Shown: piece after piece, positions 1 to 59,078 of the stretch
How the letters are laid out: each line of letters begins with the position of its first letter
Numbering within the stretch: the stretch's first letter is position 1
Assembly: GCA_900315075.1 (NCBI GenBank)
Contig: OMXV01000028.1
Location: 1 to 59,078, forward strand
Origin: an uncultured Prevotellaceae bacterium
GTDB lineage: Bacteria > Bacteroidota > Bacteroidia > Bacteroidales > Bacteroidaceae
DNA: 59,078 nucleotides
Direction: 5' to 3'
The notes under the pieces: model-generated
The model's input: only the letters and a program-made list of their open reading frames with translations
What the model was told of the DNA's origin: nothing
Database searches by the model: none
Made by a program: the position numbers and the translations under genes

Positions 1-266
1 CCCCACTCTGGTACAACAACATCGCCAATGAAATTTGGCGAGATTTCCATACGCATGATGTTTAGACCTACTACAGACCTGCGCCCATATAGCAATTCAA
101 CGGGCCTGGTGTCGTTGCCGAAGGGGCACATGGCACCGTCGCAGCACGCTGCGCCAAATCCTGTTACAGTCTGATAACGGGTGTCGGTAACGGTTATGGT
201 AATTGTCTTAGCCTCGACAGCTATAGCGGCAACTAAGGCAAAAATGAAAATAATACTTTTTTTCAT
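1..266 (-). CDS. GH30-like secreted glycoside hydrolase, N-terminal part (runs off window)
   Basis: The start ATG is at 264-266 on the minus strand and the frame is open to the window edge, giving about 88 codons. The protein begins with a Lys-rich, hydrophobic signal peptide ending near VEAKT. The mature start, with YQTVTGFGAACCDGAMCPF and later GLNIMRMEISPNF, resembles the first strands of GH30 enzymes (Q-x-x-x-GFG...GL...R). GH30 members act on xylans or beta-glucans outside the inner membrane. The acid/base and nucleophile residues lie beyond the window, so activity and substrate cannot be judged. The gene follows the HAD lipoprotein by 15 bp on the same strand, so the two are probably cotranscribed. 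Confidence 0.6.
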   Translation of the reverse strand, partial: MKKSIIFIFALVAAIAVEAKTITITVTDTRYQTVTGFGAACCDGAMCPFGNDTRPVELLYGRRSVVGLNIMRMEISPNFIGDVVVPEW

Positions 267-281
267 GTGTTAAGTATGTAT

Positions 282-1355
282 TTATTCAGAAAACGTGAAG
301 TCCACTTTCTGTACCCCAGAACCGTAAATGGTTCGGAAATCATCTCTCATGGAGATGACATGATAGCCAGAATCGCGCCATTTCGATGCCAACGAGAGTG
401 CCTTCTCGCGATTAGCATGGTCGCGTGTGTCATCGTCGGCGACAAGCATGAAAGCTGCGCTGCGATACTTGTTGTTCAGACAGTAGTTGTGCATGGAGCA
501 GTCACCGCTACTGTTGCCGAACGACAGCACGGGCACCTTGCCTATCTCTTGGGATATCTGCAAGACTTTGTTGGTCTTAAGGTTCTTGATGATAAGCTCG
601 TCGGTGCGTATCAGATTTTCCTCTTTTCCCATGGTGTAGTTGACACCAGCTTCCTCTCCTTGGCTGCTGGACACAAGTTTCACATCCATGCCAATCACCC
701 TGTTAGGTGCTATGCCGATAGACTCTACCAAAGCCCGGCAGATAAAACGGTCGGAACCAGAGACGACATAAAAAGTGAAACCGTTGGCTTTCAGATAATT
801 GAACACTTCCAGCATGGGCTGGTAGAAACTCTGACCGTAGGTCATACCAGTAAATCCGTTGGCAGGTAGGGACGCGTAAGCTTTCACATAAGCATCGAAT
901 TGGGCAAGAGTCATTCCTGCGTAGGCTTTAGCTGCCGCCTGAGCGTGCTGCATGTCGAAATGGTCGGGAAGAGCTGTTCCATGGCGGACAAAATCCCTGA
1001 TGGCTTGTGCTGCCTGTCGCACATCCTCTGGAGCTTTGTTCTTGTAAGAAGGATCATCCAGGACGCGGTATTCGAGCAGATTGTATTCAAAATAGGTGGG
1101 ATAGAGTTCGCCAACGAAAGTTCCGTCCATATCAAATGTGGCAATACGGTCTTCCTCTTTGATGAAGTTGGGCGACTTTGGGTTGGTCACATCTTCGACA
1201 TATTCCTGCAAGGCTGTTAGCGCCTCACACTTGTTCCATGAGTTGAAACGTTCTTTTACTACTATGGTTTCGTCATCATCATCACTGTGACATGATGTCA
1301 TGACCGGGCCGCACGTGAGGATGGCGACCAGCATCCATAAGATACTTTTTCTCAT
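282..1355 (-). CDS. HAD-superfamily phosphatase-like lipoprotein
   Basis: This 357-aa protein starts at the ATG at 1355. A longer frame to 1388 would overlap the promoter -7 box, so that start is rejected. A lipoprotein signal ends in VMTSC (Cys22), which suggests membrane anchoring in the periplasm or outer membrane. HAD motif I is FDMDGT near residues 74-79, motif II is YVVSGSDR, and a late acidic loop FGNSSGDCSM matches motif IV. The long cap between motifs I and II resembles phosphoserine-phosphatase-type HADs. Known HADs of this kind hydrolyse small phosphomonoesters; the substrate here is unknown. It lies just upstream of the GH30-like gene on the same strand. Confidence 0.8.
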   Translation of the reverse strand: MRKSILWMLVAILTCGPVMTSCHSDDDDETIVVKERFNSWNKCEALTALQEYVEDVTNPKSPNFIKEEDRIATFDMDGTFVGELYPTYFEYNLLEYRVLDDPSYKNKAPEDVRQAAQAIRDFVRHGTALPDHFDMQHAQAAAKAYAGMTLAQFDAYVKAYASLPANGFTGMTYGQSFYQPMLEVFNYLKANGFTFYVVSGSDRFICRALVESIGIAPNRVIGMDVKLVSSSQGEEAGVNYTMGKEENLIRTDELIIKNLKTNKVLQISQEIGKVPVLSFGNSSGDCSMHNYCLNNKYRSAAFMLVADDDTRDHANREKALSLASKWRDSGYHVISMRDDFRTIYGSGVQKVDFTFSE

Positions 1356-1385
1356 TTTATAAAAACATAGTTTAAAATTGGCCTG

Positions 1386-1393
1386 CAAAGGTA
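1386..1393 (-). promoter_or_regulatory. Promoter -7 box of HAD lipoprotein gene
   Basis: The minus strand reads TACCTTTG, a match to the Bacteroidetes -7 consensus TAnnTTTG. Transcription would begin about 7 nt downstream, leaving a short leader before the ATG at 1355. No clear -33 TTTG is seen. Confidence 0.55.
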
Positions 1394-1443
1394 CTACATT
1401 TTTGGGAATAATCGAAAAGGTATGGTCCGTTAATCCTGATTAT

Positions 1444-2958
1444 TTATCTTCGCACAAATTTTTTGTTATTTTCAATCACAATGCCGTGGGTGCTCTCTGT
1501 GGCTGGAATACCGTCGAGGCGGTAGGTTTGCGACTCACCTGTTTGTTGCTGTGGTACAGCAACAGGCTGAACGCTTGTGGTCAAGCTCTCATATTCTGCG
1601 CGTGCGGCTGACAATAGTTCACGGAATGTGGGGTCGGCATGGAGGCGAGCTACGAGGGCTGAAGTCATCTGGCGGGTAGCCTCGATGTCGGTGAACCAGT
1701 GGTAACCCACAATCAGGCGGTTGCGACCATATTCATAACCACGTCGCAAAATTTCGTTCTGATGGTCGGGAGCCACCTCAACCATTACCAAAGCCTCTGC
1801 CCAGCCTAAATTGGTATGGCCAGATGGGAAGCTGCTCTTGCCACGCTCCTTTTCCTCGTCACCAGCTACAAACGATGGTTCATTCAGTTGCACGAAAGGT
1901 CGTTTGCGGAAACGAATGGGTTTCAGACGGTCAGCAGTATCGCTGGCTTTTTCGAGCACGTAGCTCAATAACTGCGTAATGGCGGGTGTATCTTCGTCGG
2001 TGAGCTGAATGCCGATGGCCTCACCCATCACCTTCTGCATCATATTGACACTATAATCGGCCTCAACCTTGGCAGTATCGCCGCGTTCGGTAGTTCGTAT
2101 GGGTTTGTTGCTCCAATACAACATCAGGTCGGCCATGTAGCGGGCGGAGGTGGTATCTACAGGGGTGTTCAGTATGCGTTCACCATGTGGAACGTCGAAG
2201 TCCTCGCTGAAAGGATATCCATCGGGTAAAGTGACTCCCTTTAACCTGGCATACTCGGCACGAGCAGCGCGGATGTCCTCATCGAAAGTAGGGTTGCAGT
2301 GAGCACGTGCGATGGCGGCAGCAGCAATGAGATAGCCTGCGGTGACGTCGCTCTGCCAGTGGGCTCCACTGATGACACGGTTCTCGCCAAACTCATAACC
2401 GCGGCGCATGATGGTGTCCTGAAGTGCAGGCCACATCTCTGCAAATGTCAATGCTGTAGCCCATCCGAATGCCGTGTGCCCCGAAGGATAGGAGCTGTTG
2501 GTGTACAGGAAGTCAGTGTCATATTGCGCCCATAATGGTTCGTTCATCTGGATAAAAGGACGTTTGCGCTCAAATTGATTCTTAGCAGCCGCAGCACTCA
2601 TATCACCCGTATGGTAAGCTTTATTTAACAGACGGCTAAGGGCTGGGGTCTTCTCGTCACTGATGGTGTCGAGTTCCAACACCTCGGCCATCACCGTGCG
2701 CATGATGTCGGGCAACCACAGCGATTCGCGGCTGGCTTGTGCACCCCGCTCTGTGGGGCGCATCGTCTTACCCCACTGCCACTGAGCCATATCGTCAATG
2801 AAAATGTAACTCGTTGTGTCGGGGGGTGCTGGCAGGAAATAATTTGCGTCGGGCAGTTCTTCTGGTGCCACATAGATAAGTTCTTCTGCTGCTTGTGCCA
2901 TAGTCCCCTGGGCAACCATGCACAATGAGGCAATAAATAGTAATAGTTTTTTTGTCAT
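1444..2958 (-). CDS. Tandem two-domain PAP2 / class A acid phosphatase
   Basis: This 504-aa secreted protein has a signal peptide ending near TMAQA and two complete PAP2 (vanadium-chloroperoxidase fold) phosphatase domains. Domain 1 has KNQFERKRP at 126-134, PSGH at 158-161 and NRVISGAHWQSD at 193-204. Domain 2 has KPIRFRKRP at 346-354, PSGH at 378-381 and NRLIVGYHWFTD at 413-424. These fit KX6RP, PSGH and SRX5HX3D, except that the Ser of SR is Asn in both. Class A acid phosphatases are normally about 230-250 aa with one domain, so this is an internal duplication or fusion. The C-terminus (YRLDGIP...GIVIENNKKFVRR) resembles the tail of the giant surface proteins in this window. It likely removes phosphate from small organic phosphates in the periplasm or at the surface. 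Confidence 0.88.
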   Translation of the reverse strand: MTKKLLLFIASLCMVAQGTMAQAAEELIYVAPEELPDANYFLPAPPDTTSYIFIDDMAQWQWGKTMRPTERGAQASRESLWLPDIMRTVMAEVLELDTISDEKTPALSRLLNKAYHTGDMSAAAAKNQFERKRPFIQMNEPLWAQYDTDFLYTNSSYPSGHTAFGWATALTFAEMWPALQDTIMRRGYEFGENRVISGAHWQSDVTAGYLIAAAAIARAHCNPTFDEDIRAARAEYARLKGVTLPDGYPFSEDFDVPHGERILNTPVDTTSARYMADLMLYWSNKPIRTTERGDTAKVEADYSVNMMQKVMGEAIGIQLTDEDTPAITQLLSYVLEKASDTADRLKPIRFRKRPFVQLNEPSFVAGDEEKERGKSSFPSGHTNLGWAEALVMVEVAPDHQNEILRRGYEYGRNRLIVGYHWFTDIEATRQMTSALVARLHADPTFRELLSAARAEYESLTTSVQPVAVPQQQTGESQTYRLDGIPATESTHGIVIENNKKFVRR

Positions 2959-3011
2959 ATAAATAATGCTTATAAGAATGTAATTGATGCAGTGATTTAT
3001 ATCATGGTGTG

Positions 3012-3019
3012 CAAAGGTA
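3012..3019 (-). promoter_or_regulatory. Promoter -7 box of PAP2 gene
   Basis: The minus strand reads TACCTTTG, matching TAnnTTTG, about 54 bp upstream of the PAP2 start codon. It lies in a 277-bp divergent gap that also holds the wzi-like promoter. Confidence 0.55.
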
Positions 3020-3081
3020 CAACTTTTTTTGCATTTATCGGCTAATCTTTTTTTAAATTGGTCTCAATGAGTATGATTGTC

Positions 3082-3111
3082 TTGTTAATTCAACAAAAAT
3101 GAGTATCTTTG
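3082..3111 (+). promoter_or_regulatory. Promoter of wzi-like gene
   Basis: TATCTTTG at 3104-3111 matches the Bacteroidetes -7 box, and TTG at 3082-3084 lies 19 bp upstream at the -33 position. The predicted leader before the ATG at 3236 is about 115 nt. Confidence 0.55.
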
Positions 3112-3235
3112 CAGCGATAATTGGGATTTTCCCCTTTTCGCTTAAAAACATTTTTTTCAAATTAGTAGGTGGTCATATACTACACCTGCAGGAATTAGAT
3201 TACGGTATTTTTGATTACCACTAAAAGACAACTCA

Positions 3236-4840
3236 ATGAAGTTATCCTATTTTTCTTTAATGGTGACCTTCCTCTTCTGCCTTTCTGTCCAGGCACAAGA
3301 TGACGAGGTGGAGATGCCGCTTCAGCCGCTTCATAATCTCCAGTTCAACATGGAGGCGCAGGTGTCGGCTTCGGAGGGTGTCACACCGCTGTGGTTGAAC
3401 GCCAACAAGCATGGGTTGTCATCGTTGGAGAATGTCAATGGGTATATGCGGGCGGCTGTTATTAGGCCGCTGTCAACGGATAGCCTGAGGAAATGGGGCA
3501 TAGGTTATGGTGTAGATGTGGCAGTGGCCACAAACTACACCAGCGATGTAATTGTGCAACAGGCATTTGCTGAACTGCGCTGGTTGCATGGTGCCTTGTC
3601 GGTGGGAAGTAAGGAATATCCCATGCAACTGAAAAACAATGCACTCAGCAGTGGCTCTCAGACCTTAGGCGTCAATGCACGGCCCGTGCCGCAAGTGCGA
3701 CTTTCAATGCCCGACTATTGGACGATACCTCTTACGCGAGGATGGGTACAAGTGAAGGGGCATCTTGCTTTCGGCATGATGACCGATGATAACTGGCAGA
3801 AGGACTTTACACATCAGCAAACGAAATATACCGAAGGTACACTCTTCCACAGTAAGGCTGGGTATTTGAAGATAGGTGGAAACAATGAGTTTCAGGCGCC
3901 ACTGTCACTCGAATTAGGTTTGGAGATGGCATCAACATTTGGAGGACGCTCATATCTGGTGCCTGGATGGGGAAGTGTCATCGACGTGATGCATAATCAG
4001 GGTGGACTTCGAGGAATGAAAAATGCACTCATGCTGGCGGGGTCCGACCAAGACGAGGGCGTCTATCACAACGCTGCAGGCAACCAGTTGGGCAGTTGGA
4101 TGGCACGTGTCAATTATGATGAGGAGGAGTGGAAAGTAGGTGCCTATATTGACCATTTCTTCGAAGACCATTCACAACTTTATTTTCTTGGAAAATCAGG
4201 ATATGGCACTGGCGACCGATGGAACAACCGTACCAACGGTCTGATGGTCTATAACCTGAAAGATATGTTGCTCGGTATAGAATTGAATCTGAAATATGGT
4301 ACATGGCTGAGAAACCTTGTCGTGGAATATATCTACACAAAAGACCAAAGTGGCCCTCTCTATCATGACAATACACCCAACCTGCCCTTTAAAGTCAGTG
4401 GCATCGACAACTACTACAATCATTCCACCTTTACAGGATGGCAGCATTGGGGGCAGGTGATGGGAAATCCGCTCTATCGCTCGCCCATTTATAACGATGA
4501 TGGAATCATCGATGTGCGCGACAATCGTTTCAAGGCCATCCATATCGGAATGTCGGGACAACTCGGACAATTCGGACTACTCAGATCACTCGGACAATTC
4601 GGTCAATTGGATTATCGCCTCATGGCCACTTATCAGAGTGGTGTGGGCACCTACGTCAATCCTTATACGAAGCCACACCACAATCTAAGTCTTATGGCCG
4701 AAGGCATCTATCGCGTGGAAGAGGGTTTCTTCCATGGGTGGCAGTTCAAGGCGGCTGCGGGCTTGGATATTGGCTCCATCCTTGGTAATAACTACGGATT
4801 GCAAATCACCATATCAAAGCAATTGAAGATTAAAGATTGA
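3236..4840 (+). CDS. Wzi-family capsule assembly outer-membrane protein
   Basis: This 534-aa protein has a signal peptide ending near VQAQ and alternating beta-barrel sequence throughout. An early SEGVTPLWLNANKHG block and many W/Y/G-rich strands match the Bacteroidetes capsule assembly Wzi family (PF14052). E. coli Wzi is an outer-membrane lectin that anchors surface polysaccharide, and this protein probably attaches the polymer made by the operon at 5.5-13.4 kb. A Gln/Leu/Gly-rich stretch near residues 440-458 is encoded by a 9-bp tandem repeat (4555-4608). The stop codon lies inside a 7-bp tandem repeat that continues into the gap before the next gene. Confidence 0.82.
   Translation: MKLSYFSLMVTFLFCLSVQAQDDEVEMPLQPLHNLQFNMEAQVSASEGVTPLWLNANKHGLSSLENVNGYMRAAVIRPLSTDSLRKWGIGYGVDVAVATNYTSDVIVQQAFAELRWLHGALSVGSKEYPMQLKNNALSSGSQTLGVNARPVPQVRLSMPDYWTIPLTRGWVQVKGHLAFGMMTDDNWQKDFTHQQTKYTEGTLFHSKAGYLKIGGNNEFQAPLSLELGLEMASTFGGRSYLVPGWGSVIDVMHNQGGLRGMKNALMLAGSDQDEGVYHNAAGNQLGSWMARVNYDEEEWKVGAYIDHFFEDHSQLYFLGKSGYGTGDRWNNRTNGLMVYNLKDMLLGIELNLKYGTWLRNLVVEYIYTKDQSGPLYHDNTPNLPFKVSGIDNYYNHSTFTGWQHWGQVMGNPLYRSPIYNDDGIIDVRDNRFKAIHIGMSGQLGQFGLLRSLGQFGQLDYRLMATYQSGVGTYVNPYTKPHHNLSLMAEGIYRVEEGFFHGWQFKAAAGLDIGSILGNNYGLQITISKQLKIKD
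4555..4608 (+). repeat. Degenerate 9-bp tandem repeat inside the wzi-like gene
   Basis: Six units of the type CGGACAATT lie end to end and in frame, encoding a Leu/Gly/Gln-rich stretch. The unit resembles that of the noncoding 9-bp repeat at 27031-27093 (C-N-G-A-N-N-A-Y-T). Confidence 0.75.
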
Positions 4841-4873
4841 AAAATGAAGATTGAAAATTGAAGATTGAAGATT
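4825..4873 (+). repeat. Degenerate 7-bp tandem repeat overlapping wzi stop codon
   Basis: Seven units close to GAAGATT run through the end of the wzi-like gene. The TGA stop is formed by two adjacent units, and the array continues into the gap before the small lipoprotein gene. Confidence 0.8.
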
Positions 4874-4945
4874 GTGTTCACTATGCTGCAACATCGTTGC
4901 AGCCCCCAATTCCTTTTTGTTATAATCTCTTTAAAATAATAGCAC

Positions 4946-5389
4946 ATGCGAAAAACGTTCCTCTTCACCATCATCACCGTCATTGTCGCTGTCTTCCATG
5001 CCTGCGACAATGTGGAATTTTCCACAGATGGAAATCTGTACGGTTATTGGCATTTGGTCGCTGTCGATACACTCGGCACGCAGCAAACATCTGATATGAG
5101 TCGCCAGCGGATATTCTGGTCGGTGGAGAGTAGGTTGGTGGGGATGTGCGACCGCGATGGTGTGCATCCAGAGATTATCTGTGAATTTGAGAGGGTAGGG
5201 GACACCTTGGTTTTCCATAACCCTTATTACTCAAACCGTAACGAAGGCGACATCCTTATCGACGATGTGCAGGTCTTGGCCCCTTACGGCCTGTCGTCTA
5301 TGCAGCCCAAATTGTATGTAGAAAAACTCTCATCTGGAAAACTTATCCTCCTCACACCACAACTGAGGCTGAAATTCAAAAAACTGTAG
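4946..5389 (+). CDS. Small lipoprotein, lipocalin-like
   Basis: This 147-aa protein has a lipoprotein signal ending in VFHAC (Cys20). GYWHLVAVDT followed by predicted short beta-strands resembles the lipocalin-like domains (G-x-W) frequent in Bacteroidetes lipoproteins. No catalytic residues are evident. It follows the wzi-like gene on the same strand about 105 bp downstream with no separate promoter seen, so it may act with Wzi at the surface. Family assignment is by overall pattern only. Confidence 0.6.
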   Translation: MRKTFLFTIITVIVAVFHACDNVEFSTDGNLYGYWHLVAVDTLGTQQTSDMSRQRIFWSVESRLVGMCDRDGVHPEIICEFERVGDTLVFHNPYYSNRNEGDILIDDVQVLAPYGLSSMQPKLYVEKLSSGKLILLTPQLRLKFKKL

Positions 5390-5451
5390 GCTTTAATCGC
5401 ACACATCCACTTTTTTCGGGCAACCCCTACGACTAATCAATTTTTAAAATG

Positions 5452-5479
5452 GACTAAAGCCTAAAGTCTAACTAAAAAC
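5452..5479. repeat. Degenerate 7-bp tandem repeat at the end of the WecA-like gene
   Basis: Units GACTAAA, GCCTAAA, GTCTAAC and TAAAAAC run end to end. On the minus strand the WecA-like stop TAG is part of the first unit and the array continues downstream. It lies between convergent genes. Confidence 0.65.
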
Positions 5480-6577
5480 TTTCTCTCCCTTCTCTTGTAT
5501 CTTTATGTTAATCAGATAATTGAATATAAAGAAGAGAACAATATCGACTACTAACGACCAAGTGAGCTGCATATTCAGCACAAAGGTCATCACAACGTTG
5601 ATAGCTGCGAAAAACAAGGCGATTGTCAGAATACACCCTAATGCCTGATGCTGGTTCATACCCGTGCGCATCAGTTTATGATGGATGTGGTTTTTGTCGG
5701 CATCGAACAGCGGCCGATGATGTTGCATACGTACTAATACTACCCGCACCACATCAAACATTGGTACAATCAGCATAGTAATCGACAATATTAGACCGTC
5801 GGTGTGGAATGGAATGACATTGGGATTGTTCATGGCGAATTTCACAAAAAGGAAACCTAAGATGAAACCTAATGTCAGACTGCCAGAGTCGCCCATGAAT
5901 ATCTTGCGGTTTTTCTGCGGGTCGCCAAAGAGATTGAAGTACAGGTAGGGTACAAGCACGCCCATCAGACCAGCAATAAGCATGGCATAAGTCCAGATAT
6001 CTTCACGCATGAAACATGCAAGGAAACCGCAAAGAGCAAGAAACGACAGTCCACCTGCCAGACCATCAATGCCGTCGATTAAGTTGATGGCATTGTCGAT
6101 AAATACCATGATAAACACCGTCAGAGGTGCACCAACCCAGAATGGTATCTCATGGATGCCTAAAAAACCGTAAAGGTCGTTGATGTAAAGGCCTGAAATG
6201 GGCATCAATGAGGTGGCAATTATCTGTACCACAAACTTTGTCTTCGCATCGAGGCCGATGAGGTCGTCGATGATGCCAACACCATAGATCAGCAGGAGAC
6301 TAATGAAGAAAAAGCAGGTCCACAAACTCACCTTCAGCGGTTCATGGCCTGTCATGGGAGGCATCACTGTCATCGCCAAAAGAAAAGCAAGCACCATGCT
6401 TGGCATAAAACTGATTCCTCCAAGGCGAGGAATGGCATGGGTGTGCATTTTCCTTTCATTGGGAATATCATACAAATGGCGACGCTTGCAGAAATTCATA
6501 ATCAATGGAATGATGATGAATCCGCACAACGCGCTCACGATGAACGCCGCAACGACGAGCAGAATATGTTGGAACAT
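5468..6577 (-). CDS. WecA/MraY-like polyprenyl-phosphate sugar-1-phosphate transferase
   Basis: This 369-aa protein has about ten membrane segments and belongs to glycosyltransferase family 4. Family signatures are NERKMHTHAIPRLGG near the N-terminus, the Asp-rich loop GIIDDLIGLDAKTKF, NAINLIDGIDGLAGG, FMGDSGSLTLG, and HIHHKLMRTGMNQHQA near the C-terminus. WecA-like enzymes transfer HexNAc-1-phosphate from a UDP-sugar to undecaprenyl phosphate at the inner membrane. It is the last gene of the exopolysaccharide operon, which also has a second type of initiating enzyme at its start. MraY itself is unlikely because no peptidoglycan genes are nearby. Confidence 0.88.
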   Translation of the reverse strand: MFQHILLVVAAFIVSALCGFIIIPLIMNFCKRRHLYDIPNERKMHTHAIPRLGGISFMPSMVLAFLLAMTVMPPMTGHEPLKVSLWTCFFFISLLLIYGVGIIDDLIGLDAKTKFVVQIIATSLMPISGLYINDLYGFLGIHEIPFWVGAPLTVFIMVFIDNAINLIDGIDGLAGGLSFLALCGFLACFMREDIWTYAMLIAGLMGVLVPYLYFNLFGDPQKNRKIFMGDSGSLTLGFILGFLFVKFAMNNPNVIPFHTDGLILSITMLIVPMFDVVRVVLVRMQHHRPLFDADKNHIHHKLMRTGMNQHQALGCILTIALFFAAINVVMTFVLNMQLTWSLVVDIVLFFIFNYLINIKIQEKGEKVFS

Positions 6578-6667
6578 TTACAACCAATCTTAATTTTATA
6601 TAAATATAACTCAACATATCCTTAAATATTGCATGTATCAGCCCCTTTTTGTGTCACAAAAGTAGTT

Positions 6668-7873
6668 TTATTGAGATACCTCGGGATTGAAATCTACGGT
6701 GACTTTTCGCTGTTGGATAATGAAGATGAAGAAGATGAACTGAATCAGTGACACCATGTTGAGCACGAAGTTTTCTTGATAAAACTGGAGTACCAAAGCG
6801 TAGGTGATATACACATAAAGACATTTCGCTACACCGCTGCCATAGCGCATCTGGCGATAGCACCAGCCGCTCACCACACCGTAGAACATCGCGAAAACAG
6901 CAACTCCTTTATAGCCAAAATCGAGATAGAAAGGCTGAAAAACCGTATAGACATTGGTGGGAAGCGGTACCCACACAAATTCCTGTAACTTGTCATATAC
7001 GACAAAATCACCTCCCCAGCGAACAAGGAATATATAGATGGAATAGAATGTATGTGAACCAAACTGTGGAATAAGATCGGGCTGAACTGTGCCAAAGGCG
7101 GCTGCTGGTGAGAGTATGTAGATGCCAAAGAAATCGAGAAAGGTCATACTTTCATCAGAAGAGCCATCTGAAGAGTCGCGAGCTATATTGAAAAGGAAAA
7201 ATATCAACACTATCGACACTATGGAAACGATAATCGAACGCATCTTGATTACGCGTTTCTCATACAAACAGAAAATGATGGTGATGAAAAGAAAAAACAG
7301 CATACCTTTCTCCATAATCGCAAAGGCACTCATCATTGCGGCAACTACTATGGTGAGTAACTGCCAGAAGGGAATTTTCGGGTATTGCCAGAAGGCTACC
7401 ACTACCATCACCTGACTCAAAACATAAGAATATTGCAGAAAACCAAATCCTTGACCACCATAGACCGCTAAAAGACGTATGTTGTTGAGCAGGTCGGAAC
7501 TGTCGAACATCATGACAATCTTCAGTATCTGGTACACATACACTGGCGTGATCACCATCGTAATGACATAGAGCCAGTTGAACACGGTGCGGTTCATCTG
7601 CGGTATCTCTGATGAACGCTCATGTCCATGGTCGCTTGGCATCACATAGTATGTCGCCAATGATGATATACACAGAATGGGATACCAGATAATCAGACAG
7701 TAGAGAAATTGGTCGCTAAGCGGGTCGAGCAGCTTCCCTTGAAATTGATACATCACCAGAATGGCAAGCCACACGGCTGTGGTGACCGTCCAGGGTGAGA
7801 ATACGTCGCCGACTCTCAGCACAAGAAAGGTCACAAGCATGATGGCAAGGACTATGATAATGACAATTTCCAT
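6668..7873 (-). CDS. Wzy-like oligosaccharide repeat-unit polymerase
   Basis: This 401-aa integral membrane protein has roughly ten or more hydrophobic segments and a large loop near residues 250-320. Sequence motifs are weak, as is usual for Wzy polymerases. The assignment rests on topology, length and position between Wzz-like and WecA-like genes. It would join lipid-linked repeat units on the outer face of the inner membrane, with chain length set by the adjacent Wzz-like proteins. An O-antigen-ligase-type role is the main alternative. Confidence 0.68.
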   Translation of the reverse strand: MEIVIIIVLAIMLVTFLVLRVGDVFSPWTVTTAVWLAILVMYQFQGKLLDPLSDQFLYCLIIWYPILCISSLATYYVMPSDHGHERSSEIPQMNRTVFNWLYVITMVITPVYVYQILKIVMMFDSSDLLNNIRLLAVYGGQGFGFLQYSYVLSQVMVVVAFWQYPKIPFWQLLTIVVAAMMSAFAIMEKGMLFFLFITIIFCLYEKRVIKMRSIIVSIVSIVLIFFLFNIARDSSDGSSDESMTFLDFFGIYILSPAAAFGTVQPDLIPQFGSHTFYSIYIFLVRWGGDFVVYDKLQEFVWVPLPTNVYTVFQPFYLDFGYKGVAVFAMFYGVVSGWCYRQMRYGSGVAKCLYVYITYALVLQFYQENFVLNMVSLIQFIFFIFIIQQRKVTVDFNPEVSQ

Positions 7874-7886
7874 CTAATTGGTTCGT

Positions 7887-7912
7887 GAGTTTATAAGTTT
7901 TTGAGTTTTTTG
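7887..7912. repeat. Degenerate 8-bp tandem repeat between wzz-like and wzy-like genes
   Basis: Units GAGTTTAT, AAGTTTTT and GAGTTTTT occur in succession. The same word forms the longer repeat at 12712-12751 elsewhere in this operon. Confidence 0.6.
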
Positions 7913-7996
7913 TTGTTACGATATTACATTATAACGAAACTAAAGCCTAATGTCCATCTTCGTCCCGTATGCAGCTGTATCACAGCTGCTTCAAAT

Positions 7997-8959
7997 TTAG
8001 CGTCTAAACTCTAACATCTTCCTCCGGCCTAAAATGACCCATGTGGTTATGGTGAGTCCGATGAAGACGAACGAGAGAATGTAGCCCAACGTCGATGGCG
8101 AGGAGGATGTGAGGGGTACAGTGGCATTGATCAGCACGGTGAAGGTAAATGAGAACTTATCAACGAGTGCCTGGGCGCGGAGACGTTGCTCAGCGGCTTT
8201 CTCGTAAGCTGTGAACGCACTCTCGTATTCTTTCTGAAGATGCTCCTCCTCGGCACTGGCATGTGCACTGACAAGATCGTTGTGACTGTCTGCATACTGG
8301 GCGTATTCTTCACGTGCTGACTGGTAGCGACGCTCAGCCTGAAGAAATTTCGTTTCGGCGGTGGCAAGGTCGAAAAGGGCGGTCTGACGGGCTATGGCGG
8401 CAGTATGCTGCTGCAGGTGGACACGTACGGAATCCACTATCATAGCTGCTACAACGGGGTCGTTGTCGGTCACCTGGATGAGCGTGGTGCCATATCGGGC
8501 AGATGCTTTCGAGCGGATGCGCTCGTTGATGAGGCTAATTACCTCGTCGTATTCTTCAAGAGAGTCGGGAGTGGAGCGAAACAACTGCTCCCACCAGGGG
8601 CGTTGTGCATGCTCAAGGGTATAGTGATAGTAGTCGGTGCCATAGCCTTCCACCTGTACCTTCGACATTTCCACGGCAAAGTCGCGGGTCATTACAATTT
8701 TGTGGTAGGCATCGGGCATTCGCATGCCGTGATGACCGGTCATGGTGGACTTTGCCCATGCGGCGAGGTTGCTAAGGCCTAACAACAGGTCGGTTTCCTT
8801 GTGCTCGTCGGCGAGTTTTACCTGGGCTGAATATTCCTCGGGAAGGCTGACTACAACCACAGAGGCCAAAAGCAGCGATGCGGCGAATACCAGCAGATAG
8901 GTGCGCCAGTGCTGCTTGCAGACATCCCATGCACTCCAGGTGGGTCCGTCGTGTGCCAT
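7997..8959 (-). CDS. Wzz-like chain-length determinant protein, second copy
   Basis: This 320-aa protein has a membrane segment near residues 18-38, a periplasmic domain with long coiled coil (about 180-265) and a second membrane segment near 290-312. This is the Wzz/polysaccharide co-polymerase topology. PEEYSAQVKL after the first membrane segment corresponds to the conserved start of the Wzz domain. No cytoplasmic tyrosine-kinase domain is present. The start is 3 bp after the previous Wzz-like gene, so the two are tightly coupled. It likely controls polymer length with that paralogue, possibly as a mixed oligomer. Confidence 0.8.
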   Translation of the reverse strand: MAHDGPTWSAWDVCKQHWRTYLLVFAASLLLASVVVVSLPEEYSAQVKLADEHKETDLLLGLSNLAAWAKSTMTGHHGMRMPDAYHKIVMTRDFAVEMSKVQVEGYGTDYYHYTLEHAQRPWWEQLFRSTPDSLEEYDEVISLINERIRSKASARYGTTLIQVTDNDPVVAAMIVDSVRVHLQQHTAAIARQTALFDLATAETKFLQAERRYQSAREEYAQYADSHNDLVSAHASAEEEHLQKEYESAFTAYEKAAEQRLRAQALVDKFSFTFTVLINATVPLTSSSPSTLGYILSFVFIGLTITTWVILGRRKMLEFRR

Positions 8960-8962
8960 GGC

Positions 8963-10036
8963 CTATTCTTTTGCCTCTACGATTTTGAAAACTTGCCTAC
9001 GCTTTTTCCACGTTAGGACAGCCACGCGCAATGCTCCTCCAAGAAATAAAAAGGTAAAAAGTACCGAGAGCTTTGAGCGGTTGCTGTGCTTGATGGGAAC
9101 AGAGGCCGACTGGACTACGGTAAAAGCTGGAGTGCGCTCCTGTACTTTAGCACGGGCCAGTTGAAGTTGTTCATATATTTGTGTGTAAGCATTGTATTTC
9201 AACTGCATGTCATTCTCCAAGTCTTCTTCCTTCGACTTATAGGATTGGAGAATGACGTCTTGGTTGGCATCCACAAAGGCAGCATATTGCTGGCGAGCCT
9301 TCACATACTGTTCACGTGCCTCGCCGAAAAGCTGCTCCATATAGGCAAGGTCGTTGCGAGCTTTCTTCGTGCGGTAGGAGGTGATAAATGCTTGAAGGCG
9401 GTTACGCACCGAGTCGGCCATCATAGCTGCCACAAGAGGATCCTGGGCTGTCACTTCGATGGAGATGACGCTGGTTTTCTTATCTACAGAGCAGTTAATG
9501 CTGCGACCGATACTGTGGGCTATATCATATTGGTCCTTGGTCAGACGGAAGGGGTCAACCTTGGCACTATCACCAGGAGTATCGTCCTTGCTTGTCATCA
9601 GATTGTGTAGCCATTCGTTGGGATAATTCCACCAACCTTGTTTGTTGTGGTTTTTCAGATAGTCGTAGAATGACGTTTTCACGCTTCCGTCTTTAGTCTC
9701 TACCTGAATGGGGAAGAGACTCACGAGAAAGTCTGTCGATTGAATGAGGTCGGGATACAGCTCAGGGTAGATGGCATCGTTGCTCTCACCGAAGTTCATG
9801 TCCATACCCACCATAGAGGCAAGCGATGAGATATTCGACGTGAGGCTATTGCTCGACGAGGTCTCGGGAGCCAGCATCACGCTCGACTTATATTCACGGG
9901 GCGTGTCGAAGGCTACAGCCAATGCTAAGATGGCAGCGATACCAAGCCAGATGCACATCTTCCACTTGTCGGCCTTGATTGCGCGTAGCAGGCCGAAAAA
10001 GTCAAGCACTATCTTTTTTCTCTTGTATTCTGACAT
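8963..10036 (-). CDS. Wzz-like chain-length determinant protein, first copy
   Basis: This 357-aa protein has a membrane segment near residues 26-44, then TPREYKSSVMLAPET, a coiled-coil region near 215-290 and a second membrane segment near 320-340. The layout fits the Wzz/GNVR family without a kinase domain. It is directly upstream of a second Wzz-like gene and directly downstream of the Wza-like gene, the usual order for an export complex. The two Wzz-like proteins share topology and several motifs (QVE, DPLVAAMMADSV against DPVVAAMIVDSV), so they are probably an old duplication. Confidence 0.82.
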   Translation of the reverse strand: MSEYKRKKIVLDFFGLLRAIKADKWKMCIWLGIAAILALAVAFDTPREYKSSVMLAPETSSSNSLTSNISSLASMVGMDMNFGESNDAIYPELYPDLIQSTDFLVSLFPIQVETKDGSVKTSFYDYLKNHNKQGWWNYPNEWLHNLMTSKDDTPGDSAKVDPFRLTKDQYDIAHSIGRSINCSVDKKTSVISIEVTAQDPLVAAMMADSVRNRLQAFITSYRTKKARNDLAYMEQLFGEAREQYVKARQQYAAFVDANQDVILQSYKSKEEDLENDMQLKYNAYTQIYEQLQLARAKVQERTPAFTVVQSASVPIKHSNRSKLSVLFTFLFLGGALRVAVLTWKKRRQVFKIVEAKE

Positions 10037-10095
10037 ATTTTTATGGTTGTGAGGTTTTTAAGGTTATAGCGAAGCGACCTTATAGCCTAATAACC

Positions 10096-12708
10096 TTATT
10101 TCAATATACTTGCCAGTGTGGCGATGATAGCGGCGAACGAACCTACAGAGGTGGCTATGCTCAGGGTCTCTTGCAAAGAGGTCTTGCTGATGGGTTTCGA
10201 GGGCACTACAATTTCGCAGCCGGGCTGTGGCTTGGCACCATGGCTTACTTTTGCCACCTTGCCACTCATATAGATGATATATGCCTGGCGCTTCTTGGCA
10301 TTCGGACCGAAACCACCGGCTTGGTCGATGTAGAAACTGGCACTTTTACCGCGCTCATAAACCACAGAGTTGGGGTGCATCACCTCGCCACTGATTTTCA
10401 CCGTACCTGTGTATTGGGGCACAACGATACGGTCGCCCTCGCGAAGCACAATGTCGTCGTCGCCTCCGGGGGTGGCTATCGCCTTTTCAAGGTCGATACC
10501 CACAGGGTAGGTGTCGCCAACTTCATATTTTTGTAATTGCTGCTGTTGAGACAGGTTGGCAAGGCTGCTGTTACCACTCTTGGCAATCTGCTGCTGGAGA
10601 TTCAGCTCGGCCTGCTCGCGGGCTTTCTTCAGAGCCTCGATGGCATTGAGACGCTCCTCTTGGGTATAACGGCGCTCCAGACGAGCACCTTTCACATAGG
10701 CTCGGTCGTTGACACCACCGGCGACGCGAACAAGGTCGCTAAGGCGCATGTTCTTAGACGATAGTGTGTAGGTGCCGGCAAACATCACCTCGCCTTCGAT
10801 ATTCACATTCTGTTGCTTGTAAGTGCCGGGACTCTTGCGCACATACACCTCGTCGAAGGGCATGAGCACGAAGCCTGGCTCACCGTCAATCACAAAACCA
10901 TCCTTGATGGCAAAGCTAAAGGTTTCGGCAATAATAGAGTCGGTAGTCAGCGCATAGGGGTCGTTCACACGGCGCGCTACATCCACTTTCACCATTGAGG
11001 CTGTTTCAGTCAGACCACCAGCCTGTAAGATAAGGTCTTCGATGGTTTCATTGGCGGCGTATTTATATACAGCAGGGTAGTGTACCTCGCCGTGGATGGT
11101 GAGTGTCTGTTGCTGCATCATATCTTGCTTCGTGGGGATAAATACCACATCATTGGGCTTCAGTTCGATGTCGGTCTTTGTGCCTTCCATAATGCCGTCG
11201 ATGTCGAGCTGAAGCACTTCCAATGACCGGTCTTTGCGCATACGGTGCATCACGGCATGGGCGGTGAAGGCTTCCTCACGCAAACCCTCGGCGTGCTCAA
11301 TCAGTGTGCGAACACTGTTGATTTCGTCGCCCACCTGATACATGCCTGGACGGAAGACTGCACCCTTGACCTCGGCCATGTTACTATAACGGTCGAGAAT
11401 GCTGTCAACAGTGATGGAGTCGCCGTCGTAGAGGTTGAATGAGGGGTAGTCAAACTCATCCACATTATACACAGACCATTCACGGCCTGTCTTGCGGATG
11501 ACACGCACCGACTTGGTATAAGCATCACCAGTAAATCCACCACAGAATTTCAGCAGAGACGAGAGCGTCTCGTTACGCTTCATCTCGTAGTACATAGGCC
11601 GTTTCACTTTACCTGTGACGTTCACCAGACAGTCGTAGGTACCTACAAGCACCATGTCATTGTCGTTCAGACGTACGTTGCCGCTCAGACGACCGTTTTG
11701 GAGATATTCATATACATCCACGACGGAGAGCAACTGACCATTGCGATAGATTTTCACATTGCGCAGGGTACCTAAGTCGGTTACACCACCAGCCATATAG
11801 AGGGCATGGAATACACTGGCAAAGGCTGAAAGTGTGTAGGTGCCAGGCAGTTTCACGTCGCCCACTACATTCACCATGATTGAGCGTGTTTCGCCCACCG
11901 TGAGCCGTAAGTCACTACTTTGATAGCGTGAACCAAGTTTTTTGCGGATGGTTGAATTGGCTTGCGATACAGTCATGCCTGCAACATACACCGGACCGAA
12001 ACCCTCGATAACCACAGAACCGTCAGGTGAAACGGTGCTCTCAATGGTTTTCTGTGAAGCTCCGTAGATGTCTATATACACAGCATCGCCCGGGCCTAAA
12101 CGGTAGTTCTCGGGTGTGGCGATGTTCATGTTTGGCTCGAATGTCAGGTTCTTGTTCCGGAATAGGTCATGACCATAAATCTTTTTCTTGGACTTTTCAT
12201 ATTTCAGACGCTCCACCAAATTCTCATACATCGTGATGGTATCGCCAGGGAGCCAGTCGTTCAACTCGTCTTCAAACTCCAGAAAATCTTCATCATCTTC
12301 ATCGAATGTGCGCTTGCCGTATGACTCCTTCTGAATCAACGTGCCGTTGTTGTAGCGGTTGTCGTCGTCATAGAAGTCGGAATAGCGCTCATCGTATTTT
12401 CCATCCTCGTAGGCCGATTTCTTCTTCTTGGTGTCGCGGCTGCGGTCATCGGTCTTCTCCGTGTCGTTGCTGACACCGCCAAGGCCTTCCTGCTTGGCAA
12501 TACGCTCATATTTCTTGCGCACACGGCGAATCTGGTTGATGTCAACACCACGTTGCATCAACTGAATGATGATTTGTTGCTGAGACGTGCCGGCCTCATG
12601 CTCTTTGATGATGAATTTAAACACTTGATCGTCGGTCATCGACGATTGTGCCGAGATACATACAGGTATCAGCAGCACGGCAAAAAGCAATATGATGTAT
12701 CTCTTCAT
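10096..12708 (-). CDS. Wza-like polysaccharide export protein with six SLBB domains
   Basis: This 870-aa protein starts at MKRYIILLF (ATG at 12708). The frame extends to 12774, but the extra 22 residues are encoded partly by an 8-bp tandem repeat and precede the signal peptide, so the shorter start is chosen. After the signal (ending near CISAQ) come an acidic Asp/Lys-rich linker, a Poly_export domain (RLGPGDAVYIDIYG) and six SLBB domains, each beginning G-x-V-x-x-P/A-x-x-Y or similar. A Gln-rich coiled coil lies near residue 700. The C-terminal hydrophobic helix is the usual outer-membrane part. E. coli Wza is about 380 aa, so this is an extended Bacteroidetes form. It would form the export channel for the polymer made by this operon. 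Confidence 0.88.
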   Translation of the reverse strand: MKRYIILLFAVLLIPVCISAQSSMTDDQVFKFIIKEHEAGTSQQQIIIQLMQRGVDINQIRRVRKKYERIAKQEGLGGVSNDTEKTDDRSRDTKKKKSAYEDGKYDERYSDFYDDDNRYNNGTLIQKESYGKRTFDEDDEDFLEFEDELNDWLPGDTITMYENLVERLKYEKSKKKIYGHDLFRNKNLTFEPNMNIATPENYRLGPGDAVYIDIYGASQKTIESTVSPDGSVVIEGFGPVYVAGMTVSQANSTIRKKLGSRYQSSDLRLTVGETRSIMVNVVGDVKLPGTYTLSAFASVFHALYMAGGVTDLGTLRNVKIYRNGQLLSVVDVYEYLQNGRLSGNVRLNDNDMVLVGTYDCLVNVTGKVKRPMYYEMKRNETLSSLLKFCGGFTGDAYTKSVRVIRKTGREWSVYNVDEFDYPSFNLYDGDSITVDSILDRYSNMAEVKGAVFRPGMYQVGDEINSVRTLIEHAEGLREEAFTAHAVMHRMRKDRSLEVLQLDIDGIMEGTKTDIELKPNDVVFIPTKQDMMQQQTLTIHGEVHYPAVYKYAANETIEDLILQAGGLTETASMVKVDVARRVNDPYALTTDSIIAETFSFAIKDGFVIDGEPGFVLMPFDEVYVRKSPGTYKQQNVNIEGEVMFAGTYTLSSKNMRLSDLVRVAGGVNDRAYVKGARLERRYTQEERLNAIEALKKAREQAELNLQQQIAKSGNSSLANLSQQQQLQKYEVGDTYPVGIDLEKAIATPGGDDDIVLREGDRIVVPQYTGTVKISGEVMHPNSVVYERGKSASFYIDQAGGFGPNAKKRQAYIIYMSGKVAKVSHGAKPQPGCEIVVPSKPISKTSLQETLSIATSVGSFAAIIATLASILK

Positions 12709-12711
12709 TAT

Positions 12712-12751
12712 GAGTTTTTGAGTTTTTGAGTTTGTAAGTTTAAGAGTTTTC
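12712..12751. repeat. Degenerate 8-bp tandem repeat upstream of the wza-like gene
   Basis: Five units close to GAGTTTTT lie end to end just before the wza-like start codon on the minus strand. They read open in the wza frame, which produces a false N-terminal extension. Confidence 0.75.
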
Positions 12752-12801
12752 GTTACATCCATATACCGTTGCATCTAATCTATCCTTAAACACCTAACAC
12801 C

Positions 12802-13395
12802 TCAGAACTTCTTCCCGCTAACGATGTTGTATAAGGTGCCGAGGATGATTTTGACATCAAGGCCCAGTGAGCGGTTCTCCAAATAGCGGATATCCATGTC
12901 GAGACGCTTGAGCATCTTCTCTATAGTGTCTGTGTAGCCATTGTAGAGCGTAGCTTCCGAAGTAAGGCCGGGGCGCATCTGATAAATAAGCAGATAGTCG
13001 TGGGTATGCTCTAAAATCTGGTTGATGAAATACTGTCGCTCGGGGCGTGGACCCACTAAAGACATGTCGCCAATCAGCACATTCCATAACTGGGGAAGTT
13101 CGTCGAGATGGTGCTCACGCAGGAAACGCTCAAAAGGAGTACTCTTCACACTGTCGCTTTGGGCAACAAGCTGTGGACCTTCGTCTTCCACCACTGTGCT
13201 CATCGTGCGGAACTTGTAGATGGTGAAGGGCTTGCCACCATAGCCAATGCGCTCCTGAGAGAACATCACAGGGCCGTTACGTTGAAACTTCAGGATGATG
13301 GCAAACACTAAAAAGGCCGGCGACAAGAGCACAAGACCAAGCAGTGCACAGACAAAATCTGTGACACGCTTGACACCACGCTGCACACTGCCCAT
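12802..13395 (-). CDS. Undecaprenyl-phosphate sugar-phosphate transferase (bacterial sugar transferase family)
   Basis: From the ATG at 13395 this is a 197-aa monotopic phosphoglycosyl transferase. It has one hydrophobic segment (KRVTDFVCALLGLVLLSPAF), then QERIGYGGKPFTIYKFRTM, a catalytic Asp-Glu pair in LDELPQLWNVLIGDMSLVG, PRPERQYF and MRPGLTSEATLYNGY. The family (PF02397) loads the first sugar phosphate onto undecaprenyl phosphate. The frame stays open up to a TTG at 13539, but that codon lies inside the promoter -7 box, so it cannot be the start. A TTG near residue 18 of the long frame remains possible. It is the first gene of the exopolysaccharide operon. Confidence 0.85.
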   Translation of the reverse strand: MGSVQRGVKRVTDFVCALLGLVLLSPAFLVFAIILKFQRNGPVMFSQERIGYGGKPFTIYKFRTMSTVVEDEGPQLVAQSDSVKSTPFERFLREHHLDELPQLWNVLIGDMSLVGPRPERQYFINQILEHTHDYLLIYQMRPGLTSEATLYNGYTDTIEKMLKRLDMDIRYLENRSLGLDVKIILGTLYNIVSGKKF

Positions 13396-13536
13396 GGCGT
13401 CGTGACTGTATGTCAGGCTGGCGGCCTGCTCGCTATATATCCTGGCCAATAACGACGAGATGTGGTTCGTGAAAGATTCACCCAACAAAATGGGTGGACA
13501 CTTTATTAATATAACCGCAAAATTGCAAAATTGTTG

Positions 13537-13544
13537 CAAAGGTA
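13537..13544 (-). promoter_or_regulatory. Promoter -7 box of the exopolysaccharide operon
   Basis: The minus strand reads TACCTTTG, an exact TAnnTTTG match. Transcription would start near 13530, giving a leader of about 135 nt to the first ATG. No TTTG at the usual -33 spacing was seen. Confidence 0.6.
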
Positions 13545-13631
13545 CTTCATTTTATTTAAAAAATCATGCAACTATCGTTTTTTTGAAAATAATTGTGTAA
13601 TTTCGCACCAAAATCATACAATTAATATATT

Positions 13632-14222
13632 ATGAAGCGTTTTTTATCCTTTTTTGTTATGGCACTCATGCTATGTGCGTGTTCGTCCAATAAAAGTAAA
13701 GTGAGCGAATATTTGCAGAATACCCATCCAGATTATAGAATCCTGGACGAGAAAATGACGGAGGGTAATGGATTTATGCCAATTAATCAATTGCAAGCTA
13801 CTTGCAATGAACTGGCAAAAGCTGAAAGTCAACTAAGAAATATCATACCATTAGACAAAGAGGCTGCAATAAAAATGGCCTTAGAATATAAAGAAAAATT
13901 TGCTGATGTCTCAACTTTACTGAGTCCCGTTGGTGCGAATGATACTAAGACGATAACGGTGAGATGTGTCGCTGTAGATAATGATGAAGATTCGACACTT
14001 GTCGTGTTCTTTTTGGATAAGGAGGGCAACGAAGTGGAATGGTGCTCTTTGGATTTCCCGGAATACGAAGATGAAATTATGAGTAGCCAAAGAAAAGTGA
14101 TGGACTTGGTCAACCTCGTTCTTGGGGATAATGAAGCCAAACCCGCTGCCGAGCCTATACCAGAACCAGAATCGGAGGAAAAGAGCACAGAACCAGAATC
14201 GGAGGAAAAGAACGAAGAATAG
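13632..14222 (+). CDS. Small lipoprotein of unknown function
   Basis: This 196-aa protein has a lipoprotein signal ending in LCAC (Cys17). The body is mixed alpha/beta with no family recognised. The C-terminus has an acidic, Pro/Glu-rich direct repeat: PEPESEEK, then EPESEEKNEE, encoded by a short tandem DNA duplication. It stands alone, divergent from the exopolysaccharide operon. A TAATTTCG element at 13598-13605 may be a degenerate -7 box. It could be a surface or periplasmic lipoprotein, but no function can be assigned. Confidence 0.7.
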   Translation: MKRFLSFFVMALMLCACSSNKSKVSEYLQNTHPDYRILDEKMTEGNGFMPINQLQATCNELAKAESQLRNIIPLDKEAAIKMALEYKEKFADVSTLLSPVGANDTKTITVRCVAVDNDEDSTLVVFFLDKEGNEVEWCSLDFPEYEDEIMSSQRKVMDLVNLVLGDNEAKPAAEPIPEPESEEKSTEPESEEKNEE

Positions 14223-14547
14223 TTCAGGGGACTATCTTTGGCTTGTTCGTGTCCAGGTATTTTAGATAGAAGTTAGTCTTTCTTTACATAAGGAAGTGTG
14301 CCAAAATGAAGATTTGTACTGACGATATTTACAAATTGCAATCATTATAGCGGCCTGCAAGGCCAATGAGAACTTAGCCCAGGGCAACGCCCTGGGTTTT
14401 ATGTTAGCCAAAAATCATCGCCCTAAAAGGGAAAAAGTATTGAATATCAACGCTTTTGCCTTTTCAGGGCGATGTTAATCTCTGATATATATCCAGAGCT
14501 GATATCTTCTGGCCTTTTCGGATGTTCTTGTGTGATTATTGCATTTG
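14223..14547. other. Noncoding region with REP-like element
   Basis: This 325-bp gap lies between convergent genes. It holds the hairpin-rich element at 14351-14473. I see no convincing gene in the rest. Confidence 0.6.
14351..14473. repeat. REP-like intergenic element, copy 1
   Basis: Three hairpins occur in order: GGCC-TGCAA-GGCC (14352-14364), CCCAGGGC/GCCCTGGG (14378-14396), and a long imperfect stem closed by ATCGCCCT (14417-14424) and AGGGCGAT (14466-14473). A second copy with the same order and much identical sequence lies at 51900-52024. The architecture resembles REP or small nonautonomous palindromic elements mobilised by Y1 transposases, which is inference. Confidence 0.7.
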
Positions 14548-16587
14548 TCAATCTTTTTTCACCACCATAGGCTTGGTGCTGAAGTCTTTGAACATATCGA
14601 AAATTTGGCGAAGTTCGTCGTAGTTCTTTTCTGGGTGGGCAATTTGGTTGGCGTTGAACTGGTATCTAATTTGTATCTTGTTGTCAATCTTTGTGGTGAA
14701 GAGACGGCCGTCAATACCTTTGTCCGGGGTGGTGACCACGGTCTGGCGAGGATCCTCGGCCATGGTATATCCTTCGGGCAGGGTGACATTCACCACTACC
14801 ACATCCGACTGGATGCAAGGGAACTCCACAGGCATCAGGCGCTTCGTTTCGGTGAAAGGATTGTCTGAGATGGGAGGCTCAGGGAAGGGATTGAAGCTAA
14901 TCTCGTCGTTGTTCTTTGTTCCCTGACGGGTAAATTCTACTACTTCGGTGACTTCGGGAGCAAACTCTGGTTCTATACCCTTGGCACGTTGACGCTGATT
15001 GAATTTGGCGGCGGCGATACCTGTATAGCGAGTGGTTTGCTTACCGGTCAACTTGCCATTGGCATCGAGCACGGCTTCTATCGTTGTGGAAGTCTGCGAC
15101 TTCGACAGTTTCTGCAGGTTTATCCATTCACTTTTCTTACCCTTTTGCATCAGACGGGCTTTCTCTACTAACAACACCTCTGGCAACATATTCTGCCAGC
15201 CATCCTCATTGGAAGCGTCGAGATAAACATTGCCACCTGTAGGAATGATGACACCCACAATGAATGTAGAGAGCTTGCGAACAGATGGGAAATTATAGGG
15301 CAGAAGACCTTGGTCACGTGGCCTCATCATCACGGGGGCTGCTGTGAGGCCTACATCCTGGAGCGACTGAATGAGCAACAAATTGATGTCGGCATTCGAA
15401 CCACTACCTTTTTTCAGTGTCTCAGACGTGGACGCAGGACTCAGTTCATACTTTCCATTCCACTTCACTTTGCTTTTCACCAATTTAAACACTGCAGCCA
15501 CACGCTCTTGCTGATTTGCAATTTCGGCTATCTTGGCTTCTTTCAATTCGTTAGCAAGTGGACTATGGTCGTTCAGGTGTTGACCCAAATCGTCAGAGTT
15601 TAGAATCATCTCGTCAATCTGCTCCCATGTCTTGGCATAGTCCATCTGCGACATACCACGCAGGCGATACTGCTTTAGTTCGGCAGTGATGCCGGCACAG
15701 TAGTCTTGAATGTTCCATACATAGTCGTCTTTTGGAATACCTATCAGATCACGGCCTTCATATACATAGTGATTGGTGTTCACCGTCATAGGAGTTGCCA
15801 GTGGGTCACTCTCAACTTTGTATTTCATCGAACCAACTGTACAGGTATAGGTTAGACGCTGGATGCCATGATCCTCGATATTGAAAATCAGAAAATTAGG
15901 AATGTTCATGTCCAATTTGGCATAGACTACTGGAATCTCACACTGGGCATACCAGTCACGCAACTCCCAGAATAGCTGACTGTGGATTTTATACTCATAT
16001 TCAATCACCGTACCCTCTTTCACATTGGGGATGGTAAACTCCATCAGATGGTTCTGGTCGTCAATATTCTTCTGAATGATATCGTTTTTCTTTAAAGAGG
16101 TCTTCACTACTTTGCCGCCTTCCAGATTGAAGGCTGTTGCCTTGATATCCTCGACCATCTCGTCGCCATCAGTACCGAAGACACCGTCCGACATTGGACC
16201 ATCCTGCTCTTGGAAAGAGGAGTTGCCACTTACCCTATTCATGGGAATGGTCATGAACGAGACTCTCAAACCACGGATGTTATTGCCTACTGACATGTTC
16301 GTCTGATAAGGTACTACCACCTTGGCAAATCGGGCACCATTAGGTTTCAACACCTTAATACGCCATTTCTCAATATAGTCCACCAAATAGCTGTTGGTCT
16401 GAACAGTGTATTCCACATTTGTCTGTCGGTATAACACTACGGCCTCTGCATTAGGATCTGCATCATAGACTGTCATCTCCATCTCTTCTTTCGTAGGCTT
16501 ACCAAATTTGGTATTCACGGGTTGCTGTGCAGCGACATTCAGACCTGCCAACAACAATAATGCTGTCAAATAACTACGGATTTTCAT
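14548..16587 (-). CDS. DUF3857 / transglutaminase-like secreted protein
   Basis: This 679-aa protein has a signal peptide ending near NVAAQ. Residues about 60-230 match the DUF3857 pattern (beta-sandwich with YTVQTNSYLVDYIEKWRI). A transglutaminase-like fold covers about 330-450, and a C-terminal DUF3858-like beta domain follows. In the transglutaminase-like part the usual Cys position reads GSGSNADINLLLIQSL, with no Cys, so it is probably not a classical catalytic site. Such proteins are common in Bacteroidetes, with unknown role in the periplasm or outer membrane. It is transcribed from its own promoter at 16661-16691. Confidence 0.82.
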   Translation of the reverse strand: MKIRSYLTALLLLAGLNVAAQQPVNTKFGKPTKEEMEMTVYDADPNAEAVVLYRQTNVEYTVQTNSYLVDYIEKWRIKVLKPNGARFAKVVVPYQTNMSVGNNIRGLRVSFMTIPMNRVSGNSSFQEQDGPMSDGVFGTDGDEMVEDIKATAFNLEGGKVVKTSLKKNDIIQKNIDDQNHLMEFTIPNVKEGTVIEYEYKIHSQLFWELRDWYAQCEIPVVYAKLDMNIPNFLIFNIEDHGIQRLTYTCTVGSMKYKVESDPLATPMTVNTNHYVYEGRDLIGIPKDDYVWNIQDYCAGITAELKQYRLRGMSQMDYAKTWEQIDEMILNSDDLGQHLNDHSPLANELKEAKIAEIANQQERVAAVFKLVKSKVKWNGKYELSPASTSETLKKGSGSNADINLLLIQSLQDVGLTAAPVMMRPRDQGLLPYNFPSVRKLSTFIVGVIIPTGGNVYLDASNEDGWQNMLPEVLLVEKARLMQKGKKSEWINLQKLSKSQTSTTIEAVLDANGKLTGKQTTRYTGIAAAKFNQRQRAKGIEPEFAPEVTEVVEFTRQGTKNNDEISFNPFPEPPISDNPFTETKRLMPVEFPCIQSDVVVVNVTLPEGYTMAEDPRQTVVTTPDKGIDGRLFTTKIDNKIQIRYQFNANQIAHPEKNYDELRQIFDMFKDFSTKPMVVKKD

Positions 16588-16660
16588 ATTATGAGTTTTT
16601 ATAAGTCAATCAATTTGTCTGCTCGTTAACTCGTTTACTACATTGATTCCATTTTCACTG

Positions 16661-16691
16661 CAAAAATAAATAAATCTGATAGAATAGACAA
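16661..16691 (-). promoter_or_regulatory. Promoter of DUF3857 gene
   Basis: The minus strand has TATTTTTG at 16668-16661 and TTG at 16691-16689 with a 20-bp spacer, fitting the Bacteroidetes -33/-7 pattern about 75 bp upstream of the start codon. Confidence 0.6.
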
Positions 16692-16792
16692 TAATATCAG
16701 TGTTTTTTTTTGCCAAAACATAATAATCCGCTACAGGATTGACAGAAGAGCAAATCAGCTATTTTCAATACTCAAGGTTCCTAAATAGAACA

Positions 16793-16826
16793 AATATGGG
16801 GCATGTCATTCGACATACCCCATATT
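16793..16826 (-). terminator. Hairpin downstream of first giant gene
   Basis: A 15-bp stem with one mismatch (AATATGGGGCATGTC against GACATACCCCATATT) and a 4-nt loop lies 10 bp past the stop of the giant gene. The minus-strand tail is only moderately T-rich. Confidence 0.6.
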
Positions 16827-16836
16827 GTTTTTAATG

Positions 16837-19800
16837 TTACTTTATTACCACTTTCACCCCATTGTGGATATACACACCACAGTGGCGAGGTTTGTGGGGT
16901 AGTTTGAAACCTTGGAGGGTGTACCAGCCATCGTCGTCAAGACCTTCGCCGGTGAAGATACCCTTGATGCCTGAAGCCTCGTCGAGGTCGAGAACATAAG
17001 GCTCATCGAGGTTGCCCAAGATGAGGTCGTTGATGAAGGTATGACTGTTGTCAACCACGTACTCTTCGCCGTCGGCAAAGATACGCAGTTCTACTATGCG
17101 GTTCAGATCGTCGGCCGACGAACCCATCACCGTAAGGAAGTAGTAGTCGCTACCCTCGTTGGAACGGATTGCACCGCGGCACTCACCGTTGACGAAGGCA
17201 CCAATCTCCACATTGTTGAGCAGTTGCCCGTCGCGTACTACCACGGCAATCACGTTCATGTTGTCGGGGTATTTGTATGGGTCAACGGGCGTATAGTGCT
17301 GGGCAGGAGCGTAGGCCGGCGACGCATGTCGAGGTGCATACGATGTTTGTGTGCCTAACTTTGGATAGTGGAATGTCTTGTTGCCCTCAGCCACAGAGTA
17401 GTAGATGTAACCCTCGCCTGGGACGATGCTCTTCAGCACACCCTCCCAGACACCGTCGCCACGGTACATGGTAAAGCCGGAACGGTTTTTCACCATATCG
17501 TTCTTCTCGGGGTTGAGGTCGGCAAATGCCACTTCTGGCGACATTACCTCGGATGAGAGCGTGCCAATCCAGTTGTAGCCATGGTGTATCGTTTGTGAAG
17601 TCTTTGTCACGTCGATAGCCTTGCCGATGATATTGAAGTTCATCTCACGACGTGTCTGAATCTTGTACATCTGTCCGGGGTACATGTTGGTCACTTCGCC
17701 CACAAAGGCACCGCTCTTGGTTGTCGAAATGGCGTTTTGGCTCTTCACATACATGATACTGTTCACATTCGTGGCACCCTTGGGCATTACATCAGCAATG
17801 GAACTGCTCGGAGTCTCAACGTACATTGATATCCAGTTCCAACCACGGTCAAGATGCGTAGGCTGTTCGATAGCTTCCAAAGCCATAAAGATCAGAGGCC
17901 TGTCGTAGGATCCATACAACGTCTCCGCAGAATAGATGAGGGAGTCTGTCACTATGCCATTGGGCATGTTGATTTGTACAAGAGGACGGATGATGCCTTT
18001 TTCTGCGTCGTACATCTTGAAGGTCAGGCGCCGCTTGCCGGTGCTGATTTCCGTGCTTGAGGCACCGTAGATGTTCATGTTCAGGTAGTAAGCATCGCGT
18101 GTCGCTACATATTCTGGATGTGCTATGCCGCGGCACTCGCCTAACTCGTCGAAAGCGGCAATATACGAGTCTTTGTACTCGCAAATCTTGTCACCAGTAT
18201 AGAGCTGTCCGATGACAATCATGTTACTTTCATAGAGATTGGGATTTACTTGCCACTGTGGGTCATCGCCAAATACTTGGATTGTCAATGTCATGGCCCG
18301 CTTAATACCCAGTCGGTCGCTCACGTAAATGTCCACGGAATGGGTGCCGATGGGTGCTGATGGTAGCACTTCGAATGGGATGGTGACAAGAGTGCTTGAT
18401 GTGGTACCAATGGGGTTGTCGGTTCGAATCCATGTTGGCAGGTTGAGAATTTCATAATCCTCCGAACCACCGTTTAATTTGTAGAAGGAGAGTTGGAAAT
18501 CATAACTGCTTGAATGGTATTTATTGATGGAAATTGATTGGGTAGTCCATTGCCAGATAGCAAAGTCAGCGAAAAACTTCCAGGCAATAGGTTCTGAGAT
18601 ATTGCCATGCTCGTCTTTGATACCGCTTACTGTGACTGTGAATTCGTTGCCGTCCATACGTGCGTACATGTCATCCTGGAAGGTGATATAGACCTCCCGG
18701 TCGGAAACAGAGAAATCGAAATCGCTGTCATCAAGGCGGAGTAGGTGTGAGCCGGGCAGTAGTGCTGGGGAGTTAATGGCCTTTGTGAGATGCTCCGAAT
18801 TGACCACCTTCAGGTTGTAAAGCATGGAGTTGTTTCCGAAGTTGTCGGTCGAGAATGTTGCAGTGATATGACCATCTTGGTCTCGATGGATGCTCTCCAT
18901 GGGGAAGTAACCTATCAGACCGGCGAATGTGCTGTCGAGACGCTCATATCGCCGTTCTGCTATCAACTCGCCTGTGAGTGAGGCATTCCAGATACGCACC
19001 TCGTCGATGTCGCCCTGGAAATGGCCACCAAGATACAGCTTGTCGCCACTGATGGCTGGAATGCTGGCCTCGGGAATCGTCCTTATGCTTTGTCCGTCAA
19101 TATAGGCGATGGCTCCGGTGCCACGACGCACATTCAGGGCAAGATGATGCCATTGACTGTCGTTGTAGTTGGTTTCGGTCAATGTGAATTTTTCCTTCAC
19201 CTGGCTGTTCACCATCTCATTTTCTGGATTATTATATGTGGTAAGCGTCAGAGAACCCTCGGAGAATCCTAATTCCAGTCGGTTGTTGACAGTCATCAGC
19301 GTGGCTTCCTTGTTCGTCTGAATGTCGTCACCGCGGAACCACAATTCCAGCGCGTAACTATCTGACTGACGCGGTGCAAATCGGGAGATATCGATGGCTA
19401 CTTGTTTGTCGTCAGCGAGATGGGCGGCCAGGTTGTTGTTGTTGATATACCAACTTTCGGAGGGCATCACAATATCGCGGGAGCGCTGTCTGTCAACAAG
19501 TGTGGTACCGTGACCCTCGTCCATACGCCAGTGGGCAATCAAACCAGGCGTGTAGCTGGCCTTTAACTCATTCATGCTCTCATAAAGTTTGTCCACTGAC
19601 TTCTTGGTATTCCAGATGGCTAAGTCGTGCATCATACCCACCATGCCGTCACCTCCAATACGCAGTTTCCCACTACCGGTTAATGCCTCCACTGGTCTGT
19701 CTGATGCAATAAAGACGGGAAGGACCAAGTCGGAATTGGAATACAGAGCGCTGATGCTTCCCTTTCCGTCGCCATTGGGGTTGTATTGATAGCTCATGGC

Positions 19801-22800
19801 CACATAGTTCCAAATATTAGCGGGCAAGGTAACGTTTGTATCATAGATATTGTCCTTTGCTCCGATACGCAGAGCCAGTTTGCCATCATCATGGGTGAGG
19901 GCGGCAAGCATATTGTCCTCAGTACCAATGGCGAAGATACGACCGTCGCCCTGGCGGTAGAACCACCCTTCGATGGCGATGTCGTTAACACCCATGTCAA
20001 AAGTCGATTGCGTGGAGAACTCATTGCCATTGAGTTGTACCGCCACGTCAGGTACCTTACTATCGACAACGGCATTGTTCAGATTGCCTTCGATGCGGAA
20101 ATTGTCCGACTTGCTCATCGCATTGCCGTTGATGTCCTCATTGAAGCGGATGTGCATATCGTCTTTTGTGATATAGGCCAATCTACCACTCTCAGGGTAT
20201 GGTGAACCTAATAGTTTCGGACCGCCCAAGTCTTGGGTCACCTCGATAATCTCAGTTTCGTAGGTTACTTCAACGGGTTCGTATCTGCCGAAGGTCTGAG
20301 CACGAAGTTCATAGACACCATCGTCTTCCATCGAGACAGACCATGTGAAACTGTTGCCTTTCGGGATAGAGTCTTCGTTGGCAGCAGGTTTCACCTTCCA
20401 TTCCTTGGCGAGTACCCAGGAGTCGTAGCCCTTGCGGCGATATTGCAAGCGCACACCTTCCAGCTTGTCATCCTGACGGTCGAGGTTGGTGATGGTGCAG
20501 AGGAATCCCTTGTTCACTTCATAGTCTTCCCAGTTCAGTACGGTACGTTCGACATACATCTCCACATGAGGTGCTGATGGCACAAAGTACACATTCAGAT
20601 AGACAGGGTCGCTGACGGTGGCTGTGTCTTTCTCCGAACGGAGAATCAGACCGATTTTTTCATAATCCACAATGTCTTTGTTGCCTTGCTGTACGTAAAG
20701 CTTCTTCTTGATTTCCTCGCCCGACTTCATCTTGATTTTTCTTCCACCGCCACCCTTCGACAACACGGCACCGTCGATGGTCAGGATAGCTCCATTGGGA
20801 TTGCTGTTTTCAAGTACGTCGAGCATGTAAGTAGCATTCTGGTTCACCTCATTGGCATTCTTCAAAACCAAGGTGAACTGTGCTTTTCCACCTGTGGGTA
20901 CATTGCTCACAGTATTGGCACCTTCGACACTGAGCTGTGGGTTCTCCACACGCATAGTGGCTTTATCAAGCTCGGTGCCTTCTTCATGGTATTTCGTATA
21001 AGTGGCACCCTCGTAGGGATTGCTTGTCTGACCACCCATGGTGCGGAAAATAGGTCCCCAGCCACGTTTCGACTTATAGACGTTCACCGACAGGGCCGTG
21101 GTGGGCTCCGAGTCGCTGATAGTCCAACTGAACTGTTGGCCTCCGGTATCACTGGTGGTCGTGGTCTTCGTGTTGCCCCATTTGTTGTTATAGGTTAAGA
21201 TGCCGTAGCCACCGGAATTGTTCCATAAGAAGCCCATCAGGTGCAATTCCAAGTTCACCGTATATGAATTCTTCTCTGTGTCGGTCTTGAAGTTGATTAA
21301 CTCACTGTTCTTTGTCGTCTGAGTCACTGATGTACCGAAGGCGATGCTGTAGTTGTCGATGAAACAGCTGTCCAAGGCGAAGACTTCCAACTTCTCACGC
21401 TCGTTCTCAGCGATGCAGTCGCGCCAGCGTTGTATCTCGTCATTGCACCATTGTATGCTGTCGGTGACATTAATCGGTTGGGTCCCATCACCTTGAGGCT
21501 CAGGAATTTCCGCTACCATGCGATAGGAAGGATAGCCATGGGCGGCATTGTACTCTGCTTCTGTCCAGCACTTATCGATGTTTTTGGTGCCACGTCGTGG
21601 GTTACCTTTCTTCAGATTCGTATAGTACATCACCTTGCCGGGCACTATAGGACATACATTGTTGTCCCATAGATCGCCTTCTACTTCTGTCAGCAGACTT
21701 TGGATTTTCTCCTTCCAGTTAGGTATCTGCACATCCTCTATATATTGCTGTGCGTAGGCGAAGGTGGTGGTGAATTGGCTGGAGAAGCATATCGATTCCT
21801 TGTTCTCGAGTTTGTAGGTGTTGTCTGGTTGTTGGAACAATCCTACGCTTCTTCCCTTACCAAATAGAATGTTGGTGCCGCGACCGATATAGGTGTCGCC
21901 ATTGTTTTGGGTGTATGTTCCACCCGATGGCGTCTTTATGGTCGTGCTCACTGTATAGGTATGTGTGGAATCTGATTTCTCGTCATTCTCATTGTACGAC
22001 GAAGTTTTGATGGTCTCTTCGATGTATGGGCGGAACGATGTGCCGGTCAAGATTCCGAAACCTTGCAGCACTGTCATGGTCGGTGGTATGTTCAAAAAGG
22101 CTCCACCGCCAGCACCACTGCCAGAATAGGAACTTTCTAAATGGTAGTAATTGTGGATGGTGTCATTCATGAGTGTGGCAGAGGCAGTGTTGCCTGGTGG
22201 ACGACGGATGACCATATCTACATGGGCGGGGGCTTGGGTGATGAAATTGGTGCCGGTGGGTATGCCGCCGAGTACCACCACGTCGAGGGCATCGGTTTGT
22301 GAGTTGGGGGCTTTCCACATCGTCGTGCGTCCACCTACGTTTACGCCTATGCTGATATTGCGCAGGTAGCCGTCGGACAAATTGGGCCAGCCGGCTTCCC
22401 AGGTATATTTTACGCGCCCTTTCTCGTCGGGTGTCACTTGTACGTTCGCCACGTCATATACCTGACCAGGGGTCTTTGTCTTGCCATCCACCACGACTTC
22501 TTTCCCATAGACAAGTGTCGAGAGGCTGGCACTGTTCATGATGCTCACCACGGCATCCTCAGGTATTTCTTCGTAGATCTCCTTGCTATCGAGGTTCTGA
22601 TATTGCTCAGAGATGTCTATGTGGAAGGGATATTCATCACGCTGTACAAACAGAGGATGACCATATAAATAGGTGGGGCCGCTCTCATGCTCCTCCATCA
22701 CGGGTACTGTCACTTTTTGGCCGTTGTCAAGGGTCACTTCTACTTCCTTTGCACCGAAACCACCATGCTCCATGTCATCCTGTGCCACTTCGATAGTGGG

Positions 22801-25800
22801 CACAACACGCAGTTGGCGCATGAACTTGACCGTATAGTCATAGTATTTCGTTTCGCCGGTTTCTGTCACCAAGGAGTCTTTCGACATATTGGTGAGCTTG
22901 GCGTTGGTGGCATCGATAGTGGGGAGGTTTTGCTTGAAGATTGGTTCATCGTCGTAATCCTTGCCGCCGACGAATTGGATACTCTCCACTTTGTATTTGA
23001 GAGGGGGAAGCATTGCCGAGAACTCACCCGTGAGTGAGTCGGTGGTGATATAGATGTAGTGTGTTTCGTCCTGAGTCCCTCCAGCGCGGATAGTGTGACT
23101 CTTGATATTCTCGGTGGCACTCTCCACAGCGAGTGGCGTGGTGCCGAACCGACCGTCGCCGTGACTGTCAACGACGTAGTTGAACGAACTCATGGCCTCA
23201 CGGCCGAGGCTCAGTTTCACTATAGCCTTACCTAAACGGTTGACGCTCTTGCGGAAACCTAATGGGGCATCCTTGTCGGTGAAACCGCCATTGATACGAC
23301 CTGTCACGTTGACAAGCGTCGAGTCGGTGAAATTGACAGTCTCGGACTTGACAAATTCGTATGTAGTGCCGTCAGCGGGGAAACAGGTGAGCAGATGTCC
23401 CTCGCGGTATGCCTCGATGAGATGGCTGCCAATGGGAACGCTGATTTCATACTCGCCCTTCGAGTCTGTGGTCACAGCACCGCTCTTTGTGCTTGCTAAT
23501 GTGCCGTCAATCTTGAACATCACACTATCGACGGGTATATTGGTGTTGAGATAGGTCACCTTGCCACGGACAATGAACGAAGACTCGTCGGTGAAGTTGT
23601 AGTTGTTCAGGGTCAGACTGCTTGAACTGATGAATCCATTGCGTGAGGTGGGAGAGAATACATGGATACTCTTAGTAGGCGTGATGGTATAGGTGCTGCC
23701 TGAACCGATAAACGGTATTCCGCGGAGGGTGTATTCTCCCTTGCTGTTGGTAATGGCATAGCGCGAGAGTTGGTTGTCGGTGGGGATAATCTTCGAAACG
23801 CTGATGTTGGCACCCACCACGGCATGACGACCGTTGGGAAGGTCGTTGGCATACGAAGCATCGAACACTAAGCGGTCGATACCTTCGTCCATTGGCCAGT
23901 AAAGTTGCAAGCCTGTCTCGCGGCCGCTCAACATACGGTCGTTGTTCTGGGTCTTCTCCTTGTCGGTGAGGGCATGGTTCCACACGCGCACCTCGGTGAG
24001 GTTGCCGCGGAAAGCCTCATTGTCGCTGATGTCCTCTGTACCACCCACGCAGAAGTTATTGGCGATATAGCTGATGAAGATGGTGTTGTTTGTTCCCGTG
24101 GCGGGGAAACATTCAGATTGATGACGAGGTTCTCTATTGTAAATTGTCATTAAGGCGTGGTTGTTTACTCCTTCAACCGTATATAGACAGTTGTTATATA
24201 TCTGATATTTGGGGTCGATTTGTCCACTGACGATTCTTGAATAGTCTTTTGTCGCAATGGGCGACTGCAATGAAACGGTTGCCGTGCTATCTCCGACTGA
24301 AACGACTGGTGTCTCCCCATTGTATTGCAATGTAACTAAAGAAAAGACATTGGCGGGAATAATCAGTCCGGAATCATAAGACTTGCCTTTCCAGTTCATG
24401 GTTTTCACGGTCAAGGCTTCTTCAAGAGGATAAACCTTATGATACAAATTCATATAATAAGCAGTACCTCCGTAAATGTCATATATCCATGATCCAAATT
24501 CGCCGTATGGCCACTTCAAATCCTCCTCAATTTCATGGCGCTTTGCTTGTACTTCCTCTTCAGTGGTATAGATATAGGAGTCATATAATTCACTATAGTA
24601 ATTGGGCTCGCCATTTTCCTTGGCTTGTGTATCGATGATGACTCCTATCGTCTTCCAATATTCAGTATAAGTTGCTTCCGACATGGAACCATCAGAGAAT
24701 TTCTCCACGTAGAGTTTGTATCCGTCGCTCGTCTTGCTGCCTAAAAGCAGACGGCCAAAATTAGGAATCTCCCCAATGACACTGCCCTCAGTCAGGTTTT
24801 CGTCGGGACGGACAAACATCTGCACGGTGTAATTTTTGTTCTCACCGAAGACCTTGACTATCTCGGCAGAGTCGGCATCCCACTTGATACCCGTCGAAAG
24901 ACCGTTGATGCGTTGGGAATAGCCTGTCACTTGGTTTTCTGAACCCTCTTCGTTGCAGCGAAGTGTGAGTCGAACGTCCTCTACCGAAGCATCGCCCTGT
25001 CCGAAGGTGACACGACCGCTGATCACTCCCCTGGCCTGGCAGAACCCCACGTCGGTAAGCATATTCTGATAGTTGTTGTCACCAGACTCAACTGTTTCAC
25101 CCGCGAAGGCCTTCACACGATATTCATAGTAACGGCCAGGCTGTATTGTGTTATCCTCGAAAGTATAACTATCGCTGTTGCCACTCACCAGGTTGATAGT
25201 GAGGAATTCGTCGTTGCTGCCAGCATAACGGCGCGACAATTCAAAGGTGCTGTTGCCAGTGCCTACCTGTGCTGCCTTCCATGCCAAGCGCACCACATCG
25301 TCGTGTGTACCCTTGGTGGCGGTCAGTTCAGTTACTGTGGTACCAGTGAGCAGTCCGGCGGTGATGACATCGCTCTCAAACTGGTCATTGCCACCATTGA
25401 GTTTCAGTACTACTTTGTAGTCGTATGATACCTTGTTGTTAGGAAGGTCGTTGTCGATGAACGATAGTTCGCTGCCGGCCTTGGGATTGGCATTGCCCTT
25501 GATGTCGGTGGCGTAGGCCTCCCAGTTGGAGGTTCCTGTGGGGCAGCGCCACACCTCGAAATTCACTGTGCCGCTGCCACCGCTCACGGGTACACGCGAG
25601 TATTCCCAAGTGAGTCGTACCTTGTCTTTCACAGTGACATCTTGCTTCAAATTGAAGATGCTCACATGGGCTGCTGCCGACACAACATCCGACTCGACAT
25701 GACCTAATGATTGAATCGTCTCATCCGAGGGATTCTGTAGCTCATTGCTGGCCAGTCCATTTTTATTCTCCCATTCCTTGGGTACGTTGAGAATAAGGTA

Positions 25801-26991
25801 TTTGTAGTATTTCCCATCAGCCGAAACATTCTTGTCGGTATAGCTGCAGTTCTGTGTTTCGTCGATGACCGACAACTTGTCGCGACGTGCCCATTTCTGA
25901 CCTGCTTTCGGCGTGCCATACTGGTCGGTCTCAATACGAAAAACGTATGGATACGACGACTTGATGTAGTCGGTGCCATCGATGACGGAAAATGAGTTCC
26001 ACGTGAGGTCAACCTTGTTGTCGAATTGGAGATAATCCACACCTAAATTGTTGGGCTGAGGCACATAGGGGAAATAGTCACGCAACTCCCAGGTCTGACG
26101 CTCATCCCAGAAACATAGTCCACCATCGGCCTCCAAGGCATCACGGGCCGACAGCGTGATATCCACACTCTTGAAATTGCGCACTTCGGTGGGGATGGTG
26201 ATGTCACACTTTGTCGCCTGAATCTGACAGTCGAACGATTCTTTCTGGGTCTTCGTCGTACCGTCGAAAAGGTTGTAGTAAAGCGTTACGTCGTAGTGGC
26301 CGATATGCTTTCTCACATCTTGGAGCTTTTGGTCGATATCGTTGGGCATGGCGGGCAGCCCCAGCTGAATAGTGGCAATGTTGGTGCGGGCCAACGTGTA
26401 GTCGCTCGTGTTGAACTTCGAGCAATCTACTGTCTCGGAGCACTGTGTCGAGCCAAGGCTCATTACTTTCTGACCACTTTTGTTGTGCTCGTATTCATAG
26501 AAGAAATACCAAGTCTTCCCAGCCAGTTCTGGAGAGTAGTAATAGTCGATGATGGCGTATGTGTCATTGCCGCCACTACCTTTGTTGATGTAGAACGTCT
26601 GCTCGTCGAACGACAGTGAACCGTCGGCGTTGGAATCACTGCCCATAGGGATGTTGTTCTGCATGAAGGCTTTCGACCCATGGACCATATTTTTAGCAAA
26701 CACCTCCCAGAAGGGCGTGTCGTCGTTGCCCATGTCCTTGGTATAGACACGCAGCAGCGTAATGGCGGTGCCCGTGCGATTGCTGTTGGTGTAGGCACGG
26801 ATATAACCATCTTTTGCCCATGTGTTGCTGTGGCGCAAATCGGTCATAAGCACGGTGAACTCTAAGTAATTGGAATGGACGTTCATCCAAAAGTTCTTCG
26901 AGTCCTTCATGTCGTCGGCACGCAGCTGCATTGGGGCAGACAGCAATAGGATGAGCAAACTCAATAATCCTAATCTCGTATGATGTTTCAT
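16837..26991 (-). CDS. Giant multidomain surface protein A (Fn3, LamG, regulatory-like domains)
   Basis: This 3384-aa protein has a signal peptide ending near LRADD. An N-terminal domain of unknown family (about 30-300) is followed by three Fn3-like domains (about 310-660). A LamG-like domain ends at LYWPMDEG near 1030, then a carboxypeptidase-regulatory-like domain (about 1080-1220). A long middle region (about 1250-2150) has a Gly-rich hinge, IGRGTNILFGKG and helical pairs. Two more LamG domains follow (about 2320-2500 and 2540-2710), then an Ig-like domain (LPTWIRTDNPIG near 2850) and two related beta domains sharing G-E-C-R-G. The tail is WYTLQGFKLPHKP...GVYIHNGVKVVIK. LamG and Fn3 domains suggest glycan or host/cell adhesion at the cell surface. 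It is 97 bp downstream of paralogue B with no promoter seen between, so it is probably cotranscribed. Confidence 0.82.
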   Translation of the reverse strand: MKHHTRLGLLSLLILLLSAPMQLRADDMKDSKNFWMNVHSNYLEFTVLMTDLRHSNTWAKDGYIRAYTNSNRTGTAITLLRVYTKDMGNDDTPFWEVFAKNMVHGSKAFMQNNIPMGSDSNADGSLSFDEQTFYINKGSGGNDTYAIIDYYYSPELAGKTWYFFYEYEHNKSGQKVMSLGSTQCSETVDCSKFNTSDYTLARTNIATIQLGLPAMPNDIDQKLQDVRKHIGHYDVTLYYNLFDGTTKTQKESFDCQIQATKCDITIPTEVRNFKSVDITLSARDALEADGGLCFWDERQTWELRDYFPYVPQPNNLGVDYLQFDNKVDLTWNSFSVIDGTDYIKSSYPYVFRIETDQYGTPKAGQKWARRDKLSVIDETQNCSYTDKNVSADGKYYKYLILNVPKEWENKNGLASNELQNPSDETIQSLGHVESDVVSAAAHVSIFNLKQDVTVKDKVRLTWEYSRVPVSGGSGTVNFEVWRCPTGTSNWEAYATDIKGNANPKAGSELSFIDNDLPNNKVSYDYKVVLKLNGGNDQFESDVITAGLLTGTTVTELTATKGTHDDVVRLAWKAAQVGTGNSTFELSRRYAGSNDEFLTINLVSGNSDSYTFEDNTIQPGRYYEYRVKAFAGETVESGDNNYQNMLTDVGFCQARGVISGRVTFGQGDASVEDVRLTLRCNEEGSENQVTGYSQRINGLSTGIKWDADSAEIVKVFGENKNYTVQMFVRPDENLTEGSVIGEIPNFGRLLLGSKTSDGYKLYVEKFSDGSMSEATYTEYWKTIGVIIDTQAKENGEPNYYSELYDSYIYTTEEEVQAKRHEIEEDLKWPYGEFGSWIYDIYGGTAYYMNLYHKVYPLEEALTVKTMNWKGKSYDSGLIIPANVFSLVTLQYNGETPVVSVGDSTATVSLQSPIATKDYSRIVSGQIDPKYQIYNNCLYTVEGVNNHALMTIYNREPRHQSECFPATGTNNTIFISYIANNFCVGGTEDISDNEAFRGNLTEVRVWNHALTDKEKTQNNDRMLSGRETGLQLYWPMDEGIDRLVFDASYANDLPNGRHAVVGANISVSKIIPTDNQLSRYAITNSKGEYTLRGIPFIGSGSTYTITPTKSIHVFSPTSRNGFISSSSLTLNNYNFTDESSFIVRGKVTYLNTNIPVDSVMFKIDGTLASTKSGAVTTDSKGEYEISVPIGSHLIEAYREGHLLTCFPADGTTYEFVKSETVNFTDSTLVNVTGRINGGFTDKDAPLGFRKSVNRLGKAIVKLSLGREAMSSFNYVVDSHGDGRFGTTPLAVESATENIKSHTIRAGGTQDETHYIYITTDSLTGEFSAMLPPLKYKVESIQFVGGKDYDDEPIFKQNLPTIDATNAKLTNMSKDSLVTETGETKYYDYTVKFMRQLRVVPTIEVAQDDMEHGGFGAKEVEVTLDNGQKVTVPVMEEHESGPTYLYGHPLFVQRDEYPFHIDISEQYQNLDSKEIYEEIPEDAVVSIMNSASLSTLVYGKEVVVDGKTKTPGQVYDVANVQVTPDEKGRVKYTWEAGWPNLSDGYLRNISIGVNVGGRTTMWKAPNSQTDALDVVVLGGIPTGTNFITQAPAHVDMVIRRPPGNTASATLMNDTIHNYYHLESSYSGSGAGGGAFLNIPPTMTVLQGFGILTGTSFRPYIEETIKTSSYNENDEKSDSTHTYTVSTTIKTPSGGTYTQNNGDTYIGRGTNILFGKGRSVGLFQQPDNTYKLENKESICFSSQFTTTFAYAQQYIEDVQIPNWKEKIQSLLTEVEGDLWDNNVCPIVPGKVMYYTNLKKGNPRRGTKNIDKCWTEAEYNAAHGYPSYRMVAEIPEPQGDGTQPINVTDSIQWCNDEIQRWRDCIAENEREKLEVFALDSCFIDNYSIAFGTSVTQTTKNSELINFKTDTEKNSYTVNLELHLMGFLWNNSGGYGILTYNNKWGNTKTTTTSDTGGQQFSWTISDSEPTTALSVNVYKSKRGWGPIFRTMGGQTSNPYEGATYTKYHEEGTELDKATMRVENPQLSVEGANTVSNVPTGGKAQFTLVLKNANEVNQNATYMLDVLENSNPNGAILTIDGAVLSKGGGGRKIKMKSGEEIKKKLYVQQGNKDIVDYEKIGLILRSEKDTATVSDPVYLNVYFVPSAPHVEMYVERTVLNWEDYEVNKGFLCTITNLDRQDDKLEGVRLQYRRKGYDSWVLAKEWKVKPAANEDSIPKGNSFTWSVSMEDDGVYELRAQTFGRYEPVEVTYETEIIEVTQDLGGPKLLGSPYPESGRLAYITKDDMHIRFNEDINGNAMSKSDNFRIEGNLNNAVVDSKVPDVAVQLNGNEFSTQSTFDMGVNDIAIEGWFYRQGDGRIFAIGTEDNMLAALTHDDGKLALRIGAKDNIYDTNVTLPANIWNYVAMSYQYNPNGDGKGSISALYSNSDLVLPVFIASDRPVEALTGSGKLRIGGDGMVGMMHDLAIWNTKKSVDKLYESMNELKASYTPGLIAHWRMDEGHGTTLVDRQRSRDIVMPSESWYINNNNLAAHLADDKQVAIDISRFAPRQSDSYALELWFRGDDIQTNKEATLMTVNNRLELGFSEGSLTLTTYNNPENEMVNSQVKEKFTLTETNYNDSQWHHLALNVRRGTGAIAYIDGQSIRTIPEASIPAISGDKLYLGGHFQGDIDEVRIWNASLTGELIAERRYERLDSTFAGLIGYFPMESIHRDQDGHITATFSTDNFGNNSMLYNLKVVNSEHLTKAINSPALLPGSHLLRLDDSDFDFSVSDREVYITFQDDMYARMDGNEFTVTVSGIKDEHGNISEPIAWKFFADFAIWQWTTQSISINKYHSSSYDFQLSFYKLNGGSEDYEILNLPTWIRTDNPIGTTSSTLVTIPFEVLPSAPIGTHSVDIYVSDRLGIKRAMTLTIQVFGDDPQWQVNPNLYESNMIVIGQLYTGDKICEYKDSYIAAFDELGECRGIAHPEYVATRDAYYLNMNIYGASSTEISTGKRRLTFKMYDAEKGIIRPLVQINMPNGIVTDSLIYSAETLYGSYDRPLIFMALEAIEQPTHLDRGWNWISMYVETPSSSIADVMPKGATNVNSIMYVKSQNAISTTKSGAFVGEVTNMYPGQMYKIQTRREMNFNIIGKAIDVTKTSQTIHHGYNWIGTLSSEVMSPEVAFADLNPEKNDMVKNRSGFTMYRGDGVWEGVLKSIVPGEGYIYYSVAEGNKTFHYPKLGTQTSYAPRHASPAYAPAQHYTPVDPYKYPDNMNVIAVVVRDGQLLNNVEIGAFVNGECRGAIRSNEGSDYYFLTVMGSSADDLNRIVELRIFADGEEYVVDNSHTFINDLILGNLDEPYVLDLDEASGIKGIFTGEGLDDDGWYTLQGFKLPHKPRHCGVYIHNGVKVVIK

Positions 26992-27030
26992 CTTTCTTAT
27001 ATTTTATCGTCTTGTCATTATGTCGATTTT

Positions 27031-27093
27031 CCGAATAATCTGAGTACTCTAAATATTCTGAATACTCCGAATACTCTGATTATTCCGATTATT
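27031..27093. repeat. Degenerate 9-bp tandem repeat between giant genes A and B
   Basis: Seven units of the type C-Y-G-A-A-T-A-C-T lie end to end. The stop codon of giant gene B (27089-27091) is inside the last unit, so the array starts at the end of the gene. Confidence 0.8.
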
Positions 27094-30000
27094 CAATAAC
27101 CACTTTCGTGCCTTTGTGGATATAGACACCAGGCTGTACAGGCTTGCGGGGAAGTTTGAAGCCATGAAGAGAATACCAGCCATCGTCGTCGAGGCCTTCA
27201 CCAGTGTAGAGGCCCTTGATGCCTGATGCCTCGTCGAGGTCGAGCACGTATGGTTCGTCGAGGTTACCTAAGACAAGGTCGTTGATGAAGGTGTGGCTGC
27301 GGTCAACCACATACTCCTCTCCGTTGGCAAAGACACGCAGTTCTACCGTGCGGTTCTGATCTTCGGCCGATGAACCCATCACGGTGAGGAAATAGTAGTC
27401 GCTACCCTCATTGGCACGGATGGCACCACGGCATTCACCATTGACGAAGGCACCAATCTCAACGTCGTTGAGCAACTGCCCGTCGCGCACCACCACGGCA
27501 ATCACGTTCATATTGTCGGGGAAGTTGTACGGGTCGGTGGGTGTGTAGTGCTGGGCAGGGGCATTTAGCGGGGCTGCATGTCGTGGGGTGTGTGCAGATG
27601 TCTGTGTGCCAAGTTTCGGATAATGGAAAGACTTGTCACCATCAGCACGCGAATAGTAGAGGTAACCCATACCGGGGACAATGCTCTGCAGTGTACCCTC
27701 CCAGACACCGTTGCCACGGTACATTGCCACTTGCGAGCGATTCTTGACCAAGTCATTATGTTCAGGTTTTAAGTCGGCGAATGCTTCTGCTGGCGACATC
27801 ACCTCCGATGAGAGGGTGCCTATCCAGTTGTAACCATGATGGATGGTCTGAGAAGTGGTCCTAACGTTGATGGGCAAGCCTATCACATTGAATTCCAATG
27901 ACTTGGCTGCTTGAATCTTGTACATGTTTCCTGGTACAATCTCAGTTACTTCGCCCACTATTTTTCCATCTGAACTGACAGAGGAGAACCCAAACTGACC
28001 TTTGATGTTTTTCAGCTCTTTGAGTGTATTCTTGTCCTTAGGCAGCACATCGGCTATGGCTGTGGAACTGGGTTGCACATAAATAGACATCCACGACCAT
28101 CCAAGAGCCAAGTCAATCGTTTGCTGCACTTCTGTGGCCGACTTAAACAGTACTGGCGTGTCGTAGTTGCCATATAGGGCATCAGCGGCAAAGGTGAGCG
28201 TGTCGGTCTCGGTACCATTGGGCAGGGTGATATGTACCAACGGATATGAGTTGCCCGTCGAGGCATCATACATCTTGAAGGTGAGGTCATTGTACTCGGA
28301 GTCGGAGTTGCCATAGACATACATGTTCAGGTAGTACGCATCACGAGTACTCATATATTCAGGATTTGCCAATCCCCTGCATACGCCCAAGGCATCAAAG
28401 GCACCAATCACTGAGCGTGGGTTGTCACTAATCTTTTCGGCTACAATGAGTTGACCCACTATAGCCATGCTGCTCTCATACAGACTGGAATTGAACGCCC
28501 AATTCGGTTCGTTACCCTGGACGATAATTCGGCGGCAGATGCTACGCTTGATGCCGTTGCAGTCCGACACATAGATATACACCGTATGTGTGCCAATGGG
28601 AGCCGATGGATGGATGGTGAATATGATTCTGTTCGATGTTCCCGATATGGTGCCTATCGGCTTATCAACAGACATCCACGTCGGTAGGTTTAATATCTCG
28701 TAGGTCTGGTTGGTGGCAGAGGAATTGACAAGTGTCTCATAATAATTCATGTCGCCACTCCGTTCGTAGTAGATATCATATATACCATCGTTGTTCATCC
28801 AGGAAAGTTGGGCAAAGTCAGCTTTGAACTGCCATACGATAGGCTCTCCGATGTTGTCATGTAGGTCTTTCACATACGAGATGGTCACATTGAACTCATT
28901 TCCATCCATGCGGGGAAGCATTTCGTCTGGGAACTGGAAATAGATTTCACGGTCGGAAGCAATATACGAGAACTCTTTTTCCTCGAGACGTAAACGTTGT
29001 GAGCCGGGGAGTAAGGCTGGAGCATTGGCGGCCTGTGGGAACTCGTCGGCATTGACCATACTTATATTAATGACAGACTTGTCGCCGAAGTTCTCAACAG
29101 CATATTTAGAAGTCACTGTGCCAGATTCGTCACGGTCGATACTCTCCATGGGGAAGTAACCGATGAGACCCACGTAGGTGCTGTCGAGGCGGTGATAGCG
29201 ACGGTCGGCAATCATGTCACTACTCAAGGCGGCACTCCAAATGCGGATGTCGTCGATGTCGCCCTTAAAGAAATTGCCGAAGTATATGATGGGTCCCTTG
29301 GGGGCGGGGATAGTACTTGCGGGCAAGGTCTTCACAGGCTCACCATCGATATAGAAGGTGACGTTGGCGCCTCTTCGCACATTCATGGCGAAATGATGCC
29401 ATTGACGGTCGGCTACGTTTATCTCACTCAATGTGGAGGTTGTAGCAAAAACACCCATTTCATTGTGTATTGTCTCATCCAGACCGATGCAATTATTACG
29501 GATGGATATGCTCTTATGATTGTTCAAGTCAATCAATTCGCTAAAAGAATCTTCGTCATCTTCGGTGCGGAACCACAGTTCTATGGCGAAGTTGTCGGTC
29601 TCTTGTGGAGCATAGTTGGTGATATCCACCTTCATACCCAAGTAATCATCGAGATGAGCCGCAAGGTTTTTGTTGTTGATATACCAGCTTTCGGCCGGAA
29701 GAACCATGTTGCTGGAATTGATACGGTCAACAACTGTGGTACCATGACCTTCGTCCATGCGCCAATAGCCGATGAGACCGGGCGTATAGTTGGCCTTCAG
29801 CTCACCGTGATTCTCGTATAGTTGAGTGACTGTCTTCTTGGTATTCCATAGGGCTAAGTCGCGCAGCATACCGGTCATTCCATTGCCGCCGACATGCATC
29901 TTGCCATTGCCGATGATGTCGTAACCTTCACCCTCGGAGGTATAGTCAAAGGCATGTTCCTTGAGAATGTAAACGGGGGGAGTGTCAGCATTCACATAGA

Positions 30001-33000
30001 TGGCATTGATCATGCCCTTGCCTTCTTTTTCCTGCTCGATGCTCAACGCAAGGAAGTTCCAGATATTGGCAGGCAGGGTGACATTACTTTCCACGATATT
30101 GTCCTCAGCACCGAGGCGTAGATAAACTTTGCCATTATCGTGTGTACCAAACGCCAGCATATTGTCCTCTGTTCCAATGCTGAAGACGGTGCCGTCGCTC
30201 TGGCGATAGAACCATCCCTCGATGGCGATGTTCTCGGAGCCTATCTGATAGGTGGCCTGGGTGGTAATCTCCTCGCTATTGAGCTGGAGAGCCACATCGG
30301 GCACTTTCTTGTCGGTGATGGCATTGTTGAGGTTGCCCACAATGCGGAAATTGTCGCTCTTGCTCAGGGCATTGGTGTTGATGTCTTCGTTGAAACGCAC
30401 GTACATACCGTTGCGAAGGGCATAGCTTAGGTAGCCCATATCGGGGTAGGGCGAACCAAGTATCTTTGGCCCACGTGTGTCTTGTGTCACCTCGATGATG
30501 GGGGTGGCGTAGGTCACCTCTGTGGAGGGACCGTACGTGCCAAATGTCTGTCCGCGGACCTCATAGATGCCGTCTTCGGCAAAGATGACAGGTTCACTGA
30601 AACTGTCGCCGGCGGGAATGGCTGTTTCGCCATCGCCGGGATTTGCTTTCCATTCTTTGGCAAGCGACCAAGTGTTGTGCCCCTTACGGCGATACTGGAT
30701 GCGTACACCCTCGAGACCCTTGTCCTGGCGGTTCAGGTTGGTCAGCGTGATCATAATACCTCCCTTCTTGATGTAGTCATCATAGTTGAGAATAGTATGG
30801 TCGGTGCTGATTTCCACGTATGCTGATGCAGGGATGAAGTGTACTTTCAGAATTACCGGGTCACTTTGTGTGGTAATATCGTTCTCGGAGCGTAGCACCA
30901 AGCGGATGTTATCGTATTCGGTCACGCTGCGGTCGGTCTGCTCCACATACAGTGTCTTGATGATACTCTCGTTGCCGCCAAGGGTGACTTTACGACCCTC
31001 CCGCCCCGCACTGAGGGTCTGGCCGTCGATAGTCAGTTTGGCACCATTGGGATTCGAGCCTTCCAGTGCCTCTAATACGTATGTGCAGGTGTTGTTGGTC
31101 TCACTTTCATTGGAAAGTTTCAGTTTAAACTCGGCCTTGGTGCCAGTGGGGATGTCGGTAAGTTCAGATGAACCTTCGACACTGAGTTTGGGATTCTCAA
31201 TGCGCATGGTGGCCTTGTCAAGTTCTGTGCCTTTCTGGTAGTATTTCGTGTAGGTGGCTCCCTCATAGGGGTTGCAGGTCTGGCCACCTCGTGTACGGAA
31301 GATGGGACCCCAGCCCGATGGTGAATTATATACATCCACCGACAGAGCTGTGGCCGGCGAGGCATCCGAAATCTGCCAGGTGGTGCTCCTCGTCTCGGTG
31401 ATGCTCTCATTGATGACTTTCTCGGTAGCACCTGACCAGGCGAGATTGACGGAGCCGATGAGACCAGCATCGTTGAATGTAGCACCAATTCTTGTGTCGG
31501 AGGTTACATTCCAAGAGGTCTTTGTGTGTTCCAGGTCTTTGGTGTTGATAATTTGTTCTTTGGTGGTCTGGCTCACCACAGTACCGCCACCAATGCTGAA
31601 GTTGCCGATGAGGAAACTATTGTCGCCAAAGGCTTTGAGCTTGTCCTTCTCATTATTGCGGATGGTTTGTTCCCATACACTGATTTGCTGGTTGCACCAT
31701 TCCACTGAGTCGGTGACCACCTCGTCGGCAGTATGCTTGCGGCCGTCAACCCAGAGGTACGAGGGATGGCCACCGGTTGCGGCCCTCTGCTCTGGGCTCC
31801 ATACATCTTCGTCGCAGTTGGCACTGCCATAGCCATAGTCGCCCTCTTGCAGAGTGGTATAGTAAAACTCTTCGCCTTCCACAGTCTTACAGTATGTCTC
31901 GGTCAGTTCGGGAACATACTTTAGCTTGCTCTTGATGATGGCTTTCCAGTTAGGTATGAGAGTCTCAATAACATATTGTTGCGGCAACACAAAGGTGGTG
32001 CTGTACGTCAGGGCTGTACAGAGGCTTTCTTTGTCGCCAAGTTTGTATGTTCCGTCATTCTGCTTGATCAGTCCTACAAAACGGCCTTTACCAAACATCA
32101 GATTGCTGGCGCGACCAATATAGGTGTCGCCCATGTTCTGGACAAATTTTCCGGAAGAGGGGGTCTTGATGGTGGTCGATACGGAGTAGGTATTGCTTTC
32201 CTTTGCGATTTCAATGTCATCGTATGCATTGTTGCGCTTCACGGCATCATCATTAAAGATGAAACGCCACTTGGTCTTCTGATATACACCTTGTCCTATG
32301 GTGACGCTGATGGAAGGCATAATGGTTGCGCTCAAACCGCCACCGAAAGAAAATGAAGAGGTTTCCGTGGTTGTGGTGGTCTTCACATACACGGAGTCAT
32401 TGCCCCATTGAGCGAAGGCGGTGCTTCCCGGTGGACGCCGCAGAATCTGGTCAATTTGGTTAGGAGCACCGGTAACGAAGTTGGTGCCGGTGGTAATGCC
32501 GCCAGTGACCACGAAGTCAAGGGCATCGGTTCGTGAGTCGGGGGCATGCCACAGGGTGTTGCGACCTTCGACATTGACACTGATGGTGAGGTTACGCAGA
32601 TAGCCATCAGATAGACTGGGGTAGTTGGGGATAAAGCCGTAGCGTACATGGCCCTCCTCATCTGCTATTACCTGCACGTTATCCACGTCATACACATCGC
32701 CCGGATGTAGTTGCTGCTCGCCTTCCTGGAAATCCATGGCTGCAATTTCAGATGCCGAGGAACTGGCTTCGTTGTAGATGTTTACCACGGCATCTTGAGG
32801 CACCTCCTCGAAGATTTCCTTTGTGTCGAGGTTCTTGTATTGCTCGTTTATCTGGATGGTGAACTTATAGGGATTGCCTTGCACGAAGAAAGGATGACCA
32901 TAGAGGTAATGGTAGCCGTTTTCTGTCATTTCGAGCACAGGTACTTCGATGTTTTCGGATGTGATGTCATCTTTGACGGTGACGGAACGTACACCGAAGG

Positions 33001-36000
33001 CTCCGTTCTCCATGTCGTCCTGTGTGACGGTAATGGTGGGTATGGTGCGATACTGACGGATGAGTTTAGCAGAGTAGAAATAGTATGCTTTGTTCTCATT
33101 GTCCACTACGAGTGAGTCGCACTGCATTTTATCAGCAATGGCGTTCGTGGCATCGATGATGGGTAGGTTGTCTTTAAACACCGGCTCGTTGTCGTAGTCG
33201 GAACCATTGTCAAAGGTGATGCTGTTGACGTGATACCGTAGTGGTGGTAGCAAAGCTGAGAACTCGCCCGTCAGTGAGTCGGTCGATATATATATATAAT
33301 AGGTGTCGTCGTGTGAACCTCCAGCGCGGTAGGCGGTACTATGAATGTCAGACGTGGCACTTTCCACAGGTATGGGTTTTGTGCCAAACTCACCGTTGCC
33401 GTGCTTGTCAACGATGTAGTTGAATGAACATTGTGCCTGCTTGCCGAGACTCAGTTTTAGCGTTGCCTTGCCTAAGCGGTTGGTACTGCGGCGGAAACCG
33501 AGTGGCTCATCCTTGTCTGAGAAACCGCCATTGATGCGGCCGGTCACATTGACGAGCGTGGAGTCGAAGAAATTGATAATTTCGTCCTGGTAGAAAGCAT
33601 AGACGGTGCCGTCGTTAGGGAACACACTGAAGACGTGCCCTTCCTTGTATGCCTCAATAGTATGGCTGCCAATGGGGACACTCAACTCGTACTCACCGTT
33701 GGCGTCGGTCATCACGTGCTTGTTGCCTTTCTGGGCAATATCACCGTCAATTTTGAACATCACGCTGTCGGCAGGGATGTTGGTGTTTTTGTAGGTCACC
33801 TTGCCACGGACAGTAAATGACGATTGGTCGGTGAAGTCGTAATTGTTGAGTGTCAGACTGCCGCCACTGATGAATCCGTTGCGAGAGGTGGGTGAGAATA
33901 CATGGATGCTCTTCGTGGGGGTGAGGGTGTAGGTGCTGCCCGAGCCTACGAAGGGGATGCCACGGAGGGTATATTCACCGCTGCTGTTGGTCATGGCATA
34001 GCGCGACAGTATGTTGTCGGAGGGTACAATCCTCGACGACTTCACGTTGGTGCCCACAGTGGCGTGATGGCCGTTGGGAACTTCGTTGGTATAGGAGGCA
34101 TCCACCACCAGTCGGTCGATACCCTCACTCATCGGCCAGTAGAGCTTCAGACCTGTCTCATTGCCCGAGAGGATGCGGTCATCATTGTTTTTGTGCTCCT
34201 TCTCGGTGAGGGCATGGTCCCATACACGCACCTCGCAGAGGTTGCCGCGGAAGGCCTCCTCGTCACTGATGCCAGTGGCACCACCCACGGAGAATTGGCG
34301 AGATATTGGGCCTACTTCCTTGGTTGTGACATTGAATGGGTTTTGGAGAGAGCCGGTGAACATCCATAGATTTGAGTTAAGGTTGCTTGCTAAATCACCA
34401 TCGAAGCAGCATAAGTATGAATCGACAATCTCTAATTCTGTGTTTTCTAATCCTAAGTCTGCCAGATTGAATTCTTCCTTATATTCATTGGTCGAGAGTG
34501 TGGTTATCGCAGTTGATGGTGTACCGTTCACATAGAAACTGAGTTGCCCATCATTTTTCTGCAAGGTAAGCAGGGCGTATTCATTGGCGGGGATATTCAG
34601 TCCTGTGGATTCAAGCGTACGGGTATATGAGTTATAGGAAAGAACAATAGGCTCTGGAAATACAACTTTCTTGATAAAAACAGCAACCTGTGTGGATGAG
34701 GTAATCCAGGAAGCTGCGTAGTTTTTGTATTCAGTGTATCCTTCCTGTTTCCATTGAGAAATGATACTATTGTAATCTTTTCTGGAATAAACCGTCACGT
34801 CACCCCATTTCTCTGTATATTGCCCAGAAGTAGCATGGTAAATCGCACGAATATAGTTGATTCCTGTAAAAGAATAAATATCCTGAGTCGAGTTTTCAAG
34901 TTTCTCCGACTGTAATGGGTATTGCCCGTTGGCGATGGCGCCCAGCTTCAGCGTTCCCATGTCGGGAATTTCGCCAAATACGCTTCCTTCTGCCAAATTC
35001 TCGTCGGGGCGGACAAACATCTGCACGGTGTAGTCCTTGTCCTGGCCAAAGAGTTTTGCGCTCTCATCGGGGGCGGCAACCCAGGTGATGCCCGTGGTGG
35101 CACCCTCGACACGCTGTGAAAATTGCTGCATGTCGCCGCCCTCACCTGTGTCACTGGCACGGAGAGTCATGCGAACGTCGCCAACAGCCGTGCCGGCGGA
35201 ACCGAAGGTGACACGACCGGAGATGACACCTGTAGATTGGCAAAAGCCGATGGCAGAGAGGGCATTCTGGTAAGAAGTGTCATCGTAGGAGTCCTTGTCA
35301 CCGGCATAGGCCTCGATTTTGTATTCGTAGTAGTAACCGGGCTGTGCGGTATTGTCCTCATAGGTGTAGGTGTCGCTGACACCACTCGTGGCATAGATTT
35401 TCATAAACTCATTGCCACTGTTCACATAGCGTCGGTAAAGTTCGAAATGGGTGTTTGAGGTACCCACCTGCTTCACTTTCCACGTCACACGCACTAAATC
35501 GGCGTGCTGACCCTTGGTGGCATCGAGGGAGGTGACTTTGGAGCCGGCGATGACACCGGCGGTAATCACATCACTCTCAAAGACATTCTCACCATCGTTG
35601 ATCTCTAACTGTACCTTATATTCATAGCGCACGCGGTTGCTGGCGATGGTCTCATCAGTATAGGAGAGCACAGTGCCAGAAGGTGGGTTCGACTCGGCCT
35701 GCACCTTGCCTAACTCGGCCCAGCTGTCGGTGCCTGTAACGCGGCGCAGGAGTTGGAAACTCACGTTCTTGCTCTTCACTGGCACACGCGAGTATTTCCA
35801 TTTGAGCACCACTTGGTCTTCTACGCTCATGTCCTGAGCCAAATCGTAGATATCCATGGTGGGCAGGGTGGCTACCACATTGGATTCCACATGTCCGAGC
35901 ATCTCGATGGTGGACTCCGACGGACTGTCAAGTTCGTTGCTGGTGATGACACCGTTGCCCGCCCATGCCTTGGGAACGTTCAGGATGAGGTATTTGTAAT

Positions 36001-37174
36001 ATTTGTTGGGCTCCACGCTGTTGTCAGCGTAGGTTTGGTCTTTCTTGTTGCCAATCTCGCCAAGGATGGTAATCTGTTCCCATTTCTTGCCCGATAGTTT
36101 CTGCCCGTTTTCGTCGGTCTCTAAACGGTAAATATAGGGTTTCGTCTCACCGATGTATTGATAGCCGTTGCCATAGTTGTGATAGCCTTGCCAGGCAAGG
36201 TCCACCTTGCCGTCGAATTGCAGGAAATCGGCATTGAAGGCCTCGGGTTGAGGCACTGCTGGGAAGATATTGGTCTTCGTGATGTTGGAGTTGTTGTTCC
36301 AGAAATAGGAATCATTGGCCATACAGTAGAGGGCGTCCTGCACATCCACACTCATATCAACGCGCTGGAAATTGATGGCCTCCTCAGGAATGTGCACGGT
36401 GTAGGTCTTCTCTGTACCCGACGCACAGTCATACGTCTCTTTCTGTATCTTGGTGTTGCCATTGTAGAGCGTATAGGTGAAAGTGAAATTGAATTTGCCT
36501 ACATGCTTGCGATTGTTCTGCAAATTATAGGGTACGTCGTCGGGCAATGCCGGCAGTGTCACCTCAATCTTGTCGGCGTCAGTACGCTCGTATTCCAAAT
36601 CGGTGGCGGTGATGCCCTTCAGACCCATCGTGGGACTGCAATAGGCAGAACCAAGTTTCATGTTATACCAACTACCGTTGTTGTGCTGGTAGTAATAGTA
36701 GAACGTCCAGGTGTTGCCAGCCAACTGCGGGGGGTAATAATAGTCAATCTTGGCGTAGGTACGGTCGTTGTTCGAACCTTTCCATACCCAGAACTGCTGG
36801 TTGGAACTGCTGAGTTCCTTGGAGCCGCCATTGGCATTCGTGAGGAAGGCAATGCCGCCACTCAGCTCATTGTTGGCGAAGACATTGTAGTTCTCGTTGT
36901 AGTCACTCGACATCTCTTTGGTGAAAACACGCACCAGACGGATAGTCTGGTCGCCACGCACGGCGGTGATATAGCCATCCTTTGCCCAGGTGTTCTTAGC
37001 CCAGAGGTCGGTGAGCAACACCTCAAACGACATGTGGTCGTTATGCACACTCATGGTGTAGTACTTCGAACTCTTCATGTCGTCGGCAGAGGCTGTCGTG
37101 GCAAGGCCTAATATAGACAGTATCAGCAGCCACACCCTCATCGATGGCGTGAGTAGTAATAGTCGTCTTATCAT
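27089..37174 (-). CDS. Giant multidomain surface protein B (paralogue of A and C)
   Basis: This 3361-aa protein has the same domain order as its neighbours: signal peptide ending near TTASA, unknown N-terminal domain, three Fn3-like domains, LamG ending at LYWPMSEG near 1016, a regulatory-like domain (ITPTKSIHVF-like block), the long middle region with RRPPGST and IGRASNLMFGKG, two LamG domains (about 2310-2490 and 2530-2690), an Ig-like domain (LPTWMSVDKPIG), two G-x-C-R-G beta domains and a GVYIHKGTKVVIE tail. The ends are very close to paralogue A at both protein and DNA level. Segments after the Fn3 domains and after RRPPG differ strongly. It follows the small 70-aa gene and LRR gene on the same strand, so the order LRR, peptide, B, A may be one transcript. 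Confidence 0.82.
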   Translation of the reverse strand: MIRRLLLLTPSMRVWLLILSILGLATTASADDMKSSKYYTMSVHNDHMSFEVLLTDLWAKNTWAKDGYITAVRGDQTIRLVRVFTKEMSSDYNENYNVFANNELSGGIAFLTNANGGSKELSSSNQQFWVWKGSNNDRTYAKIDYYYPPQLAGNTWTFYYYYQHNNGSWYNMKLGSAYCSPTMGLKGITATDLEYERTDADKIEVTLPALPDDVPYNLQNNRKHVGKFNFTFTYTLYNGNTKIQKETYDCASGTEKTYTVHIPEEAINFQRVDMSVDVQDALYCMANDSYFWNNNSNITKTNIFPAVPQPEAFNADFLQFDGKVDLAWQGYHNYGNGYQYIGETKPYIYRLETDENGQKLSGKKWEQITILGEIGNKKDQTYADNSVEPNKYYKYLILNVPKAWAGNGVITSNELDSPSESTIEMLGHVESNVVATLPTMDIYDLAQDMSVEDQVVLKWKYSRVPVKSKNVSFQLLRRVTGTDSWAELGKVQAESNPPSGTVLSYTDETIASNRVRYEYKVQLEINDGENVFESDVITAGVIAGSKVTSLDATKGQHADLVRVTWKVKQVGTSNTHFELYRRYVNSGNEFMKIYATSGVSDTYTYEDNTAQPGYYYEYKIEAYAGDKDSYDDTSYQNALSAIGFCQSTGVISGRVTFGSAGTAVGDVRMTLRASDTGEGGDMQQFSQRVEGATTGITWVAAPDESAKLFGQDKDYTVQMFVRPDENLAEGSVFGEIPDMGTLKLGAIANGQYPLQSEKLENSTQDIYSFTGINYIRAIYHATSGQYTEKWGDVTVYSRKDYNSIISQWKQEGYTEYKNYAASWITSSTQVAVFIKKVVFPEPIVLSYNSYTRTLESTGLNIPANEYALLTLQKNDGQLSFYVNGTPSTAITTLSTNEYKEEFNLADLGLENTELEIVDSYLCCFDGDLASNLNSNLWMFTGSLQNPFNVTTKEVGPISRQFSVGGATGISDEEAFRGNLCEVRVWDHALTEKEHKNNDDRILSGNETGLKLYWPMSEGIDRLVVDASYTNEVPNGHHATVGTNVKSSRIVPSDNILSRYAMTNSSGEYTLRGIPFVGSGSTYTLTPTKSIHVFSPTSRNGFISGGSLTLNNYDFTDQSSFTVRGKVTYKNTNIPADSVMFKIDGDIAQKGNKHVMTDANGEYELSVPIGSHTIEAYKEGHVFSVFPNDGTVYAFYQDEIINFFDSTLVNVTGRINGGFSDKDEPLGFRRSTNRLGKATLKLSLGKQAQCSFNYIVDKHGNGEFGTKPIPVESATSDIHSTAYRAGGSHDDTYYIYISTDSLTGEFSALLPPLRYHVNSITFDNGSDYDNEPVFKDNLPIIDATNAIADKMQCDSLVVDNENKAYYFYSAKLIRQYRTIPTITVTQDDMENGAFGVRSVTVKDDITSENIEVPVLEMTENGYHYLYGHPFFVQGNPYKFTIQINEQYKNLDTKEIFEEVPQDAVVNIYNEASSSASEIAAMDFQEGEQQLHPGDVYDVDNVQVIADEEGHVRYGFIPNYPSLSDGYLRNLTISVNVEGRNTLWHAPDSRTDALDFVVTGGITTGTNFVTGAPNQIDQILRRPPGSTAFAQWGNDSVYVKTTTTTETSSFSFGGGLSATIMPSISVTIGQGVYQKTKWRFIFNDDAVKRNNAYDDIEIAKESNTYSVSTTIKTPSSGKFVQNMGDTYIGRASNLMFGKGRFVGLIKQNDGTYKLGDKESLCTALTYSTTFVLPQQYVIETLIPNWKAIIKSKLKYVPELTETYCKTVEGEEFYYTTLQEGDYGYGSANCDEDVWSPEQRAATGGHPSYLWVDGRKHTADEVVTDSVEWCNQQISVWEQTIRNNEKDKLKAFGDNSFLIGNFSIGGGTVVSQTTKEQIINTKDLEHTKTSWNVTSDTRIGATFNDAGLIGSVNLAWSGATEKVINESITETRSTTWQISDASPATALSVDVYNSPSGWGPIFRTRGGQTCNPYEGATYTKYYQKGTELDKATMRIENPKLSVEGSSELTDIPTGTKAEFKLKLSNESETNNTCTYVLEALEGSNPNGAKLTIDGQTLSAGREGRKVTLGGNESIIKTLYVEQTDRSVTEYDNIRLVLRSENDITTQSDPVILKVHFIPASAYVEISTDHTILNYDDYIKKGGIMITLTNLNRQDKGLEGVRIQYRRKGHNTWSLAKEWKANPGDGETAIPAGDSFSEPVIFAEDGIYEVRGQTFGTYGPSTEVTYATPIIEVTQDTRGPKILGSPYPDMGYLSYALRNGMYVRFNEDINTNALSKSDNFRIVGNLNNAITDKKVPDVALQLNSEEITTQATYQIGSENIAIEGWFYRQSDGTVFSIGTEDNMLAFGTHDNGKVYLRLGAEDNIVESNVTLPANIWNFLALSIEQEKEGKGMINAIYVNADTPPVYILKEHAFDYTSEGEGYDIIGNGKMHVGGNGMTGMLRDLALWNTKKTVTQLYENHGELKANYTPGLIGYWRMDEGHGTTVVDRINSSNMVLPAESWYINNKNLAAHLDDYLGMKVDITNYAPQETDNFAIELWFRTEDDEDSFSELIDLNNHKSISIRNNCIGLDETIHNEMGVFATTSTLSEINVADRQWHHFAMNVRRGANVTFYIDGEPVKTLPASTIPAPKGPIIYFGNFFKGDIDDIRIWSAALSSDMIADRRYHRLDSTYVGLIGYFPMESIDRDESGTVTSKYAVENFGDKSVINISMVNADEFPQAANAPALLPGSQRLRLEEKEFSYIASDREIYFQFPDEMLPRMDGNEFNVTISYVKDLHDNIGEPIVWQFKADFAQLSWMNNDGIYDIYYERSGDMNYYETLVNSSATNQTYEILNLPTWMSVDKPIGTISGTSNRIIFTIHPSAPIGTHTVYIYVSDCNGIKRSICRRIIVQGNEPNWAFNSSLYESSMAIVGQLIVAEKISDNPRSVIGAFDALGVCRGLANPEYMSTRDAYYLNMYVYGNSDSEYNDLTFKMYDASTGNSYPLVHITLPNGTETDTLTFAADALYGNYDTPVLFKSATEVQQTIDLALGWSWMSIYVQPSSTAIADVLPKDKNTLKELKNIKGQFGFSSVSSDGKIVGEVTEIVPGNMYKIQAAKSLEFNVIGLPINVRTTSQTIHHGYNWIGTLSSEVMSPAEAFADLKPEHNDLVKNRSQVAMYRGNGVWEGTLQSIVPGMGYLYYSRADGDKSFHYPKLGTQTSAHTPRHAAPLNAPAQHYTPTDPYNFPDNMNVIAVVVRDGQLLNDVEIGAFVNGECRGAIRANEGSDYYFLTVMGSSAEDQNRTVELRVFANGEEYVVDRSHTFINDLVLGNLDEPYVLDLDEASGIKGLYTGEGLDDDGWYSLHGFKLPRKPVQPGVYIHKGTKVVIE

Positions 37175-37233
37175 ATGCTTAATCGTAATATTTTTTCGTT
37201 ATTGCTTTAATCAGGTGTGGATTTTTATGCTTA

Positions 37234-37297
37234 GGGCTCCTAGTGTTCCTAGGGCTTCTAGGGTCCCTAGGATTTCTAGTATTCCTATGGCCTTCTA
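37234..37297. repeat. Degenerate 9-bp tandem repeat between giant gene B and the small peptide gene
   Basis: About seven units of the type GGGYTCCTA run end to end (the last has one extra base). On the minus strand they start at the TAG stop of the small gene and present TAG about every 9 nt. Confidence 0.8.
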
Positions 37298-37507
37298 ATC
37301 TTCCCATAGAGATTTCTGGGTCATACTTTCTTCCACGTCGTCCCAGCCTGCTTGGTTGCTCTCGCCCATCGAGGCATCCATCGTTTGGCCGGAAGTGTTG
37401 ATGCCCGCAAGCCCCGACTCATCATCAGGGTCGTAGGTTTGCATCAGTGGTGAGACGCTCACTGTCCATGTCTCTGGACGCTCATATCGTATTTTCAGTT
37501 TCATCAC
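37295..37507 (-). CDS. Small acidic protein of unknown function (70 aa)
   Basis: The frame encodes 70 aa: a basic N-terminus (MKLKIRYERPETWTV), then SPLMQTYDPDDESG and an acidic, Gly/Ser-rich C-terminus. It is between the LRR gene and giant gene B on the same strand, with short gaps filled by tandem repeats on both sides. Two adjacent ATG codons (37507 and 37504) are possible starts. There is no signal peptide. Short peptides of this style occur near secreted-protein genes in Prevotella, from memory, and their role is not known to me. Position and clean flanking repeats argue that it is a real gene. Confidence 0.55.
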   Translation of the reverse strand: MMKLKIRYERPETWTVSVSPLMQTYDPDDESGLAGINTSGQTMDASMGESNQAGWDDVEESMTQKSLWED

Positions 37508-37521
37508 TCAATTATCTTTTA

Positions 37522-37556
37522 TTAATTCCTAATTCCCAATTTCTAATTCCTAATTC
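37522..37556. repeat. Degenerate 7-bp tandem repeat at the end of the LRR gene
   Basis: Five units close to CTAATTC run end to end. On the minus strand the stop codon of the LRR gene (37550-37552) lies within the array. Confidence 0.75.
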
Positions 37557-38869
37557 CCAACTACCACCTTCTTCCCTCCATTCACATAGATGCCTGGTAG
37601 GGTGGGGCGGCTGGAGAGTTGCCTTCCGTCGATGGTAAACCATGCATCGTGGTCAGACTGCTGATGGGAGATTTGGACATCTTGAATGGCATCTTCATCC
37701 TTATCCTCAAAAACGATGGATAGATTCACACTGGTGGTATTTTTTTTCATCTCTTCGTAGTCGGAAGTGAGAATCTGCAAGTAGGCGCGGTTGGCTCCTA
37801 ATGTGCCACCGGAAGTAGGATAGAACATTCCATGGTAGAGAATAAAATTGGTAAAATTACCTTTATCCGTATCCTCTGTCGCATCAATTACGGTAGCTTC
37901 AGTCACACCTACTAACGTATTTTTTTCATTATCATAGATATTATTCTTTTCAGTTTCTTCAAAATTAGAGAAAATTCGGTATTGATCTAAAGTCATGTTG
38001 GTTATATAGGTATCGTTTTCATTGACACGAGGCAATTCGACATATCCAGAAGAATTCTTGGCACGATGAGCGAGGAAACCTGCTCCTGGCTGGATAAACT
38101 TGACACGGCTAAAGTACAGTTCCTTATCTTGTATATATAGATTAGTGGGGACATAGATAAGCCAGTTGGAACCATCGTCTATATCATAGTATTTGGCTTC
38201 CGTACAAAATGTAAATAGTTCGGCTCTAATGACAAAACGGCCATACACCTGAGCCAGGCCAAAAACCTGGTCTCTGACAATTTCAGCAGGCAGAACTACG
38301 ATTGTTCCTTCGGTAAGTGTTTGGTTGATAGGGTCATCAATTGCAGCTCCATATTCATCTAATTCATCGAGGTATCTCCAGTTTACAGGGCCATTGTTGA
38401 CAACATTTCCAGTCTCAGGGTCTGTTTCATGATATCCTTCAATCTCGATTTTTATCAAAGTGCCTGCGTTTTCGCCATATCCATGCAACAGCAAATCATA
38501 TATGTTGGCAAGCGACATGTTACTGCCTAAGTTAAGGAAACCTAGGGTCTCTTTCACATCCGTCAAGGCAGACTTTCCGTACTCCTCATCAATCTCAAAA
38601 ACAGGATTGCCTAAGATGTAAAGAGATTCAAGGGGAGGTATGGCTAAGCAGTTATAACTGAATGCATAACGACCGACTGTTGTTACGGTTTTAGGAATAG
38701 TCAACTCTTTTAGATTCTTTCCTGCTTCTGTCAGACCAACGATTGTGGTATGCTCATCGTCATCATAAACGAAGTAGTCTGGTACATCCTGGGCCATGGC
38801 TTGAGTGCCAAGGCATAATAGGGATATTGCTGCTATGAATAACCTGGCAAAAAAATGTTTCTCGCTCAT
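37550..38869 (-). CDS. Secreted BspA-type LRR-like protein with C-terminal sorting-like tail
   Basis: This 439-aa protein has a signal peptide ending near AMAQD. Near residues 68-92, LKELTIPKTVTTVGRYAFSYN is a BspA-type leucine-rich repeat; only one or two repeats are evident. The middle is beta-rich and unrecognised. The C-terminus (WFTIDGRQLSSRP...GIYVNGGKKVVVGN) matches the tail of the giant proteins and suggests a shared export route. BspA-like proteins are adhesins in oral Bacteroidetes. It is first in the presumed unit with the small peptide and giant genes B and A, behind its own promoter. Confidence 0.72.
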   Translation of the reverse strand: MSEKHFFARLFIAAISLLCLGTQAMAQDVPDYFVYDDDEHTTIVGLTEAGKNLKELTIPKTVTTVGRYAFSYNCLAIPPLESLYILGNPVFEIDEEYGKSALTDVKETLGFLNLGSNMSLANIYDLLLHGYGENAGTLIKIEIEGYHETDPETGNVVNNGPVNWRYLDELDEYGAAIDDPINQTLTEGTIVVLPAEIVRDQVFGLAQVYGRFVIRAELFTFCTEAKYYDIDDGSNWLIYVPTNLYIQDKELYFSRVKFIQPGAGFLAHRAKNSSGYVELPRVNENDTYITNMTLDQYRIFSNFEETEKNNIYDNEKNTLVGVTEATVIDATEDTDKGNFTNFILYHGMFYPTSGGTLGANRAYLQILTSDYEEMKKNTTSVNLSIVFEDKDEDAIQDVQISHQQSDHDAWFTIDGRQLSSRPTLPGIYVNGGKKVVVGN

Positions 38870-39043
38870 ATTTTATTTTGTGTTACGTTATTTTTTTTGG
38901 TAAATAGGAATTAGTTAAGGTGGGTTCTATTAATTAGCTTTGTCAGATTTCTGAGTTAATTGCGTGAACACACCTTAAATATAAAAATATCAACTCTTTA
39001 TCATGTGATTTGTTAAATCGTCAAGTCGTATCATTTTAATCTG

Positions 39044-39075
39044 CAAATTTACATAATTTTTTTATATACTACAAA
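39044..39075 (-). promoter_or_regulatory. Promoter of LRR / giant B / giant A unit
   Basis: The minus strand has TAAATTTG at 39051-39044 and TTTG 20 bp upstream, the canonical Bacteroidetes pair. The leader to the LRR start codon is about 168 nt. Confidence 0.65.
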
Positions 39076-39101
39076 TTTTAAACCATTATTATTAAAAAAA
39101 A

Positions 39102-39126
39102 CTCCCCATGCGTTATGCATGGGGAG
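39102..39126 (-). terminator. Rho-independent terminator of giant gene C
   Basis: A perfect 10-bp stem, CTCCCCATGC and GCATGGGGAG, with a 5-nt loop is followed on the minus strand by eight T residues. It lies 30 bp past the stop of giant gene C and separates it from the LRR unit. Confidence 0.88.
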
Positions 39127-39155
39127 GAATTGTCTCATTTTTGAAGAGTGTTGTT

Positions 39156-42100
39156 TCACTTTCGCATGCTCCTCACGGTCACTTTCTGGCCACGGTGGAT
39201 GTAAACACCAGATTTGGTCGGACGGCGGCCAATCTTGAAGCCTTCGAGGGTGTACCACTCTGTGTCGTCGTCATCGAAGTTCACATCGCGGATGCCAGTG
39301 GAGTTGAGGTCAATCACATAAGGTTCCTCAAGCGTTCCATAAACAGCGTCGCTGATGAATCGCAGGTCGGTTATTACATAGTCATTGCCTCCGTGGTAAA
39401 CCCTGAGTTCAAACGGTGTATCTACGTCATCGACCGATGAACCCATGATGGTGAGGAAGTAGTAGCCGTCGATGCATTTGACGGCCCCACGGCACTCGCC
39501 GTTGGCAAAGGCTCCCACCTCGGCATCGTCGAGGCTCTCGCCATCAAGTTGAACCACGGCGATGATGTTCATATTGTCGGGAAAACGATGGTCATCCACA
39601 GGTTGGTAGTAGAGGTTGTCCTCCATGTCCTCGCCATCCTCGAAGAATGAGATTTGCTGGGCATAGGCATTGCCACCATAGTCGTACTTAGGATAGTGGA
39701 ACGTTTTGGTCAAAGCGTCTTGTGAGAGATAGATATATCCCACACCAGGCACTATGCTCTTCAGCGTACCCTCCCATATACCCTGGCCGTTATAGACAGA
39801 CATGGCGGTACGTGTCTTCACCATATCGTCTTTCTTAGGCTGGAGGTCGGCAAAAGCATCCTCAAGCGACAGCACCGTATTCGAGAGCGAGCCAATCCAG
39901 TTGAAGCCTGGATAGATGGTCTGTGTGGCCTTTTCCACATCGATAATCGTACCATAGATGTTCAGGTTGGTCGATGCCGATACCTGCACCTTGTACATGT
40001 TGCCGGGTGTGAGTTCTTGAAGTGTTCCTATAAACGAGGTGAAGCCTACGTCGGGAGTGGCTATGGCAGTCTTGCTCTTGATGTTTTGGTACTTCTTTCG
40101 TTCGTTCTTGGTCATCGCAAGCACATTGTTGATGTCCGTCGAGTAAGGTTCCACATAGAGCGACATCCATGTCCATCCACGCGGCAGAGTGCTACTTTCG
40201 GCAATATTGTCGGTGGCGGTACATATCACAGGCTTGTCATACGAGCCGTAATAGGCATCGGGAGAGTATGTCAGTTCGTACACGAGGATGCCGTCGGGCA
40301 TGAGGAGATCAACCACGGGATAGGTAATGCCCGAGGAGGCGTCGTAGAGTTGGAAGTACATAGGACGCTGGCCATTGCTGATTTCTGTGGCTGAGGCTCC
40401 GTAGATAATCATGTCGAAATAGTAGGCATCGCGCGTATTGACGTAGTGTGGCTGGGCCACGCCGCGGCAGTTGCCTTCGAAGTCGAAGGCGGCAATCTTG
40501 CTGTCTGTGTTCTGGCTAATCTTGTCACCCACATATATCTGTCCTGTCAGCGTCATGTTGCTCTCATAGAGGTCGGGGTTCACCGCCCAGTTGGGCTCAT
40601 CGCCTTTCACTGTGAGATGGATGCGCTGCGAACGTGAGATGCCGAGGCGGTCGGTCACATAGATGTAGTCGGTGTATCTTCCCACAGGCACAGAAGGCAG
40701 AATGGTGCATTCCAAGTCCGCGTAATCTGTGATAGTGCCGATAGGTTCGCTCACTTTCAGCCAGCGAGGCATGCCGGAGACTTCGTAGGTGGTGGGCAAG
40801 GAGGAGGCGTTGTTGTAAATCATAAGCGGGAATGTCGCTGTTTCACTCCAGAGTTTTTCGTTTTCTTCCTGCGCATAAACAGAGAACAAGGCGAAGTCGC
40901 AGTTGAATTTCCACTCCACAGCCTCAGAGGTGTTGTTGTGCTCGTCCTTGATATTCTCCACCTTAATGACAAACTCGTTGCCATCCATCAGCGGCAGTAC
41001 ATCCTCTGGGAAATTGAAATAGATAATATCGTCGGCGACAGTGAAGTCAAATTGCTTGTCGTCTAAGCGCATACGGCTCGAACCTGGCAGCAGGGCAGGG
41101 GCATTTTCACTCTTGGTGACAGTGCCCTCCATCTTCATCTGCGACTCACGGTAGCCGAAGTTGTCGGTACTGAACTCTGTCTGCACATTACCTGACTTGT
41201 CGCGACCGATGCTCTCCATGGGGAAGTAGCCATAGAGACTGTAGTTGCCATCCTCCATGCGCTCATAGCGGCGCTCTTCGATGAGTGAACCAGTGAGTGC
41301 TGTTCCCCAGAGGCGTATCTCATCCACATCGCCGATGAAATTGTTGGTGCTGCCGCCGAGATTGGATCCATCGGCTCCCACGAGGGTCTGCTCGCCACCC
41401 ACATAGATGTAGTGTGCGGAGAGACCGGGGATGGTGCTCTCAGCGATGGTCTTCACGGCTTGGCCGTCGATATAGGCGATGGCGCTGGTGCCACGGTGTA
41501 CGTTGAGGGCAAAATGATGCCAGTTGTTGTCTATGTAGGAAGAGTCGCTCAGCACGATGGTAGTTTCCACGGTCTTGGTTTCCACATTGTCATTGTCCAC
41601 GCTGCGTGTGCTCTTCTCAAGTACCAGTTTGCCTTCTGAGAATCCGATGCTGAAGGCATTGAGGATTGACAGCAGTTTAGCGTTCTGGTTCGACTCCTCT
41701 TTGTCGGCGCGGAACCACATCTCCATTGCATAGTTGTCGCTTTGGCGCGGACTGAAGGTGGAGTTGTCGAGTTTCAGCGGTATTCCGTTGATATGGGCTG
41801 CTAAGTTGCGGTTGTTGATATACCAACTCTCAGTAGGCATCTGGATATGACGGGAGCGCACATTGTCGGTCAACAGGGTGCCGTGGCCTTCGTTCATGCG
41901 CCAGTAGCCGATGAGGCCCGGCGTATAGTTGGCCTTTTTCTCGTTGCGGGTCTCATAGAGTTCCTGGGCCGATTTGTCGATATTCCACAGGGTCAGTTCA
42001 TGAATCATTCCCTTCATGCCGTCGCCTCCAACGCCGATACGTACATTGCCATTAAGGTCGGGAGCGGCGATGTTTTCGGCCATGTATGTCGGACGGTCGG

Positions 42101-45100
42101 CTTCAGCGTTGGCAAAGAGCATCGTAAACCGGTTGTCCGGGTCGTTCGTGTTCTTGCGCTTGTAGGTCATGGCGATATAATTCCATTGGTTGGGGGGCAG
42201 TTCGACATCCAATCCCTGGGTTACCTCTTTGTCGCCACTGCGTAGGCCGAGTTTTCCTCCGTCGTGGGTGAACAATGTTAATACATCCTCGCCGATACCT
42301 AAGTTCACAATGTTGCCGTCGCTCTGTCGATAGAACCAGAATCCCACGGCCAGGTCGTCGTCGGTCATTGTGAAGGTTGACTGTGTGCGCAGTTCGTCGC
42401 CGTTGAGTTGTACGGCCACATCGGTGTACTGCTTTTTCACGGCTACATTGTTCAGGAAACCCTCGATGGTGAAGTTGTCGCTCTTGCTCAAGGCGTTGGC
42501 ATTGAGATGCTCATTGAAACGTACCCACATATTGCCGCGTGTGCTGTAGGTCAGCGTGCCATTGTCGTGGCTGGGCATGCCAAGTACCTTTGGCCCGCGA
42601 GTGTCTTGTGTCACCTCGATGATGGGGGTCTCGTAGGTCACATCCATCTTGCCATATTTGCCCCAGGTTTGGCCGCGGAGTTCATAGATACCATCCGAGG
42701 GGAACGCGACAGAACACTCAAGCGACTTGTCCGTGGGGCGTATGAGTGAGTCGCCCTGCTCTAAGTCGGCTTCATTCACCTTCCACTGGTGGGCAAGGTT
42801 CCAACTGTCGAAGCCCTTGCGGCGATACTGCACGCGGACACCCTCCAAATTGTTGTCCTGACGGTCGAAGTTGGTTAATGTCACCTGGAACCCTTTGTAT
42901 TTCCTCAGGTCATCCATGTTGAGCACCGTATGTGCCACGCTCATCTCAATTATTGCCGATGCCGGTACAAACTCGATGCTCAGGTGGAGAGTGTCGCTGC
43001 AGGTGCTCTCGTCTTTCTCTGAGCGCAGTACCAACATGAGGTCTTTGTATTCTGTGATACTGCGGTCGCTCTGGCTCACATAGAGCATCTTGTGGATGGT
43101 CTCGCCACCTTTCATCGAAATGGCGCGGCCGGTCTTGCCAAGGCTTAGTGGTGCGCCGTCGATGGTGAGCACCGCTCCCTGTGCGTTCGACGACTCGATG
43201 GCCTCTAAGATGTAGGTGCAATTGCTGTTGGTCTCGCTGCGGTTGAACAACTCAAGGTCAAACTTTGCTTCGCCGCCGGTAGGCACGTTGGAGACTTGGC
43301 TCTGGCCTACGACTTTCAACTGGGGAAGTTCCACGCGCATGGTAGCCTCGTCGAGTTTGGTGCCTTCGTTGTAGTATTTGGTGAAGGTGGCATCCTCGTA
43401 GGGGTTGGCCGTCTGTCCACCACGGGTACGGAAGATGGGGCCGTAGCCGTTCTTCGATTTGAAGACATCCACCGACAGTGCTGTGCGTGGGTCGGCGTCA
43501 CTCAGTGTCCAAGCCACTGAGGTTTTGGCAATGGTGGTGGTATCTTTCTTAGAGGAGTTGCCATGGAATATTGTTCCCGTAATGATGCCGTAGGCTCCCA
43601 TCTCATTGAACAGGGCACCGATTTTGTTCTCTGTGTTGTAGGCATATTCGTAGTTACTCTCGTAAGAGTTCAGGTGGCGTGTCTCCGTGGTCACTGTTTG
43701 GCTGATGCTGGTACCGTTGGCAATGGAGTAGTTGTCGATGAAGCAACTCTTGTCCTCGAAGGCTTCCACCTTGTCTTGCTCGTTGATTTCGATGATGTGG
43801 CGCCAGTTCTTAATCTGGTTGATGGCAAATTCTACCTCGTCGTCGGGATGCTCGTTGGTGCCGTCAACCATGATGTAACTTGGGCATCCCTTGGCCTCGT
43901 CAAACTGGGCTTTGGTCCAGTGGCTGTCGCCATTGGTGCGGCCCCATTCCGGGTCACCCTCCTTGTATTTGGTGTAGTATTTCACCACGCCTGGCACAGT
44001 TTCGTGATTGCCATCTTCCCAGTGGTTGCCATCCACGTGCTCAAGACGGCTGCGGATGATGGCCTCCCAGTTGGGAATGAGGGTCTCCTCGATATATTCC
44101 TGCGGATAGGCAAAGTAGGTGCCGAACGATTCGCTCAAGGTAATTCCCTCTTGGGACTCGATTTTGTAGGTGCCATCCGACTGCTTGTAGATGCCTAAGT
44201 TCCAGCCTTTGCCGAAGAGCAGGTTGGTGGAACGACCGATATAGGTGTCGCCGTTGTTTTGGATACCCTCCGTCGTACCGTGTATCTCGTTGGTCACAGT
44301 ATAGGTGTATTCGTCTTCAAAGTTCTCTGTGTCCCACCATTTGTATTCTCCGGTGTGCTGAGATTCGAGCACGATTTTCACCTTGTTCTCAAACAGGAGG
44401 GTGATGCCGGTGATGGGGGCTACCTCACCCCATTGGGTCTTGATCACCGGTGAGGGCACCACATTGGCACCGCCACCATGGCCATGACCGTTTTTGATAT
44501 TTACATCGGTTTTCGTGTAGCCGTTGACTTTCTCGTTGATATAGACTGCCTCAGAGGTGCTTCCTGGCGGGCGGCGCAGGATCATATCCACATCGTCGGG
44601 ACCCTGTGTCATGAAGTTGGTGCCCGAGGTGATGGCACCGAGCAAAATCATGTCGAGGGCATTCGACTCAGAGTCGGGGGCCTGCCACATGGTGGTACGT
44701 CCATCCACTTTCACTCCGATGCTCATATTGCGCAGGTTGCCCTTTGCCAAGTTGGGCCAGCCACCGACAAACTGATACGACACATGGCCATTCTCGTCGG
44801 GGATAACGTTGATGCTGGGCGTGTCGTAGGCCTCGCCAATCTGTGCCTCCTCGCCATTGATGATGGCTTTCTCGGCTATCACGGTAGTCAGCGCACTGGC
44901 ATCATTGATGATGGTCACCATGGCATCCTTGGGAATTTCATGGAAAGTTTCCCGTGTGTCGAGGTTGACATAGTCTTCTGACACTGCAATGTCGTACTCA
45001 TAAACGCCCTCCTGCACAAACAGTGGGTGTCCGAAATTATATTGGTAGCCAGTGTCGGTGAAGGTGATGGCGGCCACGGAGTCTGTAGCCCCAATGTTCG

Positions 45101-48100
45101 ACAAGGCGATCTTTTCCTCGCCGAAGGCTCCGTTCTTCATGCCCACCTGCTCTACGGTGATGGTAGGCTCTTTGCGCAGTTGGCGGTTCATCTTTGCCGT
45201 ATAGGTATATTCCATCTTGATGCCATCCACGGTCAGTGAGTCTGTCTGCATGGCTTTTTCCACGGTGTTGGTGGCATCGATGAAGGGTAGGTTTTGTGCA
45301 AACACCGGCTCGTTGTCGTAGTCCTTGCCACCGACAAAATTGATGCTCTCCACCTTGTATCGTAGCGGAGGTAGCATAGCGGAGAATTCTCCGGTATTCT
45401 CATCAGTGGTGATGTAGATGTAGTTGGTGTCGTCGTGGGAGCCGCCGGCACGGTAGGCGGTGCTTTGGATTTTATCGGTGGCACTCTCCACTGGTAGGTT
45501 GGTGGTGCCGAAAGATCCCTCCCCACGGTCGTTGACAATATAGTTGAACGAACATTGTGATTCCTTGCCCAAACTGAGTTTGACGACGGCCTTGCCTAAG
45601 CGGTTGATGCTGCGCCCGAAGCCCACGGGTTCGTCTTGGTCGGTGAAGCCACCGTTGATACGGCCGGTCACGTTGACCAACGTCGAGTCAAAGAAGTTGA
45701 CAATCTCATCCTGCTTGAAGTCGTAGGTAGTGCCGTCCAGGGGGAACGATGTGAGGCGATGGCCATCTTTCCAGGCCTCTATCAAGTGCTTGCCAATGGG
45801 CACCGAAATCTCATACTCACCATTGGCATCAGTCATGACGTAACTATCTTTTGCCTGAACCAGGGCACCGTCGATTTTAAACTGTATGGAGTCGGCGGGG
45901 ATGTTGGTGTTGAGATAGGTCACCTTGCCGCGCACGGGGAAGGCCGACTGGTCGGTGAAGTCGTAATTGTTGAGCGCCAGGCTGCCGTTGCCGATAAAGC
46001 CGTTGCGCGAGACGGGCGAGAACACGTGGATGCCCTTCGAGGGGACGATGGTGTAGGTGGTGCCGCTGCCCACAAACGGTATGCCGCGGATGGTGAACTC
46101 GCCTTGCTCGTTGGTCACGCCATAACGGGAGAGTTGGGCATCAGTGGGGATGGTGGTCGATGAGGTGATGTTGTTGCCCACAGTGGCATGACGGCCGTTG
46201 GGCAGGTCGTTGGTGTAGGAGGCGTCGAATACCAGGTGGTCGATACCCTCGTCCATCGGCCAGTAGAGTTTCAGACCGGTCTCATGTCCGTTGAGCACAC
46301 GGTCGGTGTAACTGTCGCGCTCCTTTTGCGTAAGGATATGGTCCCAGACGCGCACTTCGGTCACATTGCCCTTGAAGGCCTCTTCCTCTGCTATTTGGAT
46401 GCCTCCACCCATGGCGAACGAACAGGGTGCTTCCACCGTTTTGGTGACAGCTACTGACATGTCGGGGAACCATTCTCCGAAAACAGTAGTGTAAACGCTC
46501 TCATGACCTTGCAGCATGGTCTCGTTTGTGCATCCCGTTACCTTGTAAAGGCAGTTCTCGCCGTAAAAATAAAAGTCGTCAGAGAGTAATTCCATATTGC
46601 CATCGGTGAGCGAATGACTTTTCGACGAGGAGGCGGCCTCTGGGAGTGCCTTCGACTGGTCGTTGACGCTTACGGTGTATTTCTGCCCATCGTTTTGAAG
46701 GGAAATCTGCGAATAACTGTTGGCGGGGAGTGTCAGCCCGGTATCATATACCTTCCCCTGCCATGTGTAATGTGAGCGGTGGACTTGCCCGGAGATAGGA
46801 ACGACCTTGCCATAAACGGCAAACCAGATGTAGCGGGGGGATAACTGAAACCATCCATTGTAGATTTTCTTATAGCCTTTATTATCTGAAAGGTCATCGC
46901 ATTTACCGTAAAATTCAGCGTCAGTGTTATACATCCATGTACCCAATTCCTCATTGTAGTAAGAAGGTTCATTGTTGTCTTTCGAGGTGTTATCCTGGAA
47001 GACACATTGGATATCCCAGTACTCTGTGAATTGATTTTCCGAGTTTGTCGCTTCTGTGTATTTTTCGGCGAGTAGTTGATAGCCGCCTTCTTTCTTGTTG
47101 CCTAAGAGCAGACGACCAAAATGGGGAATCTCGCCAATCACTGTACCGTTGGCAAGATTGTCATCGGGACGGACGAACAACTGCAAGGTGTAATCCTTGT
47201 CGGAACCAAGAATGGCGGCTGTCTCTGCGCTGTCGGCATCCCATTTGATACCTGTCGAAACGCCATCCACGCGCTGAGAGTAACCGCGTATCACATTGCC
47301 GTCATCTGAGGCATTCGAGCGCAGACTAAGACGCACATTGTCCACGGCATTGCCAGAACCGAAGGATACCTTACCACTGATGACACCGCGTGCCTGGCAG
47401 AAGCCCACGTCGGTGAGTGTGTTCTGGTAGGTGTTGTCAGCGGATGACTCCTTGTCGCCGCTGTAGGCATCAACCTTATATTCATAGTAGTAGCCAGGCT
47501 GCACCGTATTGTCCTCGTAGGTGTAACTGTCGGAGTGGCCACTCACGGAGTGTACTTTCAGATACTCGTCGGTGGTGCCGGCATAGCGACGGAATACCTC
47601 GTAGTTGGTGTTGTCGGTACCTACGTGTTTCACTGTCCATGATACGCGTACTACGTTTTCGTGTGTACCCTTGGTGGCACTTACGGTGCGCACGATGGTG
47701 CCGCTGAGCAGACCGGCTGTCAATACATCACTCTCGAAGGTGTTTGTGCCGTTGTTGATGGCAAGTATCACCTTGTATTGGTAGGTGGAACGAATGTTGG
47801 GCACAGTGTTGTCGGTGAACGAGATGACGTCACTGGCAGTGGGATTGGAAGGACCTGTCACCGAGCCGTAGTTAATCCATTCTGATTTGCCTTTCTCACG
47901 ACGCATTACCTGGAAACTCACATTCTTTGCATTCACAGGCACACGTGAGTAGTCCCACAAGAATCGCACCTTGTCGGTCACTGTGGTATCCTGCCGTAGG
48001 TTGTAGATACTAAGTTCAGGCGCTGAACTCATGACGTCGCTCACGGTGTAGCCCAATTGGTTGAGCAATTTCTCCGTGGGGCTGTTGAGGTCGCTGTTCT

Positions 48101-49367
48101 GGATGCTACGGTTGTCAATCCAGGCTTTGGGCACATTCACCACCATGTATTTGTAATAGCTGTTGGCACTGACATTGGCGTCGGTGTAGCCCTGTGCCTG
48201 AGTGGAGCCGATGGCATCGAGCGAGGCACGGCGGTTCCAGCTTTGGCCAGAGAGTGGTTCGCCGTTCTTGTCGGTCTCCATCCTATATATATAAGGTATC
48301 GACTCTTCGATATAGTTTTCTTCGCCGGTGGGGAAGGCATTCCACGAGAGGTCGGCCTTATTGTCAAACTGCAGATACTCGGCAGAGAGGCCAAATGGAA
48401 CGGGAACAGAAGGGAATATGTTTTTGCGGGAGTATGTGCGGTAGTACAGGTAGAAGGACTTGTCATTCTCGCATTTCAATTGGTCAATCACTTCCATGCT
48501 TAAGTCAAGTTTCTTGAAATTACCCACACTCTCAGGGATGGTTATCTCGTAGGTCTTCGACTTGCTGGTCTGGCATTCAAGGATTTCCTCCGACTTCTTG
48601 ATGCTTCCATCCTGCAAGGTATAGGTGAAATAGAGGTGATAGAGACCCTCATGCCAACGGTTGGCCTTCAGTTTTGATGGTATGTCGTCGGGCATGGGAG
48701 GCACAGTGAACTTGATTTTGTCGATACCTTCACGCGCGTAGGAGAAGTCGCCTGTTGAGATGCTCCCAAGGCCCATCCTGTCGGAGCAATAGGCACCGCC
48801 CATGCTCATGTTGTGAGATGAACCCTTGTTGTGCTTGTATTCATAGTAGAAGTACCACTTCTTGCCGGCCATCTCCGGACCGTAGTAGAAGTCGATTTTC
48901 ACAGTGGGGTAGAGGTTGTCCTTGCCTTTGTACATGATGTAGCGCACATTGCTGGCACGGTCTGACCATTCGGTGCCTTTCGAGGGACCAATCTCTTTCT
49001 CCACACCAGTGGATGTGTTGGTGAGCCAGGCACGTGAGCCAGGCATCTTGGTCTGGGCGTAAAACTCCCAGTTCTCACTGTCGTCATCGTGGTGGTCGGT
49101 TTCCACGTCCATGATGTGATAGACTGTGCCCTTACGGCCATTCTCGCTGTAGGCTCGTACGGAGCCCCACTCACACCAGGTGTCGGTGGATTTTCCGTCG
49201 GCAATCAATATCTCCAGGGTGACGTGGTCGGTGTGCTCCGTCACCTTGTAGTATTGGTCATCTTTCAAGCGGTCGGCGTAGGCCACCTGAGCCACGCACG
49301 TCAGCAGGGTCACCCACAGCCACAACCATGGCCGGGGCGATGATGTAGAATGTAGTGTTTGCTTCAT
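39156..49367 (-). CDS. Giant multidomain surface protein C (paralogue of A and B)
   Basis: This 3403-aa protein has a signal peptide ending near VAYADR and the same domain order as A and B: unknown N-terminal domain, three Fn3-like domains, LamG ending at LYWPMDEG near 1040, regulatory-like domain (PSKGIHVFSPVSRNGF), a middle region with RRPPGST and IGRSTNLLFGKG, two LamG domains (about 2330-2500 and 2545-2720), Ig-like domain (MPRWLKVSEPIG), two G-x-C-R-G beta domains and a GVYIHRGQKVTV tail. It is the most divergent of the three. It has its own promoter and terminator, so it can be expressed separately from A and B. Likely a surface adhesin or glycan-binding protein. Confidence 0.82.
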   Translation of the reverse strand: MKQTLHSTSSPRPWLWLWVTLLTCVAQVAYADRLKDDQYYKVTEHTDHVTLEILIADGKSTDTWCEWGSVRAYSENGRKGTVYHIMDVETDHHDDDSENWEFYAQTKMPGSRAWLTNTSTGVEKEIGPSKGTEWSDRASNVRYIMYKGKDNLYPTVKIDFYYGPEMAGKKWYFYYEYKHNKGSSHNMSMGGAYCSDRMGLGSISTGDFSYAREGIDKIKFTVPPMPDDIPSKLKANRWHEGLYHLYFTYTLQDGSIKKSEEILECQTSKSKTYEITIPESVGNFKKLDLSMEVIDQLKCENDKSFYLYYRTYSRKNIFPSVPVPFGLSAEYLQFDNKADLSWNAFPTGEENYIEESIPYIYRMETDKNGEPLSGQSWNRRASLDAIGSTQAQGYTDANVSANSYYKYMVVNVPKAWIDNRSIQNSDLNSPTEKLLNQLGYTVSDVMSSAPELSIYNLRQDTTVTDKVRFLWDYSRVPVNAKNVSFQVMRREKGKSEWINYGSVTGPSNPTASDVISFTDNTVPNIRSTYQYKVILAINNGTNTFESDVLTAGLLSGTIVRTVSATKGTHENVVRVSWTVKHVGTDNTNYEVFRRYAGTTDEYLKVHSVSGHSDSYTYEDNTVQPGYYYEYKVDAYSGDKESSADNTYQNTLTDVGFCQARGVISGKVSFGSGNAVDNVRLSLRSNASDDGNVIRGYSQRVDGVSTGIKWDADSAETAAILGSDKDYTLQLFVRPDDNLANGTVIGEIPHFGRLLLGNKKEGGYQLLAEKYTEATNSENQFTEYWDIQCVFQDNTSKDNNEPSYYNEELGTWMYNTDAEFYGKCDDLSDNKGYKKIYNGWFQLSPRYIWFAVYGKVVPISGQVHRSHYTWQGKVYDTGLTLPANSYSQISLQNDGQKYTVSVNDQSKALPEAASSSKSHSLTDGNMELLSDDFYFYGENCLYKVTGCTNETMLQGHESVYTTVFGEWFPDMSVAVTKTVEAPCSFAMGGGIQIAEEEAFKGNVTEVRVWDHILTQKERDSYTDRVLNGHETGLKLYWPMDEGIDHLVFDASYTNDLPNGRHATVGNNITSSTTIPTDAQLSRYGVTNEQGEFTIRGIPFVGSGTTYTIVPSKGIHVFSPVSRNGFIGNGSLALNNYDFTDQSAFPVRGKVTYLNTNIPADSIQFKIDGALVQAKDSYVMTDANGEYEISVPIGKHLIEAWKDGHRLTSFPLDGTTYDFKQDEIVNFFDSTLVNVTGRINGGFTDQDEPVGFGRSINRLGKAVVKLSLGKESQCSFNYIVNDRGEGSFGTTNLPVESATDKIQSTAYRAGGSHDDTNYIYITTDENTGEFSAMLPPLRYKVESINFVGGKDYDNEPVFAQNLPFIDATNTVEKAMQTDSLTVDGIKMEYTYTAKMNRQLRKEPTITVEQVGMKNGAFGEEKIALSNIGATDSVAAITFTDTGYQYNFGHPLFVQEGVYEYDIAVSEDYVNLDTRETFHEIPKDAMVTIINDASALTTVIAEKAIINGEEAQIGEAYDTPSINVIPDENGHVSYQFVGGWPNLAKGNLRNMSIGVKVDGRTTMWQAPDSESNALDMILLGAITSGTNFMTQGPDDVDMILRRPPGSTSEAVYINEKVNGYTKTDVNIKNGHGHGGGANVVPSPVIKTQWGEVAPITGITLLFENKVKIVLESQHTGEYKWWDTENFEDEYTYTVTNEIHGTTEGIQNNGDTYIGRSTNLLFGKGWNLGIYKQSDGTYKIESQEGITLSESFGTYFAYPQEYIEETLIPNWEAIIRSRLEHVDGNHWEDGNHETVPGVVKYYTKYKEGDPEWGRTNGDSHWTKAQFDEAKGCPSYIMVDGTNEHPDDEVEFAINQIKNWRHIIEINEQDKVEAFEDKSCFIDNYSIANGTSISQTVTTETRHLNSYESNYEYAYNTENKIGALFNEMGAYGIITGTIFHGNSSKKDTTTIAKTSVAWTLSDADPRTALSVDVFKSKNGYGPIFRTRGGQTANPYEDATFTKYYNEGTKLDEATMRVELPQLKVVGQSQVSNVPTGGEAKFDLELFNRSETNSNCTYILEAIESSNAQGAVLTIDGAPLSLGKTGRAISMKGGETIHKMLYVSQSDRSITEYKDLMLVLRSEKDESTCSDTLHLSIEFVPASAIIEMSVAHTVLNMDDLRKYKGFQVTLTNFDRQDNNLEGVRVQYRRKGFDSWNLAHQWKVNEADLEQGDSLIRPTDKSLECSVAFPSDGIYELRGQTWGKYGKMDVTYETPIIEVTQDTRGPKVLGMPSHDNGTLTYSTRGNMWVRFNEHLNANALSKSDNFTIEGFLNNVAVKKQYTDVAVQLNGDELRTQSTFTMTDDDLAVGFWFYRQSDGNIVNLGIGEDVLTLFTHDGGKLGLRSGDKEVTQGLDVELPPNQWNYIAMTYKRKNTNDPDNRFTMLFANAEADRPTYMAENIAAPDLNGNVRIGVGGDGMKGMIHELTLWNIDKSAQELYETRNEKKANYTPGLIGYWRMNEGHGTLLTDNVRSRHIQMPTESWYINNRNLAAHINGIPLKLDNSTFSPRQSDNYAMEMWFRADKEESNQNAKLLSILNAFSIGFSEGKLVLEKSTRSVDNDNVETKTVETTIVLSDSSYIDNNWHHFALNVHRGTSAIAYIDGQAVKTIAESTIPGLSAHYIYVGGEQTLVGADGSNLGGSTNNFIGDVDEIRLWGTALTGSLIEERRYERMEDGNYSLYGYFPMESIGRDKSGNVQTEFSTDNFGYRESQMKMEGTVTKSENAPALLPGSSRMRLDDKQFDFTVADDIIYFNFPEDVLPLMDGNEFVIKVENIKDEHNNTSEAVEWKFNCDFALFSVYAQEENEKLWSETATFPLMIYNNASSLPTTYEVSGMPRWLKVSEPIGTITDYADLECTILPSVPVGRYTDYIYVTDRLGISRSQRIHLTVKGDEPNWAVNPDLYESNMTLTGQIYVGDKISQNTDSKIAAFDFEGNCRGVAQPHYVNTRDAYYFDMIIYGASATEISNGQRPMYFQLYDASSGITYPVVDLLMPDGILVYELTYSPDAYYGSYDKPVICTATDNIAESSTLPRGWTWMSLYVEPYSTDINNVLAMTKNERKKYQNIKSKTAIATPDVGFTSFIGTLQELTPGNMYKVQVSASTNLNIYGTIIDVEKATQTIYPGFNWIGSLSNTVLSLEDAFADLQPKKDDMVKTRTAMSVYNGQGIWEGTLKSIVPGVGYIYLSQDALTKTFHYPKYDYGGNAYAQQISFFEDGEDMEDNLYYQPVDDHRFPDNMNIIAVVQLDGESLDDAEVGAFANGECRGAVKCIDGYYFLTIMGSSVDDVDTPFELRVYHGGNDYVITDLRFISDAVYGTLEEPYVIDLNSTGIRDVNFDDDDTEWYTLEGFKIGRRPTKSGVYIHRGQKVTVRSMRK

Positions 49368-49461
49368 TATGATTTAATTTATTGTGTTATTTTTCGTATA
49401 ATAAGGTAGGTCGTAATTATCCGATTAGATACAGTTTGGTAATTTCATCATCAATAATTTG

Positions 49462-49492
49462 CAAAAATACACAATATTTTTTTATTTCACAA
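49462..49492 (-). promoter_or_regulatory. Promoter of giant gene C
   Basis: The minus strand has TATTTTTG at 49469-49462 with TTG 20 bp upstream. The predicted leader is about 90 nt. The region is AT-rich and also faces the divergent TMEM43-like gene. Confidence 0.6.
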
Positions 49493-49596
49493 TATTTTTA
49501 ACTATTTCTGCAAAAAAAACGCAAAATATGTAGGTGCACAAAATTAGACAAAAATATTTTATCGAAAGAAAACGTCCTTAATCCATCAAAAATGAT

Positions 49597-49604
49597 TACT
49601 TTTG
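49597..49604 (+). promoter_or_regulatory. Promoter -7 box of TMEM43-like gene
   Basis: TACTTTTG matches TAnnTTTG, 48 bp upstream of the start codon. No clear -33 element is visible. Confidence 0.5.
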
Positions 49605-49651
49605 CATGCGGAAATGAATTTTTAATAATATTTTATATTTTTTAGACAATT

Positions 49652-50905
49652 ATGGCTTATCAAGAGAAAAGAACTGTGGGCTATGGCTCACGTGTGGGAA
49701 GTTCGTTCAAGGCTATCGGCGGAGGCTTCCTGCTGTTTTTCGCTGCCACGGCATTGCTATGGTGGAACGAGGGACGTTTTGTAAAACAAGACAAAATGCT
49801 CAACGAGGCTGAAGGTGTAACAGAGGAACTCGCCACCATCAACCGTATCGACCCGGAAATGGACGGACATCTGGTTTATGCCACCGGTATGACCACTACT
49901 GAGGACTCACTGATTGATAGCAAGTTTGATGTAGGTGTGAAAGCAGTCAAACTAAAGCGTACCGTGGAATACTATCAGGAGCAGGAACATGCCCAAGAGG
50001 AGCATAAAGACAAATTCGGCGGAAAAGAGGAAATCACCACGACCTATACCTACAAAAAGGGATGGACTTCATCACCTGTGGAAGGAGAGTTCCACGACCC
50101 CGCCCATAAGAATAAGAATTTCGTGCTTACCACGGCTGAAGAAGAAGACTGGCAGGCAGAGAAGGTGATGTTTGGCGCCTTCCAACTGAATGACTACCAG
50201 ATTGGCTCTATCCATGGCGATGTGCCTGTAGAACTTCAAATCGACTCGGCACGTCTCGTGGCAATGAACAAAGATGCACAGCAAGTGATGCAACGTCAGG
50301 TAAGTGGCAACTGCGACAGCTTGAAACTGGTACATGTCAGCGAAAATCAGATTTATTACGGCGTCTCGCCATCAAGTCCTGCCATTGGCGATGTACGTAT
50401 CACTTGGACGAAGGTAATGCCTGGCAAAGTATCGATAATCGCACGTCAGAAAGGCAACACATTTACTAGTTTCAAGGCTAAGAACGGCAAAACCTTCCAG
50501 ACACTTGTCATGGGCACAAAAGCCGCTGATGAAATCTATGAAGGCGCCCACTCGGCAAACAATACATTCAAGTGGATTTTACGATTCATAGGGTGCATGC
50601 TGGTTATTGGTGGACTGAAGATGATCTTCGGGTTCCTCGAAACTATCCTCAAAGTGGTACCTTTCCTTGCAAATATATTGGGATGGGGCGTTGGTGTCGT
50701 ATGTACAGTGGTTGGTGTGGTATGGAGTCTCATCATCATCGCATTGGCTTGGCTTTTCTATCGCCCAGTTATCGGTATCATCCTGCTGGCCATTGCGGGC
50801 TTCCTCGTCTGGGTATTCGCCTTTAGAGGAAAAGAAAAACTCAAGGAATTGGCCAACCGTGGCAGAACAAAAGCTCCTGAGACAATCCCGACAAACAACG
50901 GGTGA
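49652..50905 (+). CDS. TMEM43 family membrane protein
   Basis: This 417-aa protein has an N-terminal membrane segment (about 25-42, followed by WWNEGR) and three or four membrane segments after residue 305. A large hydrophilic domain lies between them. The layout and the early FFAATALLWWNEGRFV block match the TMEM43 family (PF07787), known from human nuclear-envelope LUMA and from scattered bacteria. Bacterial members have no established function; a membrane-organising role is only a guess. It is a single gene divergent from giant gene C and ends at a large palindrome. Confidence 0.82.
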   Translation: MAYQEKRTVGYGSRVGSSFKAIGGGFLLFFAATALLWWNEGRFVKQDKMLNEAEGVTEELATINRIDPEMDGHLVYATGMTTTEDSLIDSKFDVGVKAVKLKRTVEYYQEQEHAQEEHKDKFGGKEEITTTYTYKKGWTSSPVEGEFHDPAHKNKNFVLTTAEEEDWQAEKVMFGAFQLNDYQIGSIHGDVPVELQIDSARLVAMNKDAQQVMQRQVSGNCDSLKLVHVSENQIYYGVSPSSPAIGDVRITWTKVMPGKVSIIARQKGNTFTSFKAKNGKTFQTLVMGTKAADEIYEGAHSANNTFKWILRFIGCMLVIGGLKMIFGFLETILKVVPFLANILGWGVGVVCTVVGVVWSLIIIALAWLFYRPVIGIILLAIAGFLVWVFAFRGKEKLKELANRGRTKAPETIPTNNG

Positions 50906-50923
50906 GTTTTATAGATAAAACAG

Positions 50924-50968
50924 AGACGCAGAGACACAGAGGTATGATACCCCTGTGTCTCTGCGTCT
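50924..50968. terminator. 45-nt near-perfect palindrome, bidirectional terminator candidate
   Basis: A 15-bp stem (GACGCAGAGACACAG and its complement) extends inward with one mismatch to a centre at 50946. It lies between convergent genes, about 20 bp past the TMEM43-like stop, so it could end transcription from both sides. No long T tract follows. Confidence 0.6.
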
Positions 50969-50998
50969 TCGCACCGGTGGCGAGCATAATCACATCGC

Positions 50999-51217
50999 CT
51001 ACCTTGAAGTTGTGGCGGTCTTCTGGGCACCGGTAGCACGGCTGTCACCATAACCCTCAATCACGTTGATGAGTTCTTCCGTCACCCCCTCCACTGCGGT
51101 TGCAACTTGTTCCTCTGTCGTGACAGTCTTAGCCAGCATAACGGCTATCCTGTCAAGAATGTCTACGCTGACCCCCGAAAACTTGGCTTTCAACGTTGCT
51201 AAAATTCTGTCCTTCAT
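50999..51217 (-). CDS. Short helical protein, possible truncated phage-type protein (72 aa)
   Basis: The 72-aa sequence starts MKDRILATLKAKFSGVSVD and contains LAKTVTTEEQVATAVEGV, mainly helical. From memory it resembles the N-terminus of longer phage structural or scaffold-like proteins of Bacteroidetes; the end (GYGDSRATGAQKTATTSR) looks cut short. A TATTTTTG -7 box at 51246-51239 precedes it. It may be a remnant of an older phage-related insertion or a small stand-alone gene. No function can be assigned. Confidence 0.45.
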   Translation of the reverse strand: MKDRILATLKAKFSGVSVDILDRIAVMLAKTVTTEEQVATAVEGVTEELINVIEGYGDSRATGAQKTATTSR

Positions 51218-51337
51218 GTGTTCACTAATTAGTCGCTACAAAAATATAGGGAACTATATACCTGTTGTCCCCGAATATCCTTTTAGTATAAATATACACT
51301 TGTAAAAATAGTTCAAAAAAGGATATGATGAATGCTT

Positions 51338-51733
51338 TTAATCATCATGTATCTGTTCCCATTGCAGCATTGCATTTTCTCTATTGGATAGTTTTGGCTG
51401 TGCAAAACATTTTGAAGAAAGCCATTTCTCTACATTTGCTTGCATATACTCAAAAATGCTGTTTTCCTTGCCTCTTGTTTTGATTTCCAATAATGAGCCA
51501 TCTTCTATACAAAAACTTGCGTTCCATCCATCACATAATATATGGAAATGGGGTGGGGTGTGGTCATTGCTCCATATTTTAAGTTCCCATTTATTATATG
51601 GAAACAAACAGTTACCTGTTTCTTTTTTGTTGATTCTTGCCATTTCATTCAATGGCTCTCCGTTGGTATTAAATCTTTCATTCAATACCATAGCAACAGT
51701 TTCATGGATGATTCTGTCTATTTTATTCTCCAT
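51338..51733 (-). CDS. DUF4160-like protein (131 aa)
   Basis: The centre reads ELKIWSNDHTPPHFHI, close to the DHxPPHFH signature of DUF4160, followed by FCIEDGSLLEI. DUF4160 proteins often sit in toxin-antitoxin-like pairs with DUF2442, but no partner is visible here. The N-terminus (MENKIDRIIHETVAMVL) is an extra helix. It has its own strong promoter. No signal peptide or membrane segment is present, so it is probably cytoplasmic. Function unknown. Confidence 0.6.
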   Translation of the reverse strand: MENKIDRIIHETVAMVLNERFNTNGEPLNEMARINKKETGNCLFPYNKWELKIWSNDHTPPHFHILCDGWNASFCIEDGSLLEIKTRGKENSIFEYMQANVEKWLSSKCFAQPKLSNRENAMLQWEQIHDD

Positions 51734-51786
51734 AATATAACATTATTTTCTTAAACATTATTTACTATAAATATCACTCACTTTTG

Positions 51787-51818
51787 CAAATATAATTCCC
51801 CAAATCCTTATTTCCAAA
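51787..51818 (-). promoter_or_regulatory. Promoter of DUF4160-like gene
   Basis: The minus strand has TATATTTG at 51794-51787 and TTTG with a 20-bp spacer upstream. The leader is about 47 nt. Confidence 0.65.
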
Positions 51819-51867
51819 CAATTATACATACTTTTTCAAAATTGCTTGATGTTTATATATAAGAATA

Positions 51868-51884
51868 ACTGAAGTTTCGCAAGT
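51868..51884. repeat. 17-bp direct repeat, left copy
   Basis: ACTGAAGTTTCGCAAGT occurs here and again at 52158-52174, with partly matching TATATAA sequence just upstream of each. The two copies flank the REP-like element at 51900-52024. Confidence 0.75.
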
Positions 51885-51899
51885 GCATTTATACTCAGA

Positions 51900-52024
51900 C
51901 GGCCTGTAAGGCCAATGAGCAATCAGCCCAGGGCAACGCCCTGGGTTTATAGTGTAAAAGGGAAAATTCGCCCCAAAGGGGCAAAAGCTTTATAAATATG
52001 ATGACTCTTTTGCCTTACAGGGCG
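51900..52024. repeat. REP-like intergenic element, copy 2
   Basis: It has the same order as copy 1 at 14351-14473: GGCC-TGTAA-GGCC, the CCCAGGGC/GCCCTGGG hairpin (51927-51945), then a long imperfect stem made of CGCCCC...GGGGCAAAAG against CTTTTGCC...GGGCG. Confidence 0.7.
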
Positions 52025-52157
52025 TGCCAACCACCCATCGGTTATGATTACTCATGACAGTGGTTATCTACTTCTGTCAGTATGGTCTTTTTTTGGGGTG
52101 TGATTCGATGCGAATAGCATCGTCTCAAATTCCTAATAATTCACGTATATAAATTCT

Positions 52158-52174
52158 ACTGAAGTTTCGCAAGT
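52158..52174. repeat. 17-bp direct repeat, right copy
   Basis: Identical to 51868-51884, 290 bp away in the same orientation. Confidence 0.75.
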
Positions 52175-52186
52175 CCTCAACTTCTA

Positions 52187-52218
52187 GGTTATGAGGTCTT
52201 TAGGTTATGAGGTTATGA
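52187..52218. repeat. Degenerate 8-bp tandem repeat
   Basis: Units GGTTATGA, GGTCTTTA, GGTTATGA and GGTTATGA run end to end in noncoding DNA. Confidence 0.65.
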
Positions 52219-52301
52219 GGTGAGATTTGTCCAAATATGTCGTTATCCATACATATATCACCTTAAAACCTATGTTGAGTAAATTCTATAATTCTCCAAT
52301 T

Positions 52302-52396
52302 CGTGATAAAAGAAAAGTGGTTCTACGACAAATCTCGTGATAAAAGAAAAGTGGTTCTACAACAAATCTCGTGATAAAAACAAGTGGGTCTGCTAC
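52302..52396. repeat. 34-bp tandem repeat, 2.8 copies
   Basis: A 34-bp unit starting CGTGATAAAAGAAAAGTGG is present at 52302-52335 and 52336-52369 with one difference, and a partial diverged copy follows at 52370-52396. It lies just past the stop of the Sel1-repeat gene half. Confidence 0.85.
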
Positions 52397-52406
52397 TGTT
52401 GGTCCG

Positions 52407-53384
52407 CTATTCATTCAACTTCTCCAATTCGTCCTGAGCTTCCAGGTCGCCTTGGTCGGCTGCTTTTTGAAACCATTCCTTAGCTTGGGCAAGGTCTTCC
52501 TCCACTCCCCATCCGTATTCGTAGCAATAGCCTAAAAGGGTTTGTGCTTCAGCGTAGTCTTGGTTAACTGCTTTCCTAATCCATCGCACAGCCTCATCGT
52601 TGTCTTCTTCCACACCTGTCCCGTATAAGTAGCAGCTTCCTAAATGTGCCTGGCCATAAGCATTCCCTTGATCGGCAGCTTTCCGATACCATCTTGCAGC
52701 CTCTTCCGGATTCGTTTCCACACCTGTTCCATTCTCATAGCAGTAGCCTAAGTTTCCCTGTGCGATGGCATCACCTTGATTGGCTGCTTTTCTAAACCAT
52801 TTCACAGCTTCTTCCTCATCCTCCTCGACAACTGTGCCGTAGTAGTAGAATCGGCCTATGGCGTTTTGGGCATTTGCCTGGTCCTGATTGGCTGCTTTCT
52901 TGTACCAATAAGCGGCTTCTTCTTCATCTGCTTCGATACCGAAACCATTCTCATAGCACACACCTAAGTCATATTGAGCGTCTGCAATACCATCTTTTGC
53001 ATATTCCAACAACTCATCAGAATATTCTGGGCTTTCAACACAGGTATATTCGTTTCTATCCACCCACTCTGTGTCGTCTTCATCCTCATCATTTTCTGAT
53101 GTTCGATTCGACTTCCCATTCCCTAAGAGGAATACTCCTAAAATAACTGCGAGCAGTAAAACACCGCCAACGGAAGACCAAATGATAATCTTACGCTTCT
53201 TGGCCTTCTTTTTATAATCCCCAAATCGAAACGTTCCGTCCTCAAAAAACGAAACGTTTCTTTTTTTTAGCTTTCTTGTGTAAAATATTTTCTTAATTGG
53301 GCGGACATTTTCGTATTCCGAAGGTATATTTCTAAATAGGGGAAAATATACCTTTTTTTTAGAATAAACATAGGAAACTATCAC
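52407..53384 (-). CDS. Sel1-repeat, membrane-anchored 3' half of an interrupted receptor kinase gene
   Basis: The open frame encodes 325 aa, but only residues 50-325 (from 53237) belong to the original gene. The first 47 or so codons come from the foreign insert, with Glu-Asp (48-49) at the junction. The native part begins GTFRFGDYKKKAKKRK, has a membrane segment (IIIWSSVGGVLLLAVILGVFLLG), an acidic linker and five Sel1-like repeats (A-x-x-x-L-G-x-C-Y-x-x-G-x-G-V). Sel1 repeats are helical pairs for protein binding. The only start in frame is a GTG at 53384 inside the insert, and no promoter is seen before it. Joined to the kinase at 56757-57871 the frame is continuous. As it stands this half is probably not expressed or only weakly so. 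Confidence 0.75.
   Translation of the reverse strand: MIVSYVYSKKKVYFPLFRNIPSEYENVRPIKKIFYTRKLKKRNVSFFEDGTFRFGDYKKKAKKRKIIIWSSVGGVLLLAVILGVFLLGNGKSNRTSENDEDEDDTEWVDRNEYTCVESPEYSDELLEYAKDGIADAQYDLGVCYENGFGIEADEEEAAYWYKKAANQDQANAQNAIGRFYYYGTVVEEDEEEAVKWFRKAANQGDAIAQGNLGYCYENGTGVETNPEEAARWYRKAADQGNAYGQAHLGSCYLYGTGVEEDNDEAVRWIRKAVNQDYAEAQTLLGYCYEYGWGVEEDLAQAKEWFQKAADQGDLEAQDELEKLNE
53239..53244. repeat. Flanking 6-bp direct repeat TCCTCA, left copy
   Basis: TCCTCA here matches 56751-56756 at the other end of the insert. Deleting the insert and one copy restores the kinase-Sel1 reading frame, so this is the likely target-site duplication or crossover core. Confidence 0.75.
53321..53360. repeat. 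Inverted repeat near the left end of the insert
   Basis: AAGGTATATTT (53321-53331) and AAATATACCTT (53344-53354) form a perfect 11-bp stem with a 12-nt loop, followed by a T run on the plus strand. It is either a terminator facing outward transcription from the right or a structural end signal. Confidence 0.65.
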
Positions 53385-53467
53385 TTTTCATGCAAGTTCA
53401 TTTTTCCCTGACACCCCGCCAAATCCCCACGTCCAGACGGTTTCAAGCCCATAAAAGCCAAAAACAA

Positions 53468-53477
53468 GGGGGGGGGG
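53468..53477. repeat. G10 homopolymer
   Basis: Ten consecutive G residues lie in noncoding DNA between the insert's left inverted repeat and its first terminator. Confidence 0.8.
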
Positions 53478-53489
53478 AACACCTATAAA

Positions 53490-53515
53490 AAACACACGGG
53501 GGTACCCGTGTGTTT
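53490..53515 (-). terminator. Rho-independent terminator of the 79-aa gene
   Basis: A perfect 11-bp stem (AAACACACGGG and CCCGTGTGTTT) with a 4-nt loop is followed on the minus strand by a short T run. It begins 5 bp past the stop of the 79-aa gene. Confidence 0.85.
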
Positions 53516-53520
53516 CTGTT

Positions 53521-53760
53521 TTACTGTTTCCGCATTTCGGAACATGCACCTATTAATGTTTCAATTATAAACATACCGTCGGATAAATGGGATGCACTAT
53601 TACCACTTTCTATCAGGTTTCTGCAAACCTCAGCGTAAACCGCAAATAAATTTGTGCAAAACTCTTTAGGGGAGTAGTAGGTAGTGAATAAATCTACGAT
53701 ACCATCAATGTTTAATTTTGCGGCCTCACCCGTCAACACAATTGTTTTTGTTTTTTCCAT
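53521..53760 (-). CDS. 79-aa element protein of unknown function
   Basis: The sequence starts MEKTKTIVLTGEAAKLNIDG and is probably alpha-helical after residue 20 (SPKEFCTNLFAVYAEVCRN). No family is recognised. It has its own promoter, a long structured leader and a strong terminator, which together mark it as a genuine, separately controlled gene. It is divergent from the capsid operon, the place where a regulator or immunity-type gene of a phage or satellite often sits. No DNA-binding motif is evident, so this role is inference from position. Confidence 0.65.
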   Translation of the reverse strand: MEKTKTIVLTGEAAKLNIDGIVDLFTTYYSPKEFCTNLFAVYAEVCRNLIESGNSASHLSDGMFIIETLIGACSEMRKQ

Positions 53761-53787
53761 AACGTTTATTTTAGGATAAATAAAAGG

Positions 53788-53857
53788 GCGTGCTTTAGGT
53801 GTCCTATACCTAAACGTTGGGTATTGGGGCGTTTCCGCTTACCACACCATAGCACGC
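53788..53857 (-). ncRNA. Predicted three-way-junction RNA in the leader of the 79-aa gene
   Basis: Read on the minus strand, a closing stem GCGTGCT/AGCACGC (7 bp) encloses two arms. The first has GGTA/TACC and an inner GCG-GAAA-CGC hairpin with a GNRA tetraloop. The second is TTTAGGT/ACCTAAA (7 bp, 7-nt loop). The GAAA loop exists only on the minus strand, which agrees with the promoter. I do not recognise a known riboswitch or ribozyme core. Confidence 0.5.
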
Positions 53858-53913
53858 AAAAAAAGTCTTTAAAAAAAATCTCTGTTTCATTGTACGTTTA
53901 TATTAGGAGAGTG

Positions 53914-53921
53914 CAAAGATA
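53914..53921 (-). promoter_or_regulatory. Promoter -7 box of the 79-aa gene
   Basis: The minus strand reads TATCTTTG, an exact TAnnTTTG match. It gives a leader of roughly 147 nt that contains the structured RNA at 53788-53857. Confidence 0.6.
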
Positions 53922-53980
53922 ATGGTATTTTTTGAATTAGCAAAAAAAATGGAAAAATTTAGTTTAAAGAATATATTGAC

Positions 53981-54091
53981 ACCTCACAACGCCCCGAGAA
54001 CCGCCCACGATGGCACGCAGCACCACCACACCGACAAACCACCCATCACCACCGCCACCACCTCACCAACGCCCCGAGAACCACCCAAAAA
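53981..54091. repeat. C-rich repeat block, left of capsid genes
   Basis: A block very poor in T, starting ACCTCACAAC and ending in CCACCCAAAAA, holds repeat copy 1 (53998-54057). Its 60-bp core is identical to 56160-56219 on the other side of the capsid genes. It contains ATG GCA CGC AGC ACC ACC at 54010, the same start as the 69-aa gene at 56261. Confidence 0.85.
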
Positions 54092-54102
54092 TAAAATACG
54101 CT

Positions 54103-54174
54103 TGAAACGCTTTCATAATTATATGAAACGCTTGCACACTTATTTTTTTTTATCATATTGTAATGCTATTTTTG
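54103..54174 (+). promoter_or_regulatory. Promoter and operator-like repeats of the capsid operon
   Basis: TATTTTTG at 54167-54174 is a -7 box 21 bp before the protease start. Upstream, TGAAACGCTT occurs twice in the same orientation (54103-54112 and 54124-54133), exactly 21 bp apart, and TTTCATA-ATTA-TATGAAA forms an inverted repeat between them. This arrangement suits binding of a dimeric regulator on one DNA face. Confidence 0.55.
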
Positions 54175-54195
54175 CAGCGTTAAAACATTATTATT

Positions 54196-55152
54196 ATGAT
54201 AAACGAAAACACATTTATAGTATCTGACGAAACTGTCAACGGTTTTGGTTATATCATCCTCACGTCTGGTATAGACACGACAAGGTTTGAGAAAAACCCC
54301 GTTATGCTCTATATGCACGAAAGAAAAACCGTTGTAGGCAAATGGGAGAACATTAGAAAAGACGGTAAAAAACTTTTGGCGGATGCCGTTTTTGATGACA
54401 CCACACCAATTGGAAAGCAAGTAAAAAAACAAGTTGAAAAAGGTTTTTTGCGATCTGCAAGTATCGGGGTTGATATTATAAAAGAGGAAATTATAAACGG
54501 TGTCAAAACTGTTACAGAATGTGAACTGTTCGAAATTTCAATTGTAGATGTACCATCCAATTCTAACGCCCTAAAACTATATAAGAAAAACGGTCGTAAA
54601 CTGTTGCGGCTATCATTACATGTTGAAGATTTGCGCACCGCTATTATTGAATTACTCGGACTTGATAAAAACGTTTCAGACGATGATATAATAGCAGAAA
54701 TACAATCATTGGTAAACATCCCCGACAATACCGAAACCCAAGTTTGCCTGGATATTAAAAACGGGTATATTGAAAGCGCATCAAAAAAAGATTTTTTGAC
54801 AATGGCGAAAATATCACCCACCACATATAATTCATTTATTGCAAGTGAGCGTTCAAAACGGGAAAAAGCCGTTGAAATGACTATTAAAAAAGCCATAGAC
54901 GAACAAAGAATAACAACACACGATAAGGAACTATATAAACACATCGGTTTAGAATTGGGTAACGAAACTATCGTTAGACTGTTTGAAAAAATACCGAAGC
55001 CTATACGCATCATCGAAACACTAAAACCCAATCGAGACAAAAAAAATTGGAGTCTCGAAGATTATCGGAGATACGCACCGCAAGAGTTAAAAGATAACCC
55101 CGAACTTTATGCAATGCTATTGAAAAAAGAAAATAACCCTTTAAAAAATTAA
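54196..55152 (+). CDS. HK97-family phage prohead protease with C-terminal scaffold-like domain
   Basis: This 318-aa protein has the prohead protease fold (PF04586) over residues about 1-135: NPVMLYMHERKTVVGKW with the catalytic His, GFLRSASIGVDI with the catalytic Ser, and ELFEISIVDVPSNSNALKLY near the end of the domain. The C-terminal half (about 150-318) is helical and charged and ends with YRRYAPQELKDNPELYAMLL, like scaffold or delta-type domains fused to some proteases. In HK97-type phages the protease cleaves scaffold and capsid during head maturation. The capsid gene follows by 4 bp. All catalytic positions look intact. Confidence 0.85.
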   Translation: MINENTFIVSDETVNGFGYIILTSGIDTTRFEKNPVMLYMHERKTVVGKWENIRKDGKKLLADAVFDDTTPIGKQVKKQVEKGFLRSASIGVDIIKEEIINGVKTVTECELFEISIVDVPSNSNALKLYKKNGRKLLRLSLHVEDLRTAIIELLGLDKNVSDDDIIAEIQSLVNIPDNTETQVCLDIKNGYIESASKKDFLTMAKISPTTYNSFIASERSKREKAVEMTIKKAIDEQRITTHDKELYKHIGLELGNETIVRLFEKIPKPIRIIETLKPNRDKKNWSLEDYRRYAPQELKDNPELYAMLLKKENNPLKN

Positions 55153-55156
55153 CTGT

Positions 55157-56068
55157 ATGTCGTTAAACAAGCAAATTTGGGTAAAGCAAATAATGAATGG
55201 CTTTTATCCCGACCGAAGTTTTTTAAACAAAGTCGTTAGTTTTAACGATTTTGTAGAAGGTGACACCCTACACATACCGAGTGCAGGTATTGACCCCGAA
55301 GTGTTAATTAATAACACCACTTATCCTATCCCCATTGTAAGTAGAGAAGATACCGACAATGAAATAACTTTAGATTTGTTCGAAACACAAAACACATATA
55401 TTCGACGCCCAGAGGCTATAGAATATTCATACGATAAATTGGAAAGTGTAATCTATCAGCACAGAAGCACGCTTCAGGCAAGCACATCGAAAAAAGCCGC
55501 ACATGCCTTTGCACCCCTAAAAGACACCGACAAAACACCCGTTATCCTTACGTCGGGGGAAATTACAAACGGGCGTAAACGTATGACGTTTGAAGACCTT
55601 TTGCGATTGAAAGAACGTTTTGACAACGCTCTAATACCGTTAGAAGACCGTTATATTATACTCCATCCGTCACACGTTACAGACCTTTTGTTAGAAGACG
55701 TAAAACTATTCAAACAGTTAACAGATATAGTTGACGGTGAACCTATGCGTTTTGCTGGTTTTGGGTGCTATCAATTCCCATTTATGCCTACATACTCGGA
55801 AATTGACAACGTTTTAACAAAAATTCCTTTTGATGAAACACAAAGCGATAATTTTGCAAGTGTGGCGTTTCAAGCAAAAGAGGTTATGAAAGCAGACGGG
55901 GAAATTCACATGTACTCACGCTATGACGACCCCGAAGAACGTGCAACTATTGTAGGTTTCGACAAACGTTTTATAGCTATGCCAATCCGCAATATGGGTA
56001 TCGGTGCAATCGTTAGCGCAACAGTAGAACAAAGCGAAAACGAGGAAAACGGAGACGACACCGAGTAA
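55157..56068 (+). CDS. Phage major capsid protein (HK97-fold type)
   Basis: This 303-aa protein directly follows the prohead protease. It starts MSLNKQIWVKQIMNGFYP and has an early beta-rich part (SREDTDNEITLDLFETQNTYI), a helical spine-like region (RKRMTFEDLLRLKERFDN) and a C-terminal beta part with GFDKRFIAMPIRNMGIGAIVS. Order, length and pattern fit the capsid proteins of Bacteroidetes tailed phages; the assignment relies partly on the neighbour. A short acidic tail ends the protein. No portal or terminase gene precedes it, which is unusual. It may assemble into an empty shell, a satellite head or an encapsulin-like compartment. Confidence 0.75.
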   Translation: MSLNKQIWVKQIMNGFYPDRSFLNKVVSFNDFVEGDTLHIPSAGIDPEVLINNTTYPIPIVSREDTDNEITLDLFETQNTYIRRPEAIEYSYDKLESVIYQHRSTLQASTSKKAAHAFAPLKDTDKTPVILTSGEITNGRKRMTFEDLLRLKERFDNALIPLEDRYIILHPSHVTDLLLEDVKLFKQLTDIVDGEPMRFAGFGCYQFPFMPTYSEIDNVLTKIPFDETQSDNFASVAFQAKEVMKADGEIHMYSRYDDPEERATIVGFDKRFIAMPIRNMGIGAIVSATVEQSENEENGDDTE

Positions 56069-56081
56069 TAAAAAATATTGT

Positions 56082-56120
56082 GTGGTGTCAAACTTTTATT
56101 TTTAATATGTTTGACACCAC
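56082..56120 (+). terminator. Terminator of the capsid operon
   Basis: A perfect 12-bp stem, GTGGTGTCAAAC and GTTTGACACCAC, with a 15-nt AT-rich loop starts 13 bp past the capsid stop codon and is followed by ATTTTC. Confidence 0.75.
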
Positions 56121-56137
56121 ATTTTCAAACACACCAC

Positions 56138-56288
56138 CGCCAACACCTCACCACCCCGAGAACCGCCCACGATGGCACGCAGCACCACCACACCGACAAA
56201 CCACCCATCACCACCGCCAACACCTCACCACCCCGAGAACCACCCAAAAAACCGCCCACGATGGCACGCAGCACCACCACACCGACAA
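56138..56288. repeat. C-rich repeat block, right of capsid genes (two copies)
   Basis: Copy 2 has a 60-bp core at 56160-56219 identical to the left block. Copy 3, shortened, is at 56251-56288. Each contains the motif ACGATGGCACGCAGCACC. The ATG of copy 3 begins the 69-aa gene, while the same ATG in copies 1 and 2 opens only short Pro/His-rich frames. Confidence 0.85.
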
Positions 56289-56470
56289 CCATAAATAAAT
56301 ATTTTAATCCTAAAGGTATTTCAATTCAAAAACGCATAAAAGAAGTAAATGAAATTTACGACAACCATATAAAAGACGGTGTGACAAATGCGTTTATTTG
56401 GAGAAATTATATATACCCAAAATTCGGTATATCTATACGCACATTTTATTCATATTTAAAAAGAGGGTGA
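56261..56470 (+). CDS. Small HTH-like element protein (69 aa)
   Basis: From the ATG in repeat copy 3 the protein reads MARSTTTPTTINKYFNPKG, then ISIQKRIKEVNEIYDNHIKDG and NAFIWRNYIYPKFGISIRTF. The last two blocks form a helix-turn-helix-like pattern ending in IRTFYSYLKRG. A longer frame to 56078 exists but would translate the repeats, so the shorter start is preferred. Small HTH proteins in this place in phage maps include terminase small subunits and regulators; it is too short for a typical small terminase. It might bind the C-rich repeats or the 12-bp repeats just downstream. Confidence 0.55.
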   Translation: MARSTTTPTTINKYFNPKGISIQKRIKEVNEIYDNHIKDGVTNAFIWRNYIYPKFGISIRTFYSYLKRG

Positions 56471-56495
56471 TTTTGCATACCGTTCGTTTTTCCTT

Positions 56496-56531
56496 TTTGT
56501 CCGTCCATTTGTCCGTCCATTTGTCCACCCA
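56496..56531. repeat. 12-bp tandem repeat, three copies
   Basis: TTTGTCCGTCCA at 56496-56507 and 56508-56519 is followed by TTTGTCCACCCA at 56520-56531. The array lies about 25 bp past the HTH-like gene and resembles iteron-type protein-binding sites. Confidence 0.8.
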
Positions 56532-56668
56532 TTGGTCAATTTTTCCACTTATAATTTTACTAATTGTTCCAAAATTCCATATATTTTAAGCAAGAATAGG
56601 TTAAAAATTAACCCCAAATTATACATAATTATACCTTTCGTTTTTTTTTTGCACTCCCTTATAAAAGT

Positions 56669-56709
56669 CTAAAAACCCCGATAAACACTATATTTTTGAC
56701 GGTTTTTAG
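56669..56709. repeat. Inverted repeat near the right end of the insert
   Basis: CTAAAAACC (56669-56677) and GGTTTTTAG (56701-56709) form a perfect 9-bp inverted repeat with a 23-bp spacer, 41 bp from the right edge. The kinase fragment stops at the TAG within it. Confidence 0.6.
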
Positions 56710-57871
56710 TACGTTCTACAAACATCCCTTTCGTTTTAAGCCCTATATTTTCCTCATCATTGTTAATGTTACTCCCGGAGGGGGTGAATCCACCGTTCCC
56801 AGAGGGCGTAGGCGTATATCCTCCATTTCCTGTAAATGCGAATCCACCGTTGCCAATGGGGGGCGGTGTGGGTGTATATCCTCCATTTCCTGTGGGTGTG
56901 AATCCACCTGTCTGTTGAGGTGTGTAATGGATAGGTCCAGGTTGCTGGTTTCCTCCATTTCCTGCAAGATTGGGCTGAAAATTCCAAAGTAGTGTGTCTA
57001 ATTCCTGCACAGACTGGATGCGATTGCGCTTAAGGGGAGCCATCGCCTTGCTGACAATGGCAATCAGTTGGCTGGGAACACTGACGTTGCGCAGGGGCTG
57101 CATGGGGAGTCCTTCGTTGATTACAACGGATGACTCTGGAGGCACCACACCGGTAAGCATCTTGTACATCGTGGCACCCAAAGCATAGATATCGAGGGTG
57201 ACAGGCAGCGACCCGTCCTGACGGTAGGTGGCCTGCTCGATGGGGGCGTAACCAGGAGTGCCTAAGCCCAACGAGGTGCTCTCCTCTGGCTCACCGTTGG
57301 TGTTGTACTGTTTTGCAAGTCCGAAGTCGATGAGTTTCACTATGCCCGACTGGGTGAGCATGATGTTTTTGGGCTTCAAGTCGAGGTGGAGCATACGGTT
57401 ACCATGCATATATCGCAGGGCATTGCACACCTGATGGGTGATGTCCACTGCCTGTGAAGGGGCAAGCTTACCATTCTTCCTGATGAGTTCATCCACAGTG
57501 CCCCCATCAATATATTCCATCACATAATAGGCGGTGTTGTTCTCCTCAAACACTTCAAGCACCTTCACAATATTGTCGTGGTGAAGATGGGAAAGGCTCA
57601 TTGCCTCGCGGATGAATTTCCGCTTGTAGTCTTTCACCAAGGTGCTGTCAGTTTGGTCGATGCTCTTGCCGTCGAGAGAGCGAGTGTTCATCGTCGAGAT
57701 GAAAAACTCCTTGATGGTAACGTAAACATCAACGTCCATGTTGCCCAACTGACCGTTGAGCGACATGTGGGTGACCGCTAAGTAAGTGATACCAAAACCA
57801 CCCTGGCCAAGCATCTTGACGATGGTATATTTGCCATTTTGAAGGGTTACCCCATTGTTTAATATCGACAT
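56669..57871 (-). CDS. Ser/Thr protein kinase, 5' half of an interrupted receptor kinase gene
   Basis: The frame encodes 400 aa. The kinase domain (about 14-290) is intact: GQGGFG in the glycine-rich loop, TIKEFF with the ATP-binding Lys, HLDLKPKNIML as catalytic loop, LIDFGLAKQ as DFG motif and GTPGYAPIEQ in the activation segment. A linker of NGGYTPTP/GNGGFTP repeats follows. Native sequence ends near residue 373 (Asp-Glu, 56753); the last 27 residues (from the 56750 junction, ending KYSVYRGF) come from the insert. Joining at TCCTCA continues into DGTFRFGDYKKK and the membrane and Sel1 parts, giving 650 codons-1 stop in frame. In the current form the kinase is soluble, without its anchor and Sel1 domain. 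It has its own strong promoter. Confidence 0.85.
   Translation of the reverse strand: MSILNNGVTLQNGKYTIVKMLGQGGFGITYLAVTHMSLNGQLGNMDVDVYVTIKEFFISTMNTRSLDGKSIDQTDSTLVKDYKRKFIREAMSLSHLHHDNIVKVLEVFEENNTAYYVMEYIDGGTVDELIRKNGKLAPSQAVDITHQVCNALRYMHGNRMLHLDLKPKNIMLTQSGIVKLIDFGLAKQYNTNGEPEESTSLGLGTPGYAPIEQATYRQDGSLPVTLDIYALGATMYKMLTGVVPPESSVVINEGLPMQPLRNVSVPSQLIAIVSKAMAPLKRNRIQSVQELDTLLWNFQPNLAGNGGNQQPGPIHYTPQQTGGFTPTGNGGYTPTPPPIGNGGFAFTGNGGYTPTPSGNGGFTPSGSNINNDEENIGLKTKGMFVERTKNRQKYSVYRGF
56751..56756. repeat. Flanking 6-bp direct repeat TCCTCA, right copy
   Basis: Matches 53239-53244. It lies inside the kinase gene at the point where foreign sequence begins. Confidence 0.75.
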
Positions 57872-57972
57872 CTGAATATTTAGGTTTAAAGGTTGGAGGT
57901 AAGGGAAGAAAATGATAATTGGGAGATAGCAAAATCGACAATCTTCAATAGTTAATCTTCTATAGTCAATTG

Positions 57973-58004
57973 CAAAGATAGCTGATTTAATTTACAATTC
58001 CAAA
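57973..58004 (-). promoter_or_regulatory. Promoter of the kinase gene
   Basis: The minus strand has TATCTTTG at 57980-57973 and TTTG 20 bp upstream, a full Bacteroidetes promoter pair. The leader is about 95 nt. Confidence 0.7.
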
Positions 58005-58108
58005 TTTTACTACATTTTTCATGAAAGAATCACCACGAGACAAAAAGTATAGTTCAAAAACTGTATCGCGTTCAGCAGGATTATCCTCATGTGCTTTTTG
58101 TGCTCAAT

Positions 58109-58756
58109 TTAAGCTTTCTGACAGCGAGAACGAATGAAGTTATATACAAAGTCGAAATCATCGTTATCTACATATACACGGTTTTTGCCGAAAGGTTCAT
58201 TCACCTTGATAGTGTTCATCCAACGTATTGCCTTCACTTTTTTAACCTTGGAAAAATCAGTACTCATTGTTGAACGGCTTGCAGCCAACATACCCGACCC
58301 CGCGACACCTGGTTTCTTCGATAGGAGTCCTACTAGCATGACAAGGCAGCCTATCCGTTCGCCAACCTTTTCGGCTCTTGGCCCTTGCTCATGCACCACA
58401 CCATTTTCGTCCATAGTGAAAAGTGCTGTGTATTTCCACCCCGACATGGCAGCATACAGCAAGTAGCCCAGCAACCCAAGCACTACCATGATACCGGCAA
58501 TGATGCCCATCAGTTTTAGTATGAAGCCAAGTCCTTTAAGTTGCAACCCTGTGTTACAAGCTTGGATTAAGAAGAGGATACAACCTACGATGACCACAGT
58601 GATTCCCAGCATCTTATACACATCGATGAGCACTGCTGGATTCTTCAGCAGATGGAGGTCATACATCCAGTGGTATTTGCCATCTTCATAGAGTTTCACG
58701 CGATAGTCGCATTGAATACCTGGATTCTGTGTCGTTGTATTTTTCTTTTTCCCCAT
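58109..58756 (-). CDS. Membrane protein of unknown function (215 aa)
   Basis: The protein has two membrane segments (about 50-67 and 78-105) in the N-terminal half and a cytoplasmic C-terminal domain with short beta-strands (YTALFTMDENGVVHEQG and VKAIRWMNTIKVNEPFGKNRVYV), which could be a PH-like fold. No enzyme motif is seen. The N-terminus is Lys/Thr-rich without a signal peptide. It lies 237 bp upstream of the kinase gene on the same strand, but each has its own promoter. A link to the kinase pathway is possible, not shown. Confidence 0.65.
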   Translation of the reverse strand: MGKKKNTTTQNPGIQCDYRVKLYEDGKYHWMYDLHLLKNPAVLIDVYKMLGITVVIVGCILFLIQACNTGLQLKGLGFILKLMGIIAGIMVVLGLLGYLLYAAMSGWKYTALFTMDENGVVHEQGPRAEKVGERIGCLVMLVGLLSKKPGVAGSGMLAASRSTMSTDFSKVKKVKAIRWMNTIKVNEPFGKNRVYVDNDDFDFVYNFIRSRCQKA

Positions 58757-58830
58757 GCTCGTGTGATAATGAATTTGTCAAATGTATATGGTAGATGCAA
58801 ATATTCGCTGTTTCAGTGTGAAATACTTAG

Positions 58831-58861
58831 CAAAGATAGTGATTCCTTTTCAGATGACAAA
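58831..58861 (-). promoter_or_regulatory. Promoter of the 215-aa membrane protein gene
   Basis: The minus strand has TATCTTTG at 58838-58831 and TTTG 19 bp upstream. The leader is about 68 nt. Confidence 0.65.
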
Positions 58862-58931
58862 ATTTTTCCCTGAAAAACTCCCATTTATACTCCTCGTCAT
58901 AACTATTGGAAGTTGAGATGGTAAATAAAAA

Positions 58932-58974
58932 ACAATAGGGAAATGAAGAGTTCTGTTTCTTCTTTCCCTATTGT
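58932..58974 (-). terminator. Rho-independent terminator of tmRNA
   Basis: ACAATAGGGAAA (58932-58943) and TTTCCCTATTGT (58963-58974) form a perfect 12-bp stem. On the minus strand it is followed by a T run. It begins 8 bp after the tmRNA 3' end. Confidence 0.88.
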
Positions 58975-58981
58975 CTTTCTG

Positions 58982-59078
58982 TGGAGCTGGCGGGAGTCGA
59001 ACCCGCGTCCAAACAAGGAAACCATATGCTTTCTACATGCTTATTCCAGCCTTTGGTTTTCGTGCCGTGGCAAGACCT
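58982..59078 (-). ncRNA. ssrA: tmRNA (ssrA), 3' part, runs off window
   Basis: On the minus strand the sequence ends with GGACGCGGGTTCGACTCCC and then GCCAGCTCCA. This is the T-arm (GGTTCGACTCC) and acceptor end of tmRNA. The upstream AACCAAAGGCTGGAATAAGC region fits the pseudoknot-rich 3' domain. The tag-coding part and the 5' end are outside the window. The terminal CCA is not encoded here; the next bases after the discriminator A are CAG. Confidence 0.88.

Follow-up and report, generated by a model that had tools for sequence, protein, structure and literature searches.

Organization of the insert

The window is the whole 59,078-nt stretch of contig OMXV01000028.1, from an uncultured Prevotellaceae bacterium. 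In this gut-type host, a 3535-bp insert (53213-56747) with a 4-bp target duplication, TTTT, splits a kinase-Sel1 gene. A sequence-only reading had recognized an insert of about 3.5 kb with protease and capsid genes, which stands; the edges it gave, 53239..56756, are corrected here to 53213 and 56747. The locus contains the following features:

53209..53212, no strand: target duplication TTTT, left copy
53213..53236, plus strand: right-end-type element end (TATAATCCCCAAATCGAAACGTTC), presumed Mu-like transposase end site, same type as full-prophage ends
53246..53256, plus strand: further AAAACGAA-type site close to the left end, role putative
53521..53760, minus strand: 79-aa open reading frame directly behind the c4-2 RNA and its presumed target, start complementary to the RNA loop
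53782..53861, minus strand: c4-2 RNA (RF02944), 62.3 bits against a gathering threshold of 41, overlooked in the sequence-only reading
53987..54068, no strand: left copy of a GC-rich direct repeat, with 96% identity to 56149-56230
54196..55152, plus strand: prohead protease (S78), 318 aa; Pfam PF04586 at 46.5 bits (cut-off 21), with phrog_11321 and head-maturation protease families
55157..56068, plus strand: major capsid protein, 303 aa, HK97-type; phrog_267, E=2.4e-16
56081..56121, plus strand: likely terminator, a perfect 13-bp inverted repeat that follows the capsid gene
56149..56288, no strand: GC-rich repeat, right copies
56261..56470, plus strand: small HTH-like protein of 69 aa, with a homologue close to the late operon in full Mu-like prophages, function putative
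56631..56644, minus strand: AAAACGAAAGGTAT site inside the element, close to the right end, role putative
56724..56747, minus strand: left-end-type element end (TATAGGGCTTAAAACGAAAGGGAT on the minus strand), resembling the left end deposited for Porphyromonas phage012a
56748..56751, no strand: target duplication TTTT, right copy

The PF04586 and phrog_267 matches uphold the prohead protease and the major capsid protein among the four genes counted earlier. The capsid family profile also matches 9jwb, a major capsid protein of known structure (E=1.8e-5); the HK97-type fold, like the fold of the HTH-like protein, is a prediction from sequence families. The 69-aa HTH-like protein has no confident family in Pfam or phrog-type searches, and the 79-aa gene has no match in protein-family searches.

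Family searches of the insert's open reading frames also bear out the proposal that it lacks integrase, transposase, portal, terminase and tail genes. No integrase gene was found between the ends; the integrase, primase and Sid/Psu families have no match among the four reading frames. MuA/MuB, terminase, portal and tail genes are absent from the entire window, where 404 reading frames of at least 40 aa include none outside the insert that resembles a protein of the phage reference set. The core of the GC-rich repeat (53987..54068) was not found in the other loci examined.

Element ends and target duplications

The 6-bp repeat TCCTCA, previously taken as the boundary, is ruled out as the edge and is a coincidence: sequence outside it matches the family ends, and although excision at TCCTCA restores the host reading frame (690 aa), the corrected excision does so equally (681 aa). 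Positions 53213-53236 differ from the family right-end sequence at 2 of 24 bases, and 56747-56724 (minus strand) from the left-end type at 6 of 24; as background, shuffling the other loci once yielded 9 hits with ≤7 mismatches across 451,730 bp (both patterns, both strands). The ends of the window element appear swapped relative to the genes and fit less well than those of the family. Located in a T-run, the TTTT duplication is by itself weak. An uninterrupted orthologue of the split kinase gene was not found in 150 genomes (128-aa query), so the empty site rests on the restored frame and the ends. Among the matches listed for 398 genomes of the window's genus, gene-level matches are confined to satellites of the element's family; the remainder are mostly short, many at one promoter-like stretch.

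Across the family, an exact 4-bp duplication flanks all 15 elements for which both ends were placed, as compared to 0 or 1 of the 15 at each of twelve other registers. A duplication of 5 or 6 bp, the first reading of the Phocaeicola oris copies, is ruled out by elements matching at exactly 4. The family ends are those of complete Mu-like prophages; left ends without mismatch over 24 bp occur in two near-identical phages, the prophages G075 and G118 of the window's genus. Where both ends of a full prophage were found (G477, G488, G075 twice and G016 twice), a matching 4-bp duplication is present in five of six, the second G016 prophage having TATA versus TAAA at its flanks. For Porphyromonas transposable phages, a section of PMC10367356 gives a 4-bp bounding repeat. 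Plain comparison of 15 satellite-prophage pairings detected similar ends only in G477 and G506. A non-autonomous Mu-type transposon is defined by the ends of an autonomous element and a duplication of equal length, and the family has both, with the above mismatches for the ends of the window element.

In P. oris, the element makes up a 3967-bp contig with which six further contig ends overlap, three per side, so the genome holds at least three insertions. The third copy matches in 3 of 4 duplication bases. Strain P. oris 14-104 also contains a complete Mu-like prophage whose right end is identical over 24 bp. The satellite and prophage capsids of P. oris are only 31% identical; given this divergence, the fit of the satellite capsid to a helper portal is putative.

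A satellite and a full prophage share a genome in P. oris and G488. A terminase profile detected no helper terminase in the window's genome (G016 serving as positive control), nor in 25 of the 35 further satellite genomes, and a satellite MuA query, run without a control, found no helper in the window's genome. Helpers are only moderately commoner in satellite genomes (10/35 versus 21/198 in a sample of the order, p=0.012; groups unmatched for taxon).

The capsid family

In a midpoint-rooted tree with long branches among the phage rows, 41 satellite capsids, drawn from loci lacking any terminase, portal or tape-measure label, separate from 52 capsids of Bacteroidota Mu-like phages as one branch (support 99/99); none of 500 shuffles scored as low. 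Of 68 loci compared, 43 have a capsid at least 46% identical, and in none of these is terL, portal or tape measure labelled (7 of the 43 are contigs under 5 kb); terL is present in 20 of the other 25, and further phage genes in all 25. By these labels, genes for a complete virion are lacking in 43 of 43 loci, as in the window. The search proposed in the sequence-only reading thus gave a positive answer: the protease-capsid pair recurs between the same kind of ends in many genomes, without other virion genes.

MuA is present in 12 of the 43 satellite loci, and some relatives keep MuA/MuB; no member of the window's subgroup has either. Relatives with these genes, together with phages that have the same ends, explain the absence of a transposase from the window element. 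A baseplate-hub gene, a spike gene with weak support or TerS-like HTH proteins occur in some relatives. Element sizes range from 3535 to 5719 bp, and damaged copies exist (L128, G426). Both shell proteins, protease and capsid, are under purifying selection in relatives; dS was usable in 9 of 12 pairs, and capsid dN/dS in these is 0.023-0.099. The family extends over several Bacteroidota orders and families, Flavobacteriales among them, and this spread suggests transfer between cells. Searched singly against viral contigs, the window proteins gave no match; the capsid profile did find family members, and IMG/VR contigs of the satellite family exist.

The c4-2 antisense RNA

Within the window's subgroup, 22 of 23 loci have the c4-2 RNA, as against 0 of 12 other satellite loci scanned; nor was it found in the P. 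oris prophage. Its loop is complementary over 8 nt to the start region of the 79-aa gene behind it. Across elements this match covaries, averaging 8.4 nt with the element's own target and 5.0 nt with swapped ones (0/20,000 permutations); in several elements it is no longer than in shuffled sequence. Position and covariation together make the downstream gene the presumed target. The arrangement recalls phage P1 c4 and satellite P4. Searches of the c4 RNA literature yielded no paper on c4-2.

A probable transposable satellite with its own shell

Taken together, these data make it very probable that the insert is a phage satellite that transposes non-autonomously, a kind of natural mini-Mu that encodes its own shell. 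Among the possibilities raised earlier, the evidence favours the minimal satellite packaged by a helper phage, with packaging as a predicted step. The cycle would start from the observed state, an element residing in the chromosome between Mu-type ends. On induction or infection by a hankyphage-like, Mu-like helper, the helper's MuA/MuB would transpose and replicate the satellite, leaving behind the 4-bp duplications; the ends, duplications and copies are all observed. Protease and capsid protein would then come from the satellite itself, whose HTH-like protein may turn on late genes. Next, helper terminase would fill the satellite-capsid shell via the helper portal, and a helper tail would be joined. 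During dormancy, c4-2 RNA may block translation of the small gene behind it, an action consistent with the observed complementarity and a switch that can be likened to P1 c4 and P4 CI RNA.

The most serious alternative, though an unlikely one, is an interference or defence element that transposes with the helper and whose capsid and protease poison helper assembly, with no transport of its own DNA. Known satellites often inhibit their helpers, and at 31% capsid identity to the neighbouring prophage, mixed shells may fail. Against this stand the spread across orders and families as far as Flavobacteriales, which suggests cell-to-cell transfer, and the purifying selection on both shell proteins.

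Decay of Mu-like prophages, with internal deletions sparing protease and capsid by chance, is considerably less probable again. The two genes adjoin in full Mu-like phages, where deletion could spare both, and broken copies are known. However, the capsids form one group apart from the sampled phage capsids, dN/dS is low in relatives, all 15 placed elements have paired ends and duplications, element sizes lie between 3535 and 5719 bp, P. oris holds multiple copies, and its prophage yielded no c4-2 RNA. The single capsid group and the selection in relatives support the case that the sequence-only reading made against simple decay.

Marginally weaker still, and very improbable, is a shell-forming transposon that borrows only helper transposase and transfers in tail-less particles or vesicles, without helper structural proteins. 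The lack of packaging and tail genes in the window element and the MuA and MuB retained in some relatives suit this scheme; the baseplate-hub, spike and TerS-like genes of relatives point instead to phage particles, and we know of no way to fill an HK97-type shell without terminase. A domesticated, encapsulin-like host nanocompartment, another earlier suggestion, would suit an HK97-type capsid with few other genes and is left with almost no probability by the prohead protease, transposon ends, target duplications and several P. oris copies.

The satellite reading extends to what is probably an undescribed class living by transposition. These Bacteroidota mini-Mu elements would have been reduced to transposition and shell genes; a derived subgroup would then have lost the transposase, kept the helper ends and acquired a c4-type RNA as immunity switch, forming small own-capsid shells with helper tails. 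Phage satellites are usually defined by integrase and attachment sites, as in the abstract of PMC13376191. A light search of the satellite literature, with preprints largely outside its scope, found no transposable or Mu-like satellite, and the combination of helper Mu-like transposition with an own shell protein in tiny parasites seems to lack a description.

If correct, a satellite that relies on replicative transposition by its helper and puts its own shell in place of the helper's would connect satellites and MITEs with Mu biology. It would account for the small capsid-only loci seen across Bacteroidota, give the Rfam family c4-2 a setting and likely role, and offer a small system for capsid-size control and for how a foreign shell takes a helper portal and tail. 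With satellite and putative helper in one genome, P. oris 14-104 allows a direct test.

Comparison with known systems

Like cfPICIs, the window element is a satellite with its own capsid that would take other parts from a helper. cfPICIs integrate by means of an integrase and encode more of the head and packaging genes, whereas this element has transposon ends, no integrase, only protease and capsid, and neither terminase nor portal of its own. It shares with P4 satellites a C4-type antisense RNA and would, like them, depend on helper structural genes. P4 carries CI RNA, encodes an integrase and a primase, and uses Sid to remodel the helper capsid; here, the capsid is the element's own and there is no replication gene.

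PICMI and other minimal satellites likewise have very small genomes, and they rely on helpers, as the window element presumably does; they are integrase-based. Mini-Mu, a laboratory construct, and MITEs are transposed in trans via their end sequences, as is predicted for the window element, which differs in encoding a phage shell and a c4-type RNA. MITEs are without protein genes according to PMC11389934, which names PICMI and uses neither "Mu-like" nor "transposable phage". An encapsulin is an immobile shell with a cargo gene and no protease, unlike this element with its protease gene, transposon ends and copies.

A further likeness is to the Mu-like phages of Bacteroidota (the hankyphage family, Porphyromonas transposable phages and Peternella), which share the ends, the 4-bp duplication, the protease-capsid pair and the HTH-like gene and, with part of the satellite family, MuA and MuB. 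From these phages the satellites differ in having about one-tenth the size, a separate capsid group and no terminase, portal or tail set.

Limits and gene content of the window element

The window element spans 3535 bp (53213-56747) and interrupts a host gene that, judged by its sequence domains, is predicted to encode a protein kinase that also has Sel1 repeats and a membrane segment. The two halves of this gene persist as separate minus-strand ORFs (56669-57871 and 52407-53384), and excision of 53213-56747 together with one TTTT yields an intact 681-aa frame. The sequence-only reading had taken a TCCTCA direct repeat as the edges (53239-56756), and these restore a 690-aa frame. As both edge pairs restore the host frame, the frame alone is not decisive; the end sequences decide, favoring 53213-56747 over the TCCTCA edges. 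The element contains:

Leftward: 79-aa gene (ORF call)
Just upstream of the 79-aa gene, same strand: c4-2 RNA (Rfam RF02944)
Rightward: S78 prohead protease gene (ORF and family matches)
Rightward: capsid protein gene (ORF and family matches)
Rightward: small HTH-like protein gene (ORF call)

Among 404 window ORFs of at least 40 aa, only the 4 element ORFs match the phage reference set, which itself includes the 4 window-element proteins. A search of the window's own genome with the insert gave a single other short match, to a part outside the GC-rich repeats. These repeats (53987-54068, 56149-56230 and 56239-56288) flank the protease-capsid cassette, and their core is absent from every other locus examined. 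The protease C-termini of the window and three further loci (L033, L034 and L035) contain the motif W(S/T)LxDYR(R/K)(Y/F)xP, common to S78 and ClpP-type proteases; this is perhaps a capsid-binding scaffold tail.

Element ends, duplications and copies

The window and 29 satellite loci were scanned for the two 24-bp family terminal sequences (left-end and right-end types), and 15 elements, the window's among them, could be assigned both ends. If a locus had more than two matching sites, the pair facing each other across the genes was selected visually, taking the flanks into account. Phocaeicola oris (P. oris) loci L088 and L263, which are the same element as L092, are also two-ended and stand outside this count; the remaining 13 loci gave no match for one end or for both. 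The placed elements measure 3535-5719 bp (median 4221, n=15). An exact 4-bp duplication bounds all 15, as compared to 0 or 1 of 15 at each of twelve other registers. The right-end type lies downstream of the capsid gene in 13 placed elements and upstream of the protease in the window (ends at 53213 and 56747) and L099 (60-3996); relative to the gene cassette, the end types of these two are swapped.

In P. oris 14-104, the element forms a separate contig overlapped by six other contig ends, three per side, over 125-127 bp. Duplications match at two P. oris insertions (CTCT at one, CATT at the other), and the flanks of a third agree in 3 of 4 bases (AATA vs CATA). The Parabacteroides distasonis NM39_I3 satellite (L113) has a contig title reading cov_1520 and two different left neighbors with 55 bp in common, which suggests at least two copies or amplification.

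The satellite family

A capsid-protein search matched 23 of 199 genomes, the window's own among them, and a four-row capsid profile matched 37 of 398 genomes of the window's genus. Named genomes yielded 43 loci with this profile and viral contigs another 25; the genes of all these loci were labelled from three annotated Mu-like phages and from proteins derived from them. Gene content splits these 68 loci into two sets: 43 satellite-type loci, whose capsids share at least 46% identity with that of the window and which bear no terL, portal or tape-measure label (7 of these contigs are under 5 kb and so carry little weight for gene absence); and 25 phage-type loci, with capsid identity of at most 43%, terL in 20, and further head, tail or lysis genes in all 25.

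In a capsid tree of 93 distinct sequences, midpoint-rooted only and with a program warning of long branches among the phage rows, 41 satellite proteins lie on one side of a branch with support of 99/99. This branch is present in 98% of bootstrap trees, with 0 of 500 shuffles as low. The window capsid sits in a 22-row subgroup (support 100/100). Capsid dN/dS is 0.023-0.099 in nine pairs, indicating purifying selection; three more pairs (two with the window, plus L095-L096) were saturated or near-identical and thus unusable. Protease dN/dS is 0.063-0.369 in ten pairs.

Isolated phage-gene labels occur in satellites: neck (L093, L112), tail (L107), amidase (L103), and protein D (L135, L136), of which the L135 copy reads as a baseplate hub. 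Several of the 43 loci have a repressor-like label, L118 a weakly supported spike gene, and L136 a baseplate-hub-like gene. Stretches downstream of the capsid in L116 and L117 are shared with prophage genes. TerS-like HTH proteins are encoded in L131 (3693-3959), L108 (3597-4382, matching antirepressors as well) and L122 (6713-7255), a possible means of redirecting packaging.

A MuA homologue is present in 12 of the 43 satellite loci, all outside the window's 22-row subgroup, no element of which carries MuA; L111 and L116, also outside it, have no MuA label. The clearest MuA-bearing satellite is that of Hoylesella marshii (L034, 1388-8058), which contains a repressor, a Ner-like gene, MuA, MuB, a ClpP-type protease and capsid within ~7.2 kb. 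Like it, L118 and L136 combine MuA with a ClpP-type protease and capsid. These three relatives are probably an ancestral grade, and we infer a succession from full phage to MuA-bearing and then MuA-less satellite. At L090, a 140-aa MuA-like fragment (5775-6197) overlaps the satellite element by 28 bp and otherwise lies beyond it, as if the element had landed next to an older Mu-like remnant.

The c4-2 RNA and its presumed target

Of the 23 loci in the window's subgroup, 22 have a c4-2 RNA that reaches the gathering score; the miss is L107. Outside this subgroup, none of the 12 satellite loci scanned reaches it, some being short contigs (the scan left out L110, L112, L116-L119, L128, L130 and L135), and the P. 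oris prophage gave no such hit either. In 22 of 22 loci, c4-2 is followed after 17-28 nt by the start of an ATG gene of at least 60 aa, and the longest antisense match within 400 nt falls at this start in 17 of 22. These matches are often no longer than those in shuffled sequence (window 8 nt; shuffled mean 6.9, maximum 10). Covariation is the stronger test of loop-target pairing: own pairs average 8.4 nt vs 5.0 when swapped (0 of 20,000 permutations as high), and 8.2 vs 5.0 nt with 18 distinct loops (again 0 of 20,000). Matches are poor in L101 (4 nt) and L099 (6 nt). The gene behind c4-2 varies strongly among elements and its start usually still matches the loop, as expected for diversifying immunity types.

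Full Mu-like prophages as candidate helpers

Besides MuA and MuB, the P. oris Mu-like prophage (33,388 bp) encodes terminase, portal and tail as well as a protease and capsid of its own. Over 24 bp, its right end does not differ from that of the P. oris satellite; the left ends agree at 24 of 27 positions, and a block ~100 bp further in at 28 of 32. The genome carrying satellite L097 (G488) has a 40,149-bp prophage with terminase and capsid, the same end types and the duplication GTTT. Within the window's genus, two such prophages occur in genome G075 and a single left end in G118. The satellite consensus is matched with 0 mismatches by the left end of one of the G075 prophages and by that of the G118 phage, which is near-identical to it. 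Ends were mapped, with matching 4-bp duplications, for:

G016 C1 117540-152838: Mu-like prophage
G075 C4 1108267-1149262: Mu-like prophage
G075 C4 1238324-1272647: Mu-like prophage

A second G016 prophage has an unmatched duplication (TATA vs TAAA), leaving a match in 5 of the 6 prophages with both ends found. Porphyromonas phage BK068093, as deposited, begins with TATAGGGCACAAAACGA and ends with CGTTTTGCCGATTATA; the authors of the phage set to which it belongs describe 4-bp bounding repeats (PMC10367356).

Counting against a helper link, when 15 satellite-prophage pairings spanning 11 prophage regions were compared directly, several on incomplete contigs, similar ends appeared only in G477 and G506 among the matches listed (up to nine per pairing). 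The window's own genome, a draft assembly with 7% contamination, gave no terminase hit. Mu-like terminase is present in 10 of 35 satellite genomes vs 21 of 198 from an order sample that is not taxon-matched (p=0.012).

Proposed mechanism

These satellites insert with phage-type ends, occur in copies, conserve their shell genes and, in the window's subgroup, carry an RNA complementary to its presumed target. The best explanation, which we hold with high confidence, is a non-autonomous transposable satellite with a helper transposase and its own shell; this confidence was lowered slightly by the one prophage in six whose duplication does not match. The proposed cycle would involve: transposition of the satellite by the MuA of the helper; switching on of late genes, perhaps by the HTH-like protein; packaging of satellite DNA into the satellite shell by helper terminase; and joining of a helper tail to this shell. 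Homologues of the HTH-like protein lie close to late genes in some full prophages, and no family match backs a role as activator. Hankyphage packaging is described as headful, taking along host DNA on both sides of the phage genome, 29-31 bp on one and 1-2.3 kb on the other (PMC12135933). Speculatively, a shell far smaller than the helper's would suit a 4.2-kb genome together with its flanking host DNA.

Relation to known elements

Satellites that form their own capsids, RNA immunity of the P4 kind and Mu-like phages are all known. Phages P1 and P7 have a c4 RNA and icd, and P4 uses a related RNA; c4-2 and the gene behind it resemble these. Among the papers listed in full-text literature searches, a few of which listed none, there was no satellite, whether MuA-bearing or MuA-less, that moves by Mu-type transposition, and a 2024 review of such elements does not contain the terms "Mu-like" and "transposable phage" (PMC11389934). 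Mu-type transposing satellites are therefore regarded as new, though related to known elements, and there is a fair chance that specialists would rank them as a separate class.
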